Below, piece by piece: positions 1 to 64,000 of a stretch of 64,000 bases of DNA. The translations under genes and the position numbers were made by a program. This DNA is from Kappaphycus alvarezii (taxonomy: Eukaryota > Rhodophyta > Florideophyceae > Gigartinales > Solieriaceae), in the NCBI GenBank assembly GCA_002205965.3, contig NADL03000144.1, positions 62,001-126,000 of the forward strand, read 5' to 3'. The notes below the pieces were generated by a model. It saw nothing but the letters and a program-made list of their open reading frames with translations, was not told the DNA's origin and ran no database searches. Numbering within the stretch: the first letter of the stretch is position 1; every line of letters starts with the position of its first letter.

Positions 1-1169
1 AGCAGGACTTGCTAATAACAAAACCTTCTCAGCACCAATTTGCTCTGCCTCCTGCACAATTTATGGCAGAGTATCCGGATACAATATTGGTATGATAACT
101 TCAGAACTGCACATGTATGTAATATTCCATCCAACTAACTAGAACTTTACATACGTCAATATAAAAAGGTTGTCAACCCTCTTGTCAACTCTCCGCTTTT
201 ATAGAAATTCAGTCTCTCTGGCATTGCACAAAATTACCATTTCATGCTATGTCATGCCGCTATCCAATAGCTAATCATGACAGTATTCCGGTAGCAACTT
301 TGCCTCTCTGATAGGCCTCACGAGCTTTTGATTTGGCTATCTTAATAGATAAACAGTATTCCGTGCCTTAGGAGGAAAACAAGCGCCTAATTAAAGATTT
401 GGAGGAGAGAAGGCCAAGTTAGAAGATCTATCACATCAGTGAGGGAACGGACCAATATGATGTTCAGCACCGCTTTATGCAGAATTAAAGATCTCTAGAG
501 TGAGTAAACCAGTTAGAACAGCTTGTACACGTTATTCTTTTGCTACGAGCGGTATTCTGTAATGTCATCATCGGAACGGAAGACAATTCGCAACATTCTG
601 CGCGCTTACGATCTACTGTCTATAAATCGAGGTATAGTGTCTCACCATCATTATTATGATGTTCCTATATTAAAGTTGTGGCACGCTTCAATCAACCGCT
701 TCTACAATATGACTATTATATAAAGAACAGTAAATGTTACCACAGAACCAAGAGTGGGTGGCTTATACCAGCTCATCTTCGTCTACATCATTTGGAGCAA
801 CAGTATCTCATCTAATAATTCAGAAATCACAAAATCATTCCAGTTTGATCTCTCTATTCATCTATGAAGGAATCACAGGCCAGATTGGGAAATCTGATCC
901 TGAAGGGGGTATTTTGCGATGGATATCTACTACGAAAGGACAAGCGACAACGAGTGCGCACAACCGACAGTGTTCTAGGGCCTCCTGTTCACAAGATTGT
1001 TGCCTAGCTTGGGGTTTCCAAATCATGAGGTACAGTAAAATGCTTACCCTATGTTATTTTATTTGAAAAGGTATGACGAGTGGATAGTACGAACCTAGGC
1101 GTCAAACCAGAAAAGCCCTTGCTTGAGGAGGACTACATTCTCTTTATGACCAGGTCTCGACCATGACAA
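1..1169. other. Unassigned sequence, no gene recognised
   Basis: AT-rich sequence with only short open frames, the longest being 523-723 and 734-1066 on the plus strand. Neither has a motif, signal peptide or composition that I recognise, and neither continues in another frame. I see no RNA gene or element end here. Confidence 0.4.
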
Positions 1170-1410
1170 CCAAACAAACAAACTCTTTATTACAGGTTCA
1201 CTAAACCGAGCAGGGTCACTCACGCATCAGGTGATGCGAGAGACAGCGCACGGCGAGCTACGGCATGGACCGTGAGCTGGAGAACGAGGGAGGAGAGGGT
1301 GGTGACCAAGCGGTCTTATTCGACGGCAGCGGTAGTGCCGCGTCGTGTGGAGAAGAAGGCGGCTATCTTCCCTAGCGCGTGTGGACCAGAGGAGCCCAGT
1401 GCCTCGACCA
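1170..1410 (-). mobile_element. 5'-truncated LINE-like element, 3' end only
   Basis: Read on the minus strand, this stretch matches the last part of the nuclease-bearing LINE-like element at 15.5-20.2 kb (compare plus strand from about 19,930): it starts at a shared GGCACTGGGC, runs through the end of the nuclease frame and into the 3' untranslated tail. The tail contains CCTGCTCGGTTTAGTGAAC, an AATAAA signal and a TTTGTTTG run. Everything upstream is missing, as expected for target-primed reverse transcription that stopped early. Two more copies of the tail lie at 8,590-8,650 and 20,300-20,345. The match was found by eye and is clear over about 200 bases. Confidence 0.7.
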
Positions 1411-2159
1411 TCATAACTGCAATATGAGCAACTCTTTTTATGTTTACATTCTGATGTATGGTGGTTATTGTGTGTGAATGTCATGGGGGAACCTCCCCGC
1501 AGTTGCTTCAACGACTGCTTTTTTCATTTTGGTGATTTTGAGGTAGGACCATTTACTATTCTGAACTTACCGCTAAGGACTTGCTTTGGACAATTTCAGA
1601 GCCCACGCAGCGGCTCGGGACATGGAAGACACAGCGATGGAAGGTTAATTGAGTAGAGACGAGTCGCGGGCGGTTGAAAACAGTGTTTACATATCTATAT
1701 TCGCTGATGATTACATTGGGGGTTTCAGTTAAGCTTAATTTGATATATTGCTCGTCGCAAATTTACTGTGATCACTGATGGGAGACATTTAGGATTGAAT
1801 ACGAAAGAAACCACAATAAACTCAGAAAAGGAGCGGCTAGACAAAGCCGACTCTCGGGAGTCTCTTGCATGGGAAGACTACTTTACCACAGAATGAAAGC
1901 AAATAGACACAGTTATCCAGCCAAGGCCTTGCTGAATTAAAAAGTACTGCTATCCAATTGCAGCTTTGCTAAATTAAAAATTATTGTTCCACTCAGCTGT
2001 CCTCCCCGGTTCTCTTCTCTCCCTTGCTTGCTCGAAATAAGGGGAACAAACTTATTCCACCGATATCATGTGCTTGTCACTTGAAAGTTTGACCTCTTCA
2101 TTCAAAATAAAACAAAACTTGAAGTAGTCAGTACACCTAATCGGGACAAAGCAAGTCAT
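1411..2159. other. Unassigned sequence
   Basis: Short open frames only; no domain, RNA gene or repeat recognised between the truncated LINE tail and the short dispersed repeat that follows. Confidence 0.4.
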
Positions 2160-2265
2160 TCCAAGCGTTTGAGTCGATTGTGGGTGTCTGGAAAACATTA
2201 GGATAGATCGAATATATCCTCCAACAGTAAAAACACCCAAATGTACTCCTTTTCCAAGCATTTTT
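2160..2265 (-). repeat. Short dispersed repeat, copy 1
   Basis: The minus strand here matches 16,555-16,655 (plus) over about 90 bases: both have TTTGGGTGTTTT, then CGATCTATCC, then TTTTCCAGACA and CACAATCGACTCAAA in the same order and spacing, roughly 75-80% identical by eye. Shorter matches to the head of the repeat occur at 8,671-8,699 (minus) and about 57,253-57,290 (plus). The reading frame is not kept between copies, so it looks like a non-coding element such as a SINE rather than a gene fragment. Confidence 0.5.
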
Positions 2266-2572
2266 AAACCACCTTTGACCTCTCATACATTCCTATACGG
2301 CTCATAGGTCGTCTAATAAGCATTTAGGAATTAAGAGGGCTAGCCATTATCAAAAATGGCATGCGTGCTCTAAAGTGTTGATCTGATGATCAGGAGATAT
2401 ATCATGCGAATAAGAATAGCTCTTTATCGAAGAATGAAGTATTCGTCGATAAACAGCCATACGTCGTTATTCCATCTCTTTAATTTTGCATTCACAAAAC
2501 TCGTCTGAGTATCCTTGTAATCACAGCAAACCATACAATATGATATAATGAAAATTGTAGATATTCCTTGGC

Positions 2573-2680
2573 ATGCTGCGCTGGCTGAGTTGGCTGCGCT
2601 GGCTGAGTTGGCATGCTGCGCTGGCCGAGTTGGCATGCTGTGCTGGCTGAGTTGGCATGCTGCGCTGGCTGAGCTGTCAC
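2573..2680 (+). repeat. Tandem repeats in U3 of element A
   Basis: About five degenerate units of roughly 20-22 bp built on GCATGCTGCGCTGGCTGAGT. The right LTR has the same array (about 7,725-7,825) with small length differences. The position upstream of the TATATAA box suggests repeated promoter or enhancer sites; that role is inferred. Confidence 0.8.
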
Positions 2681-2896
2681 TGTACTTAAATTATATTTTT
2701 AATTATTTTTAGAGGGATGCTTTGCACTGTACTGTGGCGGTGCAGATTTGGCACATAGGTACTGTATAGATGCTACAGATAGTGAGGGTTGAAAACTCTA
2801 TATAAGGGGCTGTTTGCATGAAATGGTAGGACTACTTGGGAGCCAGCATACCCGAGCGGGGCGCTCAACAAGTTAAGTCAAACACAAAGCATAAAG

Positions 2897-2954
2897 GAAG
2901 TTGGCAGACAACTTCAAGCCAAGTCCGAGTAGTAGGAAGTTGAGAGTCAACTTC
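2897..2954 (+). promoter_or_regulatory. Two tandem RNA hairpins in the LTR leader
   Basis: GAAGTTG-GCAGA-CAACTTC (2,897-2,915) is a perfect 7-bp stem; 21 bases later GAAGTTGA-GAG-TCAACTTC (2,936-2,954) is a perfect 8-bp stem. They lie about 100-150 bases after the TATA box, so they should be at the start of the element's RNA. The first stem and most of the second are kept in the right LTR and in both solo LTRs. The two stems are also complementary to each other. A role in dimerisation, packaging or translation is inferred. Confidence 0.6.
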
Positions 2955-3169
2955 AGACCCAAGAAAACTTTTTCTTACGCTAGTCGCAGAGCGTCGGTGG
3001 TAGACCCTGCCCCTTTTATACTTGCTTGTAGCTTCCTCAACTCTCTTCTATATACACTCCCTTTTGTTCGTTCAACAATACCACGCAGCACTTTTGTCGC
3101 TCGCAACACCTCCTTCTCAGGGTAATTGGTTCTGAGGATCTCTTCTCCCGCCGATTTACCCCTATCATT

Positions 3170-3187
3170 TGGTACTCTTGTGGAGGG
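3170..3187 (+). promoter_or_regulatory. Primer-binding site of element A
   Basis: TGGTACTCTTGTGGAGGG lies two bases after the left LTR. It begins with the TGG expected from the complement of a tRNA CCA end. Element C has TGGTACTCTTGCGCAGGG at the same place, so the two elements appear to use the same or a very similar tRNA primer. I cannot say which tRNA. Confidence 0.65.
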
Positions 3188-3337
3188 GGTTGCACCCGAG
3201 GTATTCGAGTTGAGCAGTAGTAAGGAACACTTCGGGGGATTTCTTTTCGGTAATCATGGATCTCAACGCTGCTCGTATAACGTTCACAGGGCAAGACTGA
3301 AGACGTTGAGGAGTTTCTTTACACATATGTCAACGTT

Positions 3338-4937
3338 GTGATGCGAGAGAAGGGCGATGAAGAGAAGGCCGCAAGTATCTTCGCCTATCTTCATGGTGAC
3401 GCAAAGCACAAATATAAGTCCAAGTTTATCGACGGGTGGTCTCTTAACGGGAATGGGCGTAACTTCGGTGAGGTATGTGAGTGGCTTGTGAAAGAGTATG
3501 CTAAGGAGGTAGAACCAGATGAGATGATTCGTACGCCATAGAGGCCCGGCTCAACTTCGACGATTTGTTAAGCTCATTGGTGTACTTGTGTGATCTTTAT
3601 GAAAAGGCTGGGTTCAACGCCCAAGCCAAGTACGGAATGCTGCGTAAGGCGGCTATGGGGGATAAGCGGCTCTCCGATTTCCTCCTATCAAGGGCCCTCA
3701 CACTTTTGATGAACTGAAGGGTACCATAGTAGAATTTGTCAAAAATTCGGAGACGTTTCAGTCACTGAGTGAGGTACCGAGGGAAACCCGCACATCGATG
3801 TCTATCGTACATCCTGAAAAGAATTATCAAAGGCCGGCTACTAGTGCAGCGGCATTAGAATCTGTCAGGAGCGATGTCAAAAACTTGGAAGAAAGGTTGG
3901 AAACCCGATTCGATAATCGACTTGACATGATAACCTCGCAGTTGGAAAGCCTTACTCTTACCATTAAGAAGAACCAGTCTGGGGCCCCTAAGGCCGCAGA
4001 AGTCTGTTCTTACTGTCACAAGCCTGGACACTTTGCAAACAGGTGTCCTGATAATCCACATAGAAACACTCGTTGTGCAAAGTGCGGTCGATATGGGCAT
4101 CATGAAAGTAACTGCTGGTCTAAAGACAACAGAAGAGCAAATTTATCGGAAGCAAGGAGTGAGTCAGGACCAGAGGTGAAAATCTTACAAAATAGAAGGG
4201 ATCAAAGGTTGACGGATGCCGGTAACGTATCCATCGCTGAAGAGATTAGTCAAGTCAATGTGACAAAAAGGGATGGGGAAGGGAACATTTTATCGAAGAA
4301 ACCTAGGCTAGAGTATGGAATGCTGGAGCATATCCCAGCACCTGTACCTCCTCGAACCAAGAGGTCTGATCAAGTTGTTCCAGGAGTGGGAGTCACTCCG
4401 GCCAAGAAGACGAAAAAGAGTAAGAAAGTTAAGAGTATCTCTAAGGACGTACTAGAGTATGTGAAGAGGTACAATTTGGTGGCTGAGCTTGCATCGGCCC
4501 CAACTGGGATAACGTTTGGTCAACTTTTGAGGGGCGACGCAGAGGATGCGAGAAAAGAACTCAAAAAAATTATCAGGTCTAATAAGTCCGCTAAGGGTAA
4601 GAAACTGTTTCTTCAATCGGCCTCGACAGCACCAAGACGTCTTAAGCTGGTACCAGTCAAAGTATTGGGTATGAAAACCCAAGCTCTCTTCGATTCGGGT
4701 GCTGTTCCAAACCTCATTTCAGAAACTTTGGTGACAGATCTAGGTCTCGAAATTACTCCAACGACTCGAAAAATAACTGTAGCGGATGGAACCGTCTCAA
4801 AATGCATGGGCACTGTTGACAAGGTTTCCGTGTTCTTTGGGGACTCTAAAGTTGATGTAGACTTTCTTGTCATGCCGGATCTCCCTTTCGATGCAATCAT
4901 TGGCTGCCCACATGGAAAGACTAGGGACATGCATTGA
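3338..4937 (+). mobile_element. Element A gag and protease region
   Basis: Capsid-like sequence (3,338-3,780, helical and charged), then the open frame 3,798-4,937 with two zinc knuckles, CSYCHKPGHFANRC and CAKCGRYGHHESNC, separated by the linker PDNPHRNTR. Downstream in the same frame is a retropepsin-like segment with the catalytic DSGA triad region (ALFDSGAVPNLI) and a flap-like stretch up to FDAIIGC. The double knuckle with an NPHRNTR linker is also found in element C, which makes A and C members of one lineage. Confidence 0.85.
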
Positions 4938-5442
4938 CTTGGGCAACCAAATGGTTTCAGTTAATATTGACGGCAGAACCGTGAAGATGCCCCTGGATTT
5001 CGACAAAAGCACGCATCCTGAAGATTTAAAAGAAACGGACAGTGAAGATTTCACTTCTAGCTATGACAGCGAAGATTCGGAACCAACTAACACTTTCGGA
5101 AGTGGAAAAGGGTACCCTCGGGGGTAATGAACATGGCATGGGACGATTATGATTCGGGTTTGAAACAGATGACGACTGGAATTCTAGGATAAGTTTGAAA
5201 CCCGAATGTGTTTCTTTTTGCGATGATATCGAATCAAAGGACAGAATTCGGAGCATGAAAGAAGATTACCTTTGCAAAGAAAATAAGAATACGTCGAATT
5301 CCATATATGAAGATGTGAGCACGACGGAAGAGGTCCTTCAAAATATTGAGGTTGAGGATCAAGAAGAAAAAGGGCGCCAAATGGCAGAAATCCAAGGAAA
5401 AGTGCAGCACCTTCCCGCCCCGCCTCACTGAAAATATCCGAC

Positions 5443-7014
5443 ATGTTAACATCTTCCGAAGTAATTGCATGGAGCGTTTCAGATTTAAGACAAGCAAGTG
5501 TACCGGTTACTCACTCGTTCGAACTTACCGACACTCAACCGATTTACCACAAGCCTAGACGTCAACCGCCAAAATATGACCAATTTATCTCAGAAAATGT
5601 TACAAGTATGCTGAAAAATGATATTATTCGACCAGTTTCATCCCCATGGTCGTTTCCAGTTGTGGTCGCACCAAAGAAGGATGGAAAGCTGCGTTTTTGC
5701 GTCGATTACCGACAACTGAACCAGAGAATGATACCCGATCGATTTCCGATTCCGAACATGGAGGAGATCCTCGAGGACCTGAAGGACGGGAGATATTTCA
5801 CCTCAATTGACCTTTACACTGGCTATTGGCAGATTCCATTGGATGAAAAATGTAAGGAAAAAACAACCTTTACCAGCAAAGCCGGTACGTTTCGAAGTGA
5901 TGCCTTTTGGTCTCATGAATGCACCAGCTACATTCCAAAGAAATGAACGAGGTTTTGAAAGGACTTCCATTCGCAAGAGTCTATATCGATGATGTCGTCA
6001 TATTCTCAGAAACATTGGATCAGCACATCTCGCACGTCAAGACAGTTGTGGAGAGGATATCGGAGTATAGCTTGAAAATTAAGTTGAGCAAATGCTTCTT
6101 TGCGAAAACTTCTATCCAATTACTCGGTCATATCGTCGACCAAGAGGGAATTAGAGTGGATCCAGAGAAAACGAAAAAAATAAAGTTGGCACCAAGGCCC
6201 GCTTCAAAGACGGAGGTCCGAAGCTTCTTAGGACTGGCCTCATATTACAGAAGATTTATCAAAGATTTCGCCAAGACTGCAGCACCGTTACATGCCAGCA
6301 CTACGAAGAACGGAAAATTTACTGGAACAAGGAAATGGAAACTGCATTTCAGGAGCTTAAAGATAAGCTATGTGTCCCCCAGTTCTCATGTACCCAGATT
6401 TCAAGAGACCATTCGTTGTGGAGACAGATGCCTCAGAACGGTCTTTGGGTGCCGTTTTGTCCCAAAAAGATGAAAACGGAAGACTACACCCTGTTCAATT
6501 CGCAAGCCGAACTCTGAATGATGCGGAAAAGAGATACTCAGTCTGCGAGAAAGAAGCGCTAGCTGTCGTCTTCGCGCTGAAAAAGTTTCGCGTATACCTT
6601 TTATCACTCGAGAAATTTGTCTTGATAACTGATCACCAGGCACTTAAAACAGCATTCCAAAAGAAGGATGTACATCACCGCTTGGCCCGATGGCTCGACA
6701 TTTTCGCAGAATATCGGTTTGAAATTGTGTATAGACCCGGACGCAATAATCAGCCTGCCGATTACCTATCCCGCTTGAGGGACGCACTGATTCCAAATGA
6801 AAAAGCTTCGGAGGACATCGTCGGAGTCGCCGAGTTGCAGTTGCCGAACGATAACGAGTACGAAGCTAATATTCACGGACTGATCAAATTCCTCGATGGA
6901 CTAGAAATGAGAAAGGTTGATCTTGAACACGAAATTGGGTACGCAGGAATCAAAAGGCTTTTACATTGTGGAATGGGAAACTCTTCCGGCACACTAAAGC
7001 CGGTCCCCGACTAG
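5443..7014 (+). mobile_element. Element A reverse transcriptase and RNase H region
   Basis: Typical Ty3/gypsy polymerase sequence: SPWSFPVVVAPKKDGKLRFC and VDYRQLN (fingers), FTSIDLYTGYWQIPL (motif A), VYIDDVVIFS (motif C with the YIDD catalytic pair), LGHIVDQEGIRVDPEK and FLGLASYYRRFIKDF (thumb and connection). RNase H follows with VVETDASERSLGAVL, EKRYSVCEKEALAVVFALKK and LITDHQAL, ending with RPGRNNQPADYLSR. Confidence 0.9.
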
Positions 7015-7079
7015 TGGCCCCTTTGAAAGAATGAAGATCTTGAGGACTTTCCATGATGAGGGCATTGGGATCTCGAAAC

Positions 7080-7610
7080 AACCAAAAAATTCGTAACTGA
7101 GAGATTCTGGTGGCCCGGTATCCATAAGGACGTCTATAATTTCGTGAAAAGCTGCGACAACTGCCAAAAATTCACTCCAATACGGAAGTATAAGACAACT
7201 CTAAGTTTTCCAGTTTCCGGTCTCTTTGAAACCTTCTCAATTGACTTGCGGGCCCGTTCAAGGAAACTTCTTCCGGAAACAAATATCTCCTTATAGGAAC
7301 ATCTTACTGGATGGCCAATAGCAGTTGCAGTGAGGAGGCAAATGCTGAGTGGTACTGAGATTCATCGAAAAAGAAATAATTGAACCGTTTGGTCTTCCAA
7401 AAAGGATCATCTCGGATAACGCCCTTTGTTTTACTGCAACTTCACTGCTTCGTTTTTGGAAGAGAAAGGATTCAGCTGAAGACAGTTCTCGACTACGCTC
7501 TTATGTCAAACGGAAAAGCCAAAAAGATGATTGGAACTATCAAACGCGCACCTACTTTTTGGAATATTTTATAGGTAATCAACTGCATCCCTATTCGTTT
7601 GAAAGGCCTC
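7080..7610 (+). mobile_element. Element A integrase remnant
   Basis: Integrase-like sequence follows RNase H: a Cys-x2-Cys pair typical of the N-terminal zinc domain (SCDNCQKF near 7,150) and core motifs such as FGLPKRIISDNALCF near 7,390-7,430. The C-terminal part before the right LTR is short. No chromodomain was recognised. Confidence 0.75.
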
Positions 7611-7693
7611 ATGTTTTAACAATAAGGCAAATTACATTAATAAACAGAAGAAGAATGATGACGAGTCGGGACGTTCGTCTTGAGCGAGGGGCG

Positions 7694-8305
7694 TGATATA
7701 ATGAAAATTGTAGATATTCCTTGGCATGCTGCGCTGGCTGAGTTGCTGCTGGCTGAGTTGGCATGCTGCGCTGGCCGAGTTGGCATGCTGCTGGCTGAGT
7801 TGGCATGCTGCGCTGGCTGAGCTGTCACTGTACTTACAATTATATTTTTAATTATTTTTAGAGGATGCTTTGCACTGTACTGTGGCGGTGCAGATTTGGC
7901 ACATAGGTACTGTATAGATGCTACAGATAGTGAGGGTTGAAAACTCTATATAAGGGTTTGCATGAAATGGTAGGACTACTTGGGAGCCAGCATACCCGAG
8001 CGGGGCGCTCAACAAGTTAAGTCAAACACAAAGCATAAAGGAAGTTGGCAGACAACTTCAAGCCAAGTCCGAGTAGTAGGAATTGAAAGTCAACTTCAGA
8101 CCCAAGAAAACTTTTTCTTACGCTAGTCGCAGAGCGTCGGTGGTAGACCCTGCCCCTTTTATACTTGCTTGTAGCTTCCTCAACTCTCTTCTATATACAC
8201 TCCCTTTTGTTCGTTCAACAATACCACAGCACTTTTGTCGCTCGCAACACCTCCTTCTCAGGGTAATTGGTTCTGAGATCTCTTCTCCCGCCGATTTACC
8301 TATCA
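7694..8305 (+). repeat. Element A 3' LTR
   Basis: 612-bp LTR, partner of 2,541-3,167, TATATAA at 7,947-7,953. It is followed at once by the CAATA target duplication. Compared with the left LTR it shows almost no base substitutions. Confidence 0.93.
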
Positions 8306-8310
8306 CAATA

Positions 8311-8963
8311 CTCACATTCTGTTAGCAAACGGCAGAAAAAGTAGACATCACTGCATACTTTGATACACTCTACTCAAACAGCCCCAAATCAATGAGATAC
8401 AGACCGCAAAATTTCTTAATAAGAGTGTGATTAAGGAGGAGCTTGGAATTTAATCAGAGTTTCTGGTTTTGTACCCACTTACAGTCCAAAACCCTTCCTA
8501 ACTGAAACTTTATCTTGTAACGAACCTTTCAACTTAAAAAGTTTCACCGTGTATAGGATTCTTCCCATCATTAACAACAAACAAATGCTTTTATTAGATG
8601 TTCACTAAGCCGAGCAGGGCCACTCACCCATCAGGTGATGTGAGAGACGGCCATTAGTAACATCAACGTTACCAAGAGTAAAGCACCCAAACCTTTCCCT
8701 AACTTTACCTGCACTCGAGCTAATGTTGATGAATTGGGGTTTGCTTCGCTTGGACTTATCTTTGGCCTGATCTACAGCTTGGCCCCGCAATCATTCCGTT
8801 GGTGTTGACTGTTTCTATAACATCTCCGTTTATTAAATCTGTGACATTGTAAATCTGCATTTAAACGTATTTAATCCCCTCAAAAATTTTATCAGAGGCA
8901 CATGTCGTGTAGTAATCATGTTTACTTTATGGTTTATGAAAGTCATGGAATCTATTTCCATAT
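8311..8963. other. Unassigned sequence with a truncated LINE tail
   Basis: No gene recognised. The stretch contains, on the minus strand, a short LINE-like 3' tail at 8,590-8,650 (GGCTTAGTGAAC, AATAAAAG, TTTGTTTGTTG) preceded at 8,671-8,699 by the head of the short dispersed repeat (GGAAAGGTTTGGGTGCTTTA). Confidence 0.5.
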
Positions 8964-10333
8964 TGATGTGTGCAAATTCGCACATAAAAGGAAAATCTAG
9001 AAGAGGACCAGATTTGGATACAGTATCGGAATTTGGAAGACATTTTTAAAGTTTCTGAATTTGCAAGATATTTTAAATTTGGATGAGCGTGCCAAAACCA
9101 TGGGTTGATTTTTTATTTTAAGACACGGTGTCATTAATAGATGACATTACTGTACACGTCCAAGGTCGTCATACTTTTCGAAGACGTCGCAGTATTTAAA
9201 GTTCAAAATTGACGTCGTTAAGGCAACCCCCCGCCATCAACTAACCCATCGGCTCACCTCTTCTTTTGGCCCTTAATATGACCAACCTTCGCCCTTCCCT
9301 CTCCATCACCAAGTCATCCCGAGGCCTTCGTCTACTAAAAGCTTTGGCCCTGATGGCAAATGTCCAACTGACTACGATGATTACTGTAGAAGCTTGGACC
9401 GGGAACGCGTTCTGGAGTGGATCCGCCGTAACTGCTTCGAGCAGGTAGAAGAGGAGGAAGGAGGAGGGATAAGAGGAGTTACAGGTGGAAGAGGAAGAAG
9501 AGGAGGAAGAGGAGGATGAAGAGGAGGACTGGGTGGACCCGTGGAGCCACTAGTACGCAACGGTGGGGAGCTCTTATAGAGAGGGAAGGGGAGACTGAGG
9601 GAGTAATTGTGATCCCTGACTCTTCTGACGAAGATGAAGAGGAGTGAAGATGTGGTTCAGGAGGATGAGGGGGAGGGAGACATGGAAAGTGCTGGATTAG
9701 TGGGAAGGGCCAGAAAATATGGACCAGGTGGTCCCGACTCTGGAACCGGATGGGGACGTCCTCAGTGGTCTAGATACTTCTCAGGAGGCAATGGAGAATT
9801 CTAAGCCGTTCGCAGATATTTGTGTAGACTGCCTGGGTGGAATGGATATTTTGGGGAACTGTTTGGCTCTGATATAGAGGACTAAGATATTAAGGAAAGA
9901 ATCTAGATATTTACCTTCATAGTAATTGCTGTTAGTCTTTCTCGTTCACATGATTCCATTTGATGCATTTTATGGTTCTTAGTATGTTTCTTTGAGACTT
10001 TAGGGTTAGCCAAAAAGTCTATATAAGCTGATTAAACTGCTTCCTCCTGTGGAGGTAAAGCAAGTTGGCAGACAACTTCAAGCCAAGTACCGAGTAGTAG
10101 GAAGTTGAGAGTCAACTTCAGACCCAAGTAAACCTTTTCCTACGTTGGTCACAGAGCATCAGTGGTAGACCATACCCATTCCATACTTACTTGTAGACCT
10201 ATCAAATATTTTCTTTATCCACTCATTTTTGTTCGTTCAACTATACCACGGTAGCACTTTTGTCGCTTGCAGCAATTACTTCTTGCGGTAGTTGGTTCTG
10301 AGTATCTCTTCTCCCGACGTTTTATCCCTAACA
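8964..10333 (+). mobile_element. Solo LTR (Ty3/gypsy-type), enlarged copy
   Basis: A single LTR flanked by perfect 5-bp duplications CATAT (8,959-8,963 and 10,334-10,338). It begins TGATGTGTGCAAATTCGCAC and ends CCCTAACA. Homology to the inverted solo LTR at 13,244-13,959 is clear in two blocks (about 8,964-9,180 and 9,895-10,333) around an extra segment of about 650 bp. The 3' 280 bases, including the TATATAA box, both leader hairpins and U5, also match element A. Solo LTRs arise by recombination between the two LTRs of a full copy. It is older than element A's insertion, judging by its divergence. Confidence 0.85.
9240..9890 (+). other. Coding-like acidic insert inside a solo LTR
   Basis: This segment has no counterpart in the sister LTR at 13.2-14.0 kb. 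Parts read as protein: a stretch with CPTDYDDYCRSLDRERVLEW (about 9,360-9,425), a glutamate/glycine-rich (GGA)n run (9,447-9,530), and about 9,600-9,650 the motif EGVIVIPDSSDEDEEE, a hydrophobic core followed by serines and acidic residues that looks like a SUMO-interacting motif. Near its end is FGELFGSDIED before a stop. It could be a captured host gene fragment or a remnant of the element's own extra gene. I do not recognise the protein. Confidence 0.45.
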
Positions 10334-10338
10334 CATAT

Positions 10339-10933
10339 ATTAGCCCCACCCGAAAATAATAACCTTGCCACTCCTTCCTCCAATAGATTCCTGTTGAAAA
10401 CTGAGGTAGTTCAACGTAATTATTCAACGGAATTATTAGCCAATCAATCTCTCTATAAGATCATGACGGACAGTACTGTACTATAGTACTCGAATTCACT
10501 AATGTACCACTGCAGTACTTCAGTACCACAGAAGAACCCGTTCGCAACTTAAAAGGCATCTTATTTGCGCTGCAGGAGATCTCACGTCCAATGCCATATG
10601 CGTTTTGTCTATCCCCGTAAAAGTTTATGGGATAACGTGCGGGTGCCCCTTGATAAGACCTGGCAGTTGTTCTATTGGCAATGAATTGAATGTGTTAACT
10701 GCGGACCTTATTGTGCGTCTTGATGTGAGCTTTTGTTATACCAATAACATATACCAATACATTCAAAGAACAGCGAGCGTTTCATAGCCAAACATAGCAT
10801 AATAAACACCTAGACTTCGGTACCCCTTCGTTAAAACGGCGCCCCATACAAGAGGTACCAAATATCGTACCCCTTAACAATAGCTACTTCCGGATAATAT
10901 AAAATGATTGCAGCATCCTACAGCTTCTTTAGC
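10339..10933. other. Unassigned, rich in GTAC palindromes
   Basis: No gene recognised. Contains ACCACTGCAGTACTTCAGTACC at about 10,507-10,528, whose near-identical copy (one base different) is at about 15,241-15,262, and several TACTGTAC/GGTACC motifs. Confidence 0.4.
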
Positions 10934-12294
10934 TCATGACACTACTCCAACAACTTTTTTGAGCTCAGTGGCGAACTTTCCGACGAACCGCCCGACACAA
11001 GAACGCACTGCATTGTGAACAAGAGTAGCGAGTTTTATGAACACTTCGAACAATTGTTTGCCTTTGTTCTCGGTCTTCGAGCACACAATACACCATTGCG
11101 GGTTTCCAGAAACTTGATTTTCTTTTGCAATACGACCACGACTGTGAAGAATAGGTGTGTTTGGTTTGGCAGATTCTAGTCGAGTTACATCCATCTTCTT
11201 GGCTCGAGCAGAATCTGTTTTGTATCGCAAAGGTTTTGATATACATTGGTTTCCAATCATCAATGCTGTCTCATTCTCACTGCATTCTGTTGCGTAACTC
11301 TTTCTGACCTCAACAGATTTGAGTAGAGATTGAAATATTCTTTTCAACACCATTTGGAACGTGACAGAGTTTGCGAAGTTTCGTCTCCATTATTGTTAGG
11401 AATCATACCGAGATTCTTCGACTCGTAAAGCTCGTACCATATAGTATGCGTTTACAAACGGCATTTGAATATATCGCCAGATTATGGTACCTCGTGGAGA
11501 GAGCTTTGACATTCGAAATGAGCAGTTGGAGATTATTCGAGACATTACGTCTGTACCACTTTTGTTTATGTTTCCACTCGACAACCAGCCTTGATCGTAT
11601 ATAGTGTACCGCTTGTATTGGGCCGCACTGCCGAACCATCTCATGAAAACCGGACACCAATCCTAGATATGACTGTACAGAGTGACTGTCTGTTCTGAAA
11701 CCGTACACCTGTTTTTTTGCCCGCAGGCATTAGCTTTACAGGAATCGAATACCACGAAAATTTACCTCTGCAGGAGGCTTCGCATTAGAGTACAAATTGC
11801 ATCTGCAATGCACTTGCGATGTAGACACGTACGGAGTAGATTATCTCGCTTCTCGAAGCTGCTAAAAATAACACTGGAGACTCTCAAACAGCAGCGTGGT
11901 GCAGAAGTTGGTATCTGTACTGCTTCCATGGTACCACAGAATGGAGTGATTTCGATTGCAATCCTAATTCACCTTTAGACAAGGCCAAGCTTTTTGCGTG
12001 CTATTTAACCTAATGAGAAGCTCAGAGTATGTGCCGTGCGTCTCGTGGACATCATAAACCATTGACAATGCATCTTTTTTACTAAACGTTTTGAACTCAC
12101 AAACGACCGTAGTAGTATTCCATTCCATCTCACCCTGCTGGTTACCTGTTTCAGTCCCTCCTGAGTTCCCTTCTCTTTTCAAGAGCACAGCCATCGTGTC
12201 AGGTGATGTGGACATGTGCGTGAATGGAGTCCCCTTTCGTTGCCCGAGACCGTAAGACCGAGCGCATATTGTTCTAAGATTAGCGTGTGACAAC
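10934..12294 (-). pseudogene. piggyBac-like DNA transposase remnant
   Basis: Minus-strand sequence resembles the C-terminal half of a piggyBac-type transposase in order: GEMEW followed by KKDALSMVYDVHE (about 12,140-12,040), recalling the family's W-D-K-x-V-x-x-LS-x-x-H block; KQKWYRR (about 11,570) recalling the KWY block; PFVNAYYMV (about 11,450) recalling the VNAY block; and a C-terminal cysteine-rich tail with CIVC (about 11,090) then YSCSQCSAFLC (about 11,000), recalling the family's zinc-binding domain. These pieces fall in different reading frames, so at least three frame changes separate them. The N-terminal half may reach into 12,436-12,834, but I could not confirm that. I found neither terminal inverted repeats nor paired TTAA sites. 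Confidence 0.5.
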
Positions 12295-13238
12295 AGGAAA
12301 TCTGGGCGTTTTGTCTAAACGTCACTTCATTCCGGAATCCGCACGCATTTCTTCACTGGCACTTCGCGGTTTGAATCAACACGACTGTATTTCTAATTGA
12401 ACAATCAAATCTGGGAACATTCGAAAATCTGCAGATTACTGCTTCCAATGCGCTAACAACTCTCTCATTCCTTGCTTAGTTTTTTCGCGAGAACCCTGTA
12501 ATTTTGCGAGCCCTACATTCAGCTTTGACTTCTGCAAATTCATTTTGTCACTATCCTCTATTGCTATTGCTGTCATAGGCGTAAAAAATTCTTCTTCATT
12601 GGATAAATTAATACAAACTAGAAGGCAGACGCATTCGTATTCTGTGCTTCTCAGAATCTCATCAGGCTTATGCTTTGCAGCGGCTTCAAGAAACAAGAGC
12701 TTCGTCGTTGAAGTAAATTGAGTCCTCGTGCTAAAAATAACAAAGATTATCTCCATGGAACTGTGCTCTGGTGATGGGGTTAAGATTGGAAAGAAACTCT
12801 CTTGCAGTATATCGCTGAACACCAGTAAGGGCACCTTCTCAAGGCTTTCCTTCTCGCTGGAGACTATTGGAATTTACTGGAAGAACGAAGCCTGTTCTGA
12901 TGGACCACGCCTCTTGCCACCCACTCGTCACCCGCGAGGTCCGCTTGAGTAGTGAAAAACATGCAACTCGTCCATGAGTTGTGCTTTCTTCTCGTAGTGC
13001 AAGATGATATGAATTCTTCCTCTTCGAGTGCTTTCTCTCAGCCAATAACGCTGAAAGAGTACCCCTGCATTCTCCTGGTCTCTTCATGAAATCCTGCTAC
13101 CCCACACGTAAATGGGGCCTTTGGTCTCTTTCTCTGCGTGCCTACAACATGCTTCATATATCACGAAGCAATGAAATCACGTCATCAGATATGTAAATCC
13201 TATAAAAAAGGGTACTCGCATTCCTAAACATAAACGAT
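12295..13238. other. Unassigned; possible upstream part of the transposase
   Basis: A 132-codon minus-strand frame (12,436-12,834) lies directly upstream of the piggyBac-like remnant but shows no motif I can assign. The remainder holds only short frames. Confidence 0.3.
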
Positions 13239-13243
13239 GAGAC

Positions 13244-13959
13244 TGATAGGGGTAAATCGGCGGGGGAAGAGATCTTCAGAACCAATTACCCTGAGAAGGA
13301 GGTGTTGCGAGCGACAAAAGTGCTACCGTGGTATTGTTGAACGAACAAAAGGGAGTGTATAGAAGAGAGTTGAGAAAGCTAAAGCAAGTATAAAAGGGGC
13401 AGGGTCTACCACCGACGCTCTGCGACTAGCGTAAGAAAAAGTTTCTTGGGTCTGAAGTTGACTCTCAACTTCCTACTACTCGGACTTGGCTTGAAGTTGT
13501 CTGCCAACTTGCTTCACCTCCACTAAAGGAAGCAGTTTACTCGGCTTATATAGACTTTTGGCTACCCCAAAAGTCTCAAACAAGCATACTAATAACCACA
13601 AAATGCATTCACGGTAATCGTGTGATCCAGAGAGACTATTAGGAGATATTTCCTCAAGGTAAATTCTAGGTGCCATACCCATGCCAGCCACCCATCGGCC
13701 AGGGTGGGAATTGATGTGGCCATTATATAGACCTTTCAGAGCTACTGTAGTATACCCACAACCTGGAACTGTACTGACATCTACTATGACAGCGTGTCCT
13801 AAAATGAAAAAAAATCAACCGATGAATTTGCCACACTCACCCAAATTAAAATATCTTGCAAAATTCAAAAAACTGTAAAATATCTTCCCAATTCCGTTAC
13901 TGTATACAATTCATGGTTCCTCATCTAGATTTTTTTCGTGTGCGAATTTGGGCAAATCA
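13244..13959 (-). mobile_element. Solo LTR (Ty3/gypsy-type), short copy
   Basis: 716-bp LTR in minus orientation, flanked by perfect 5-bp duplications GAGAC (13,239-13,243 and 13,960-13,964). On the minus strand it begins TGATTTGCCCAAATTCGCAC and ends CCCCTATCA, with TATATAGAC-type promoter sequence and both leader hairpins. The R/U5 portion is nearly that of element A; the U3 portion matches only the solo LTR at 8,964-10,333. No internal element sequence adjoins it. Confidence 0.87.
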
Positions 13960-14718
13960 GAGACCTCAGAATGGCTTTGCACGCGACGAAATAGAGTCCC
14001 AATTGCAGATATTGCTGTCTCGTGAACAACGGCATATCTGGAACACAACGTGAGGTTAGTAAGTTGATTTGACAACGTCGTCTGCTGCGCAGTTCTCCCT
14101 TTATCGAGATTACCTGTCGAAGTCCAGTACTTGGAGACAATTAATTACTTCGCTGCCTTCTCACATCGTCATCAGCGGTAAAGCTCATCCCGGGGACATA
14201 AAATAATGACAATATGTCAATGGCAAATGCTTCCTCTAAGCTTCTGATGTCCCCATCATAAGAGCCCTCAATATTACGAAGCACAACAGCAAAGTGCGTT
14301 CCCCTAACCCCTATAGCCGTTATAATTTCTTTACTCTGTGAACATTGACAGGACGAAACGAATACACATATATATTCTTCGCACCAGTTAGATGATCAAA
14401 CGATATTCAGTAGAATGCCAGGCAGCCACTATTCCAACCACTACATTCATTTCCTCTCCGCTGCATAATGATACACTGTGTCCACCCGAACCCACGTTGC
14501 AGATCCGCAGTAAATCCTGCTTGACTGTGCAAGAAAACAAAACGTCAAATAGGAGACCGCTTCCAAGGAGGATAATTGGATCTCTTGTATCAGTGACTGT
14601 TGTGCTAACGCACTATCAATACCTTTACCACCCTTTTGACCTCCATCATGGCGCATTCATCTACATGGGTGGTTAGAATTTGTGCTGTCGTATGTGCGGG
14701 TGTGTATCGGAGCTTGAT

Positions 14719-14742
14719 CGAAGAAAGCGGACGCTTTCTTCG
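14719..14742. repeat. Near-perfect 24-bp palindrome
   Basis: CGAAGAAAGCG-GA-CGCTTTCTTCG: 11-bp arms with a 2-base centre. Could be a protein-binding site or chance; nothing recognisable is transcribed from it. Confidence 0.6.
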
Positions 14743-15135
14743 TCTTCGTTGTCGTTATTGAATAGCCCCATATCGGGCAAAGCTAATCCAAATCATTACC
14801 ATCGTGCTGGCCATGTGTTGTGTTGCTTGTCCGTGATCGCTTGTCGAGACTCAAATTCGGGTACGTTCAGACTGTGTTTGCCGTTTCATAGAGGGTATGT
14901 TTCACGCAGAGCCGGAAGTCCGCATAGCTCCTGAATTCCGCGCTCTTTGAGAGCAATATGCAAACGCAACCATTGTTCAAAGAGCAGGCGCTTTCCAGCG
15001 GAGCGCTGCTTCTCGCGCGCTTTCAAAGCAAGTAAAAGTGCGCGCCTTTGAGGCGAAGCGCGCGCAAAGGAGGCAAAGAGGCAAAGAAAGATGTGGCAAA
15101 GGGCGAGCTGATTATAGTGCTCCAGTTTGAGATTA

Positions 15136-15221
15136 TGGGGTACCCGCTGTACCCCTTGTGAAAAAAGGGAACGGACATGGGAAAAATGTCGTATTTGTTC
15201 GGGGGTACCGCTGGGTACCCC
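15136..15221. repeat. Two GGGGTACC hairpins
   Basis: GGGGTAC-CCGCT-GTACCCC (15,136-15,154, 7-bp stem) and GGGGTACC-GCTG-GGTACCCC (15,202-15,221, 8-bp stem) are two versions of one inverted repeat 47 bases apart, with similar loops. They lie about 300 bases before the LINE-like element. Confidence 0.6.
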
Positions 15222-15702
15222 ATGGCTTTCTGGGGCTATACCACTGCAGTACTTCGGTACCAATTCAGCACAACTACGGTAGAGTGATCCAATCTGACTA
15301 GATCTCGCATTACAGCTTTGGCACTCTTCCAAGCAACAGCTTCCTCTCCAAAGACAAGGGCTTTTCCAATTGGGGAGTTGATGAATCAGCTGCATCTCGG
15401 CAATCTCAGTCTGTAAAGGGGAGAAATGTTTGGGTAGTTCACATTTGAAAGATACGTACGGCCACGTTCCTGAGTTATCCAGTGTGCAAATGTACAATTG
15501 TTATCAGCTAAGGTGCAGATCAGGCCGTTACTCATAGTGCCGAATTTTTACACTTTGAATATAACCATCATGCGCACTCCCCCCCTTCCCTCCAGCCGAA
15601 GACCTTCGCCGCACCCTCCCTCAAGCTTGCGATGTCCTTCCGGGCCGCTATCTGCCCCTCGACCTCGGAGACGAGAACGAAGTCTCTCGCATCTCTACAG
15701 CC

Positions 15703-16248
15703 ATGAAAAATGACCTTGGCTTCCGCGCCGTCGAAACCATGATGCGACAGGAATTTGCACTGCTACACAAGCTGTCCACGGCCTTCTTTCCCGAGTCCAC
15801 TTCACCCGACTCACCCGTCAGCTCAGAGAACGTCGACGCGACAACCGACGCCACACGCCACACGCCCGCAGCCAACGCCCCTGCCACGTATGCTTCAGTC
15901 GCTGCTCGCCCAACACCAGCACCTACGCGCCCAGACGTTCCGTCCCGGCGGTCCGCCTTCAAGACGCCCCCCCAAACCGACACCGCCGACGATCCCGACC
16001 ACCTAACGCCTCTCACCCGTCGCGCCCGCTTCAACATCGCCTCCAATGCCCAAAGGCTCTGTGCACCCGAACCGTGCCGACTTATACTCGTGCAAGTTGC
16101 AGATAGCAACGAATTCGAAGCCCGTCTTCCGTCACGCCCTGCGGAGGGAGGACTGCGCGCACCTCTTGCTGTGCTCCAGTTCGCCACTCCTTCGATCTTC
16201 TTCCTGATCGCACCCGAGCTTGCTATCCCGCTCATCCCCCACGCATAA
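15703..16248 (+). CDS. ORF1-like protein of the LINE-like element
   Basis: 181-codon frame with an ATG start, alanine-, proline- and threonine-rich in the middle. It includes APATYASVAARP, reminiscent of the TYASVA segment in ORF1 or Gag-like proteins of several non-LTR elements. The C-terminal part has alternating hydrophobic sequence. I see no CCHC knuckle in this frame. It lies about 1 kb upstream of the polymerase frame. As ORF1 products usually bind the element RNA, that role is likely but inferred only from position and composition. Confidence 0.45.
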   Translation: MKNDLGFRAVETMMRQEFALLHKLSTAFFPESTSPDSPVSSENVDATTDATRHTPAANAPATYASVAARPTPAPTRPDVPSRRSAFKTPPQTDTADDPDHLTPLTRRARFNIASNAQRLCAPEPCRLILVQVADSNEFEARLPSRPAEGGLRAPLAVLQFATPSIFFLIAPELAIPLIPHA

Positions 16249-16554
16249 AGAAGGTTCCGTCACCAAGCCACCACTGAGGACCTCATTGTACCCAAGCTGC
16301 AGTTCATGGAAACACAGAATCCCCGCAAATTCTGCCGATCTGACGCCGACCTCGCCGCATTCCGTCAAATCATCACTGCTGAAATCGACCGCCACTCCTC
16401 TGACGAGTGCAAATGGCGCTTGCGCCACGACTTTCTCGCTTCCTCTCGCCCAATCGCCGACTCACTCCTTCCTACCCAAGCCCCCACCGGGACCCCATCC
16501 GCCCGTGTGCAAGGGCCCACCCCCCACCCCCCACTCCCGAATCTGTGCCCTCCC

Positions 16555-16655
16555 CAGGGGGAAACGTTTGGGTGTTTTACTCTTGGAAAGATATATCCGA
16601 TCTATCCCAAGGTTTTCCAGACAACCACAATCGACTCAAAAAGGGTATACCGATA
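16555..16655 (+). repeat. Short dispersed repeat, copy 2
   Basis: Plus-strand copy of the repeat at 2,160-2,265 (minus), starting GGGGGAAACGTTTGGGTG. It lies between ORF1 and the polymerase frame of the LINE-like element, where no coding is expected to be conserved. Confidence 0.5.
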
Positions 16656-17137
16656 CCGTAATGAAGAAGGAACTACGCTTCCTATTATGCTACCTTCAGG
16701 CCATCCATCAAGCAGGCCGCATTAGCGACCGACATCCCCAGCCCCCCCCGCCTCCCCCTCAAAGCGTTCTTGACGAATTCGAAATTGAGCCCCCCCCTGA
16801 AACAGAGAGGGAGGCAGCCGGGGCGCTGCTAAAGGAACAGTAGAGGCGATGGTAATGGGTTTCAGAAAGTTGGGGGCAAAGGGTGTATGGAGTGTACCTG
16901 GATTCCCACAAGAATCCAGATGAGCCCCCTTTTTATAGACAGTACGGTAACTCTACTCTAGAAATTGTATACTCTGCTAGCTCAGTAGAAGTTACCAGAA
17001 AGTAGAGGTGTAACTATAGAACTGTACTATCTAGAATATAAATACTTAAATAAAAACGATGACTTGGTGCTCCACGTCAAATAAAAACATTGAAGGAAAA
17101 TCAAATTTCTAAAATTATTCAAGACTATACAGTTTCC

Positions 17138-17211
17138 CTGTTACACCACTGTGTAATAGAGAACTGGAATAGCGACTGCGAACAAGTCTCTATTACACAG
17201 TGGTGTAACAG
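17138..17211. repeat. Perfect 25-bp inverted repeat, 24-base loop
   Basis: The left arm 17,138-17,162 starts CTGTTACACCACTGTGTAAT and the right arm 17,187-17,211 is its exact reverse complement; the loop is 17,163-17,186. Each arm also contains a nested inverted repeat, TTACAC-CACT-GTGTAA. The structure sits at the right end of an AT-rich non-coding block (about 16,855-17,215) immediately before the polymerase frame of the LINE-like element. It would form a 25-bp hairpin in RNA from either strand, or a cruciform in DNA. Function unknown. Confidence 0.9.
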
Positions 17212-17286
17212 AGACATTGTTAGACCCCGCCCACGACACCCGCTACGCACACCGCCTCCTCTTGATGCTGACATGGTCACCTCCCA

Positions 17287-18312
17287 ATGAGTACATCACC
17301 TACATCCCCGACCCCCCAACCATGCCCCACACCCGACATTATCTATCAACTGCGGATCCCTACGTTGAAGTACCTACCCAACAGCCTCCGCGCAGACTTC
17401 TATTGCCTATTCCACGATCTCTACTTCCGATACAACTCAGCCCGCACGCAAGACACCCAAGCTGACGCACTCTCTTGCATCCTGGCAACGCTAAAACTAG
17501 TTCTTAGAAGGAATGGCCGGCACGAGACACGAACTCGCTCTTCACTGGCGTTCATGTCAACCCTCCCCAACGGCATCCACCTCGCTAGGCAAGGCCAGTG
17601 GCAACAGCCTTACACGCGCTGCACTGATGCCTTTCCTCCACTGCAACACCCCACTGCGCCGCAGAGGGCGACCCAGCCACCAATACAACGATGCCAACGA
17701 TACGGCCGGGACGGATGTCTCTCCAAAGCAACGGCTGCCCTCCTACAGAATACGCCACTGGCGACGCCCTCCCCAGCCACACTTCCCATCCTCCAAAACC
17801 TTCACCCCTCTTCCCTCCACGAAGCCACGCCAACACCTCAGCCCGAAGTCCCCACCATCACCCCCTTCGCCGAGTCCACAATTCGACGAGACTTACAAGA
17901 ATTGAATAGGCTCGGCACCCGGACCGGATGGCATGCGACCCTCCATCCTTCGCGTCCTCTCACGGCTCCAGCGGGCGGAGAACCACAAGCAAACGCACTG
18001 TCAGCCCTAACGGACTTCGTCAACAAGTTAGCAAACGGCACTGTACCCACCTCACTCCAAACCTGCCTCTCCGCCGCATCACTGATCGCAATCCCGAAAA
18101 GCTCACCTGTCTCCCTACGTCTATGGTCCATAGCAATCGGCATCCTATACAGAAGTTTTGTGGCACGGCTCCACGCAGCTAGAATCAGCAACGACGGCTT
18201 CTTTCTCTCGCACCTACGACCGCTGAAACACGCAGTTGGCATTAAATACGGCATTGAAGCTGTCATACACGCCCTCCACCTCGCGGCTTCTGCCCTCAAT
18301 GATCAAGACTAA
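17287..18312 (+). CDS. LINE-like polymerase, N-terminal part
   Basis: 341-codon frame. The first half contains GCLSKATAALLQNTPLATPS and ATLPILQNLHPSS, which match the pre-RT segment of a eukaryotic RT family (GxxxKAxxxLxxxPLAxxxxxxxxxLxxLHP). The second half has ALTDFVNKLANGTVPTSLQT and LIAIPKS, then PLRLWSIAIGILYRSFVA-like sequence (about 18,110-18,160) and HAVGIKYGIEAVIHAL, corresponding to RT motifs 0 to 2, where PK and GIxxGxEA are typical. The frame ends just before the catalytic motif A, which continues at 18,319 in another frame. Confidence 0.7.
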   Translation: MSTSPTSPTPQPCPTPDIIYQLRIPTLKYLPNSLRADFYCLFHDLYFRYNSARTQDTQADALSCILATLKLVLRRNGRHETRTRSSLAFMSTLPNGIHLARQGQWQQPYTRCTDAFPPLQHPTAPQRATQPPIQRCQRYGRDGCLSKATAALLQNTPLATPSPATLPILQNLHPSSLHEATPTPQPEVPTITPFAESTIRRDLQELNRLGTRTGWHATLHPSRPLTAPAGGEPQANALSALTDFVNKLANGTVPTSLQTCLSAASLIAIPKSSPVSLRLWSIAIGILYRSFVARLHAARISNDGFFLSHLRPLKHAVGIKYGIEAVIHALHLAASALNDQD

Positions 18313-18318
18313 GTCCTG

Positions 18319-18660
18319 TTGAAAATCGACCTCTCCAACGCCTTCAACAGCGTGGAGCGCTCCTGTTTTCTCCGCTCGGCCATCGACGACGCCCCACAGG
18401 CGGCCAGGTTCGTTCACCTAACCTACGGAGGGCGTCAGATTTGTATTTTGGCCCCTACGTCATGCAGTCTGCCACAGGTGCACACCAAGGCGACCTCTCG
18501 CCATGCATCGCACTCGCCACCCAACCTTTCCTCCGCCATCTGCACACATTTTCCCCCGCAGCCGCGATGCACGTATGGTATGCCGACGACAGCAACATCA
18601 TCCTTCCCTCCCGTGACGCCCCGGAGCTACTGCACACAATCGAGAGGACGGCAGACAGCT
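18319..18660 (+). pseudogene. LINE-like reverse transcriptase catalytic core
   Basis: Motif A: LLKIDLSNAFNSVERSCFL near 18,319-18,372, with the first catalytic Asp. Motif B, in a second frame from about 18,465: SATGAHQGDLSPCIALATQP, the counterpart of the family's GxxQGDPLxP. Motif C: HVWYADDSNIIL near 18,568-18,604 with the YADD pair. Two frames are needed, so one change of frame separates A from B/C. The catalytic aspartates themselves are kept. Confidence 0.75.
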
Positions 18661-18664
18661 CGGA

Positions 18665-19234
18665 ATGTTTAGTAACTTGCAGAAGACTGAAGCACGGTGG
18701 TTCGGGAAGGACAACCTCCCCCGCGTCCCCTACAAAATCGTCACTGCGGAGGCATCTACAGTGCACGGGTCCTCGATCGGAACTGACCGCAGATGCTCTT
18801 CTCTCTCCAACACAGCCTCCAGTCTGCCCGGAACATCTGGGCATCCCTTCCAGCCCTCCGGGTCCCCAAACTCCTTCCACCTCTTCGCCACTGCGCAAGC
18901 GAATACGAGCCCGTGTAAACCCTTGGGACAACCCCGCCGCACCTAACCCTTTCTTTATCAAATGCGTTTGATGAAGAACTGCGAGGGGCTTGCCAAAGGA
19001 TTCATCGCGACCTTCATCAGGCTTCTTGGCATTGCGCAAAACTTCCATTCACAATGGGCGGCCTGGGCTCACATCACATCCTCAATTTATGCCGCTGAAC
19101 ATCTATGCTCCATGCTCAGTACCTACAACATCATCCTCGACCTACTCCCGGAAGACGGACGCCACCTCCTAACCTCTGCCGTCCGCAGAATGCACAGCTC
19201 CCTCGACCAGTCCCTCCTCCCCGACCACCTCTAA
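18665..19234 (+). pseudogene. LINE-like polymerase thumb region
   Basis: NLQKTEARWFGKDNLPRV (from about 18,671) matches the LNxxKxE segment after the catalytic core. Further on, in another frame, FDEELREACQRIHRDLHQA (about 18,968-19,025) and LPFTMGGLGSHHI (about 19,045-19,083) match the thumb motif ALPxxxGGLG that follows RT in these elements. Several frame changes are visible. Confidence 0.6.
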
Positions 19235-19446
19235 CTCGAGCCCCTGCTCGCCCGCCTTCAAAGGGCGGGCCCCCCGCAAGTCGTCCAGTCAACAATCACC
19301 ACTGCCATTCACGAACAACGCCTGCAAGCATACATAACATCTCCCCCGCAACATAAAGCTGCTGAACTCGCCCTGCCAACTCCCCTTTCCTCACGCTCCC
19401 AGACTCACGCAGCTCCACTCGAGTCTCCCCCGAGATCTGGACGTAC

Positions 19447-20052
19447 ATGGTCCTACTGCACCTCAGCAACCCTGTCTTCAGTTTCCTCGACCGGTGCCCT
19501 CGATGTCAGCTCTCCCACGCTCGCTCCCCGCCCCTCCTTGACCTGCTTGGCAGACATGCGACTCACTGCCCAACTCTGGAAGGATTTCTCCGAAGGCACA
19601 ACCACCTACGGAACAAGCTGTTCTCCCTGCTTCGGCAACCATCCGCAATGCTCAACCCCACCTTCAAGTACACCTTCCCCGCGGAAAACCACCTCCCGCC
19701 CCAAGAGCGTCACAGAATGGACATCTTAATCAACAACTACGAACTCTCTCCTCGTCCGTGCGCAATAGATGTCTTTGTCGCAAGTCCGTACAGAGCTGCC
19801 GCCATTCCCTACGCCCGCAAGACCCAAGGCGTCGCTTCCCCTATGGAGACCCAGAAGAGGACACGCTACGCAGACCGTTGCGCAACAATACACGCTGACT
19901 CCTTCTCCCTCGGATTTGACAGACACGGGGCACTGGGCTTCTCTGCTCCACACGCGCTTTCGAAGATCGCCGCCTTCTCCACAAGACGCGGCACTACCGC
20001 TGCCGTCGAATACGACAGCCTGGTCACTACCCTCTCCTCCCGGGTCCTCTGA
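19447..20052 (+). CDS. LINE-like zinc finger and restriction-like endonuclease
   Basis: 201-codon frame. CPRCQ...HATHC (about residues 18-43) is the CCHC-type finger found just before the nuclease, followed by GFLRRHNHLRNKL, typical of the family (RHNxLR). The nuclease core reads RHRMDILINNYE and AIDVFVASPYRAAAI, matching the RPADVxx and DVxVxSP strands of a PD-(D/E)xK fold, with Asp in both. After this comes KRTRYADRCA and a predicted helix, then DRHGALGFSAPHAL, the usual distal motif. The frame is open to its stop at 20,052. In R2-type elements this domain nicks the target site; that role is inferred for this family. Confidence 0.72.
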   Translation: MVLLHLSNPVFSFLDRCPRCQLSHARSPPLLDLLGRHATHCPTLEGFLRRHNHLRNKLFSLLRQPSAMLNPTFKYTFPAENHLPPQERHRMDILINNYELSPRPCAIDVFVASPYRAAAIPYARKTQGVASPMETQKRTRYADRCATIHADSFSLGFDRHGALGFSAPHALSKIAAFSTRRGTTAAVEYDSLVTTLSSRVL

Positions 20053-20289
20053 CAGACGGCCAACGCTGTTGCCCGGCGTGTCCTGTCTCTCACATATCCT
20101 GATGCCTCAGAGCCCCAGCTCGGCACATCGACCCCATGGTTCAAGCGTCTTTCTTCTTCTAATCAATAAAGCACCCCAAATTCACCCCTAGTTTCAAAAC
20201 GCCTTCTCACAAACTGCCCTGGTTCTCAGCCATCCATGCTCCCATAGTTAAAAAACCTCCCTATTTACCTCTTTTCTATGCACCTTACA

Positions 20290-20345
20290 ACAAAAAAACG
20301 CCTTTACAAAATGTTCACTAAACCAAGCAGGGCCAATCAGGCTCT
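20290..20345 (-). mobile_element. Truncated LINE-like 3' tail
   Basis: On the minus strand: CCTGCTTGGTTTAGTGAACA, then a TTTTTTTGTTGT tail. This is the same 3' end as in the copies at 1,170-1,410 and 8,590-8,650, severely 5'-truncated, lying just downstream of the long copy in opposite orientation. Confidence 0.55.
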
Positions 20346-20587
20346 TGCTTTGCGGTGGTTGTCCTTTCTAGGTCCTGATGGCGATACGGACTTAAAATTG
20401 TAAGTCCCACTACAAGGATAGGGGCAGCAGAGAAAAGCTTGCAATCACAGCGGAAGTGTGAACACAAGACACACGCGAAGTCGATTTAGAAATGAACTTA
20501 TTGCTCTGTTGTCCTTTTCGCTACTCAAAAACAAGCAATCTCAATGGAAAAAAGATACTAATTGTGAACCCTGACTGTGAGTCGATG

Positions 20588-21274
20588 CTAAGCCCCGTTC
20601 TGATGGCGGACGAGGTCATGTTCACTGAACAACTCAATATCGCAGTCCTTGTACTTGTACTTCTGCTTGCTTCTACGGCGGATGTGACGACGGGAAAGGA
20701 GGTGCTCGAAGTACTGAACGTGACCGGAGCAGATAACTTGGCATTGGCTACAATGAAACGGAGAGGACTTCGGATTCATCCGAGGTCTTCACGAGGGCCT
20801 GGCCTTGCGAATCCGATGGTCTGCCACCCTTTGGATCGAAAAAGAGGCGGCGTTTGGCAGCACTTGAAGCCTTCTTGGAGGAGTCCTTGAACTTGTCGGT
20901 GGCTTTGCCGTGTTCGGGACTTTCGGACGAGACGGCTTCCTCGGGACGGGGGTCAGGATCGAAGACTGGTCGATAGAGGTAGCAAACGATCGGAAAGGGC
21001 TACCAGGCTCTTCGACCGTAACAAGGGGAGGTGCTACTGAAAGTACTCGGGGTAAGAATAGATCTTGGCCAGTCGGCGTCGGTGTCTTTGGCACCTTGGG
21101 GCTGAGTAAGGCGATCGAGGTTCTCGAAGTTGACAGAAGAGGAGGATTCTTGGGAACTTCTTCCTCGCTAATCGGTACAAATGGCGAGGTGGGCGGGGAA
21201 TAAAAGTCGGCGAGGTCTTCCGAGTCGTACTCTGACGGCGACGAAGGGCGGCCCTTTGAATTCCTGTTGTACAA
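20588..21274 (-). pseudogene. C2H2 zinc-finger protein, interrupted
   Basis: One reading frame on the minus strand, broken by a single in-frame TGA at 20,789-20,791. The N-terminal part is Ser/Pro/Thr-rich with acidic patches (SEYDSEDLADFY) and SP/TP sites, likely disordered. The C-terminal part has FHCSQCQVICSGHVQYFEHLLSRRH-type spacing (Cys-x2-Cys-x12-His-x5-His) and QYFEHL, which resembles the U1-like or JAZ-type fingers that bind double-stranded RNA. The frame opens near a possible splice acceptor (a pyrimidine-rich run before 21,280), so an upstream exon is possible. The stop may be real or a sequence error. Host gene; function not assigned beyond nucleic-acid binding. Confidence 0.5.
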
Positions 21275-22990
21275 TACCAGGGGTTACTGCGTAAGGGCCA
21301 GAGAGAAAAACGCAAGATTAAGCTCTGTTTGCAGTCGGGCAGCTCAGATAAATGTAGTATAGACTTGATCCCAACTGGCGGATTGGAAAAACGCATAATG
21401 AGGCACAACTTACTTGCAATGCTACCACGATGTGGGGTGCTAAGCGCACACCAACAGTCAAGGTAAACTGTGCTTGAAACATTTTTAGGCTGGCTGGTTT
21501 AAGCCGGCTGCTCTAAACCAGGGTTTATATATAACTGAAGATAACTACAAACCAAAGTAAAATGCAGCCTAACAGTAGCAAATTCAAAGGTTTCCCGTAA
21601 GACAGTCCTGAATGTATCTTAAGTAGCGCTTCCAGAATTATAGGCGGCACAAGTGACATACTCTGAAAAGATGTAAGAAGTACATTGGTCCAGGAGGCAT
21701 GGGATAGCAATGCAACTTTTGATTAGTAAAGCAATGATATAATATCCCAGTGTGCAACTCGCCCGTAACTATTCCAAGTATACCAATGGGGTCAAACGCT
21801 GTGTTAAGGACTGTAAAGAAAGTGTAATGACAGCAAAGTGCCTAGTAGCCCTGGTTGTAAGGTTACCAGTGATTTGAATCTGCAGTACAGTAGATGCAGT
21901 AAATTTGTGTAAAGCTGTAAGGTCTGTGAAGTGAAATACAACAGTGAAGTTACGAACCGTGGAGAAATTTTTTCACTCTTTTAGAAGACAAAAATGGAAA
22001 AGACATCGCTGCAGGTATATGGGTGGACCGTGACAGAAGATATTTTTCCAGTACAGTTGGTACTAAAAGGATAGGCAATCATATTTACAGGGAAGGATGT
22101 ATTTCTGTAGGTGGCCATGCGAAACTTTTAAGTTTGGAGACAGAAATTTCTGAGATGTGTGGGATGTATATATGACACATGCGCCATGATTGACAGTGAC
22201 AACCGATGCCGTCAGGATGATCTGCAATTTAAGAAGAAATTTGAGGTTAAGGAGTGGTCGATCAGAGTGAACACTACTTTGCTCTCTATCTGTTGTGTTG
22301 ATGGCTGGAAACTTTACAAAGAATTTGGAGGAAGCCGTGAGTCGATCTCACCAATTGAATTATTTAGTAGATTGGCTGATGGACTGATTCAGAACAGTTA
22401 GGACGACATGCAATTCAAGGAAAGACCAGATTCATGTGATAACTCTTTAGGTGATAAGGTATTTTATGAATGGTACATAATTTATAGTGTTTCAACTGAG
22501 AAAAAGAGGATTATTAAGGAAAGGAATCAAAATTTTCATATCAGTCAAGATGCAAAATTTGCATCCAATACAGGTAAAAGTACAGTTGTACTGGATGTTT
22601 TCGTTCATTCAATAGCGAGGTTTTCATCTGTCACCATGGCTCTGACAGAGACTCTTTCAGAATCATTGCAGACATGTGCATGAATTTGGAAGCCTTCATT
22701 ATGGAACACTTACGCTTTAGTACGTGACGTCAGCTGAAGTGTATTTTATAAAAAACGAATTTCTTCCTTTAGCCCCCTACGAACCCGATCCGCGTCTTTA
22801 ATTTAAACTTGCGAGATAAACCTTACCCTATTTTGGAATATCCTTTCATGAGATGTCTCCATATTCCGTCTCATGTTCAAGTGGGCGCATCAGGCGTTCT
22901 GAGGGTTGGGTTTCAACAAGGGTTTGTCGAGATCCATCTGTAGATGGATGTTCTGGAGTTCAATTGAGCAATTCTAGAACTGATCAATTT
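21275..22990. other. Unassigned sequence
   Basis: No gene recognised. Frames 22,159-22,401 and 22,408-22,683 (plus) are open but short and give no domain. Just after, at 22,938-22,951, lies the palindrome CCATCTGTAGATGG, downstream of the tRNA-like sequence on the minus strand. Confidence 0.4.
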
Positions 22991-22994
22991 AACT

Positions 22995-23079
22995 CATCTA
23001 GGAATTGAACTTTCAACCTGTGCAGTGCAGTACCCTAGGACTCTCGAAGGTAGTCTCAGAACCACTGAACTACACAGGA
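22995..23079 (-). ncRNA. tRNA-like sequence, pseudogene or SINE head
   Basis: On the minus strand from 23,079: TCCTGTG then TAGTTCAGTGG, an RNA polymerase III A box at exactly the position (nt 8-18) it has in tRNAs, and about 50 nt further GTTCAATTCC (23,010-23,001), a good B box. A hairpin between them has loop CCTTCGA, which would give anticodon TTC (Glu). However, the acceptor stem does not close and the T stem is poor, so it is not a working tRNA. A tRNA pseudogene or the promoter head of a SINE running into 22,990-22,900 is most likely. Confidence 0.4.
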
Positions 23080-23482
23080 TATGTTCCTTTTGTCGAATAA
23101 TACTCGTTTTATGTTAGAACTCCGAGGCGAGGGCGATGTCGCTGCACGTAGCCGACGTGGACCATCCGGTTAGCACTTAGCTAACAATATAGTCGGATCT
23201 TGCAGCGGACACCAGTTTTACTGATGCCATGAAGTTACTCTCTCTCACTCTCTCGTATCCGCGGTACACTGGAAAATAATTCCTCGCCGCTACTTGGGAC
23301 TGCCGGCAGGCTTCAATCTCCAAGGGAGCAGGGTCTTGATGACTAAGTGCCGGAGGACGGAACCCAATGCGACTGACTACATCTTTCCAGGCTTCGGCTG
23401 GATGGGTAGCAGGATGGCAGCGGAGGGCGGGGAAGGATGTCAGCCGGGAGCTCCTCGTTGGCTATGAGTGTGACGAGTTTCG

Positions 23483-24253
23483 TCAGGACACTGATGCCCG
23501 TGACACAACTCTCGGGGCTGATGGAGGTCGTGGCCAGCAGATGGAATCATCTAGAGGGCGTACATTCCGGCCCCGCGTCAGTATTATGTGGGATGCTGAG
23601 TGCAGTCTGTGCGACGGCAGCCTCCGTAATGCACGTGGGTGGAGGGAGACTGTGAAGTGGAAGTGGAACAATCGGCCAAGCTGGAGCAGGATAAGTGTCA
23701 CGCAGTTGTGCGATTTTTCCGGGGTCATTGACATCAGCCAGCGGGTAATCATGGAGTAAGCGCATAGCCTTTCCATAGTGGGCGTCAGCACACAGTGCCT
23801 CCGCGAGGCGTGAGAGGTTTTCAGGGCTAACAGGAGGAAAAAATCCAGTGTTGAGGCCGTTCGTGGACATCTGCTCAGCTGGAGGGTGTGTTGAAGATGC
23901 AGGGGGGCTGGCCATGAAAATTGCGGAGCTTATGCAGACATCTCGGAGGCGGTACTTTCCACGGCTTGCGTCAGTGGACGCGGAGTCGCAAACGGTACCG
24001 AAGACAGCACAAGGGCGTCGGGGAGCGGACCGAGGGCTGCATTTTGCACCGGGGCCTTCCATAGAGAACGTTTCATAAGGGAGTCCAGTCGGTCACCTTC
24101 CGCGTCGAGGTTTGGGAAGGTCTCCGGGCAACGGCGGCTTGATCACCGCCGGCGGGGAATCCGGGGACTGACCAGAGTGCATGGTAGGGACTAGAAAGTC
24201 CTATACGTCCTCGGATGGGGGGGGGCGGGGCCCGGCACGCTTACTATCCTTGA
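23483..24253 (-). mobile_element. LINE-like remnant 1, 3' portion
   Basis: Minus-strand frame 23,547-24,062 contains RLAEALCADAHYGKAMRLL and IAQLRDTYPAPAWPI, which match the pre-RT segment of the same polymerase family as the element at 15.5-20.2 kb (RLxxxGxxxKAxRxL...LRxxHP). The catalytic core is missing. The remnant is cut at 24,253 by the insertion of element D and its upstream part resumes at 42,254 (the CTTGA duplication marks the join). Sequence is divergent, so this is an old copy. Confidence 0.5.
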
Positions 24254-24396
24254 TTTACGATACAGAGTTTAGTGGTGATGATGGTTATCGAGGGAAGGGG
24301 TATCATCGGTGTAATCTCCGTACTGTAGAAGTAGAGTTGGTATCTCTGTATGGTTCTACATTAAATTAACTATATAGTAGTATCCTACTTCTTACA
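24254..24396 (-). repeat. Element D 3' LTR
   Basis: 143-bp LTR matching 42,109-42,248. Shared blocks include ACGATACAG, TCTCCGTACTGTAGAAG, ATGGTTCTACATTA and CTACTTCTTACA. Directly preceded by the CTTGA target duplication. Confidence 0.75.
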
Positions 24397-24399
24397 TTC

Positions 24400-25130
24400 A
24401 CCCTCTTTTTCTTGTGCTGAGAGCGCGAATCGTGACTGCTCTACCACTCCGTCGCCGATCGATCAAGCCTCAACGTGACGGTCTCTTTCAAATTTTTTGC
24501 CAGTCTTCTTGTGGATTCGAAGTCTTTGTCGCCCACAAGATTGTTTCTTTTCCCGTACTCGATCGTACCTGTATAACACAGCTCTCTTGTTGGAGATTAG
24601 GTTGGGCGCAAAGTCGGAAGGTGGATAAGTACTGTTCTCTACCCCTCGGGAGCTGCTAGACTTCTGAAACCAGATGGCGGGTTAGCAAGGCAGTGGGACA
24701 GAGCAACAATGGTCTATCGAGCCCGTGCTGATGGGGAATGCTAAAAACGGAAAACTTGTGAAGAATCGGATGTTGGGTGGCGCCTCGAAGATGATCGGAG
24801 ATCATGAATTTAGAATCGATCTGTTTGAACTTATTCTCGACTCAGAGGAGCTATATCCGTTGCGATTGGGAAGCTATGTATTGCGCATGTGCCTTGGTTC
24901 GGGGTACATTCGGGAAAGGGTGGCGGAGTTTTGAGTTTAAGAACGAGCAGGTAGATAGAAGTTAGTTCGAAATTGAAGATGAGCTCTGGAAAGAATCTTG
25001 ATGTTTCGGGAATTGATCTTGCTTTGGCATGGGGACGGTAGCGGTCGGGATCCAGGACAAATCGCGATACCTTGATTCTTGCCGCATAAAATTCACATTT
25101 GTTGCTTCCGATGTCTTTATCAAGTGAGTG
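24400..25130. other. Decayed 3' part of element D
   Basis: Between the 3' LTR and the recognisable reverse transcriptase. Presumably RNase H and untranslated sequence, but I could not pick out RNase H motifs. Confidence 0.4.
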
Positions 25131-25299
25131 ATTGGGCATCGATTTGGTCATTGCGTCGAACTGATTGATTCAACCAGGGATGAGACATATAGCTTTACCG
25201 TTTCCTCGCGGAAATGGCAACACACTTGAAGTCAACTGGCGGGAGCTGGGATTCTCAGCACTTGAACCGAGTAGTGAACATCAGTTCTACATCTACTTT

Positions 25300-25896
25300 A
25301 GATTCTCTAATGGTGTTAATCGTATCATAATTACACAATGCAGTAGAGGCATGTTTCGACGGACTATACAAGAGTGATGGGTCGTACATGGATTGCTTGT
25401 AATCCAATACGCTTTCGCGAAGCCAAGGGACGACCGTTTTGTTCCAATGCTTTCCAGCTTCTACTTCACCATGTAATTGGACTAATGCTTTCCAAATAAG
25501 GTTGTTTTTGTCCCAATAAATCTTAAAGAACTCATGCTGAGGTCGATATTATATCAGCCTCTTGGTCAGCATGCATTGTAGATAGGCATTGGTTACATCT
25601 CGGACATTGATGAGAAGCCTGTCATTGCCCTTGCGCAATTTCGTATCCCACGTGAGTGCGATAGACATGAGACATCGCAACGTGCTGAGAGCGACGGTCA
25701 GGGTGTTTCCATTGAGTGAATAACGAAGCTTCGTGAGATGTGAAGCGCTAACCAAGTGGGCACGAAAACGGATTGGCAGATATGAATTAATTGATCTCTT
25801 TATCTTCAGTATCCATTTTACTGGGGTAATCTCGCAGACTTTCTGCTCTTCAGCGGTGTTTATGGGGACCACAGCATTCTCATGCAACAAAAACAT
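25300..25896 (-). mobile_element. Element D reverse transcriptase remnant
   Basis: Minus-strand sequence with VRDVTNAYLQ (about 25,575-25,605), the copia motif A (DVxxAYLxx), and further down KALVQLHGEVEAGKHWN (about 25,450-25,500), matching the copia YGLxxAGxxW segment. Upstream, ITPVKWILKIKRS recalls the VFKIKR fingers. This is enough to assign copia-type RT. Confidence 0.65.
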
Positions 25897-26489
25897 GATT
25901 TATTTGTTCTTGGCCTTGCTGAATTCTTCCTGTTGATCCGGAGGTAGTTTGCCGATGTACTTGATAGGTTCTGCAGATGTCAATGCGACTGTTTGTTCAG
26001 CGAAGTGTACGGACCGTACGAAGACTTCTTGGTTGATGAATCGAATGCTGTCTGAGTCCACTATTCCGGTATCTGCAGGGTCCACTTCTAGCTTGATGAT
26101 GTCATGGTCAGTTCTGATTAGAGATTGGTGAGGCGGTACTGTACTGGAGGAAATGAACGAGGCATGCTGCATTTGTGATGTTGTGACGGGGTTATGTTGA
26201 TGAGAGGCTTGCCCGTACTCTTTGATACTAGCCGCTTGACGTGCATCTGTTGTTGTTGTGTCAAGTAGTTCGAGATCGTCGTAGTCTTCTACGCGTATCT
26301 CCGGGGAAAGGGATAGATCTCCAAAATGGTGGCGAACTATAGTCTCATGAGTTAGATTGAGTTTGTTGAGAACGGAGACGAAATGGTCCGTCTATCGATA
26401 CGTGCCACAATTTCTTGACGCCAGCCGAAGTTCCAACGGTAGAAACAGACATGCTCACCGATATTGAATTATGAAAGCTTTTTGACGTG

Positions 26490-27200
26490 GCGGCGAGAGG
26501 AGTTGAGGGTATTTTGATTACTGCTTCAGCTCTGAGGTAATCAGTCTCCGTTTCTGCAAGTTACACGGGGTCTATGCGTTCTTGGATAATAGAAGGCTTC
26601 TCTAGTTTACCGAGGACTCGAGGCATTACACCAAAGTGGTTTAAGTGGGGAAGAGTACGATTGGCATGCTGGGTAAAGTTCCAAGCCATTTTGATCTCTC
26701 CAAGTAGTCTTTCTTGGTTGTCACCGCGGTCGAACTTTGGATCAGCAAAAACCTTACTGATATCCTTTTGCAGATATCGATGAGATCATTCATTGTTTCC
26801 AATCGACCATGAAGCTTCGGTTGGTATTGTACACAGCTGGGAGTCCAAGTGACAGAGTTTATCCGCCATATGCTTTTTGGCGAGGTTTGTTCCTCTACCG
26901 ACGATCGTGTAGATTGGGGCATCGAAGATCGATATCAAGCGGAACAAGTATGCATTGAAAGCGGTCCGAGCTGTATCTTCTTTTAGGTTAGCCAGGCGGA
27001 GTTGTATATCTACGCATCTACCATAACCAAGATGTTTCACTTTGCACCACAGATGTCCTGTAACATGATGTCGAGGGAGAATTCAATGTTGGGTGCAGAA
27101 ACCGGTTGTAAGGTGACCCTCGGCTTGCGCGGCATTCAGGGAATTGAGAGCAGGGGTGGCAAAGCTTCGGTTGCGATTCGATATGTTCCTTAAGGGCCTT
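26490..27200 (-). mobile_element. Element D integrase remnant
   Basis: Near 27,150 there is LKEHIESQPKLCHPCSQ, resembling the His/Cys zinc domain at the integrase N-terminus. Lower down are ARTAFNAYLFRLISIFDAPI (about 26,980-26,925) and TIPTEASWSIGNNE (about 26,825-26,790), matching the core F..(Y/F)G.P and EA..SIG..ER motifs of copia-like integrases. Confidence 0.65.
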
Positions 27201-27258
27201 GGTTAATGTTAAATGAGTGGTTTCTAGCCGTCAGAAGTCCAATAAGGAAGGGTATTAG

Positions 27259-27540
27259 TGTTGTACAATAGTCACAACGGGGGTTATTCTAGAAGCAAAC
27301 CGGGAAGAAGATACAAAAAGGATCGTAGGCAACCTGACTATTAGAGTCGAAGATATGTTCTCACAACGAGAAAGGGGAACCCCGCGCAAACGCGCAAGAG
27401 ATCAAAGGGCGAGGGGATGCACAAGAGTGCGGAAGGAGCGCAACAAAGGGGAAACCCCGAGGGTATTGTGAGATACCAGTCCTCTCACTAGGACAAAAAG
27501 GAGAGAAAGGGCCAAAGCCTAAGAACGACAACGGCTGACA
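27259..27540 (-). repeat. Element B 3' LTR
   Basis: Partner of 38,601-38,874; on the minus strand it begins TGTCAGCC. Shared blocks include TCACAACGAGAAAGGGGAAC, AACGCGCAAGAGAT and GAGTGCGGAAGGAGCGCAAC (plus-strand reading). The lower boundary is approximate. Confidence 0.8.
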
Positions 27541-27689
27541 AGCCTACTTGAAACAAGATCTAACTCGATCAGCTTCCTCCTCATCACGAGTATTAACCGT
27601 GTCGGCCCGGATATCCGTTAAGTGTAACTGTTCTCAACCATCGGCCTCGAGGCGTGCTACTGTACTTCGCAACGAAGTTTAATCACCGA

Positions 27690-28757
27690 AGCCCTCAACA
27701 GTATTTGGCTTCGCAGCGTCAACGCTTCCTCTTCTGACTCCCAGGCTTTCCCTTTCTGCAAAAGCTGCACATAAGGTACGCCAGCGCAACGAATTTGAGC
27801 CTCTGACAAGTGATCCGACTTTCAAAGAGTCTTCTTGCACGGCGACATCGCCTCGAATTCCTTGTTTTTGCGGTCCTCCTGGACCTTCTTGGTATTCTCC
27901 AAGGCGTTCGGCTTTTAATCTTGAGTACAATTTCTCCTTTTTTCCCTCTTTTAGACCGCCTGGTCCAAAACGTCAACCTACTAGAGGTTCCATTGGTTCT
28001 AGTTTCTGGTAGAGGGAACAAAAAATTTCTGACAGTTCAGACTATCAAACTCCTGACGGAGACTCCAAAAGTTGGTTGTATTCAACGGGCGAGTACTTGA
28101 GCAGTAGCGACCCTCGCTATGATATCTATGCGTACATATACCCTACATTGTTTTGCCTTAGAGGGTTCTTGAACTGTTCGAGTATCGAACGCGAATACTG
28201 CGACGGAAGCGGCTTCCTTCCTGGTAACGTGCCTTTTGAGGCTATTTTAACCAGAGACTGGTTGGATCATAACAGCTTTGCTTGTTGAGTCACTCGACAC
28301 GGGACCTACTGAGTCCGTGATGCGCGCACGTAGGTGCTTTATCCGTGCGGTAATTGACCGCTTGGCTTTGTTGCCCTGGGGGATTCCGATTCCTAGAACC
28401 GCGGGGTTCGATACTTTGTCCTACAGGACAAATGGAGAACGCCAGTATGGCGAATACATACGGGCTCTTGCCTTGGGAGACACTTCACCTGTTGAGTTTA
28501 TTGACGATCGCTGGCACGGCGTCCGTGGCGTACGCACCGAAGCCATCTTTTGGTCCGCTTCGATCCTACTGATCCATTTTCGCTTACACAAGCGTAATCA
28601 CAAGCCGTTATTCGGCAACAACGGGCGCTTTGAGCGTCGTTCATGTGATGAGACAGGATATTTGATCCCTTTTCGACAGAGTGAGACGGAGTATGTTGCT
28701 CCTCAAAACTACGGATGTCGATTCGTCCCGATTCCGGCCCTAATGCCCTCGCATTGA
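27690..28757 (+). CDS. Antisense gene-like region of element B, part 1
   Basis: Plus-strand sequence with coding character opposite to gag-pol, between integrase and the 3' LTR. The best single frame is 28,278-28,757 (159 codons): it has a mixed, globular composition with segments such as RLALLPWGIPIPRTAGFDTL, VEFIDDRWHGVRGVRTEAIF and YGCRFVPIPALMPSH. Upstream, a frame over about 27,690-28,285 includes YDIYAYIYPTLFCLRGFL. I recognise no family. Plant Ty3 elements such as Grande and Retand are known to carry antisense frames at this place, so it may be an element-borne extra gene; a captured host gene is the alternative. A weak resemblance to the antisense frame at 44,124-44,558 of element C (an xFxDDxxxV block followed by a hydrophobic stretch) hints at common origin. 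Confidence 0.45.
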
Positions 28758-28947
28758 AGTCTGTCAAGGCTTCTGGTCCGAGCTCTGACCGAGCATAACC
28801 TACTTAGGTTCTTATTTCAATGATCCCGCCCACAGAATCTGGACTGTATTCCTAACGGAATATACTGTTGAAGCTGCTGCCTTCTTGATTTGGAATGTAT
28901 ATGATACCTAGCGCTTCTGGTATTTACTTCTCAAACTAATCTCCTGG

Positions 28948-29499
28948 GTGAAGGAGTTGGACATGAGCGTTCCACTTGGGGGCAAGCACACAAACGATGA
29001 GCTCAAAAAGCTCTTGAACGTAATAGAAAGCATAGATTGGTCCGAAGTACCTCCTCAAACGAGTTCACGCACTGGCAGTTCGAATCGGCCTCACCTGTCT
29101 CCAGGTCGTAACGATCCCAATGCGGGCGACTTTGTCTTCTACAACCCTTGGAAGGGTGTGCGAGTGACGCCTGTTGAGGCTCGAGAGAGGCGTAGGGCAC
29201 CTCCTCCAGATGCTTTGTCAGTACCTTTTTAAATTTCAGGACCTATTGAGGTCGTTTTCAATCCAGCGATGGCCCTCGAGGGCGACGATATACCAAGCTC
29301 TTCCGGAGCTCCTGGTCCTAGTAATCCTGTTGGCGAGGATCGGAATGGCGATGACTGCATCGAAGTTGACGAGTCTGCAAATCAGTCTGATAAAGTGTCC
29401 GTTGACGTCGTTATGAAAACTGCGACAGAAGCAGAAACCGGAGCTGGGAGCTCTTCGCGTGGGAATGACAATCTTAATCCTTGGCGTGCCCTTTTGTAG
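28948..29499 (+). CDS. Antisense gene-like region of element B, part 2
   Basis: Two adjoining plus-strand frames. 28,948-29,232 (94 codons) opens MKELDMSVPLGGKHTNDELK, then has a helix with KKLLNVIESIDW and a proline/arginine-rich end. 29,269-29,499 (76 codons) is acidic and Ser/Gly-rich (MALEGDDIPSSSGAPGPSN, then DDCIEVDESANQSDKVSVDV), typical of a disordered or interaction segment. No domain recognised. The position is the same as for antisense genes in some plant Ty3 elements. Confidence 0.4.
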
Positions 29500-29649
29500 G
29501 GGTCTTGTTTCCCTTCTGAGAAACTGGACGTTCCGTTTGCAGAGCTTAGGGAACTCTCCAAGGCTGCTGCTCAGTCTGTCCGTCAAACCCGTCAATCGGG
29601 AATTATCAAAGCGAACTCTCGATCTTCGAGCATGTAGCTCAGTTCCATA

Positions 29650-32600
29650 ATGGAACTTTCGTCTTACCTCGTTGCCCGTCCGGGCTCCATCTCGCTGACC
29701 CAGAGGTCTCTCAGTCTTAGATAGGCTGTCTCCAATTGTCTTGAATAAACGTGCTCTCCTAAAAACATACTGCATTAGAACGTAGCTTGTTAGCGTAGCT
29801 AGTTTCTGTGGCGTAGGGAGCGCACGTCGGAACGCGTAAGCATTAGCCATACTGACTCCCCATATGGAGCTTTCTTACCTCTGATGTGGGATATCACGTC
29901 TCACAACGAGTATCTGTAGCCACTTCAATTCTATAGACCGTCTTCGTCACCATATCTGAGTCCCATCGACTATTTTCGTGAATTAGGGTAGTTCTTTTTC
30001 CGCAGTGAGGTGTCTTACCTCACTTTTCGTTTAAACCAACGTTTGGTTCGGACAAGCTTGTCAGATTTAGACTCTAACTATCCATGGTGGACTTCTTTTT
30101 CTTTGTTGCTCTCCTTATATCTTACGTAGTCCCCTGATGGGATCTGGATCTTCAAAAAAATCTTAATCCTTGTCCTGGGTTCTCCTTAAATCTGTCGCTC
30201 ATCACTTAGCTTTTAAAGCTAATGTAAGCCGATTGCGTCATCGCTTTTTTTTTCCAAACGTAACTACGTTGTCTATAAGTGTAATACTTCTTGGCTTGAA
30301 TGATGGTCGAACCTTCCAACTTGCAAACCCGAATTTGGTGTCGGCAAAAGCTGCCAGCTTCTCTTATCATTCCGTCGCGGGGTTCGCAGGTAATTGGCTT
30401 TGCTCTCATGACAGCTTGTACATGCTCCTTGGGAACATAGTCCTTTCCTGAGTGGACATGTCCACCATTTCAGGCCAGATGTCGCTTCACTCTGTAACAC
30501 ATACTTTGTTTCATCCTTCGCGACTCCTTGCGAGCCTTTTTCTCTTTTCTGAGACGTTTTGGCGTACTTTATGAAGCTTCTATAGCTCTTGATACCGTGA
30601 ATCACTTGAGTCTTCGCTTTCGTCTCTTCAGTAGAGTTTTCTTTGCAAGGACATGCGACCTATGATATAATATATGTGGACTATGTTCATACTGAAGCTT
30701 CCAGGCCTTCGTCTTGTTCCATTGGGAACTCCAAAGCGTACCTTTTATTAGAGTTGGGCTGCCTTGCCGTCAAGACTTGCGAACTTGCGTGAGGCTCTTG
30801 CCTCATGACGAACCATCGACACGGTTACTGTATTTTCAACATTCCTTAATGGAATCCCCTGCGACTGGATGAATTCTTCGCTGCGCCAAGTCCATTATGG
30901 ACATTCCTCTTCAACTAACTCATCAGTTCATGTGTTAGACAACCGTGGATGCGGTGTGTTCACGGGAACCTTCAATAGTTCCTTGCATTCACATGACTCC
31001 AACATGAGTCACGACTGAAGCTCCTTTAGCTTCTTCACTTCATGTTACATGACTTAATCTTGTAACATCATGCGTCTTCACACTTGCACTTGTTTTTAGG
31101 AACATTTTTATCCTCTACAACCCCGCATGGGTCTAGTATGAAGATATCTCTTTTTGTACAGTGATAAACATTACGTGGTTCAGTTAAGCCCAAGCCCATG
31201 GGCGTTTTTCAATTTCTATTTAGGAATTTGTTCATTTCTTCACCCTTGTCGTCGAGCTGGTATCTCCTTTGATAAGAAAAATACTATTTCTTCAAAGAAG
31301 ATTCGGATTCTAGCACGACCTTGCGGCTGTCTCGACCCATGTGAGTCTACAAAACAAGCCGAAACCCGTTTGGGAATGAACTAACGAAATTTCGTCCTGC
31401 ATTAAAATCACCATGAATTGATCTTTGATAACCTGAGTTCGATAACTCTGCCCTTGCCCATCATGGACATGTCAATTCATACATCGCTCGCCTTCGAGCT
31501 TGCTCAATCCTAATACAGGATGTACTGTATCTATGAACTATTCAAGTTCTTTCCAATACTATTATCACTCATCATGAGTGTCACTGTGAACTAATGAGAT
31601 TTTTACCAACATTACCAAGATGTGGTGGCATTCCTACCCGAGGTCATCAGTGGCGGATTCAATCTCTGTCGATAGCTGCATCCTATTCCGTTTTGGTATT
31701 AAATTACCTTGCTCCTTGGCAAACTCTTTATGGGTTCCCATATTGCGGCGTCCCTCGTTTATCCAAACCACTGGGCTTTGAACAATAATTCGCCGTCTTC
31801 GGCGAAGCCGTGATCAACAATTTATCGAGTACATACTCTTCGTTGTCAATGTGGACCTTGGCTTTGTCCTTATGAACATTGGATGGTTCTTCAATAGAAT
31901 TTTTGACGTGAGGTTTTTGCTTCTTTGCTGGTTTGACTTCAAGTCACTCTGTGCGTTGACTTCTTAGTCTTGGTTGCTTGAGACTTCGTAGTCTCCTTTT
32001 GCGTTGGAGGTTCACCCTCCGTGTCTACTATGACGTTATCACGCCTTTATATACCTCGTGACTGCTGTTCAGTCTCCCTTCCTTTCCTCCCCTGAGGAAC
32101 TTTCTTCATCGTCAACCATTGGACCTTGGGGGCCCGTAGAACGGAATTTTCTGTGTAATATCCTCTTGATCGTTGTAGGAACATCTTCTTCACTTGCATC
32201 CTTTTTGGAACAATCTTCCACTGTTTGTAGGTCAAAAAGACCTCTAGAAACTTCATTCACTTTTGGAATGCCTGCCATTGAACTTCAACTTTGTATATTC
32301 GGTTGCTGCGTCATCACTTGAGTGACTTGTTGGTTTCACGAGTCGTTTCGCGGTTCACTTGCCCTGTCTAAGGGACTGGGAGCTATTCCACTCTGCCTCT
32401 TCAGACTCTCTCTACCCATCTCCATCTGAGATAACAATTGTGTCGCCTTTGATTTCCTTGACCCTGTAGGGTCCTGTGGCGATCGATGCAAACTTGTGCT
32501 TAAGATCTTGCTTTCCGAATTGCTCCTTTCTTATGAACACATATTTTAAACGGGGATCTCGTATCTAGTCTTTCTTAGCCTCGAATCAAAATCGTTTGTA

Positions 32601-32650
32601 ACACGCGCTTGATCCTTCTCAATAGAAGTTCCTGCTGTACGCATAAGGCG
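29650..32650. other. Element B internal non-coding stretch, hairpin-rich
   Basis: About 3 kb between the antisense frames and integrase without a credible reading frame. It is packed with short perfect inverted repeats with small loops, for example GTTCCATAATGGAAC (29,641), TGAGGC-TCTT-GCCTCA (30,790), TGACTC-CAACAT-GAGTCA (30,996), ATGTTAC...GTAACAT (31,043), ACACTCATCATGAGTGT (near 31,570), TTCGCCG-TCTT-CGGCGAA (31,789) and GAGACT-TCGT-AGTCTC (31,980). Confidence 0.5.
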
Positions 32651-32680
32651 TTTCAACCAAGATTTACACTTCAAATGGTA

Positions 32681-33566
32681 CTATTCTTCCGTCCCAAAGT
32701 CTTCCAACGAACGTTGGGCTTGAATGGCCAAATTCTTTGCCGCGCATGACAACACAAGCTCAAAAGGAGCTAAGTTCGTAGTCATGTGGACTTGAGAGTT
32801 GTATGCGTACGTTAACGCACGTGTGAACAAGCCCCAATACTTGGGATGATCAGCCATATAAGGCCAAGGTAGCCATAATTTTTCTGTTGAACCTTTCCGC
32901 TTGACCATTGGCCGGAGCATATTACCTAGTCGTGAAGACTTCACTGATCCCTAGGACCCTTTACACGTTCTGAAAGAACTTTGATGTGAATTTGGTCCAT
33001 TTATCGAACAATAACTTGGCCGGGGGGCATAAAAAATAGCCAATCATGCACAAATGCATAGGAAACTGCTGCTGCAGTGATTCTTTTGAGAGGAACTGTT
33101 CGAACTAGTTTCGAATATCGATAGGTTATTACCAAAATGTTACGATGAACACTTTTGGTCTTGATCAACTCACCTAAAAGGTCAATCGAATAAAATCCAA
33201 ATGAGCATCTGGGGGAAAGATCTTCAGTTCCTTACGGTTTTTCCGCAAGCTGACCCGGTTGCGGGCACAATTACAATGCCGTACTACGGCGTAACAATCC
33301 ATGGCCATAGAGGGCCAGTATAAATCCTTCGATAAGGACTTGTACATCCGTCTCTCTCCTGGGTGACCTGAGGTTCGGGCATAGTGCCTTATTCGTACCA
33401 CCCTGTCTTGTAAAGACATTTGAATAACAATCGGTATCCTGTTTGAGGATAAGCGACATTGGTAACCTTCGTAAGGTGTGGCCGTCATGGAGAAAGGTAT
33501 AAGTTCTCCCTTATCCATCTTTGCCTTTATGGCTTCGCAAAAAGGATCTGCATCCTCTTCTCGCAA
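32681..33566 (-). mobile_element. Element B integrase region
   Basis: Minus strand: RIRHYARTSGHPGERRMYKS and LYWPSMAMDCYAVVRHCNCA form the HHCC zinc domain (H, H, C, C). Downstream, 32,681-32,944 has KLWLPWPYMADHPKYWGLF and RALTYAYNSQVHMTTNLAPF, the end of the integrase core. Confidence 0.75.
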
Positions 33567-33722
33567 CTCTTCTGGAGTTATAGCAACTAATGCATCAAGT
33601 TCTGCATCAAAATCATTGCTCTCGAGAGCATTGACTTGGTCTAAGATATCATCGTAATTGTCAATTTTCTGTTTAGGATTTTCTCTTTTAGCATCCTCTT
33701 CACATAGGAGACACGTTGTAGT

Positions 33723-34692
33723 TTATTCACATAAGAGACATGGAATCTCTTCTTTAACGTCAACTGAGGTACCGCCTTCGGTTTCAAGACGCGACAGCGC
33801 GTAAGCTTGCTTGTTGGTACGCTCTGTCTTATACTTTACTTCAAAGTCATACTCAATTAAGGGAAGACGCCATCTTGTCAAACGTCCTGATGGATCTTTG
33901 ACATTCATCAGCCATCTACACTGCTAAGCACTCCAATTCTGGTACAGAGTATTTTTTTTCAGTATCGAGAAGTGTTCTCGAGAAAAACCCTATTGGTTTT
34001 CGTTCACCATCCAGGTGACTCTGGAATAACACAGCCCAAAGCTGTACTTTGGAATCATCCGTATCTGCGGAGTATTGAAACCCTGGCTTAGGTAGAGCCA
34101 GCACCAGTGGTGAAATAATCGCCTCCGTCAATTCATGGAAAGCTTGTTCCTCGTCATGACCAAAAGGTCTTAAATTAACAGGTTCTCCTTTTCTCTGATA
34201 GGTTGTTCAAAGGATGCGCTATGCTCCTGAAATCCTTATTGAAGCGCCTGTATACATTACAGAGTCCCAAAAAGCTTTTTTGCTGAGTGTGGGTTTTTGG
34301 CATCTTTGCCTCTCGTAATGCCGTAAGACGGACTTCATCTATCTCAAGCCTTCCTGGCTTAATAATATGACCGGGATATTTAATCTTATTGGTGAAGAAT
34401 TCACGTTTTCTTAGCTTTGAAGTAATGCCTGCCCTTTGAGGGGTCTTTAAGATTTCATCCACATGATGAATGTGTTCCTCGCCACTGGAAGAGAAGATGA
34501 TTACGTCATCTACGTATGTGATACATGTTGTCCACTTGTACGGCGACAAAAGAATGTCGATAGCACATTGAAACGTGGCTGGTGGGTCGGTTCAGCCAAA
34601 GGGCATCTGTAGGAAACGTAACAGACCACTGTGGTAAGTGAATGCCGTTTTTCCCGATCTTCTTTCGCGAAGGGGATCCTCCAGTATCCCAA
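33723..34692 (-). mobile_element. Element B reverse transcriptase and RNase H
   Basis: Minus strand: MGYWRIPFA (motif A end), TCITYVDDVIIFSSSGEEHI (motif C, YVDD), YPGHIIKPGRLEIDE and FLGLCNVYRRFNKDFRSIAH (thumb), then RNase H with FQYSADTDDSKVQLWAVLF and LDTEKKYSVPELECLAV, and the distal MNVKDPSGRLTRWRLPLIEY. Confidence 0.85.
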
Positions 34693-35677
34693 TTAGCTTC
34701 GATCTCTGTGAAGATCTTTGCCTCTCCTAAAGATTGTATGCACTACTCTATACGAGGAATGAGGTAGGTATCCCTTACCGTAACTGCATTCAGTTCTCTA
34801 AAGTTGATAAAAAATCGCATGGAACCATCTGGTTTCGGAACCAGCAAAACGGCGACTCCCACTCTGACTGTGTCGGCTCGATTATTCCTGTCTTCAACAT
34901 CTTTTGGACCTCTTTTACTTCTATTTATCTGGCCTTCTGGCCTGTGCGATACGAGTCCTGGGAAATAGTTCTAGTCCCAGGGACTAACTCAATACGATTT
35001 GTCTTAGTTTTGATTTCCCCAAGTTAACCGTCCCACATTGAGGAATACTTCCTCAGCATCTCACGAAATTGTTATCTGAGAGCGTCTGGCACATGCCTAA
35101 GGTCAATTTCATCCACCATTAAGAGCGCAGTATCATCTGCTCATCCTTTATGGCTTCTCTTTCTTGTAAGTCATTCTGATTCTTTCCACTTTTTCCTTCA
35201 TAAAGGATTGTTCATCTTGTACCTTTGGGGTACTTAACTGTGATCATGAGCATGATCTTTTCTCGTTAACTCCTGAGAGTCTTTTTTTCTCTCCTCGGTG
35301 ACGCCGAGTACCTCTCCCAAATTGATGGGTCTATCGACAATTGCAGTCGGATGTGGCAACGTGGTAGCAACCACTTGATTCTTGAATATCCGTTTTATGA
35401 TTTTAGTGAAGTTTGCTATAAGTAACCTGAATGGTTGGTCGCCTTCTGTACAACGCCATTAGAAATGGCTAGTCTATGAAGTTCATATAACTTCGGTACT
35501 AGTCGGACAACCAATAATCCGTACCTTTCACAGATAAGTTGAATGATAATCTGAGATTCCGGAGGAACCACGAACGATTGTGCACAACGCACCTTGGTTG
35601 ATATTCGCTTTTGCGACTCTGCTTTCTGCTCCAGTGGAACCATAAAGATGAACCCGCCTTCAACAAAGCCTTCCTTG

Positions 35678-35899
35678 TTATCGTAACGGTAGATCCGTCT
35701 CTAATTCCACTATGCTCTTTCTAGGATTGATCGCTTCGACAAAGCTGTCGCAATAATCTGCACCAAGAATAACTGGTGCTGCTAGTCTATCACATACTAT
35801 GATCCCAACTTCCACAAGTATTTTACCTAGCCTTACAGGCAACTTGATAGTTCCTCTCATTGCGAAATGATTATTGTTTGCATCGCAAATACCGGACAA
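35678..35899 (-). mobile_element. Element B protease region
   Basis: Minus-strand frame with KLPVRLGKILVEVGIIVCDR and APVILGADYCDSF, the flap and ILGxDxL-type C-terminal motif of retropepsins. The DTGA-like active-site stretch should lie just upstream (about 35,970), where TGAGPKI-like residues can be read. Confidence 0.6.
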
Positions 35900-36412
35900 T
35901 TGTCCTGAATGGATCCTGTGTGTTGCTCCTTGGAGAGTTCACTTCTTCTTATAATTTTGGGCCCGGCTCCAGTGTCTAATACGGCAAGAGAACGTCTCAT
36001 GAGAGACATGTAGACACAAATGTCTACATATACCTCGTAATTTCTCTTCGCGAGAATAAATATCCTACCTGGGTACTTAGGGTTCTTTTACCTGACTCAT
36101 GGACGGGTTAGTCTCAACTTTGAGGATGATTTTCTCGTTGCAATGATCCTACTAGGTTCAATGATTACGTTTCCCCCTTGTATCTTGGTTCTATTAGCTG
36201 GTTGTAACTGTGGTCGTGCTGACCTTTTTTAAACTATGCTCTTTCGAGCTTTGACGGGGTGAGGAAATCTCTTGCGCAACATTGGTTTGTGCCCAAGATC
36301 TATCCATATGGATACACTTGCCGTTGTGCCGTTTGATTGCTGAGCCGAATTGGCGAATCCTCTGGTAACTCTTGCTTGGCACCATAGACTTCTCCACGGT
36401 ATATAATGATTC

Positions 36413-37636
36413 TTAGTTCTTGAGAACTGCTAATATATCCTTCATAGGGTGGAAACAGTCTGTTGTGACATGCCCATGCCTACAAAAGTCGTAACAAATA
36501 ATGTTAAAATTCCGTTGAACCTGTTGAAATTGCTGTGGTGCGGGTTTGCTAACCCAGCCGGGGCGACCAAATTTGGTTCTGTTGTCCTGGAAAGGAACCT
36601 TCTGTCCGTATTGCACTATGCTAGGGCCTTCCAAGGCCATTTTTGGTTCGATCGACATCGACTGTTGAATTGTTTCTTGTGAAACCCTTGGTTCTTCCGA
36701 AAAGGAAGGTTCATCTGAGTACCCTCATGCAAGACGTCAACCTCCTCATACTGTTGACCGTAAGTGTCTGCTGAATGTGACTCTCTTGAGTCCGAAGGGT
36801 ATTGAATAAGTCGGATGGAACTTCTTGACTACCACCTTGGGTGGAGTGTTCCTGTGGGCGATGACGCCCTTCTTGTCGTCGTTGGTTTGACCAAGTTGTT
36901 ATCAAACGAAACTTCTCGCGTAACATGAGCTCTTGTTCTTACTGCTTCGCCTTCTGCCTGGGCATAGTCTACAAGTTCCAAAAAGGAAATAATTCTGCGC
37001 GATTCGCGATACCTCGCGACTACTGTCTTCATTTTCTTGTCGAGACCGTCGAAAAACATTGTCATTAACTTCTGGGAGGAGTGTACATTCCCACAACGGT
37101 GTGAACCGTCCATCAAATGCATATAATATATGACTTCTTTTGACTTCTTTTCCTAATTAGGAAGCTGTTGGACATCTTCTAGCTGCGTAAAAGGATTTTG
37201 AATGGAGTCGTTCGTAGCAAAGCTTCTAAGAATCCATTGGACCGCCTCTCGCCAAACGATTATTCCTCCTGATCAGGGCTTGTCGTTTCCGAAACAGATC
37301 GGAACATTCGCGGAGTTATTACACCAAGTAAATTCGGCAGCACCCTGAAGTATTGTGCCTCCTTTATACCTTGTAGGTTAAACTCGCGCACTAACTTCTG
37401 TAAGAAGTTGAGATTAACAATGGGGTCTTCCCCTGTGGAATGGTCCTCCTTGAAGAGTTTGGTACTGATACGCCTTGCGTAATACCGCACCTTTCCCGAT
37501 TCACGGGACGATAATCTTTGTGATTTATTATCCATTCTGTACGTCCTATAGGACAGAATCCTTTCAAAAGGTGGTTTCCTGGCTTGAGTTCTCGCAGCCC
37601 TTCCCATGAGGGACCACGAAGATCTCTTATCGTCAA
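36413..37636 (-). mobile_element. Element B gag region
   Basis: Capsid-like minus-strand sequence (for example FFDGLDKKMKTVVARYRESR, 37,000-37,060) followed by a single CCHC knuckle CYDFCRHGHVTTDC near 36,460-36,500. Only one knuckle, unlike elements A and C. Confidence 0.7.
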
Positions 37637-38600
37637 CCTTGAAGTTGAACTTCTGTAACTAGTCTTTCTAGGCTTACTTTCTTGGATCCTTTGGATCGCT
37701 TACTCTTGGAGGTCCTATCTCTCTCATCAACCGATTGTTCCGTAGTGGAACTACTGTAACCGGGCAAAAATCGCTATCTTCACTGTCCTCATCATCTGAG
37801 GTTTCCGTCGAGCTGGAGCTTGAACTCGAACTTGGATCCGACGGATCCTGATACGTATTCCTTCCAGAGTCCTTCCTTTCTTGTTCCTGCTGGAACTTTT
37901 CCTTAACTTTTTCGAAGTCTTTCCATTCCTTGTCCCATCACTGTACTTGTCCTGCGTGAATCCCTGTAGATATTCTTGAATATGTGAAGCCCTTACTTCC
38001 TCCGATGTTGCTTGAGCAACTGTAACCTCGGGGTGACCACCCCTTAACTCACTTGAACTTTTTTCAAGTATCTAAAATCTGCGGGCAACGCGCTGAAACA
38101 TATCATCATTACGATTTCTCACTTTCGAAATGTCCTCCAGGGCCTGATTAACATCCATTCGGATGACCGAAACGTCATTTTTAAGAGAATCTAATACAAC
38201 CTGGGACTCAGGTGAGCCTCCGCTTGCACCTAAATTGTGGAGATACGCATCTTCATTTCCGCAATCTTAGCAAAGGTCTCTTCTTTCAATTGGGCAAAAG
38301 CCTCTTTCAAACCATTCACTTCTACAGTGATCAAATCTTTGCATTGCTCTGAAATAGATATTTATGTTGTGTGCTCTTATGGAGCATCTTTACTACGGAT
38401 TGAACTAGCTCCAGCAGTTTTCCTTCCTCCGCATGAGGAGTTTGAACTCCCTCGCGTGACTTTTTGAGTTTTTGACACTGTCGTTCAATACAATCTTATA
38501 AATAGTGGTTAAAATAACCCCTTTTCAAAAACAAGGTCAGTATGACCAAGAAATTCTTCCAACGAAGAATTCTTCTAGGTAGGGAGACGTATTTTTTTAG

Positions 38601-38874
38601 TGCAATAGGTACAAAGGGGGTTGTTCTAGAAGCAAAACGGGAATAAGATACAAAAAGGATCGTAGGTAACCTGACTATTAGAGTCGAAAAGAGGTTCTCA
38701 CAACGAGAAAGGGGAACCCCGTGCAAACGCGCAAGAGATAAAAGGGCGAGGGGATGAACAAGAGTGCGGAAGGAGCGCAACAAAGAGGAAACCCGAGGGT
38801 TGTGAGATACCCGTCCTCTCACCAGGACAAAAAGGAGAGAAAGAGCCCAAGCCTAAGAATGACAAAGGCTGACA
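38601..38874 (-). repeat. Element B 5' LTR
   Basis: Partner of 27,259-27,540. On the minus strand it begins TGTCAGCC at 38,874. The inner end is uncertain; no clear primer-binding site follows it. Confidence 0.78.
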
Positions 38875-39239
38875 AGCCAAGTTGGCGGCGGGGGCCGAAG
38901 GGGTTAGTAGCTACTATATGTGTAGTCGCGGCGCTTCGTGGGAAGGGAACGCGAGTTGCGGGAGCAAAAAACTAGAGCCAAACAGAAAACTAGTAAAGTC
39001 CTTGGTACCTTCGGTGCCCTTACTTTAGTGGGTTCCAACCCAAATTACAATAAGTACTAAGTTAGAAGTCAGCTGCTCAGCTATGTTAGAAGTTAGGACA
39101 CGTGCTCGCTAGCTAGCTGGTTAGCCAAAAATAATTATCAGGTCCATATACTGCCCCTGGAAAGCCCAATGGGTCACTGCCTATGCCCAAGTGGTCCACT
39201 GTAAACAAAAATTACAGTTGAAACGTGGCACGGGCCACT

Positions 39240-40700
39240 AACTCCATGATCAATTATTGATTTAAACTGTTGCCTATTAGAGCCATTCTAATTACACGTA
39301 CTGTTATTGCACTACAATTCGTGTCGGGGGAAGAACGTATACGATTTGGCGAAGAATACAAACCTTGCTGTGTATATTCGAAACCTTGGCAATTAGGCAG
39401 GCGGCATTCATAGCATTGATGCTTGTCCCAGCGAAGCAGAAGGGTTTGATGTGCGATGGTAGAGCGATAGTCTGAATTAGATGCCTGTTCGCACTTGAGA
39501 GCCAAGGTGCACACAAATGCCCTTCGGTGCTCCTGTGTGCAGCAGGAGGTTGCCATCGATGCTAATGGCACTGTGATTCATCATCTAGTATATTGCAGTA
39601 TCCAATTCATGGATGGAGTCCTTGATGACAAATTGTTCGTTGTGTTCAACCATTTGGACTGACATATCAGTTGAGTTGTTCTCAAAGAAATCTAACACGT
39701 CACAAATCCAGGCGTCGAACCCATCGGTTTCTTGATCTTCTTTGATAAAATCCTCTTAAGAAGCCACTAAGGTTGCGACTTCGTCGACGGACTCGTCCAA
39801 GTCAGTGTCCATATGCTCTAGGAGCACCACAGCGGCGGTTCCAAGTTTCTGAAACTTCTCCAGATGTTTGCTGTATTTTTTCTTTTGCGGACAGTTGCGG
39901 ATGAAGTGACCTTCCATGCCACAACCATAGCAGCGACTCTTCGCAAGAGCAGCGGGCATGTGGAATCGACCGTAGTTCCCGTAGCGGATGTTGTGTCAGC
40001 TGGAATGGGGACGGTCATGTAGGCATATAGAGAATACCCAGGGTATCACTTAGAGTAACTGTGATGCTGATAATTGGTAGGCCGACGTGAATAAGGCGTT
40101 CGTCTATTTTGGCGAAGAAAGTAGCACCAAATCTGAATGAGAGGAAGAAGAAAAGTGTGACTAGAAAATATGAGTTTTCGGTCGGGTAATGGTTCTGACG
40201 CTCATTAATGTTGGAAGCAGCAGTCTTGAAGAGTGGACAAAAACTGTAGTAACTTTGGTTGGGAGTTGTTCCTTCATAGATTGTAGAGCACTACGATATT
40301 CCTTGAAGAGTTGATGAATGCGTTACAAAATGTTAGCTTCGTTCAACATGTGATCTGAAGATCCTTGTGATGGTCAATAACATGGTCGAGACAATCACGG
40401 GTTGTTTCATGCTCATTCTTCACCAAGTTGCAAAACTCCCGTTATTTCATACTGTTCCAATGATTCATTTTTCGTTGTTGAATGTTATTTTCCTTAAGCA
40501 AGATCTTGGAGAGGCCTTCGGCGAATTCTTCTATCGTGATGGAATTGCTGCGGATCTGCTGAGCTTCTTTTTTCGCCTTGCCAGTGTGCACTGAAAATAA
40601 GGTCGGAACATTGTGTTTATCAGTCACAGAGACTTCCATCTGATCCAGCACAGGCTGAAGCGCGGTTCATGATTGTTTCGGTCTCTTCTCCAGTTAAACT
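39240..40700 (-). mobile_element. Element D gag and protease remnant
   Basis: Minus strand: 39,756-39,959 has the knuckle CYGCGMEGHFIRNC followed by an acidic stretch. Below it, about 39,735-39,500, reads DAWICDVLDFFENN and SIDGNLLLHTGAPKGICVHL, the latter like a retropepsin active site (LLxTGAPKxxC). Upstream, 40,442-40,651 is helical gag-like sequence. It lies on the far side of element B from D's integrase, which supports one split element. Confidence 0.6.
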
Positions 40701-41324
40701 ATCGGTCTTCTAGAAGATTGAGTCATAACACGGATGCAGTTGCTGCGGTCCATAGAGGTATCTTTCCGTTCATAAGCACTTTAGCCTTTCTTAGAGCGAT
40801 GTTCTCGTTTTCCATTGTCTTCTTGACCTTCGTCTGCATCGTCAAAGGCATCGGCACCGTTAATATTTTGAAGAATGCACTCATATAGTTTTGCTCAGGT
40901 GCGAGGGCGAGAACAATGCATAAATGTACACAAGATGCGATAAAGATCCTGAAGCCAAAACAATTACATCTCTCTCAAGAGGTTTTCGCTAATTAGAATG
41001 AAGCGTGCTCGGAGCGTTCGATGAGAGTTTCGTACTTGCAAAAGTCGTACTCTTGCATTGCAAGGAATGACCCTAACTTCACTCACCCCGCCGTCGTAGA
41101 TAAACTTAACCTATTTGACTATTTTATACATACCTCGCCACTAGGCCCCAGAGTAAACAGCTACCCCGCTGTTAGCTCTGAACTTGACTCCCAACTTCCA
41201 CCTTTGCAGAGACCTTGCCAACGGCAACTTTGACTATAGCCACGTTTATCCGCCCGGTCCCTCTTTCTATTTCCCGCTCTCTATTCAACATTATACCACC
41301 CCTTTAATTGTTTGTTTGTGATAT

Positions 41325-41822
41325 TTACTCACACTTTGCGCCCCGGACTCCGAGTATATATAAAATAGGAACTTCAAAGTTGTCACCAAAGGAGATATTC
41401 GGCACTGCGTACCCGTTGATCTCTTCTTTCTCCAATATTACACCCTGTGTGTCTACAGTTCTTTGGAATCGATCTATACAAAGTATATAGCATTCTGCCG
41501 ACCACGGTTCGGCCTCCGGAGGACAAGTAGACCGTCCAGCCGTCCGAGTAATCCCCCCGCTATCCAACCCCATTTCTCCCCGCCGTCGGCGAGCTGTGCT
41601 ACTGCATCGTAGGGTGCTTAAAGGGAAAGAGGGACGGAAAACACCCTTTGAGTCTTGGTGTATGTGTTTTGTTGGTTTTGTCATTGTCTGACGGTGTTCC
41701 GTTCCTAGACGAGAAGAACTGCGCACCGCACATTGAACTACAAGCAAGAACAGTACTAGTGCAAGGCCAGTCTTGATCCTCTTCGAGGTCTTAGGGACGG
41801 CGAAGAAAACTCCAACCACCAT
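41325..41822 (-). CDS. Possible membrane-anchored protein in the leader of element D
   Basis: 165-codon frame starting at an ATG, open for 70 further codons upstream. Residues 17-36 form a strong hydrophobic signal-anchor (TGLALVLFLLVVQCAV) after a basic KTSKRIK, so a type II membrane topology is predicted. The rest is basic, then ends with CYILCIDRF and LEKEEINGYAVPNIS. It lies between D's primer-binding site and gag. No family recognised; it may be an extra gene of the element, a captured host fragment or chance. Confidence 0.3.
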   Translation of the reverse strand: MVVGVFFAVPKTSKRIKTGLALVLFLLVVQCAVRSSSRLGTEHRQTMTKPTKHIHQDSKGVFRPSFPLSTLRCSSTARRRRGEMGLDSGGITRTAGRSTCPPEAEPWSAECYILCIDRFQRTVDTQGVILEKEEINGYAVPNISFGDNFEVPILYILGVRGAKCE

Positions 41823-42090
41823 CGCTCGTCTTGCGAAGATTGGAATAAACGGGTTGCTTAAGAGCAACGGGAGATTGCTGAGAAATAGGGTAAGATTCGA
41901 TCTTGTGAGACATGATTGAAGAGGAAGTGAAATAAAATCTTGGGAAAGGTCCTCAATTGAAGAACAGTGGCTCAGCAACCCAAGCTCATACCCGACGCGA
42001 CCAAGCCGCTCTACGAAAATTATGGTGTTCACAAAGCGAGCTTCGGCTCAGCTAGGCAAATCCGAAAATGCTAGAACGGACGATCTGTGT

Positions 42091-42108
42091 GACCAGCAGA
42101 TGCTGCCA
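42091..42108 (-). promoter_or_regulatory. Primer-binding site of element D
   Basis: TGGCAGCATCTGCTGGTC on the minus strand begins at the base after the 5' LTR, as expected for a tRNA primer site. It differs from the TGGTACTCTTG site shared by elements A and C, so D would use another tRNA. Confidence 0.6.
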
Positions 42109-42248
42109 TGTACGATACAGGATTTACTGGTGATGATGATTATCGAGGGAGGGTTATCATCAGTGGGGTCTCCGTACTGTAGAAGGAGAGTTGAAGTTTC
42201 TGGATGGTTCTACATTACTGTAACTACAGTAGTCTACTACTTCTTACA
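42109..42248 (-). repeat. Element D 5' LTR
   Basis: 140-bp LTR, plus-strand reading TGTACGATAC...CTTCTTACA, partner of 24,254-24,396, followed by the CTTGA duplication. Confidence 0.78.
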
Positions 42249-42253
42249 CTTGA

Positions 42254-42557
42254 CGAGGGAATCGTCGGGTCGGAGCACCAGGGGGTGTACTTTCAGCTGA
42301 TGGGGCACTTTCGGCGACCGGACCACTTTCGGCGTCGAGGTACCGTGGGGCGGCGTTCGAGCATGGATAGGGTTCGGCGGGGAGCGCCGGAGGGTATTGG
42401 GCCATGAAGGTGTCGGGTTGGATGTTTGTGGAATGACGGATGCTTGCAGTTTTTGATAAGGGGGTAAGTGCCGTAAATTTGTGCGCAACTCGGTTATTCG
42501 TGTTGGCTTGAATCTGCAAGAACTGCGCAAATATTTATGAAAATATTGATAACGCAA
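42254..42557 (-). mobile_element. LINE-like remnant 1, 5' portion
   Basis: Minus-strand frame 42,237-42,557, proline- and basic-rich (LRRSPPNPIHARTPPHGTST), which abuts the CTTGA duplication. In the pre-insertion chromosome it was contiguous with 23.4-24.25 kb. GGCGTCGAGGT-type sequence recurs on both sides. Assigned to the LINE-like remnant only by this contiguity. Confidence 0.35.
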
Positions 42558-42776
42558 GCATTACGTATTAAACTTTTCGTTGCTTTGAGAATCGAAGTAC
42601 GACCTCAGGCACTGGTAATAGAGGACAGTAGGTCATTCTGTATGGCATGTAGACGCTTAATAGTTAAATTAACAGAATAAAGTTTTGAAATGTCTTTATT
42701 CTTCTCATCTACACTAATTTTTTAATATTTGTAAATGGGGGGTTAATTTACTGTGGTAGATATGTGGGCTGGTACC

Positions 42777-43120
42777 TGTTGCCACCCTCTGTTGGCCGTG
42801 GGCGGAGTGAGAAAATAAAAAAGAAAAAGTAAAAGTAGAAAAGGATTGGGTGGCCGTCCCCCAGGGTTCGTTGTCTCCCCCACTTTTCACTCCCCGGCAG
42901 GCCCGGTAGGGGTTTATATGCGGGTGAGCAGTGGGTGGCAACACCAGGTTGAACTACAAACTGCCTACTTAAAAATTAAAAATAATCATAAAATTGTAGA
43001 AAATAACTAAAAAATAGACCAGACTACAGTAGCTCCAGTGTAGGGGGCCGTAGAAAAAAAATGCGTCATACAATTGCCCAAATTCATACACTTTCTAGAA
43101 GCATCCACGAGCTCACGACA
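42777..43120 (-). repeat. Element C 3' LTR
   Basis: 344-bp LTR, on the minus strand TGTCGTGAGC...GGCAACA. Partner of 49,719-50,059. The purine-rich GGAGCCGGGTGG (minus strand) lies directly next to its inner edge and serves as candidate polypurine tract. Confidence 0.9.
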
Positions 43121-43406
43121 CCACCCGGCTCCAGATGGAAGCCCGGCGCACCATATAACCGTTACTTTGCTCGGGCCTCCGGCCCGACTGCTGCACCTCC
43201 CTAGTGCCGGCAAGCGCCCTTTTCCCTTCGGCGAATACCTCCTTTTGATCCGCGCGAACCCTCCTCCTTTCCGTAGCGCCGTTCTCTCTCAGAATGCAAG
43301 TTGACTCAGGGCAGCTAAAGCCCTCCGGGACTGCCCCATCCTTGTTACTACGAGAGGGGGTTAAACGGCTTCAGACCATCTCAAAATTCCTACGCGGACT
43401 ATTAAG

Positions 43407-43781
43407 ATGGCGAGGACCAACCAGACCGCCAGGAAATCAAGCGGGGGAAAACCTCCCCGAAAGCAACTTTGGCAGAAAGCGGCTCGAAAGACCGTGGGCG
43501 AACTCTTGCCCCGCAACAACCCGGTCATCTCGAAATCTCCCGGTCCGTCGTCCGAGCCCTATCGGAACGCAGAATACTTTCACGTCGACAGTCTTCGTAA
43601 GGGTGTGAGCGAAAGTAAAGTGACTACGCATTCGAATCGACCAGATACGATCAAAATTCAGAAATCAAAGGTCAAGGGTCCTTCGCTCAACGACGTCTTC
43701 TTTTGGCTTTCGTTTGGAGGTTTCCTATCAGGAGCTGGAAACGCTATATGGAAAGAAAATCGCGAACTTCGTGGCTTCTAA
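43407..43781 (+). CDS. Antisense ORF with histone H3 tail-like N-terminus
   Basis: A 124-codon frame with an ATG start, on the strand opposite gag-pol, 287 bases inside the 3' LTR of element C. Residues 1-28 align with the histone H3 tail without gaps, 23 of 28 identical. It opens MARTNQTARKSSGGK and continues PPRKQLWQKAARK. In H3 numbering the changes are K4N, T11S, A15P, A24W and T25Q. R2, R8, K9, S10, K14, R17, K18, K23, R26 and K27 are kept, so both ARKS/ARKT-type sites are present. After residue 28 the similarity stops: no H3 core helices follow, and the rest is basic, then ends with a hydrophobic FFWLSFGGFLSGAG. Coding-like sequence continues downstream to about 44.8 kb. By H3 biology, the kept lysines are those read by HP1/Polycomb-type chromodomains and acetyl-readers; a chromatin-targeting or decoy role is inferred. 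Confidence 0.75.
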   Translation: MARTNQTARKSSGGKPPRKQLWQKAARKTVGELLPRNNPVISKSPGPSSEPYRNAEYFHVDSLRKGVSESKVTTHSNRPDTIKIQKSKVKGPSLNDVFFWLSFGGFLSGAGNAIWKENRELRGF

Positions 43782-44123
43782 GGAATGTGTGGACGGCATT
43801 GACAGGGATCTTGCGGTTCGACTTAGCTTGACAGAGTCGCTCGCCGATGAGGATGATTATTTGGAGTTCCCGAGTTTCCCGAATGAATAATTTCGTCTGT
43901 TGTTTGGAGAGCTCCAGAAGGATTTAGCGACAGCTCCGCGGGCCGCTATTACGCTGTCGGTGAGGAAACCGAAGAAGAGCACCCGATCGACCTCTATACC
44001 TTTTCCTTCAACGAGATACCTCCGGGTTACGCTGACCACAATCCGTCTAAGCGTAACCTCCGGGAAGAAGAAGGCGAACGATCAATCATCAGCAAGGCCT
44101 TTGGCAGGAATCTGAGTTCGAGA

Positions 44124-44558
44124 GTGGGAGTCATCCTGCAGATCGATCGTTGGTGTCAGAAGAATCCGAATGAACACTTTTTGCGTGTTATTTCCGATGT
44201 CGAGGGTACCCTACCTTCCTTCGTCACCGCATCTCTTCTCTTGGACCTTGTCGTGCGCTTCAGGGACTTCGAGGGGCGCTGCATGCAAGCTGCAGTCGCG
44301 AACCCCATTTCCCTTATCTTCGGTCCGGGCCCGGCGGATAACTACTGGAAGACGGATTACCTCCGCGATCACGACACTTTAGAGCAGCTTGGCTATCGCC
44401 CTAGGTCTATTTCCTTTGCCGACGACGTCCAAAGGGTTTATACGAAGTCTTCTAAGATCTCGTGGTTCTGCGCCACGTTAGGCCTTCTAAGGGTTTATCC
44501 AACGCACCAAAGCAGCCTTCGTCGTGAAGTGAGTCCTCCATTGATGCTGACTGGATGA
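44124..44558 (+). CDS. Antisense gene-like region of element C, downstream part
   Basis: 144-codon plus-strand frame with globular composition: ILQIDRWCQKNPNEHFLRVI, LLLDLVVRFRDFEGRCMQAA, FGPGPADNYWKTDYLRDHDT, RSISFADDVQRVYTKSSKIS and FCATLGLLRVYP. Further frames with coding character follow to about 44,800. It lies on the same strand as the H3-like ORF. No family recognised. The SFADDVQRV block weakly resembles EFIDDRWHGV in element B's antisense region. Confidence 0.5.
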   Translation: MGVILQIDRWCQKNPNEHFLRVISDVEGTLPSFVTASLLLDLVVRFRDFEGRCMQAAVANPISLIFGPGPADNYWKTDYLRDHDTLEQLGYRPRSISFADDVQRVYTKSSKISWFCATLGLLRVYPTHQSSLRREVSPPLMLTG

Positions 44559-45115
44559 AAACGTTGCCAAGTTCTCCTGATCGCGGGATTTATGTCGCGG
44601 CCGTTATAGGGCGACTTGGGTCGCAGCATGCGTTTGCCTTGACGCAAGAGAAGAGCCCATCCTTATCTACGATTGCGCAGAGAAACACGCCATGCGGTTT
44701 TCCAATGAGTCTCTCAAGATATGTTGCGGCGAGGAGAATCCGGAGGATTTCTTGAAACTGGACGACGTGCGCGTGTAGTCCCTCTGAATGGAAAGGGTGT
44801 TCCCTTCGCGAGTCGACGATTCTCAAGCCTTCGGATTCAGCGAACAAGAAGCGTCGCCGGCGCCGTTCGAGGGCCTCTCTTGCCTCTTCCTCCGACCGCA
44901 AACGCTCCAGTGCGGCACACCGACGCTGAACACCCGTTCCTTCTTGGATGCTTCCTTATGTCCTCGCGTGCTGCCCTTCAATGTTGTAGAAGAGCCTGAT
45001 ATAGTTGTAAAGCGATAAGATGATTCAGATTGTACTCAAAGAAAGAAATGTAACAAAGAAATTCGTAGCATGAAATAGAAAACTAGAATCCGTCATCTAC
45101 AGGACTCCTCGGGAA

Positions 45116-46259
45116 TCAATTTTGTAGGAACGACGGGCGAAGAGCGTAGGGCGCTAGGCGCCTCGCGTGAATAGCTCCCCGGGAGCACCTGCCCCCGTGA
45201 GAAAGCAGCCAGTACCGTGGGTGGGCTACCTTCCAAACTCGACAAGGTCCGAAGAAACGGGACCGAAGCGCCGGCCATTTGACCGTGGAAATTAAGGCCT
45301 GTCCGTGTGCGACTAGGACCCAATCACCTACATTAAACCTTGCCGGGGTCCCAGGTCTATCTCCGTCAGCACCGCGTTGCAACTGCGCCTCGACCCTGTT
45401 GCCCGTAAGGCTAGTCCAGCTAGGAGTTCCACTCGGCGATGTACGTTGGAAGCATTCGCTATCAGTGAGACAGCATCGATGGGTTCAGGCGTGGCGCACC
45501 CCGAACATTAGCTCGAATGGCGAGGCTCCCGTTGTTAGGGGCCGGCGGCGGTATCCATACAAGACACGTGGGAGGCAACTGTCCCAATCGGCCTTCTGCC
45601 CAATTACCATTTTTTAATCCCAGCCTTGATGGTGCGGACCATTCTTTCGGCGCGGCCATTCGACATAGGAGCGTAGGCGAGCACGGTACTCCAACTCACT
45701 CCGTTCTTCTTCATGAAATCAACGAGGGCAGAGGCTGTAAAGCATCCCGCATTGTCAGAGATGATATTCTTTGGCGGTCCGAAAAGGGAGACGATCTCCT
45801 TCTGCACGAACTCGATCACGACTTCAGCCGATGCGTTCTTCGTGGCAGCGGCGATAGGCCACCCGGTCAGATGTTCGACGGCGATAAGAAGAAATTTATT
45901 ACCCAGACGAGACTCCGGGAATGGCCCTGCGAAGTCAATCGAGTATGTTTCGAAGACATTCGTGAGCGGAATCCCCAATGTTGTCCGATACGGAATCAAC
46001 GGGCTCGCCCTCTGGCAGGCCTCACAGCTCTTCACGTAGTCTTGGATGTCTTGATAGACTTGGGGCCACCAAAAGCGATCAGTAACGAATTTTTCGTTGT
46101 TTCCTTATTCCAATGACCGATATCGTCATGAAAAGTCCTTAATATGTCGTCTGTCTTGATGGCCGGTATCGTGCGAAGACCGTTCTTAGTACGCCTCAGT
46201 AACTTACCCTCCCAGAGCATAAAATATTTGGCGGCACGCTTAATAGAGCGGCGCTTCAC
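45116..46259 (-). mobile_element. Element C integrase region
   Basis: Minus strand: zinc-domain sequence with FHDDIGHWNKETTK and KSCEACQRA (HHCC type), core motifs SIDFAGPFPE, IVEH-like sequence, FGPPKNIISDNAGCF and AYAPMSNGRAERMVRTIK (D, D, E block), and a C-terminal RFNVGDWVLVAHGQA...FFGPCRVWKV domain ending in HARRLAPY. No chromodomain seen after it. Confidence 0.88.
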
Positions 46260-46298
46260 AGGGTCCTTTCCGGAACCTGAAACCCCGGATGTAATGGG

Positions 46299-47729
46299 CT
46301 ACGTCGATAAGTGAGGTTCCAACACGGTCTCGTCGACAACGGCGCCGCCGGATCCTACCGTTGCCACCAAATCGCCTTCATCGGCGTCCGGTGCGGCCGA
46401 GCAATCATCCGGTATTACGCGCGAAAGGTAGTCAGCAGCGCCGTTCCCGGCTCCGGGACGGTACTCCACCTCGAACTCGTATTCGGCTAGAAAATCTAAC
46501 CAGCGCGCTAACCTCCCATGAACATCGCTCTTCTTGAAAGCATAACGGAGGGCTTGGTGGTCCGTAACCAATTTGAACGGTATTGTCGACAGCAAATACA
46601 CTCGAAACTTCTTGAGTGCGAAAATAAGCGAGAGCCTCTCTTTCACATGCCGAGTAGTTCCGTTCCGACGAGTTCATAGTCCTACTTGCGAACTGTATTG
46701 GATGTATCTTTCCATCTTCTTTCTTCTGTGCAAGAACCGCTCCGATGGCACACTTGAGGCATCAGTTTCGACAATAAACGGCGTTTCGAAATCCGGAAAA
46801 GCCAGAAGAGGCGGAGAAGTGAGCTTGTCCTTTAAATTCTCGAATGCTTCCATCATCTCGGCCGTCCAGATGAAGTCCTTGTTTCCCGAGGTCGCGGAAT
46901 GCAGAGCGGCTGAAACCTCGGCGAATCCTTTGATGAACCGGCGATAATAGCCAGCAAGTCCGAGAAAGCTGCGCAGCTCAGTCGTGTTCCTTGGTACTGG
47001 AGCCTCCTTGATTGCTTTAATCTTCTCCTCATCCACGTGAACTCCATTCTTGTCAACTCGGTGTCCGAGCAAGCTAACTATCGGTTTTGCGAACTCGCAT
47101 TTCGTAATCTTGAGCTTCAGTCCGGCTTTCTGAATGGCTTTGAACACACGCTTTAAGTGCTCAACGTGTTCCTCTATGGAATGTGAGAACACCACAACAT
47201 CATCCAGGTAAACACGGGCAAAGGGAATTTCTCGCAGAATAAAGTCCATCATACGTTGAAAGGTCGACGGTGCGTTCATCAGGCCGAACGGCATGACCTC
47301 AAACTTGAAGGTTCCGTAACGACAAACAAAAGTTGGTCATCTCCTTACAGTCCTCGCTCACGCGAACCTGCCAATATCCGGCGAATAAATCGAGGGTGGT
47401 GAACACTGAGCAACCTTCCAAGTCGTCGAATATTTCTTCGATCTTGGGAAGCGGCCAACGGTCCGCCTTCATCCTGCGGTTCAGAGTGCGGTAGTCCACG
47501 CAAAATCGAGGCTTCCCGTCCTTTTTGGTCGCGATGACGACGGGAAACGACCAAGCGGAGGCAGCGGGGTCACTATTCCTGCTTCCAACATCTTATTGAT
47601 CTCTTGGCGGACGGTTTCGTTATGTCGAGGCGCTAAACGACGAGCCCTTGATAGATTGGGGTCGGATCCTTTAACTCGAATTTGTGCTCCACCGGGACCG
47701 ACGCGGGACGGAGCTCGTCGATCGTCCAT
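46299..47729 (-). mobile_element. Element C reverse transcriptase and RNase H
   Basis: Minus strand: SRARRLAPRHNETVRQEINK, DYRTLNRRMKADRWPLPKIE, FTTLDLFAGYWQVRV (motif A), MPFGLMNAPSTFQRMMDFIL (motif B), ARVYLDDVVVFSHSIEEHVE (motif C, YLDD), LGHRVDKNGVHVDEEK, FLGLAGYYRRFIKGFAE; RNase H has FIVETDASSVPSERF, ACEREAL, VTDHQALRYAF and EYRPGAGNGAADYLSR. Confidence 0.9.
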
Positions 47730-48296
47730 GCGACTATATCAGTCTCCCGGAGGGCATCGCTGATATGCCTGTGTGTCTTCCTGTAGATGCACCAGTCTTG
47801 CTCTAAGCGCACCCTTAGTTCCTCGTCTTGATCCTCTCCGATAGCAGCGCTATTTTCATCAGTCGCTCCATCAAGTTCTTCGTCCTGCGATGTTTCGAAT
47901 GGCCAAGACGAGCTCCTCCTCCGAGGTATCTGATGAATCTGGGCCGGCGTTTGAATCAGAAGTGAAATCTTCGCTGGGTTCCTACCTCTCCTTCTACCAG
48001 TCTCTTCTCGGTAGCTTTGGTGTCCGGCTCGAGGGGTAGTACAATTTCTTCGGATCCAACGTGGAGGCGCACGCTCTGGGTGCCGAAATCCATATTCGCA
48101 CGCAAAGCGGAGAGGTGGGGCTCCCAATTATGAGGTCGAATGGCGAGTTCTCCACGACGAGGTAGTCCAGCTTGACTGCTTGGATTCCAAACGTTGTAGG
48201 AACTTGGAGTAACGAGCCGACGCAAGAAGAGCTTTCCCATTCGCAACCGTGATCCTCTTTGCTGTATAGTTCGGAGAGAGGTACAGACGTTTGGAC

Positions 48297-48352
48297 AAGT
48301 CTGCTGACATAACGTCAGGGACAGCACCGGAATCAAGTAGTGCCCAAGCATC
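48297..48352 (-). mobile_element. Element C protease active-site region
   Basis: Minus strand reads ALLDSGAVPDVMSADL, the retropepsin DSGA active site, nearly the same as ALFDSGAVPNLISETL of element A. DSGA is encoded at 48,323-48,334. Confidence 0.75.
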
Positions 48353-48460
48353 GGTACATAAACTTTCACTTGAATCAATCGAAGCAACCGTGGTTCAACG
48401 TTGGAGACGAAGGTTACACGGGGGATAGTCTTGTTCTTCCCGAGAAGGCGGCGCATCACT

Positions 48461-49830
48461 TTAGATGCAACGTCTGCGTCCCCACGAAGGAGTTGGCCAA
48501 AAGTAAGTCCACAGTTGGCAGTCGCCAGTTCCGAGACAACGTCGTACTTTCCGACGTATTCTTGTATCTTGTCTGCCTTCTTCTTTCCTCGTTGGTCTTC
48601 TTGGCCTTCTTCTTTCGATCAACTTCTCGAAATTGGCCTGCGGGTAGTTCGGTCCCGCCTGCGGAGGGCGAGCTGCTTGAGGGCTAGCTACGAGGCGGGA
48701 TATCGGAATGCCTCCATAAGATTCTTGTCGGGGTTGCTTCGGAAGCGCTTCGCCGTCTGCATTTCTCTTCGTGACGTTGACGCCTTCTTCTTCCGATGAT
48801 CCCATGTCGGCCGATTCTTCACGGAGAACATTCACTTTCCCAGACTCTTCGCCTTCTTCTTTGGGCTTTTCCTTAACATCAGACTTTCTCGACGGCGCGG
48901 ACCAGCACGTGGCCTCCGAGTGTCCCATCCTGCCGCAGTGACCACAACGGGTATTGCGGTGCGGGTTCTTCTCGCACCTCGAGGCTGTGTGACCCATCTC
49001 ATTGCAGTAGGAGCACTGCCTAACCCGGTTGTTCTTCTGGATGCCCGTAGAGGTCCGGCCACCGGATCCCCCTTCTTGTTCTTTAGAAACAGCGTAAGCC
49101 GGGAAAGGTCTTCTGCCAAAGCATCTACCTTGTTCTCATGTTCCTCGAACGAGTCTGGACGAACCATTGCTTTGCGGGCGAGACATTGGCGATGGGTTTG
49201 AGGGCCAGCGAAGGCGAGTTGGTTCGAATGAAAGTCCCTTAAAGCCTTGACGTATCTGAGTAATCCTTAGGTCCGCGGAATGACAGAAATTGCTGTAGCT
49301 CCTTGTAACGACAGGCGCGGTGCGAAGTAACCAAATCTTGCGATATTGTCGAACCCTGCCTTCTCGTAGAGTCTTTCCATCTCTTTAGTGAGCCAGGGAT
49401 ATCGGAGATCTCTAGGCCGATCTCCAAGGCTTGACGAATAATGTCTTAGGGTCTTCTTTTTGACAAAATGATCGAAAAAGCGAGCTTTGACGGCGGTATA
49501 GTTCTTCGCCTCATCAAGTAACGCCCGTTCGACGCGAAGGTGCATAGTAGAAGTCAAACGCCACTCCATCCAGATGACGAGGAGAGCGAGGGCTTTCTCC
49601 TCCTCGGATTTAGAGACCATGATGACGTTCTCGAAGAAGAAGAAGAATTTTCGCACGTCGCTTGACCCACAAAAACGACGGAGCTGGGCCGGGCGTCCGT
49701 CCCTGCGCAAGAGTACCATGTTGCCGCCCTTGTTGGTGTGGGCGGAGGGAGAAAAGAAAAAAAGAAAAAGTAAAAATAGAAAAGGATTGGGTGGCCGTCC
49801 CCCAGGGTTCGTTGTCTCCCCCCTTTTCAC
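48461..49830 (-). mobile_element. Element C gag region
   Basis: Capsid-like sequence (49.8-49.2 kb, with RVERALLDEAKNYTAVKARF) followed by two CCHC knuckles: CSYCNEMGHTASRC and CGHCGRMGHSEATC, joined by EKNPHRNTR. The knuckle linker matches that of element A. A basic and acidic stretch follows toward the protease. Confidence 0.85.
49701..49718 (-). promoter_or_regulatory. Primer-binding site of element C
   Basis: TGGTACTCTTGCGCAGGG on the minus strand, directly adjoining the 5' LTR. Its first 11 bases equal those of element A's site. Confidence 0.75.
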
Positions 49831-50059
49831 TCCCGGCAGGCCCGGCAGGGTTTATATGCGGGTGAGCAGTGGGTGGCAACACCAGGTTGAACTACACACT
49901 GCCCACCTAAAAATTAAAAAATAATCATAAAATTGTAGAAAATAACTAAAAAATAGACCAGACTACAGTAGCTCCAGTGTAGGGGCCGTAGAAATAAAAA
50001 TGCGTCATACAATTGCCCAAATTCATACACTTTCTAGAAGCATCCACGAGCTCACGACA
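49719..50059 (-). repeat. Element C 5' LTR
   Basis: 341-bp LTR, partner of 42,777-43,120, differing by a handful of substitutions and several length changes in A- and C-runs. Confidence 0.9.
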
Positions 50060-50157
50060 GTATCCAGTAAATTTGTACCGGAGCGTAGATATCGTATCAT
50101 TGTCAAGCCAACTGCAAAACCGTACAATGCGTCGAAAGCTGTGGATGGCACCCCAAT

Positions 50158-50693
50158 CTACCAGAAGGTGGAAGGGAGGCCAGCCAGCAACCAAGCGGCG
50201 TTGGAGGTTACTGTCAAAGCAGAGTGCCGCTGTAAAAGAATCCCTCTAACCTTCGAAAACCGTTCCACTGCGCGGGTGGCAACGGTTCTCGCGAGTTCCT
50301 TGACGACGGAGAACGCCGCCGGATGCCATCCTCCAAGCGTTGAGATGGGAACAGGAACCAGCCTGTTTCTCCCAGGCGGCTCAGCAAGGAACCCTTGGTA
50401 TTTCCGCTGCTTCTCTGCGTGAGCTGCGTTGAGGCTTGTGAGTGGGTTGAAAGCCCTGGTTTCGCGTGGAGGGAGCGAGCGGGTTAAGTCGAAATAATCC
50501 GTGCCACCGCCGGCTCCCATCGCCCTGATATCCGGCCTCGTCCTGATTTGGTAGTGTAGACGAGGTTCGATGAATGGATGTCGGGCGGCTCTTGCAAGGT
50601 CGTTCCCAGTAAAGTCACCTGGTTGTTATGGCGAATATTCCGCTCGCAGCCAAAGCGACAATGTAGCAAGTGGTCCCCGTAGATATCCAGCAT
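50158..50693 (-). mobile_element. LINE-like remnant 2, zinc finger and nuclease part
   Basis: Two minus-strand frames. 50,484-50,693: YGDHLLHCRFGCERNIRHNN, the GDHxLxCxxGxxRxxRHN zinc-finger and linker motif that precedes the restriction-like nuclease. 50,158-50,520: DYFDLTRSLPPRETRAFNPL, HAEKQRKYQG, NRLVPVPISTLGGWHPAAF and VVKELARTVATRAV, matching the nuclease's DLTVxSP strand, KxxKY segment and the distal TxGGW helix. It is a different subfamily from the element at 15.5-20.2 kb, which lacks the GGW motif. One frame change separates the two parts. The polymerase is missing. Element C inserted just downstream. Confidence 0.65.
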
Positions 50694-50699
50694 TTGATG

Positions 50700-51470
50700 G
50701 CATTTTTAATATTGACGCTGCTGTTTCTGCAAAAGGACTGGACCTATGAAATTACTGACTAGTTAAGGAAGAATGACGCTTTATTGTTTGAAGAGAAGTC
50801 CGCACTACACAAGACCTCGGTTCTGCAAGTCGGACGACTCCGGGCAATGGCTGAACCAATTGCCCACTCAAGCGAGAAAGGACCGGAAGAAAACTCCACC
50901 AGGTGAACCGAGGGATTCATGAGGCTTAAAAAACCGCTGCTGTAAGCACATAGGCTCACAGATAGAGACGGCGACGACAACGGCGAGAACTCTGGACGAG
51001 CGAGCTTGACGAGAAGCCCGCAAGGCTGTGAAGACCGCAACCCCTCGCAGTCCGTCAAAATGAGGGAAGATTTGAGCGCGGCAGGGTACGGTGGATGTCC
51101 CTACTTTTTGTGAGTTGCTCATTACAGTTAAAATGTTGTCGGTACAGTAAGTACTGTACTGTACAGTAAGCTTTGCCACATTTGAATCTCTTCGAGGTAA
51201 ATGGCGTTCGCCGCGGAGAGTGTATCAGACAAAGACCTCGTCAATCTCCCGACAGGTACCAAGTTGTACGACTTCATTTGATCCTCTCAACCTCCCGTCG
51301 GATTGCGGCTCAGCGTATGTCACGATTGATGCCCTGTGCCACTCCACCCAAGTCTGCCGCGCGCCACTGATCAAATCCAAATGTAGCATCCAGCAAGCGC
51401 CCCCCTTCACCCAAACCCCACCCGTCACCCTCATTCATCTCCCCACTTCGACGCACTTGTCATCTTTCCC
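50700..51470. other. Unassigned sequence
   Basis: No gene recognised. The minus-strand frame 50,868-51,179 is open but without known motif. AAGTACTGTACTGTACAGTA at about 51,147-51,166 is another GTAC palindrome cluster. Confidence 0.4.
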
Positions 51471-51477
51471 ACCCACA

Positions 51478-52147
51478 CACACACAATATCTGCCCGTCCC
51501 GCCCAAAACAATCGCCATCCTCACGGACTCCTTCACCTCTGGCGCCGCCTTCTACCCGCTCTTCTTGCCACTCCTAGCCCTCACACCATAATGCCATCTT
51601 CTGCACCGAGGCCATAGCAGCAGCGCCTCGAGCTACACATGGAAGTAATCCGCGTGTCGATAAATTCACTGGTTTCGATGCGGCTGACCCTCCTTCACTT
51701 CAAGCTGTCTTGTCGGGCTGTACAGTTGCATTCCTCGCTACTGCTCATGACGCTGCAGAGGGCATGCAGGATGATGCCATTTTGTTCGATTTTGGGGCCA
51801 GTTAAATTGCTCGGGTTGCGGAAATGGTTAAGATTATTGGTGGGGAGCAGTTGTTCCACGGTGGGTTTTTCTATGAAAATTACGTCGCGTGGATGACCTC
51901 TTTGAAAGCTACCGATGAGTTGAGCTTTGTGGACTTCTGCATCCCGTCTAATGACCCGAGGGATATCGGTCGTGTAGCTACCGCTATTGCTGAAAAGGGC
52001 GGTGTTGGATATCAGGGCAGCGTGTTGGAGATCAGTGAGCCGGAGCGGATATGGATGAAGGAGGCGGTAGGGAGGGAGACCAAGTTTGTGCCTGTGGGAA
52101 TGAAGGAGGTTGCCGCCAAATTGCCCCTGTTTGGTCGAGTTGTTTGA
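51478..52147 (+). pseudogene. NmrA-like NAD(P)-binding protein, broken
   Basis: The sequence reads in pieces as an NmrA/isoflavone-reductase-like protein. The start has PKTIAILTDSFTSGAAF (strand 1 and a poor glycine motif) in the frame ending 51,591. A second frame gives VDKFTGFDAADPPSLQAVLS and CTVAFLATAHDAAEG, the D..D..SL..AL.G segment. A stop TAA follows at about 51,807. The frame 51,824-52,147 gives GGFFYENYVAWMTS (family PGFFxEN), DPRDIGRVATAIAEKGGVGY (the DIGRVA motif) and a C-terminal helix. Compared with the family about 30 residues before GGFF are missing, and the dinucleotide-binding glycines are not intact. I take it for a dead host gene; sequence errors could account for part of the damage. 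Confidence 0.6.
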
Positions 52148-52149
52148 AG

Positions 52150-53130
52150 TATCTGCTTGACGTTGGTGAAGAAGCAGTCCCTATTTCAGCGGATATGAGA
52201 GGGTCACAGGAAGGAAACCCGTCTCGTTCAGAGAATGGTGGGCAGAGCGGAAGGAACTCTTTGAAAAGGGTGATCAAGCGTGATGGCGCTCTACCAAGAT
52301 TTGGTTTAGGATGGGATAAGGCGTGCGTCGGTGTAAATTGATCACTGTTTCTGATGAATGTGTGTTTCAAGGGCGTTGTTGAAAGCGCACATGCACTACT
52401 GCCGACGGATAGTGCAACTACTCGTAGAGTTCTTGTCTGCTTGAGATGTCCTCTCCCAGTGCGTTTGCAGAGGACTTGGCCCACTTGAAGGATTTCAAGG
52501 GGGAAAGGTGGACGGGACGGTAGCGTCTTACTCTGCTCGATCTAACGAGCATCCTAAATGTGATCACAGCACTCAAATCAGAGCCAAGTCGAGAGGGCTT
52601 TCGTAGCACGTTCTTCTTTGAAATGGAGACAGGCGATTCCACTTGAGTCCTCCCATGTCACTCGCTTTTCCCCTCGTGCTTGAAAGGAGCGGGTGTTTTT
52701 CAAATCAAGGCTCCCAGCCCGTCGGTGACTTTCTAAATTCAAAATCATTCACGAAGCGGTTGCGGGTTTGAAATACGTTTGCCTTTTTTATCTGATTTAC
52801 AAGTTTTGAAAACATCGCGCCGGCAATGTTCGTTCGAGCGAATCTGCACATACCCTTTGTTGAGGGGGTCTCGGGGTACATTCTTTCCCATTCCATGGAC
52901 ACACGCTGTGCATGCCTTGGGCCGCTTGATAGTCACTATCATGACAGCTGCAGGTCATAGTTTTGCACGTCGGACTTCCGGAAATTCCACTATCTCCAGA
53001 TTTGAGACACGGATAGTTCAAATGAATATTACTCACGAGTGGGTTTTGCACCCGCGCACGCCGTTCAAACAGTTTCTGATGCGCATCATGTTGCAAGCAA
53101 GCTGGACCCGTCGCCTGCGGCTGCGCGCTT
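52150..53130. other. Unassigned sequence
   Basis: No gene recognised; overlapping short frames on both strands lack motifs. Confidence 0.4.
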
Positions 53131-53135
53131 CCCCG

Positions 53136-53143
53136 TATTTAAA
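53136..53143 (+). promoter_or_regulatory. Possible TATA box
   Basis: TATTTAAA preceded by CCCCG and followed by GGCGC, 133 bases before the ATG at 53,276 of the secreted-protein gene. Spacing is reasonable for a polymerase II promoter with a short leader. Confidence 0.35.
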
Positions 53144-53275
53144 GGCGCTAATGAAACCGCCCCATGGACTCCAGCAGTCTTCAAAGGCCCTTTCTTCGCC
53201 GTTTCACCAACTGAAGACCCACATCTTGGCATTTGCGAGCTTTCCACTGTGCTTAAGGCATTCTAACTCGCAGCC

Positions 53276-54570
53276 ATGAGACTCTCTAACTTTTATTTTT
53301 GCTCTGGCCTGCTGTTATCAATTTGCTCAGTCTCAAGATTCATGTCTCTTCAACAGTACTCATTGTGCCTGTACCGTAGCGAGCGTCACAGGGCTGTGTT
53401 CTCGTTTTTCATCTGGTGTCGAGGCAGCTGCGACTTGCGTTGTCGACAACTGCCTGCCAAACAGCTATGTTTGTGACTGTGCAGGGCCGGATATCTGTGA
53501 TGTTCGCTCATGCAACGCATGGGTTCCCGACAATCCAGCCGATGTGACGAGCGTTGGAGATATCATTCCGTGTACATATGTGGTTGACGCAGTACATTGC
53601 CTCTCTCCGATTGCTTCAAGCCCAAGCCCGAGTGTATCAGCTCGCGACCCCCAGTGGATCCCCGGTTCCTAGCTCCAGTTCCTCCAGTGCTCCATCTGCT
53701 AGTGCGCTCCCGAGCAGTATGGCTAGTACGAGCGCGACGCCGAGCGTCACATCTAGCCCCCTACCAAGTAGCTCAAACTCTCCAGCAATGCCCAGTCCAA
53801 CGTCAAGCTCGACACCAACACCGTCGCCAAGCTATAGCCCAACCAACAGCCCAAGTTATAGCCCAACCAACAGCCCAAGTTATAGCCCAACCAACAGCCC
53901 AAGTTATAGCCCAACCAACAGCCCAAGTTATAGCCCAACCAACAGCCCAAGTTATAGCCCAACCAGCAGTCCGAGCTAGCCCCACTCCAAGCGCAGCCGG
54001 AGAATACCGAATGGTGCAAGTTGGTGCTGCTAGTGACGCTAACATGTTTAACATGTCAGCATTCACAGATCCCAGTGACTTTATCACGACGACGTTCAAT
54101 ATGAGAAATGGATGGCCCTACCCGCACCTTCTTGAACACCGTATGTACACAGTGATTTTTATGTGAATGAGGCTGGAGACACTCACTTTCTATGCGTCAT
54201 TATGAACACTTACACTGCTGGGGATGATTTCCGTGGCACTCAGGCAACTGATGTAACTGTGACAGGTGTGAATGGGCAGACTTTGAACTACGTTGCTTGC
54301 GATGATGTGACTGACTGCCGGTCACGAGCGGCGTGACCATATCATCATTCTTCGGGAACTTTGGATATCAAACCGATGGTTTCTGTGTGGCACCAATTGA
54401 AAATGATGGGAATTCAGTGACAATTCGCTAACTGGTATTCAACGGGCAAGGGGTATTCGTTTCTTGTCTCCGGGTGATATAACAGAAAAAGAGTATATGT
54501 TTGTAGATGGGCCTGGAAATGGTCTGACAGGAACTGTGATTCGACTGGTCTTGTAACGAACGGGGAAATT
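53276..54570 (+). pseudogene. Secreted cysteine-rich protein with Ser/Pro linker, broken
   Basis: The ATG at 53,276 opens MRLSNF; after one change of frame in a T-run the sequence gives a hydrophobic signal-peptide core (IFALACCYQFAQS) and then a cysteine-rich module to about 53,630 with some 13 cysteines (THCACTVASVTGLC, TCVVDNCLPNSYVCDCAG, DVRSCNAWV). A second frame change leads into a Ser/Pro/Thr-rich linker (53,644-53,979) ending in six SYSPTNSP octads. Further frames carry AGEYRMVQVGAASDANMFNM, DFITTTFNMRNGWPY, GDTHFLCVIMNTYTAGDDF, GVTISSFFGNFGYQTDGFCV and a final GNGLTGTVIRLVL, which look like one extracellular beta-rich domain. At least four frame changes. Host gene, probably cell-surface or wall; no family name assigned. 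Confidence 0.5.
53830..53973 (+). repeat. 24-bp minisatellite encoding CTD-like octads
   Basis: Six 24-bp units (AGTTATAGCCCAACCAACAG followed by CCCA) in frame, each encoding SYSPTNSP; the last is SYSPTSSP. The units are nearly identical at DNA level, so the array expanded recently. SYSPTxSP is close to the YSPTSPS heptad of RNA polymerase II, but the context is a secreted Ser/Pro linker and no polymerase sequence adjoins it. Confidence 0.9.
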
Positions 54571-54599
54571 CCTATTAATAACGTTCAACTTGAATGGTC

Positions 54600-57250
54600 T
54601 GCTGGTGCCATAAAGTAAAGTGGTGCATGTAACCTTGTCCATCGTTCACGGGGAGGGCGGTCTAAGATCTGTCCTGTTGTTTGCAATATGCAGACTGTTG
54701 TGTTTTTGAGGGAGTTGAGAAAAACCGAAATGAGAGGTTGACAGAAAGATAAAACTGAGAAATGAGAAATAAGAATGTAAATTCGATCAGTAATGTTACC
54801 TTCGTGTGCAACTTGTTGTGTCGTGCAGTGCAGTATTAGCCACTCATCTAACAATTCTATATCGAGAGTGACAAAAACTTTTGGTGGATGAACCTTCATC
54901 TGTTGTTTACAGGTGACCGTGAGAGTGTCCCCGCTCAGTATATGATTAGCTCGTTCTCTGCCGTACATACCGTGTCATACCGAGCAGTAACAACAGCTGC
55001 GCTGTATTGCGGTAGACAAATGTGAAACTGCATATGTCTTCAAAGAAACAATATGCTCATTTCCAGGAAACTGCGGATTTGGATCGCGAAAGTGCACAGC
55101 TTCTGTTGAAATGATAGCTTTCTCATGATGTATGTAGGCCATCGGGACTATCGTCTGTGTCAGGAGCAAGCCTATCTTGAGTTTCAAGACCTCGCTTGCT
55201 GTGCCGAAGTGGAGCCCTTTTCTGCTGACACGTGTGTAGAACAAAAGCCTGGTGTCATTTTCCAGTTTTGTACGGTACTGTACGGTATGACTTTGACAGT
55301 AGACAAAAAGTCTACTGTTGTCTCTCCCGAGGGACTCTCTCCCTTAGGCCAAGTGCGCACACTTGTACAACTCTCTCGTCAATGACTCAAAAAACTCGCA
55401 GTGAATTGACCGTGGGAAGATGGGTATTTCCAGGCGGATCGACAACAGAGAGCGCTGACAATGATTACTGTCCGATGGTGTTAGACCAAGACCCGCGGTA
55501 AATTACGGTCCGGAAGTCTTGCCCTTGTTTTCGATATCCCTTTACAGAGGGAATGCAGCCATTACCACTTTCCTGTCCATGCGTAAAAATTTACAAAGTC
55601 CCAAACAGTATGACCGCAACGCCGGTAGATGCGGTTTTTGGGCACCGCTGAGCGTGTTCCATTGGCACGCTACAACATGTGCAGTGGATTTTGTCCCCGC
55701 TAATTGCTCTTGACGCCCACATGTGGAAGAGAACGATCTAGCTTTCATTCCGTCATTGGACAATTACGTTGATGCCACCAGCGTACAAAAAATTACAATG
55801 GCTGCTGCAAAGCGACACCGTTTGTAACCGCCCCTCCGTTCTTCAACTCACCTGATCAATTCAGCATATGGAACAATGTGTGCATGTCCCACACTTTACA
55901 GCGCACTTTTCAACGGCTGGGGCCGTTTCACTCTCTCGCTGTGCAATTCCGGCATTGCGTAGCCACACAGCAATCAAGGGAAGAGAGTTGTAGATCGCTG
56001 TTGAAATTCCGGTTGTCGTCTCGGTCTCCTTCCTTGTGGAAACAGCCATACGTGGCACCGCATTAAATTTTGGAGACCATTGGATGCAGTCGGTATCACT
56101 GAAAATATCATAGAGTTCCTACAATAACTTTTGATCAAATCCGTGTTGAATATGAGGCTGTAGTTGCCGTGGTTCATATACTTATGCCGTTTCTCAAGAT
56201 AGCTCCCGTTTCCGCTTGATTGGTGCGCCTCTTCTACTGCTTTTGCAAACACAGGGACTGTCATAATGCCGACACTTCTGGAGTCGCATTTAGAACTATG
56301 CATGCCCACCCCAGTTCAACTCGATCGACCAGCTCCTGCAGAGCCATGTAAAATTCTCCTCATGCCGTTTAAAAGAATGTTTCACAAATTGCTCGTCCTC
56401 AACTTCATCTTCTGGTCACTGCACAGGTCTGACAGAATCAAGATCACCTGCCGCAGGCATACAATCGAGTCGAGTGGAACAACCCTGGGTAAGTATTCAA
56501 TATCAATTCACAAAACAGACTGCCGTTCCTCCAAAGGCCAAATTGTTATAAAACATTCCTCTCGCCTTGGCATCCTGAATGTAAATGCCCTTTGAACTAA
56601 ATCCTTCCAGGTCCCTGATTTCGCCGTGCTATAATTTCGATCACAGGCTGAAAACTGGTGATCCTAATCGAAGGACTCCAGTGCATTGCAAAACCATTAC
56701 CCTTGTGCAAGTATGGCCTGTGTGTACCTCAGGAGGGATTTGGATACGGCAGAGTTCAAGCTAGCAGTCATATGCTACATCCAGTGGTTCACCAGTACCA
56801 GTAAAAACAGAATGAATACCTCTCCCACTTCTCGAGAGGAGGCAATACCTTCTTGATGATGAATCAGTGCTCTGGTAATGACCGCCAACACCTGCGCAGA
56901 GCTCCTCGCCTCAAAATTTGGCAAGTTTACATACAGTGAAACAGGATCGGTGGACAGTTTCTATCCGTATTGTCGCAAATAGTAGGGATCTGTAGTGGCC
57001 AATTGTTTCATATGCGTTGAAAGAGAGAAAGCCAAAGCCTCTGAGTTGTTAAGTAAGGAGTAACAAGTTACAACGAGTCAGAAAAAAGTGTTTAGATGGC
57101 AGAATAGATTCCTGCAAAGTTTTTGCACCACTGGGCACGGCCTGAAACTGCTCGCTGAAGGATTCTAAAATTAAGAATAGTAGCAGCAGTCAGTCTCGTA
57201 ATAGTTTCACACTTGCTGGATTTGTTGAAGGGTAGGGCTGAGGATGATTG
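54600..57250. other. Unassigned, possibly decayed coding sequence
   Basis: Several stretches look like degenerate coding (for example 55,125-55,385 and 55,381-55,500 on the plus strand, and FFNSPDQFSIWNNVC near 55,848), but no domain was recognised and the frame does not hold. It could be further remains of a gene like the one upstream. CGGTACTGTACGG at about 55,264-55,276 is another GTAC palindrome. Confidence 0.3.
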
Positions 57251-57252
57251 TT

Positions 57253-57290
57253 ATAGGGGGAAACGTTTAGGTGCTTTACTGCTTATAGGC
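57253..57290 (+). repeat. Head of the short dispersed repeat, copy 4
   Basis: AGGGGGAAACGTTTAGGTGC followed by TTTACT matches the start of the repeat at 16,555 with one or two changes; the body does not continue recognisably. Confidence 0.4.
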
Positions 57291-57299
57291 ACTGAAGTG

Positions 57300-60200
57300 T
57301 GCTTCCAGAAAATTGGGAGGCATATCTATGTACCACGACCGAGCAGGAGGGGGGCTCTTTTAAGACTGGTGTGATGGTTGTCGTGCTCGAAAGGTTACCT
57401 GGTTGCCAGCAGTGCTCCCTGCTCCACTTTATCTATTTTGAGAAGGAGATTTCCACTAATTGATTATGTATCAGAGATGATAGAAGTCACGCGGCGAGAG
57501 TAAAGCTACTCGTGAGGTGACATGAAAGGGTCACTTTTACGTTTTTGAGCCGTAGAAGTTGAAGACGATAATAATTATTATTTTTTATGGAAAGGATCGC
57601 AGAGTGATAAATGTTCGGGGCGATGAATGGCTGCTCATCTGCAGCATGGATATCGAGTTCGTAACAATGAAGAGTTTGAATTGGCTCACTGAATCACCAA
57701 CACATACAGTACATTGTAGTACTGGAAAGCTACCTTTTGTGGATGAACAGCTCGGATACCCCTCCACCTAATGCATCTAAGAACGATTTGTTTCAGGATA
57801 TCCTGTAGATTGAGGAGAAAGGGTGAACTGCAGCAACGGTTGACAGCAATTAAGAAAAAATGTTCTACAAGAAGTATTTCGAGCGTCTTTCTAAGGTCAA
57901 AGAGTCGCGGTGAGTGCAGATGAATTTGCGGTTTGCTCCATGGACCAATCCTGTCCATATTGCATCCCAAGTCCTCAAGATCATTATTTTTATGGGAGGC
58001 TTTTCATGCAAATAGCGGAATGTATCTGCGAATCGCGACAAGTGTATATATCCACGGCGAGGTGTCTCAAAGCGGGCCACAACACTTTTACTCATTTGTC
58101 ATAAAGTGCAGAGTGGCATAAACATACAAAATTGATGCGCTCATCAAAATAGGAACATCGCCACATAAACGATGGCAATTTATATCTCCAATTATTTAGC
58201 AAATTCATGATGCAGCGACGCAAGCGTAACCTCCTCTGAGCACCGCTCCACACGCCTGCAGAGCGCACTTCTGAACCGTCATGAGCGTTTTTCATACTCG
58301 CGGTATCCTTTGCAATATTCATACTGCCCCCTACTGTAAAACCTACTTAACGTATGTACATATATGCCAAATCCAAACTTAACTCCAACAATTTTTGACA
58401 ATATGTAGTTAAGGGTTTTAGATATTCGTATCCTCTCCGCTCTCCTCCCATCAGCCAATTATCATCTATCATCCCTTCCAGCATCTCCGCATAGAATTTT
58501 GACACTCTCCTAACAAATGCTCGACATACATCTGCCGATAGGCGACGGTAGAACCAACCCTTATATTTCTACACTTTCCCAAGTGACGAGCAGCGCTACT
58601 GCCAGTATAATTCCTTGTAAGCCGTACCCTCTTCGTAACGCGGTTTCAACAATATCCTCCAGGCTGCAGGGAGAGGAAAAAGCCCATCGGAGACGCACTG
58701 CCGAAAATTCAAGTTTATTCACCAATACCAGGCTATAGGTATCCGGCTTGAGTGAAACACGAGTCAACAAAGAAGAAGAGGATAGCCCAAGTCGGTTTCT
58801 TAATATCACTCAACATCCGTCCCTGTGCAAGAGAATGGGTAAGGGCCGATGTTCAGCGATCCTTGCAAAACATTCTTTAGAAACGCTTTCTCTTAATCAG
58901 TCTTCGCTACACCTTTGTGTCTTTTGATTTATCAACGCGTTATTCTTTGTCCTCTCTTCTTTTTTGCTTGTCGCACTGAGTAATCACACTCGGATAAGCG
59001 CGTGGTTCACGCATCACGTGAACTCGCATGTTCCCATTGCATCTGAAGATTTGGAATCACTTATTACAATTGCTAATTGTTGTGGGTCTCAGAATGTAGC
59101 GATTTTCCGAACAGAGGGGATCAAGAAAAATTGGCACAGCTCCTTATGCAACAAAAAGATTGCAGATCAATACATCTGGTTGGAAGGCAAGCGTTTTTGT
59201 ATGAACAATATCGGTACATTGAAGGAAACCAATCGATGGAGGGTGTCAAGCTTTGCGCTGTTGAAAGTTTGCAGGTGAAAATTTAGTCACAGACTAGAGG
59301 CTTGAGAGAACATACCAGGGAAAAAAGCAAAATCTCTGTAAACCTTTACAGCATAGCACGGTCCTAGTGGGTATAACTTAATCCTCAAAAATATCTTAGT
59401 TGCACTCTAAGGATAGCGACAAAGACAGATAGTTCACTGTACGCATAGTTTACAAGCTTTTCTGAGTAAGAGCTTCAATATAGAGCACTGCAGTCTGGAA
59501 TGAAAATGAGGGGTTTCTGGACGTAAATTTGATACTCTGCGAGTAAATTGATGTCCTGCGAATCACATTTCGACCCCAAATGCAAGCGTTCAGTAACAAA
59601 GCGATGGTATGTCTCGATATATCTGTTCCTCTATTTGAGAATCTTGTAATTGAGCTCTCGGAGGGATATCGTAGATTTAATTCCTAATGAAAAGATACGG
59701 AGAATATTCCGTAAGTGGCTAGGTATCATTGGAAGAGGAGGTCGCCCAAGCGGGGAAAGAACTAGGCACAAAATGAAAATTTTGCATCTATGGGAATAAC
59801 TATGGATTTATTACGGATAGATAGGGTGACCAATTCTATGCATTATCACATAATATCATTTGGGCGAGTAAGGGCGTAATTATAGGTTATTCATTGCTTC
59901 AGCTAGGCGCCCCTTCAAGGAGGAGTGTAAGACCTAAAATTGGTTTCAGGATGAGAAAAACCGAGTGAATTTGAACAAAGTGATATGTCATCTGCGTGAC
60001 CTGTGTTCTCCAATCCCCTTACAACACTGAATTCAATTTGCTATTGTCATATATTAAAAACTTGACATGGTCTCTTTGATCCCCCTAAGCATTGGAATTG
60101 TACAGATGGTAGCATCAATTTGTAGGAAGCAGCGCGAGTTTGAAGATGGCAGAAATGCCTACCAAAGAATGCAACTCCGGCGAGAAGAAACTGGATCATA

Positions 60201-60985
60201 CGATACCTTTACCCTGTTTGTTTAGACTAGTACTAAAATATAGGACAAATTGAAGAGAGGCTGGAGGGGATGGAGGGGGAATTCAAACCATGCATATATG
60301 AGTTGTCTCAGGATTAGGTTGCTTGTTGTGAGCGTCATAAGCGGTGACAAGTCAAATCATATCAATACAGTACAGTAGTGAACGGTAACTTGCGACAGTA
60401 TCCAAGTGAAGGGCAAGAATTCCCCACCTGCTGTGCAGGGTGAGGATTCTTACCGGAGGGTGGACAGTAAAAGGAAGTTTTGGACATTTACAAAATCGTA
60501 CCAAAGTAGAGCAAGTTTCTTTTTTTTCTGTTGTTTCGGACTGGGAATGGTTCTACACATGACCTGAAAATTGTTTTGTTAGTGTCATTGTTGTGCTGAC
60601 GCCAGAAACAAGGAAAGGATGTATGAATAATTGTATTGGTGCACTTTTCGCAGGTATGAGTCTACTGGCTATCTCACAAATGCAATGTCCTTTGAACACA
60701 TGCTTGAATACGTCGTCGATAACATGGTCAAATCGGGCTTTTTTTCTGTACATTACAGTTGCAAGCGAATGGAATTGATATCAGTAGGCTGCAAAATGGG
60801 CCAAATGGGCCCTGCCAGGGCAACTCAACTCACGATCTATTCAAGTTGAATGTGCATTGCAATAGGCACTGGAAATATGCATTATGAAATTGAAGCTTTT
60901 CCGTGTTTGAGGTAGAGGATCTGGTTTCAGCGGTCGCAGTTGTAGAGGCAGCCTTGGCTGCCTGAGGACTTGATCGCAGAGGCAA
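57300..60985. other. Unassigned sequence
   Basis: AT-rich, with scattered short frames. The two overlapping plus-strand frames around 58,964-59,286 share an AIFRTEG-like segment but give no family I can defend. No repeat, RNA gene or element end recognised. Confidence 0.35.
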
Positions 60986-60989
60986 CGTG

Positions 60990-61335
60990 TGCGGTACAGA
61001 ACTGTACTCTACCGAGTAGTAGTGTACTGTACAGTATCCACTCCAAGTATGACAAATAAAGGTAGAATATTACGTAAAGCCTCAATGTGCCACCTCATGG
61101 CTTTGAGGTGGCACTTTCTGGCAATCTCGAGACTTGACGAAATATTGAACACTACTACTCGTACCGTACAGTCTTTTTATTGAAAAGTGACTGCTACAGT
61201 AGGGCCGTCAGCAACGGTATTGTACTGGGTACTACTGTACTGTACCGTACAGTACATGGATAGGGCCTTGCAGTATTAGTTTCCCAATATTGTACAGCCC
61301 TGTACTGTACAGTACAGTACAGTACAGTACATCGA
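60990..61335. repeat. GTAC-palindrome-rich simple sequence
   Basis: Dense ACTGTAC/GTACAGT units, ending in CTGTACTGTACAGTACAGTA with continuing ACAGT repeats at about 61,301-61,331. The sequence is self-complementary and can fold in many registers. Scattered single copies of the motif occur elsewhere in the window. Confidence 0.75.
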
Positions 61336-63340
61336 AACTCCTTGGTACACACAGAGACACTGCTCTGCTCGCAGTGCTTAACTGTATAGTACTGTACCTT
61401 TATCAACATGTTCCAGGCGCCTCCCGCCCACCCGTGCGACTGTCTCATTTTCTTCCGTCGGAGGCGGTTTCACGAATCATACAAATCGTACAACCTCCAG
61501 CCTCTGCAACTTCGATGGCCTGGTCAAATCGGCCCTTAGAATTTGCATCACTGCAATCTCCACCGTTGTCATCCCCATCCCCACCTTTGGAACAACACGC
61601 TCGCCCAATTCGAGACTCCCATCTGCATGCACTCTTGCCGCCTGTCTCGCTCACCCCTATTCTTCCCACTTTCAACCCAATGCTTGGTGCACACCTCGTC
61701 TCCTAATTTACCATACATACTGCCACCCTGTAGAACTCACCCCGTTACTAAAGATTGCCTTCCATATACACGAGACTGACCCGCCCACCGCATCTTTACT
61801 ACTCAGGCGACATATGCACCAGAAACTTGAAACCCTTCCCATTCTAGACACATTTCTCGCCCGCACTGTCAAGTTTCTCCCTCTTTCCCAAAATCACTCC
61901 ATCAAGAGCTGTGGCAACAATAGATACCCTGTCAATAACTGACACATACTTCCAACCGCTCATGCCATCACACACAAAGTCTTCCGTGTCCTATCCTTGC
62001 CACAAGAATTCATCTCCGTGCAACACCATCCCACCTGAATTCAGACAATGCACTTGTGGTATCTATAACCCAGTCTCTACCACAGCACAATACATTACAA
62101 TTTGCATGCACCCCTGCCCATTTTGTAATACCTGATCGTGACAGAGCGCAACAGATTACAAGCACTGCATGTCACCATTTGTGCAAACTTGCAAATGAGT
62201 GCAGACATGCGCTCATCGATATTGCAAATAGTACACACCCGCAATCCCAATTCCTTCGCGTGTATGTTGGTTACGGCACGTTGCATTCATATTGCCATAT
62301 CCTCGCACCTATTCTTTCCCCTAGAAAGCTTCACCCGCAGTGCGCTGCAGTGGCAACTGTGATTTTGATGTAACACCCAGAAAGTCACGCACTGCGTTTG
62401 CGAACCTTGACAGCGATCCCACCTCAGAAAGAAACATTTTGATCCTCACATGGAATACTCTGAAATAAACACGTGCCTTCAATGGGTCACTTCAAAGCTG
62501 CTCACTGCTGCGGTATATATTGACTCTTGCCCATGCTGATCTTCCCTATTCCTCACTCCCACCAACAATTCAAACACAAGTCACAACCAAACTTCAAACC
62601 TTACATTGATCCAAACCACAACCACGTTACAGTCTCAACTAATCTAACAATCAAGCATGGCCAGTTACAACAAATCCCCGACACTACATCTACCCGCATT
62701 CACAACATGGGTTCTCTTCGCAGGTTGTTGCTAATTCTCTGTGTTACCTACATGGCCTAATTGGGGTTCCATTGACAACCACGGAGCCCAGTTCCCCGCC
62801 AACGAAGGCCAAAGCTCCGAATCTCTCGTGACAGTGAATCATCAAACAAACACCGAATGGATACAATCCGGCAGGACCTATCCCCCGACGGCAGCTCCTG
62901 CTGCCGCCCCCCGCCCATCGCGGTGTTCTAAGTTGTCAACCACAATGCCCGTGATCCTTCCAATGGAAGCACACATATGACATGCCCATCCTCTCTTCAA
63001 TTTTACAACGATTTGCCCCTCCAATCCTTTTTCCCCTCTTTTCCTCTCTCTCCCTTGTTCTGAATTCATATGACGCACGTATCGCTTCTACACAAGAAGA
63101 ATCTCACGGAAGCACCACACAAACCAGGCATCACCGCTCTCAACAACACGTACTATGCCAGTCGATCCAAGGTGCTCCTCTGACCAAAGCAGACACACCT
63201 CTTCATTCAACGCTCTAGAAAACAATCTCCACCCCACCTCTTCCACCCCTATCCCCCTTCCTTCCCCAACCAAAAGTTTCCTAATGGCCGTGCATTTGCT
63301 CAACCAAGGAAACAACATAGACCCCAGTTGCCCCGCTCAG
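61336..63340. other. Unassigned C-rich sequence
   Basis: Pyrimidine-rich on the plus strand. Frames such as 61,290-61,706, 62,056-62,373 and 63,155-63,412 are open but of low complexity and no domain is visible. No element ends recognised. Confidence 0.35.
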
Positions 63341-63344
63341 GAGT

Positions 63345-64000
63345 GCAGCAGTAATCTAACCAAGCAACCCCACGACAATGGCTTACCACGATCAGAACGA
63401 GTTACATCTTGAATGATATCCGGAATGACAGTGGCAAAGGTCATGTACAGAGAGCAGCAGCAGCAAAAGGCAAGATGAAATGATCTGCGTTATCCAAGCG
63501 TTCGGTGGCCTGCACGGCGACGTAAGTACCCAAGATGGCGGTGAGTGCGCAGAGAAAGTTTGCAAAGAGAGCTGGGAACGTGAAAAACCGGCGCGAAGGA
63601 GAACTGCATAGTCGGCGAGTTCTTGTGGTAGTTGGAGAATATGGCTACAGTGGTGGCAATTCCGGCGGCGGGGGAGGAGAGAAACGCGATCCCAATGGAA
63701 AGACCGTCGCCAAAATTGTGGAGTGGTCGGCGAGGAGGTTTATGTAGGCGGCGGGAAGATTAGAATGGGAATGGGAATGGGAGTGGGAGTGAGAGTGAGG
63801 GGAAAGTTTGTGAAGGAGTGCATCGAAGAGGAAGAAGAATGCTGATGAGATGAGAAGAATCAGGTGGGTGGGGGAATAGGGGCGAGAAGATGAGAGGCAA
63901 AGATGAATGAAGAGATCGGCTAGCAAGGCTCCGGCAGCAAAGGGAAGGAGACGGGGGTGAGAAGGGGTAGGGGAGAAGAAGAAGGGTTACAAGAGAGGCG
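63345..64000 (-). pseudogene. ZIP-family metal transporter, 3' part, broken
   Basis: Minus strand, entering from the right edge. First frame (to about 63,690): FAAGALLADLFIHL (a transmembrane helix of the ZIP type), LILLISSAFFFLFDALLHKL (next helix), a His-Ser repeat of six units (the cytosolic histidine loop) and AAYINLLAD. Next frame: HNFGDGLSIGIAFLSSP (63,720 downward), the ZIP signature HNFxDGxxxG in helix 4. Then HKELADYAVLLRAG (helix 5), FPALFANFLCALTAILGTYV (helix 6), HFILPFAAAAL and LYMTFATVIPDIIQDV (helices 7 and 8). At least four frame changes. The helix-5 motif HExPHE is not intact: only HKE is seen. ZIP proteins import zinc, iron or manganese into the cytosol; histidine-rich loops of this kind are common in the LIV-1/KE4 subgroup. 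The N-terminus lies outside the window. Confidence 0.72.

Follow-up and report, generated by a model that had tools for sequence, protein, structure and literature searches.

An antisense gene beginning with a diverged histone H3 tail lies between pol and the 3' LTR in a Ty3/gypsy lineage of Kappaphycus alvarezii

The window analysed here is a stretch of 64,000 nucleotides from the red alga Kappaphycus alvarezii. It contains a Ty3/gypsy element on the minus strand, in which a pair of LTRs flanks gag-pol. Reverse transcriptase (RT), RNase H (46404-46640) and integrase (IN) follow each other in the order expected for Ty3/gypsy elements, and the coding sequence is broken by frame shifts. The gag piece is matched by PF16588 above the cut-off and by zf-CCHC below it (E 0.033). 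On the opposite strand, between pol and the 3' LTR, the ORF list of the window gives an open reading frame (ORF) of 124 amino acids, which starts with an ATG 287 bp from the LTR, as an earlier note on this DNA had stated. The coordinates of the element and of the antisense gene are collected in Table 1.

Table 1. Features of the Ty3/gypsy element and its antisense gene in the window
Feature	Position	Strand	Remark
3' LTR	~42777..43120	-	direct repeat with 49713-50059, 94.6% identical; boundaries by alignment
H3-tail-like codons (Met plus 28)	43407..43493	+	23/29 identical to H3
124-aa ORF, tail and first part of antisense protein	43407..43781	+	ends at a frame break peculiar to the window copy
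Gene continuation, other frame, decayed	43624..43887	+	resembles open stretches of L009, L023, L026, L027
223-aa open piece with conserved GRC Cys motif	~43887..44558	+	part matches L027 protein
C-terminal part, SQH and IYDCAE motifs, two frames in window copy	44528..44775	+	
Basic C-terminal end, KKRRRRR-type	44756..44929	+	conserved K/R columns
Integrase C-terminal part, end of pol	45119..45484	-	without Pfam match
Integrase core, open piece	45607..46101	-	homologous L009 piece matches PF17921, PF00665
RT/RNase H piece	46677..47336 (RT extends to 47529)	-	PF00078 E 1.6e-19, PF17919 E 3.9e-12
gag piece, zinc knuckle-like fingers	48464..49135	-	PF16588 E 4.8e-6; homologous L009 ORF
5' LTR	~49713..50059	-	pair of 42777-43120

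Other repeats are present in the same window. A second Ty3/gypsy element occupies positions 2541-8305 of the plus strand, between LTRs (2541-3167 and 7694-8305) that are 97% identical; its RT is about 50% identical to that of the first element, and no antisense H3-tail gene was found in it by tblastn. Remains of a third gypsy-type element lie on the minus strand at 33177-34642, with an Integrase_H2C2 match in 33177-33722 and an RT match in 34202-34642. A tandem repeat at 53803-53994 codes for PSYSPTNS units reminiscent of a CTD-like repeat, and a Cys-rich, secreted-looking stretch is found near it at 53280-53669.

The antisense ORF begins like the tail of histone H3. When it is aligned without gaps to canonical H3, 23 of 29 positions are identical, the initiator Met counted, and H3 chains of the PDB match residues 1-30 in a phmmer search with E = 1.5e-6 (best 60 of 130 matches). 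The match from the initiator Met on the strand opposite gag-pol, which the earlier note had reported, is therefore real. Chance similarity can be ruled out, as the best 29-mer in each of 20 random windows of matched dinucleotide composition reached 9-10 identities to H3; the second-best 29-mer of the real window reached 9. The equivalents of K9, S10, K14, K18, K23 and K27 are retained in the window copy and K4 is Asn, again in agreement with the earlier description.

The likeness to H3 stops at residue 28-30 of the antisense protein. When residues 30-125 of the window ORF and six other copies were compared with the H3 core, the score was reached by 54-798 of 1000 shuffles, whereas no shuffle reached the score of the tail in the same test. 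All seven copies thus stand at shuffle level after the tail, where no histone fold was detected and Pfam gave no histone match. One gapped phmmer alignment, between the protein of locus L027 and some H3 chains, runs to residue 112-114 with an overall E of 1.2e-4; this extension is no signal, because the part after the tail is no better than shuffles. The insertion of a whole H3 gene is ruled out by these results, and the likeness is limited to the tail, as had been claimed.

Comparison with other copies indicates that the 124-aa ORF forms the 5' portion of a longer gene, of about 500 codons, that has since decayed. The frame singled out at first is a real, ATG-initiated ORF, but its end is not the natural end of the gene, which continues in shifted frames. 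The same order of pieces is found in copies that are open as they stand (L027, 431 aa; L026, 362 aa; L023, 349 aa), and these open stretches end before the C-terminal end that is seen in L017 and L024. From the Met to the C-terminal end there are about 508 codons in the window copy and 520 in L017. Positions 43872-44432 of the window (C143:105872-106432) match the L027 protein at 48%. The longest open piece of the window copy has 223 aa, a length that 2 of 500 shuffles preserving the dinucleotides of this region also attained, and the plus-strand frames were supported weakly by codon-usage scoring.

No Pfam family was found above the cut-off in the L027 protein (428 aa), in the L023, L017, L019 and L024 pieces or in the antisense pieces of the window; the best matches below the cut-off (E 0.062 and 0.34) were to unrelated families, and the TRP28 domain (PF04195) was absent from the same set. 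In the PDB, no relatives beyond H3-type chains appeared among the best 60 of 125 and the best 60 of 135 matches, and a profile of the C-terminal part gave two weak antibody matches only (E 0.15 and 1.2). Queries P0002 (7996 candidates scored) and P0001 (27) found no relatives in a collection seemingly containing few or no eukaryotic proteins; this result says little, because P0001 retrieved no H3 either. Scans of a viral contig collection found no relative of the antisense protein, and the AlphaFold model of the 223-aa piece was unusable (pLDDT 31.5).

Candidate Cys, His and Asp columns can be recognised in the alignment of the C-terminal part, conserved in 26 of 34, 25 of 30 and 23 of 30 rows, respectively (mean column, 69%), with other columns conserved equally well. 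In L017 they are separated by about 117 and then 15 residues. Josephin-type peptidases have a similar Cys-His-Asp spacing. A peptidase is a possible reading of this arrangement, drawn from three columns without a profile match. The K/R columns of the basic end are highly conserved (for example, 24/24 and 23/24).

A single genome, a 336-Mb assembly of 884 contigs, was searched for further copies. With the 124-aa ORF as query, 150 of 356 candidates gave scored matches (E 6e-80 to 5e-4), among which are the window's own match and those of three H3 genes of the host (L029-L031). These 150 matches do not equal 150 separate elements, because a single locus is sometimes represented by two rows and some contigs look like duplicates. 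In 89 of the alignments, the H3 genes among them, the match starts at residue 1-3, and 78 of these 89 extend to residue 60. The L027 protein (428 aa) gave at least 115 matches among those listed (98 of 820 candidates scored). Matches to the body that start past residue 1 were checked upstream in seven cases: a whole or broken H3-like tail was seen by eye in five (L049, L051, L052, L054, L055), L050 is without a tail, and in L053 the upstream sequence has been replaced. The tail is consequently present in other copies of the family.

The element context is repeated as well. In 15 of 20 loci (L009-L028, 9.1 kb each) the tail gene is antisense to the adjoining IN-RT block, with the shared layout LTR - tail - body / IN - RT - gag - LTR, and an LTR pair is detectable in 14 of these 15. 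Five loci (L011, L013, L014, L018 and L020) look nested or truncated. At L018:7054-7872 (minus strand) a copy of the antisense gene is open into a LINE-type-looking repeat, apparently a nested insertion. Most copies, that of the window included, are decayed. The current work shows that a Ty3/gypsy lineage carries an antisense gene between pol and the 3' LTR, coding for a protein of about 500 aa that starts with a diverged version of H3 residues 1-28. It is thus the element family itself that codes for the tail.

The tail is common to subfamilies A, B and C, each well sampled, and to two groups known from a single copy each (D, locus L024, and E). The same groups are separated in trees of RT and of the antisense gene, the latter without L015, which had too few residues. 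Support for A is 0.999 in both; for C it is 0.998 (RT) and 1.000 (antisense), for C with L024 0.996 and 1.000, and B stands apart from the rest with 0.988 and 0.997. Most simply, the antisense gene would already have been present in the common ancestor of A, B, C and L024.

In some related elements no such gene was found. From 85 RT loci with no listed antisense match, seven were chosen and checked. A B-type tail is present at L060, and L064:1166-2402 is the one copy of family E, with a tail 19/29 identical to H3 and a body 27-28% identical to A and C. No antisense tail gene was found in the 2.9 kb fetched at the other five of the seven, and presence in all relatives of the element is thus rejected. 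The gene is not essential to the superfamily, because related elements without it in the stretch exist; from these comparisons it is an accessory module and not a fixed part of all relatives. At L061:1096-1815 (minus strand), close to this 3' position, lies an ORF in sense orientation that codes for C2H2 zinc fingers (PF12171, E 2.7e-11); another accessory gene may have taken the same slot there. At L063:2-1501 a long open sense frame runs past the integrase end, with 500 aa in the stretch and without a Pfam match.

Selection on the tail was analysed in 38 element rows (the window, L009-L028 and L032-L048), from which L001-L008 had been dropped as duplicates or the window and L029-L031 as host H3; groups A, B and C comprise 33 of these rows, L024, L032, L034, L035 and L036 being left out. 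Within the groups, omega of the tail is 0.21 in A (95% limits 0.11-0.39), 0.49 in B (0.32-0.76) and 0.29 in C (0.12-0.70), so that all upper limits are below 1. In the next 77 codons it is 0.38, 0.38 and 0.36. Nominally, the tail evolves more slowly than the body in A and C but not in B, with overlapping intervals and a column bootstrap that ignores relatedness. Between subfamilies the likeness of the tail is 0.543 versus 0.407 for the next 77 residues, a difference with a 95% interval of 0.004-0.261 from a bootstrap that also ignores relatedness; by range, the likeness is 0.53-0.71 for the tail, 0.58-0.69 for RT, 0.42-0.60 for IN and 0.46-0.54 for gag, which places the tail at about the level of RT.

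Divergence between the subfamilies is concentrated at third codon positions. Between A and B the mismatch of the tail at the three positions is 0.37/0.30/0.63; over all comparisons among A, B and C, the third position differs at 0.63-0.67 and the first two at 0.30-0.39. Synonymous differences (pS) between subfamilies are 0.70-0.84, near saturation. Compared with the three host H3 genes, pS is 0.64-0.92 and pN 0.22-0.30; over subfamily and host comparisons together pN is 0.22-0.36; no more than 14-23 synonymous sites per pair contribute to these values for the tail. Synonymous change has thus come close to saturation in a tail that is still H3-like, which makes the tail old and marks it as under purifying selection; for A, B and C, codon comparison indicates that such selection keeps it. 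The near-saturated synonymous sites also lead to the rejection of gene conversion from the three host H3 genes compared, and, together with the genome-wide matches, they rule out a recent fusion with host H3 in one copy.

The view that the tail is a passive relic, captured H3 sequence carried without function, finds some room in the broken state of the window copy and many others and in the related elements without the gene. Both omega, which is below 1 in each of A, B and C, and the divergence biased to position 3 between them tell against it, and it must be considered extremely improbable. On the sequence comparisons it is contradicted for the family as a whole, though true of the one decayed copy in the window. 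Convergence, in which a basic N-terminal tail was selected toward H3 for import or binding without the capture of an H3 gene, would agree with the missing H3 likeness past residue ~30, with synonymous sites that show no shared descent with host H3, and with the three complete host H3 genes, which have no intron at residue 28. However, 19-23 ungapped identities in 29 positions, counted from the initiator Met in several diverged groups, would be hard to reach in this way, and convergence appears quite improbable.

Over the 38 rows, the positions of the tail most often identical to H3 are Q5 (94%), K27 (92%), T3 (91%), the initiator Met (90%), L20 (89%) and K23 (89%), and the least often identical are R2 (3%), T22 (3%) and S28 (0%). 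K27 is found in 35/38 rows and K9 in 22/34, Lys at 14 in 10/38 and Lys at 18 in 12/38. Subfamily A keeps K9, S10, K14, K18, K23 and K27, like the window copy. B mostly has Arg at 14 and 18, and Lys replaces R8 in 16/19 rows; in C, K4 is kept, K9 is Arg in 4/5 rows, K14 is Arg and K18 is Leu; D keeps K4 and has Arg at 14; the E copy has T14, N23 and Gly at 27. Each H3 tail lysine is replaced in at least one group representative. T3, Q5, T6, A7, S10, T11, G13, P16, R17, L20 and A24 are kept in all representatives of A-E, a list made after the fact from five groups, two of them single copies, in which the D row lacks residues 0-2. Single decayed copies vary; the window copy, for example, has Ser at 11.

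According to the earlier note, methylation of K9 and K27 like that of H3 might steer the element to heterochromatin or decoy silencing readers, while K4-directed factors are avoided. This logic is not supported by the comparison of groups: K4 is present in C and L024, and the lysines are not general in the family. Because they are replaced across groups, K9/K27 steering with avoidance of K4 factors is not the general function of the tail. A protein methylated in this way, which recruits or titrates readers of the HP1/PRC2 type, would fit the lysines and S10 of A and the window copy and the frequency of K27 and K9; Arg at 9 in C, Lys at 8 in B, Gly at 27 in E and the scarcity of Lys at 14 and 18 make it unlikely.

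As an antagonist of H3 writers, the protein would act as a pseudosubstrate that keeps the recognition context, has its target lysines swapped and competes, unmodified, for acetyl- or methyltransferases. The eleven non-lysine positions held in A-E, together with the replacement of every tail lysine in one group or another (K4 by Asn, K14 and K18 by Arg, Leu or Thr, K9 by Arg), speak for it. However, K23 and K27 stay Lys in the A-D representatives, A keeps five lysines, an exchange of Lys for Arg fits plain charge conservation too, and the pattern is post hoc, from five groups with two single copies. This reading is rather improbable, if slightly less so than convergence. The same low rank is given to a wider version, in which the lineage would have domesticated the H3 tail against the H3 writers, with the surface kept, the lysines exchanged, the H3-modifying enzymes blocked or hijacked and a possible protease acting on the catch.

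The first residues might also serve as a tether to mitotic chromosomes, with a free Ala1 and Thr3 imitating the N-terminus of H3T3ph or Sgo1 and binding the BIR-type pocket of the chromosomal passenger complex. Ala1 is found in 27/31 and Thr3 in 29/32 rows, and the N-terminus of Sgo1 (Ala-Lys-Glu-Arg) binds Survivin much like H3T3ph (PMC9253516). Such a tether would leave the conservation past residue 4 unexplained, and we consider it very unlikely.

In yeast, H3 residues 1-28 are a nuclear import signal for Kap123, which needs K14 between small residues and then K23, with K14R of minor effect (PMC5677370). In general form, the signal is a Lys flanked by small residues, with another Lys 7 or more residues further on. 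The tail of the antisense protein has the same length, and the representatives of A-D carry Gly at 13, Lys or Arg at 14 and Lys at 23; at 15, a position for which Kap123 favours Gly or Ala, subfamily A has Pro, and E (T14, N23) breaks the rule. In H3 the 1-28 signal serves the histone itself. Residues 1-11 of H3 are not ordered by Kap123, and import alone is for this reason insufficient for T3, Q5, T6, A7, S10 and T11. The kept first half of the tail suggests a further partner besides Kap123. The basic C-terminus could be an alternative import signal.

Taken together, the reading to which we tentatively give the most weight, though short of an even chance, is that the captured H3 tail works as an address for import and docking, attached to an accessory protein that possibly has a catalytic Cys-His-Asp domain. 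The tail would already have been present in the common ancestor of the groups, after a single capture from an H3 gene. It would serve as a portable H3 address that allows karyopherins of the H3 type to bring the protein into the nucleus, and through the invariant N-terminal half of the tail the protein would dock to factors that grip H3 tails. In this way the papain-like Cys...His...Asp arrangement and the basic C-terminus would be brought to the histone or chromatin machinery, where the protein may help integration or oppose silencing. Since no profile search backs the peptidase reading, an address joined to a possible enzyme is what we infer.

Chromoviruses are Ty3/gypsy elements with a chromodomain at the integrase C-terminus, which engages H3 tails. 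They read the H3 tail, whereas the present lineage imitates it; the integrase C-terminal piece of the window has no Pfam match. The closest parallel in gene arrangement is Retand, a Ty3/gypsy group of plants with antisense ORFs between pol and the 3' LTR (PMC11963269). The elements described here similarly have an antisense accessory gene at this place. In Retand, TRP28 is found in nearly all clusters (PMC11963269), whereas the gene described here has an H3 tail followed by a body that no Pfam family matches, and the word histone is absent from the available main text of the Retand paper (PMC11963269). The host also differs from the plant hosts of Retand, as phycobilisome domains are present in its genome. 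Three matches to the phycobilisome domain PF00502 were found in the assembly, in keeping with a red algal host, and two of the three lie on contigs about 2 Mb long. Loci L056 and L057 (G000 C74 and C669) carry such an ORF, one of the two on a contig of this size. As a rule, phycobilisome genes are plastid-encoded. The L056/L057 ORF is possibly a nuclear copy or transfer.

Parasite proteins that resemble the H3 tail are known from viruses, such as influenza NS1 (ARSK), adenovirus protein VII and SARS-CoV-2 ORF8 (ARKS) (PMC10208167). The likeness to the present case lies in the imitation itself; the viral mimics are short motifs of 4-5 residues in that account (PMC10208167), whereas here the whole tail, 1-28, is found at the true N-terminus across several groups. 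Histone H3 has also been captured by hAT transposons in Dothideomycetes, in many copies, and in P. fijiensis all hAT H3 copies except the original were inactivated by RIP (PMC6710886). There, H3 sequence is carried by a DNA transposon; here the tail alone begins an antisense gene under purifying selection. Among the papers listed, mostly outside subscription journals and judged by titles and the openings of abstracts, no precedent for an H3 tail in a retrotransposon gene was found, although this does not prove that there is none.

The published parasite mimics of H3 that were found consist of short motifs, and in this lineage a whole tail has been held under selection until synonymous sites were near saturation. 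The family of tails is therefore a natural mutational scan of the residues that a host factor must recognise, and with it the encounter of retrotransposons with the histone import or silencing machinery can be addressed directly. Moreover, antisense accessory genes of Ty3/gypsy elements are extended beyond the plant case.
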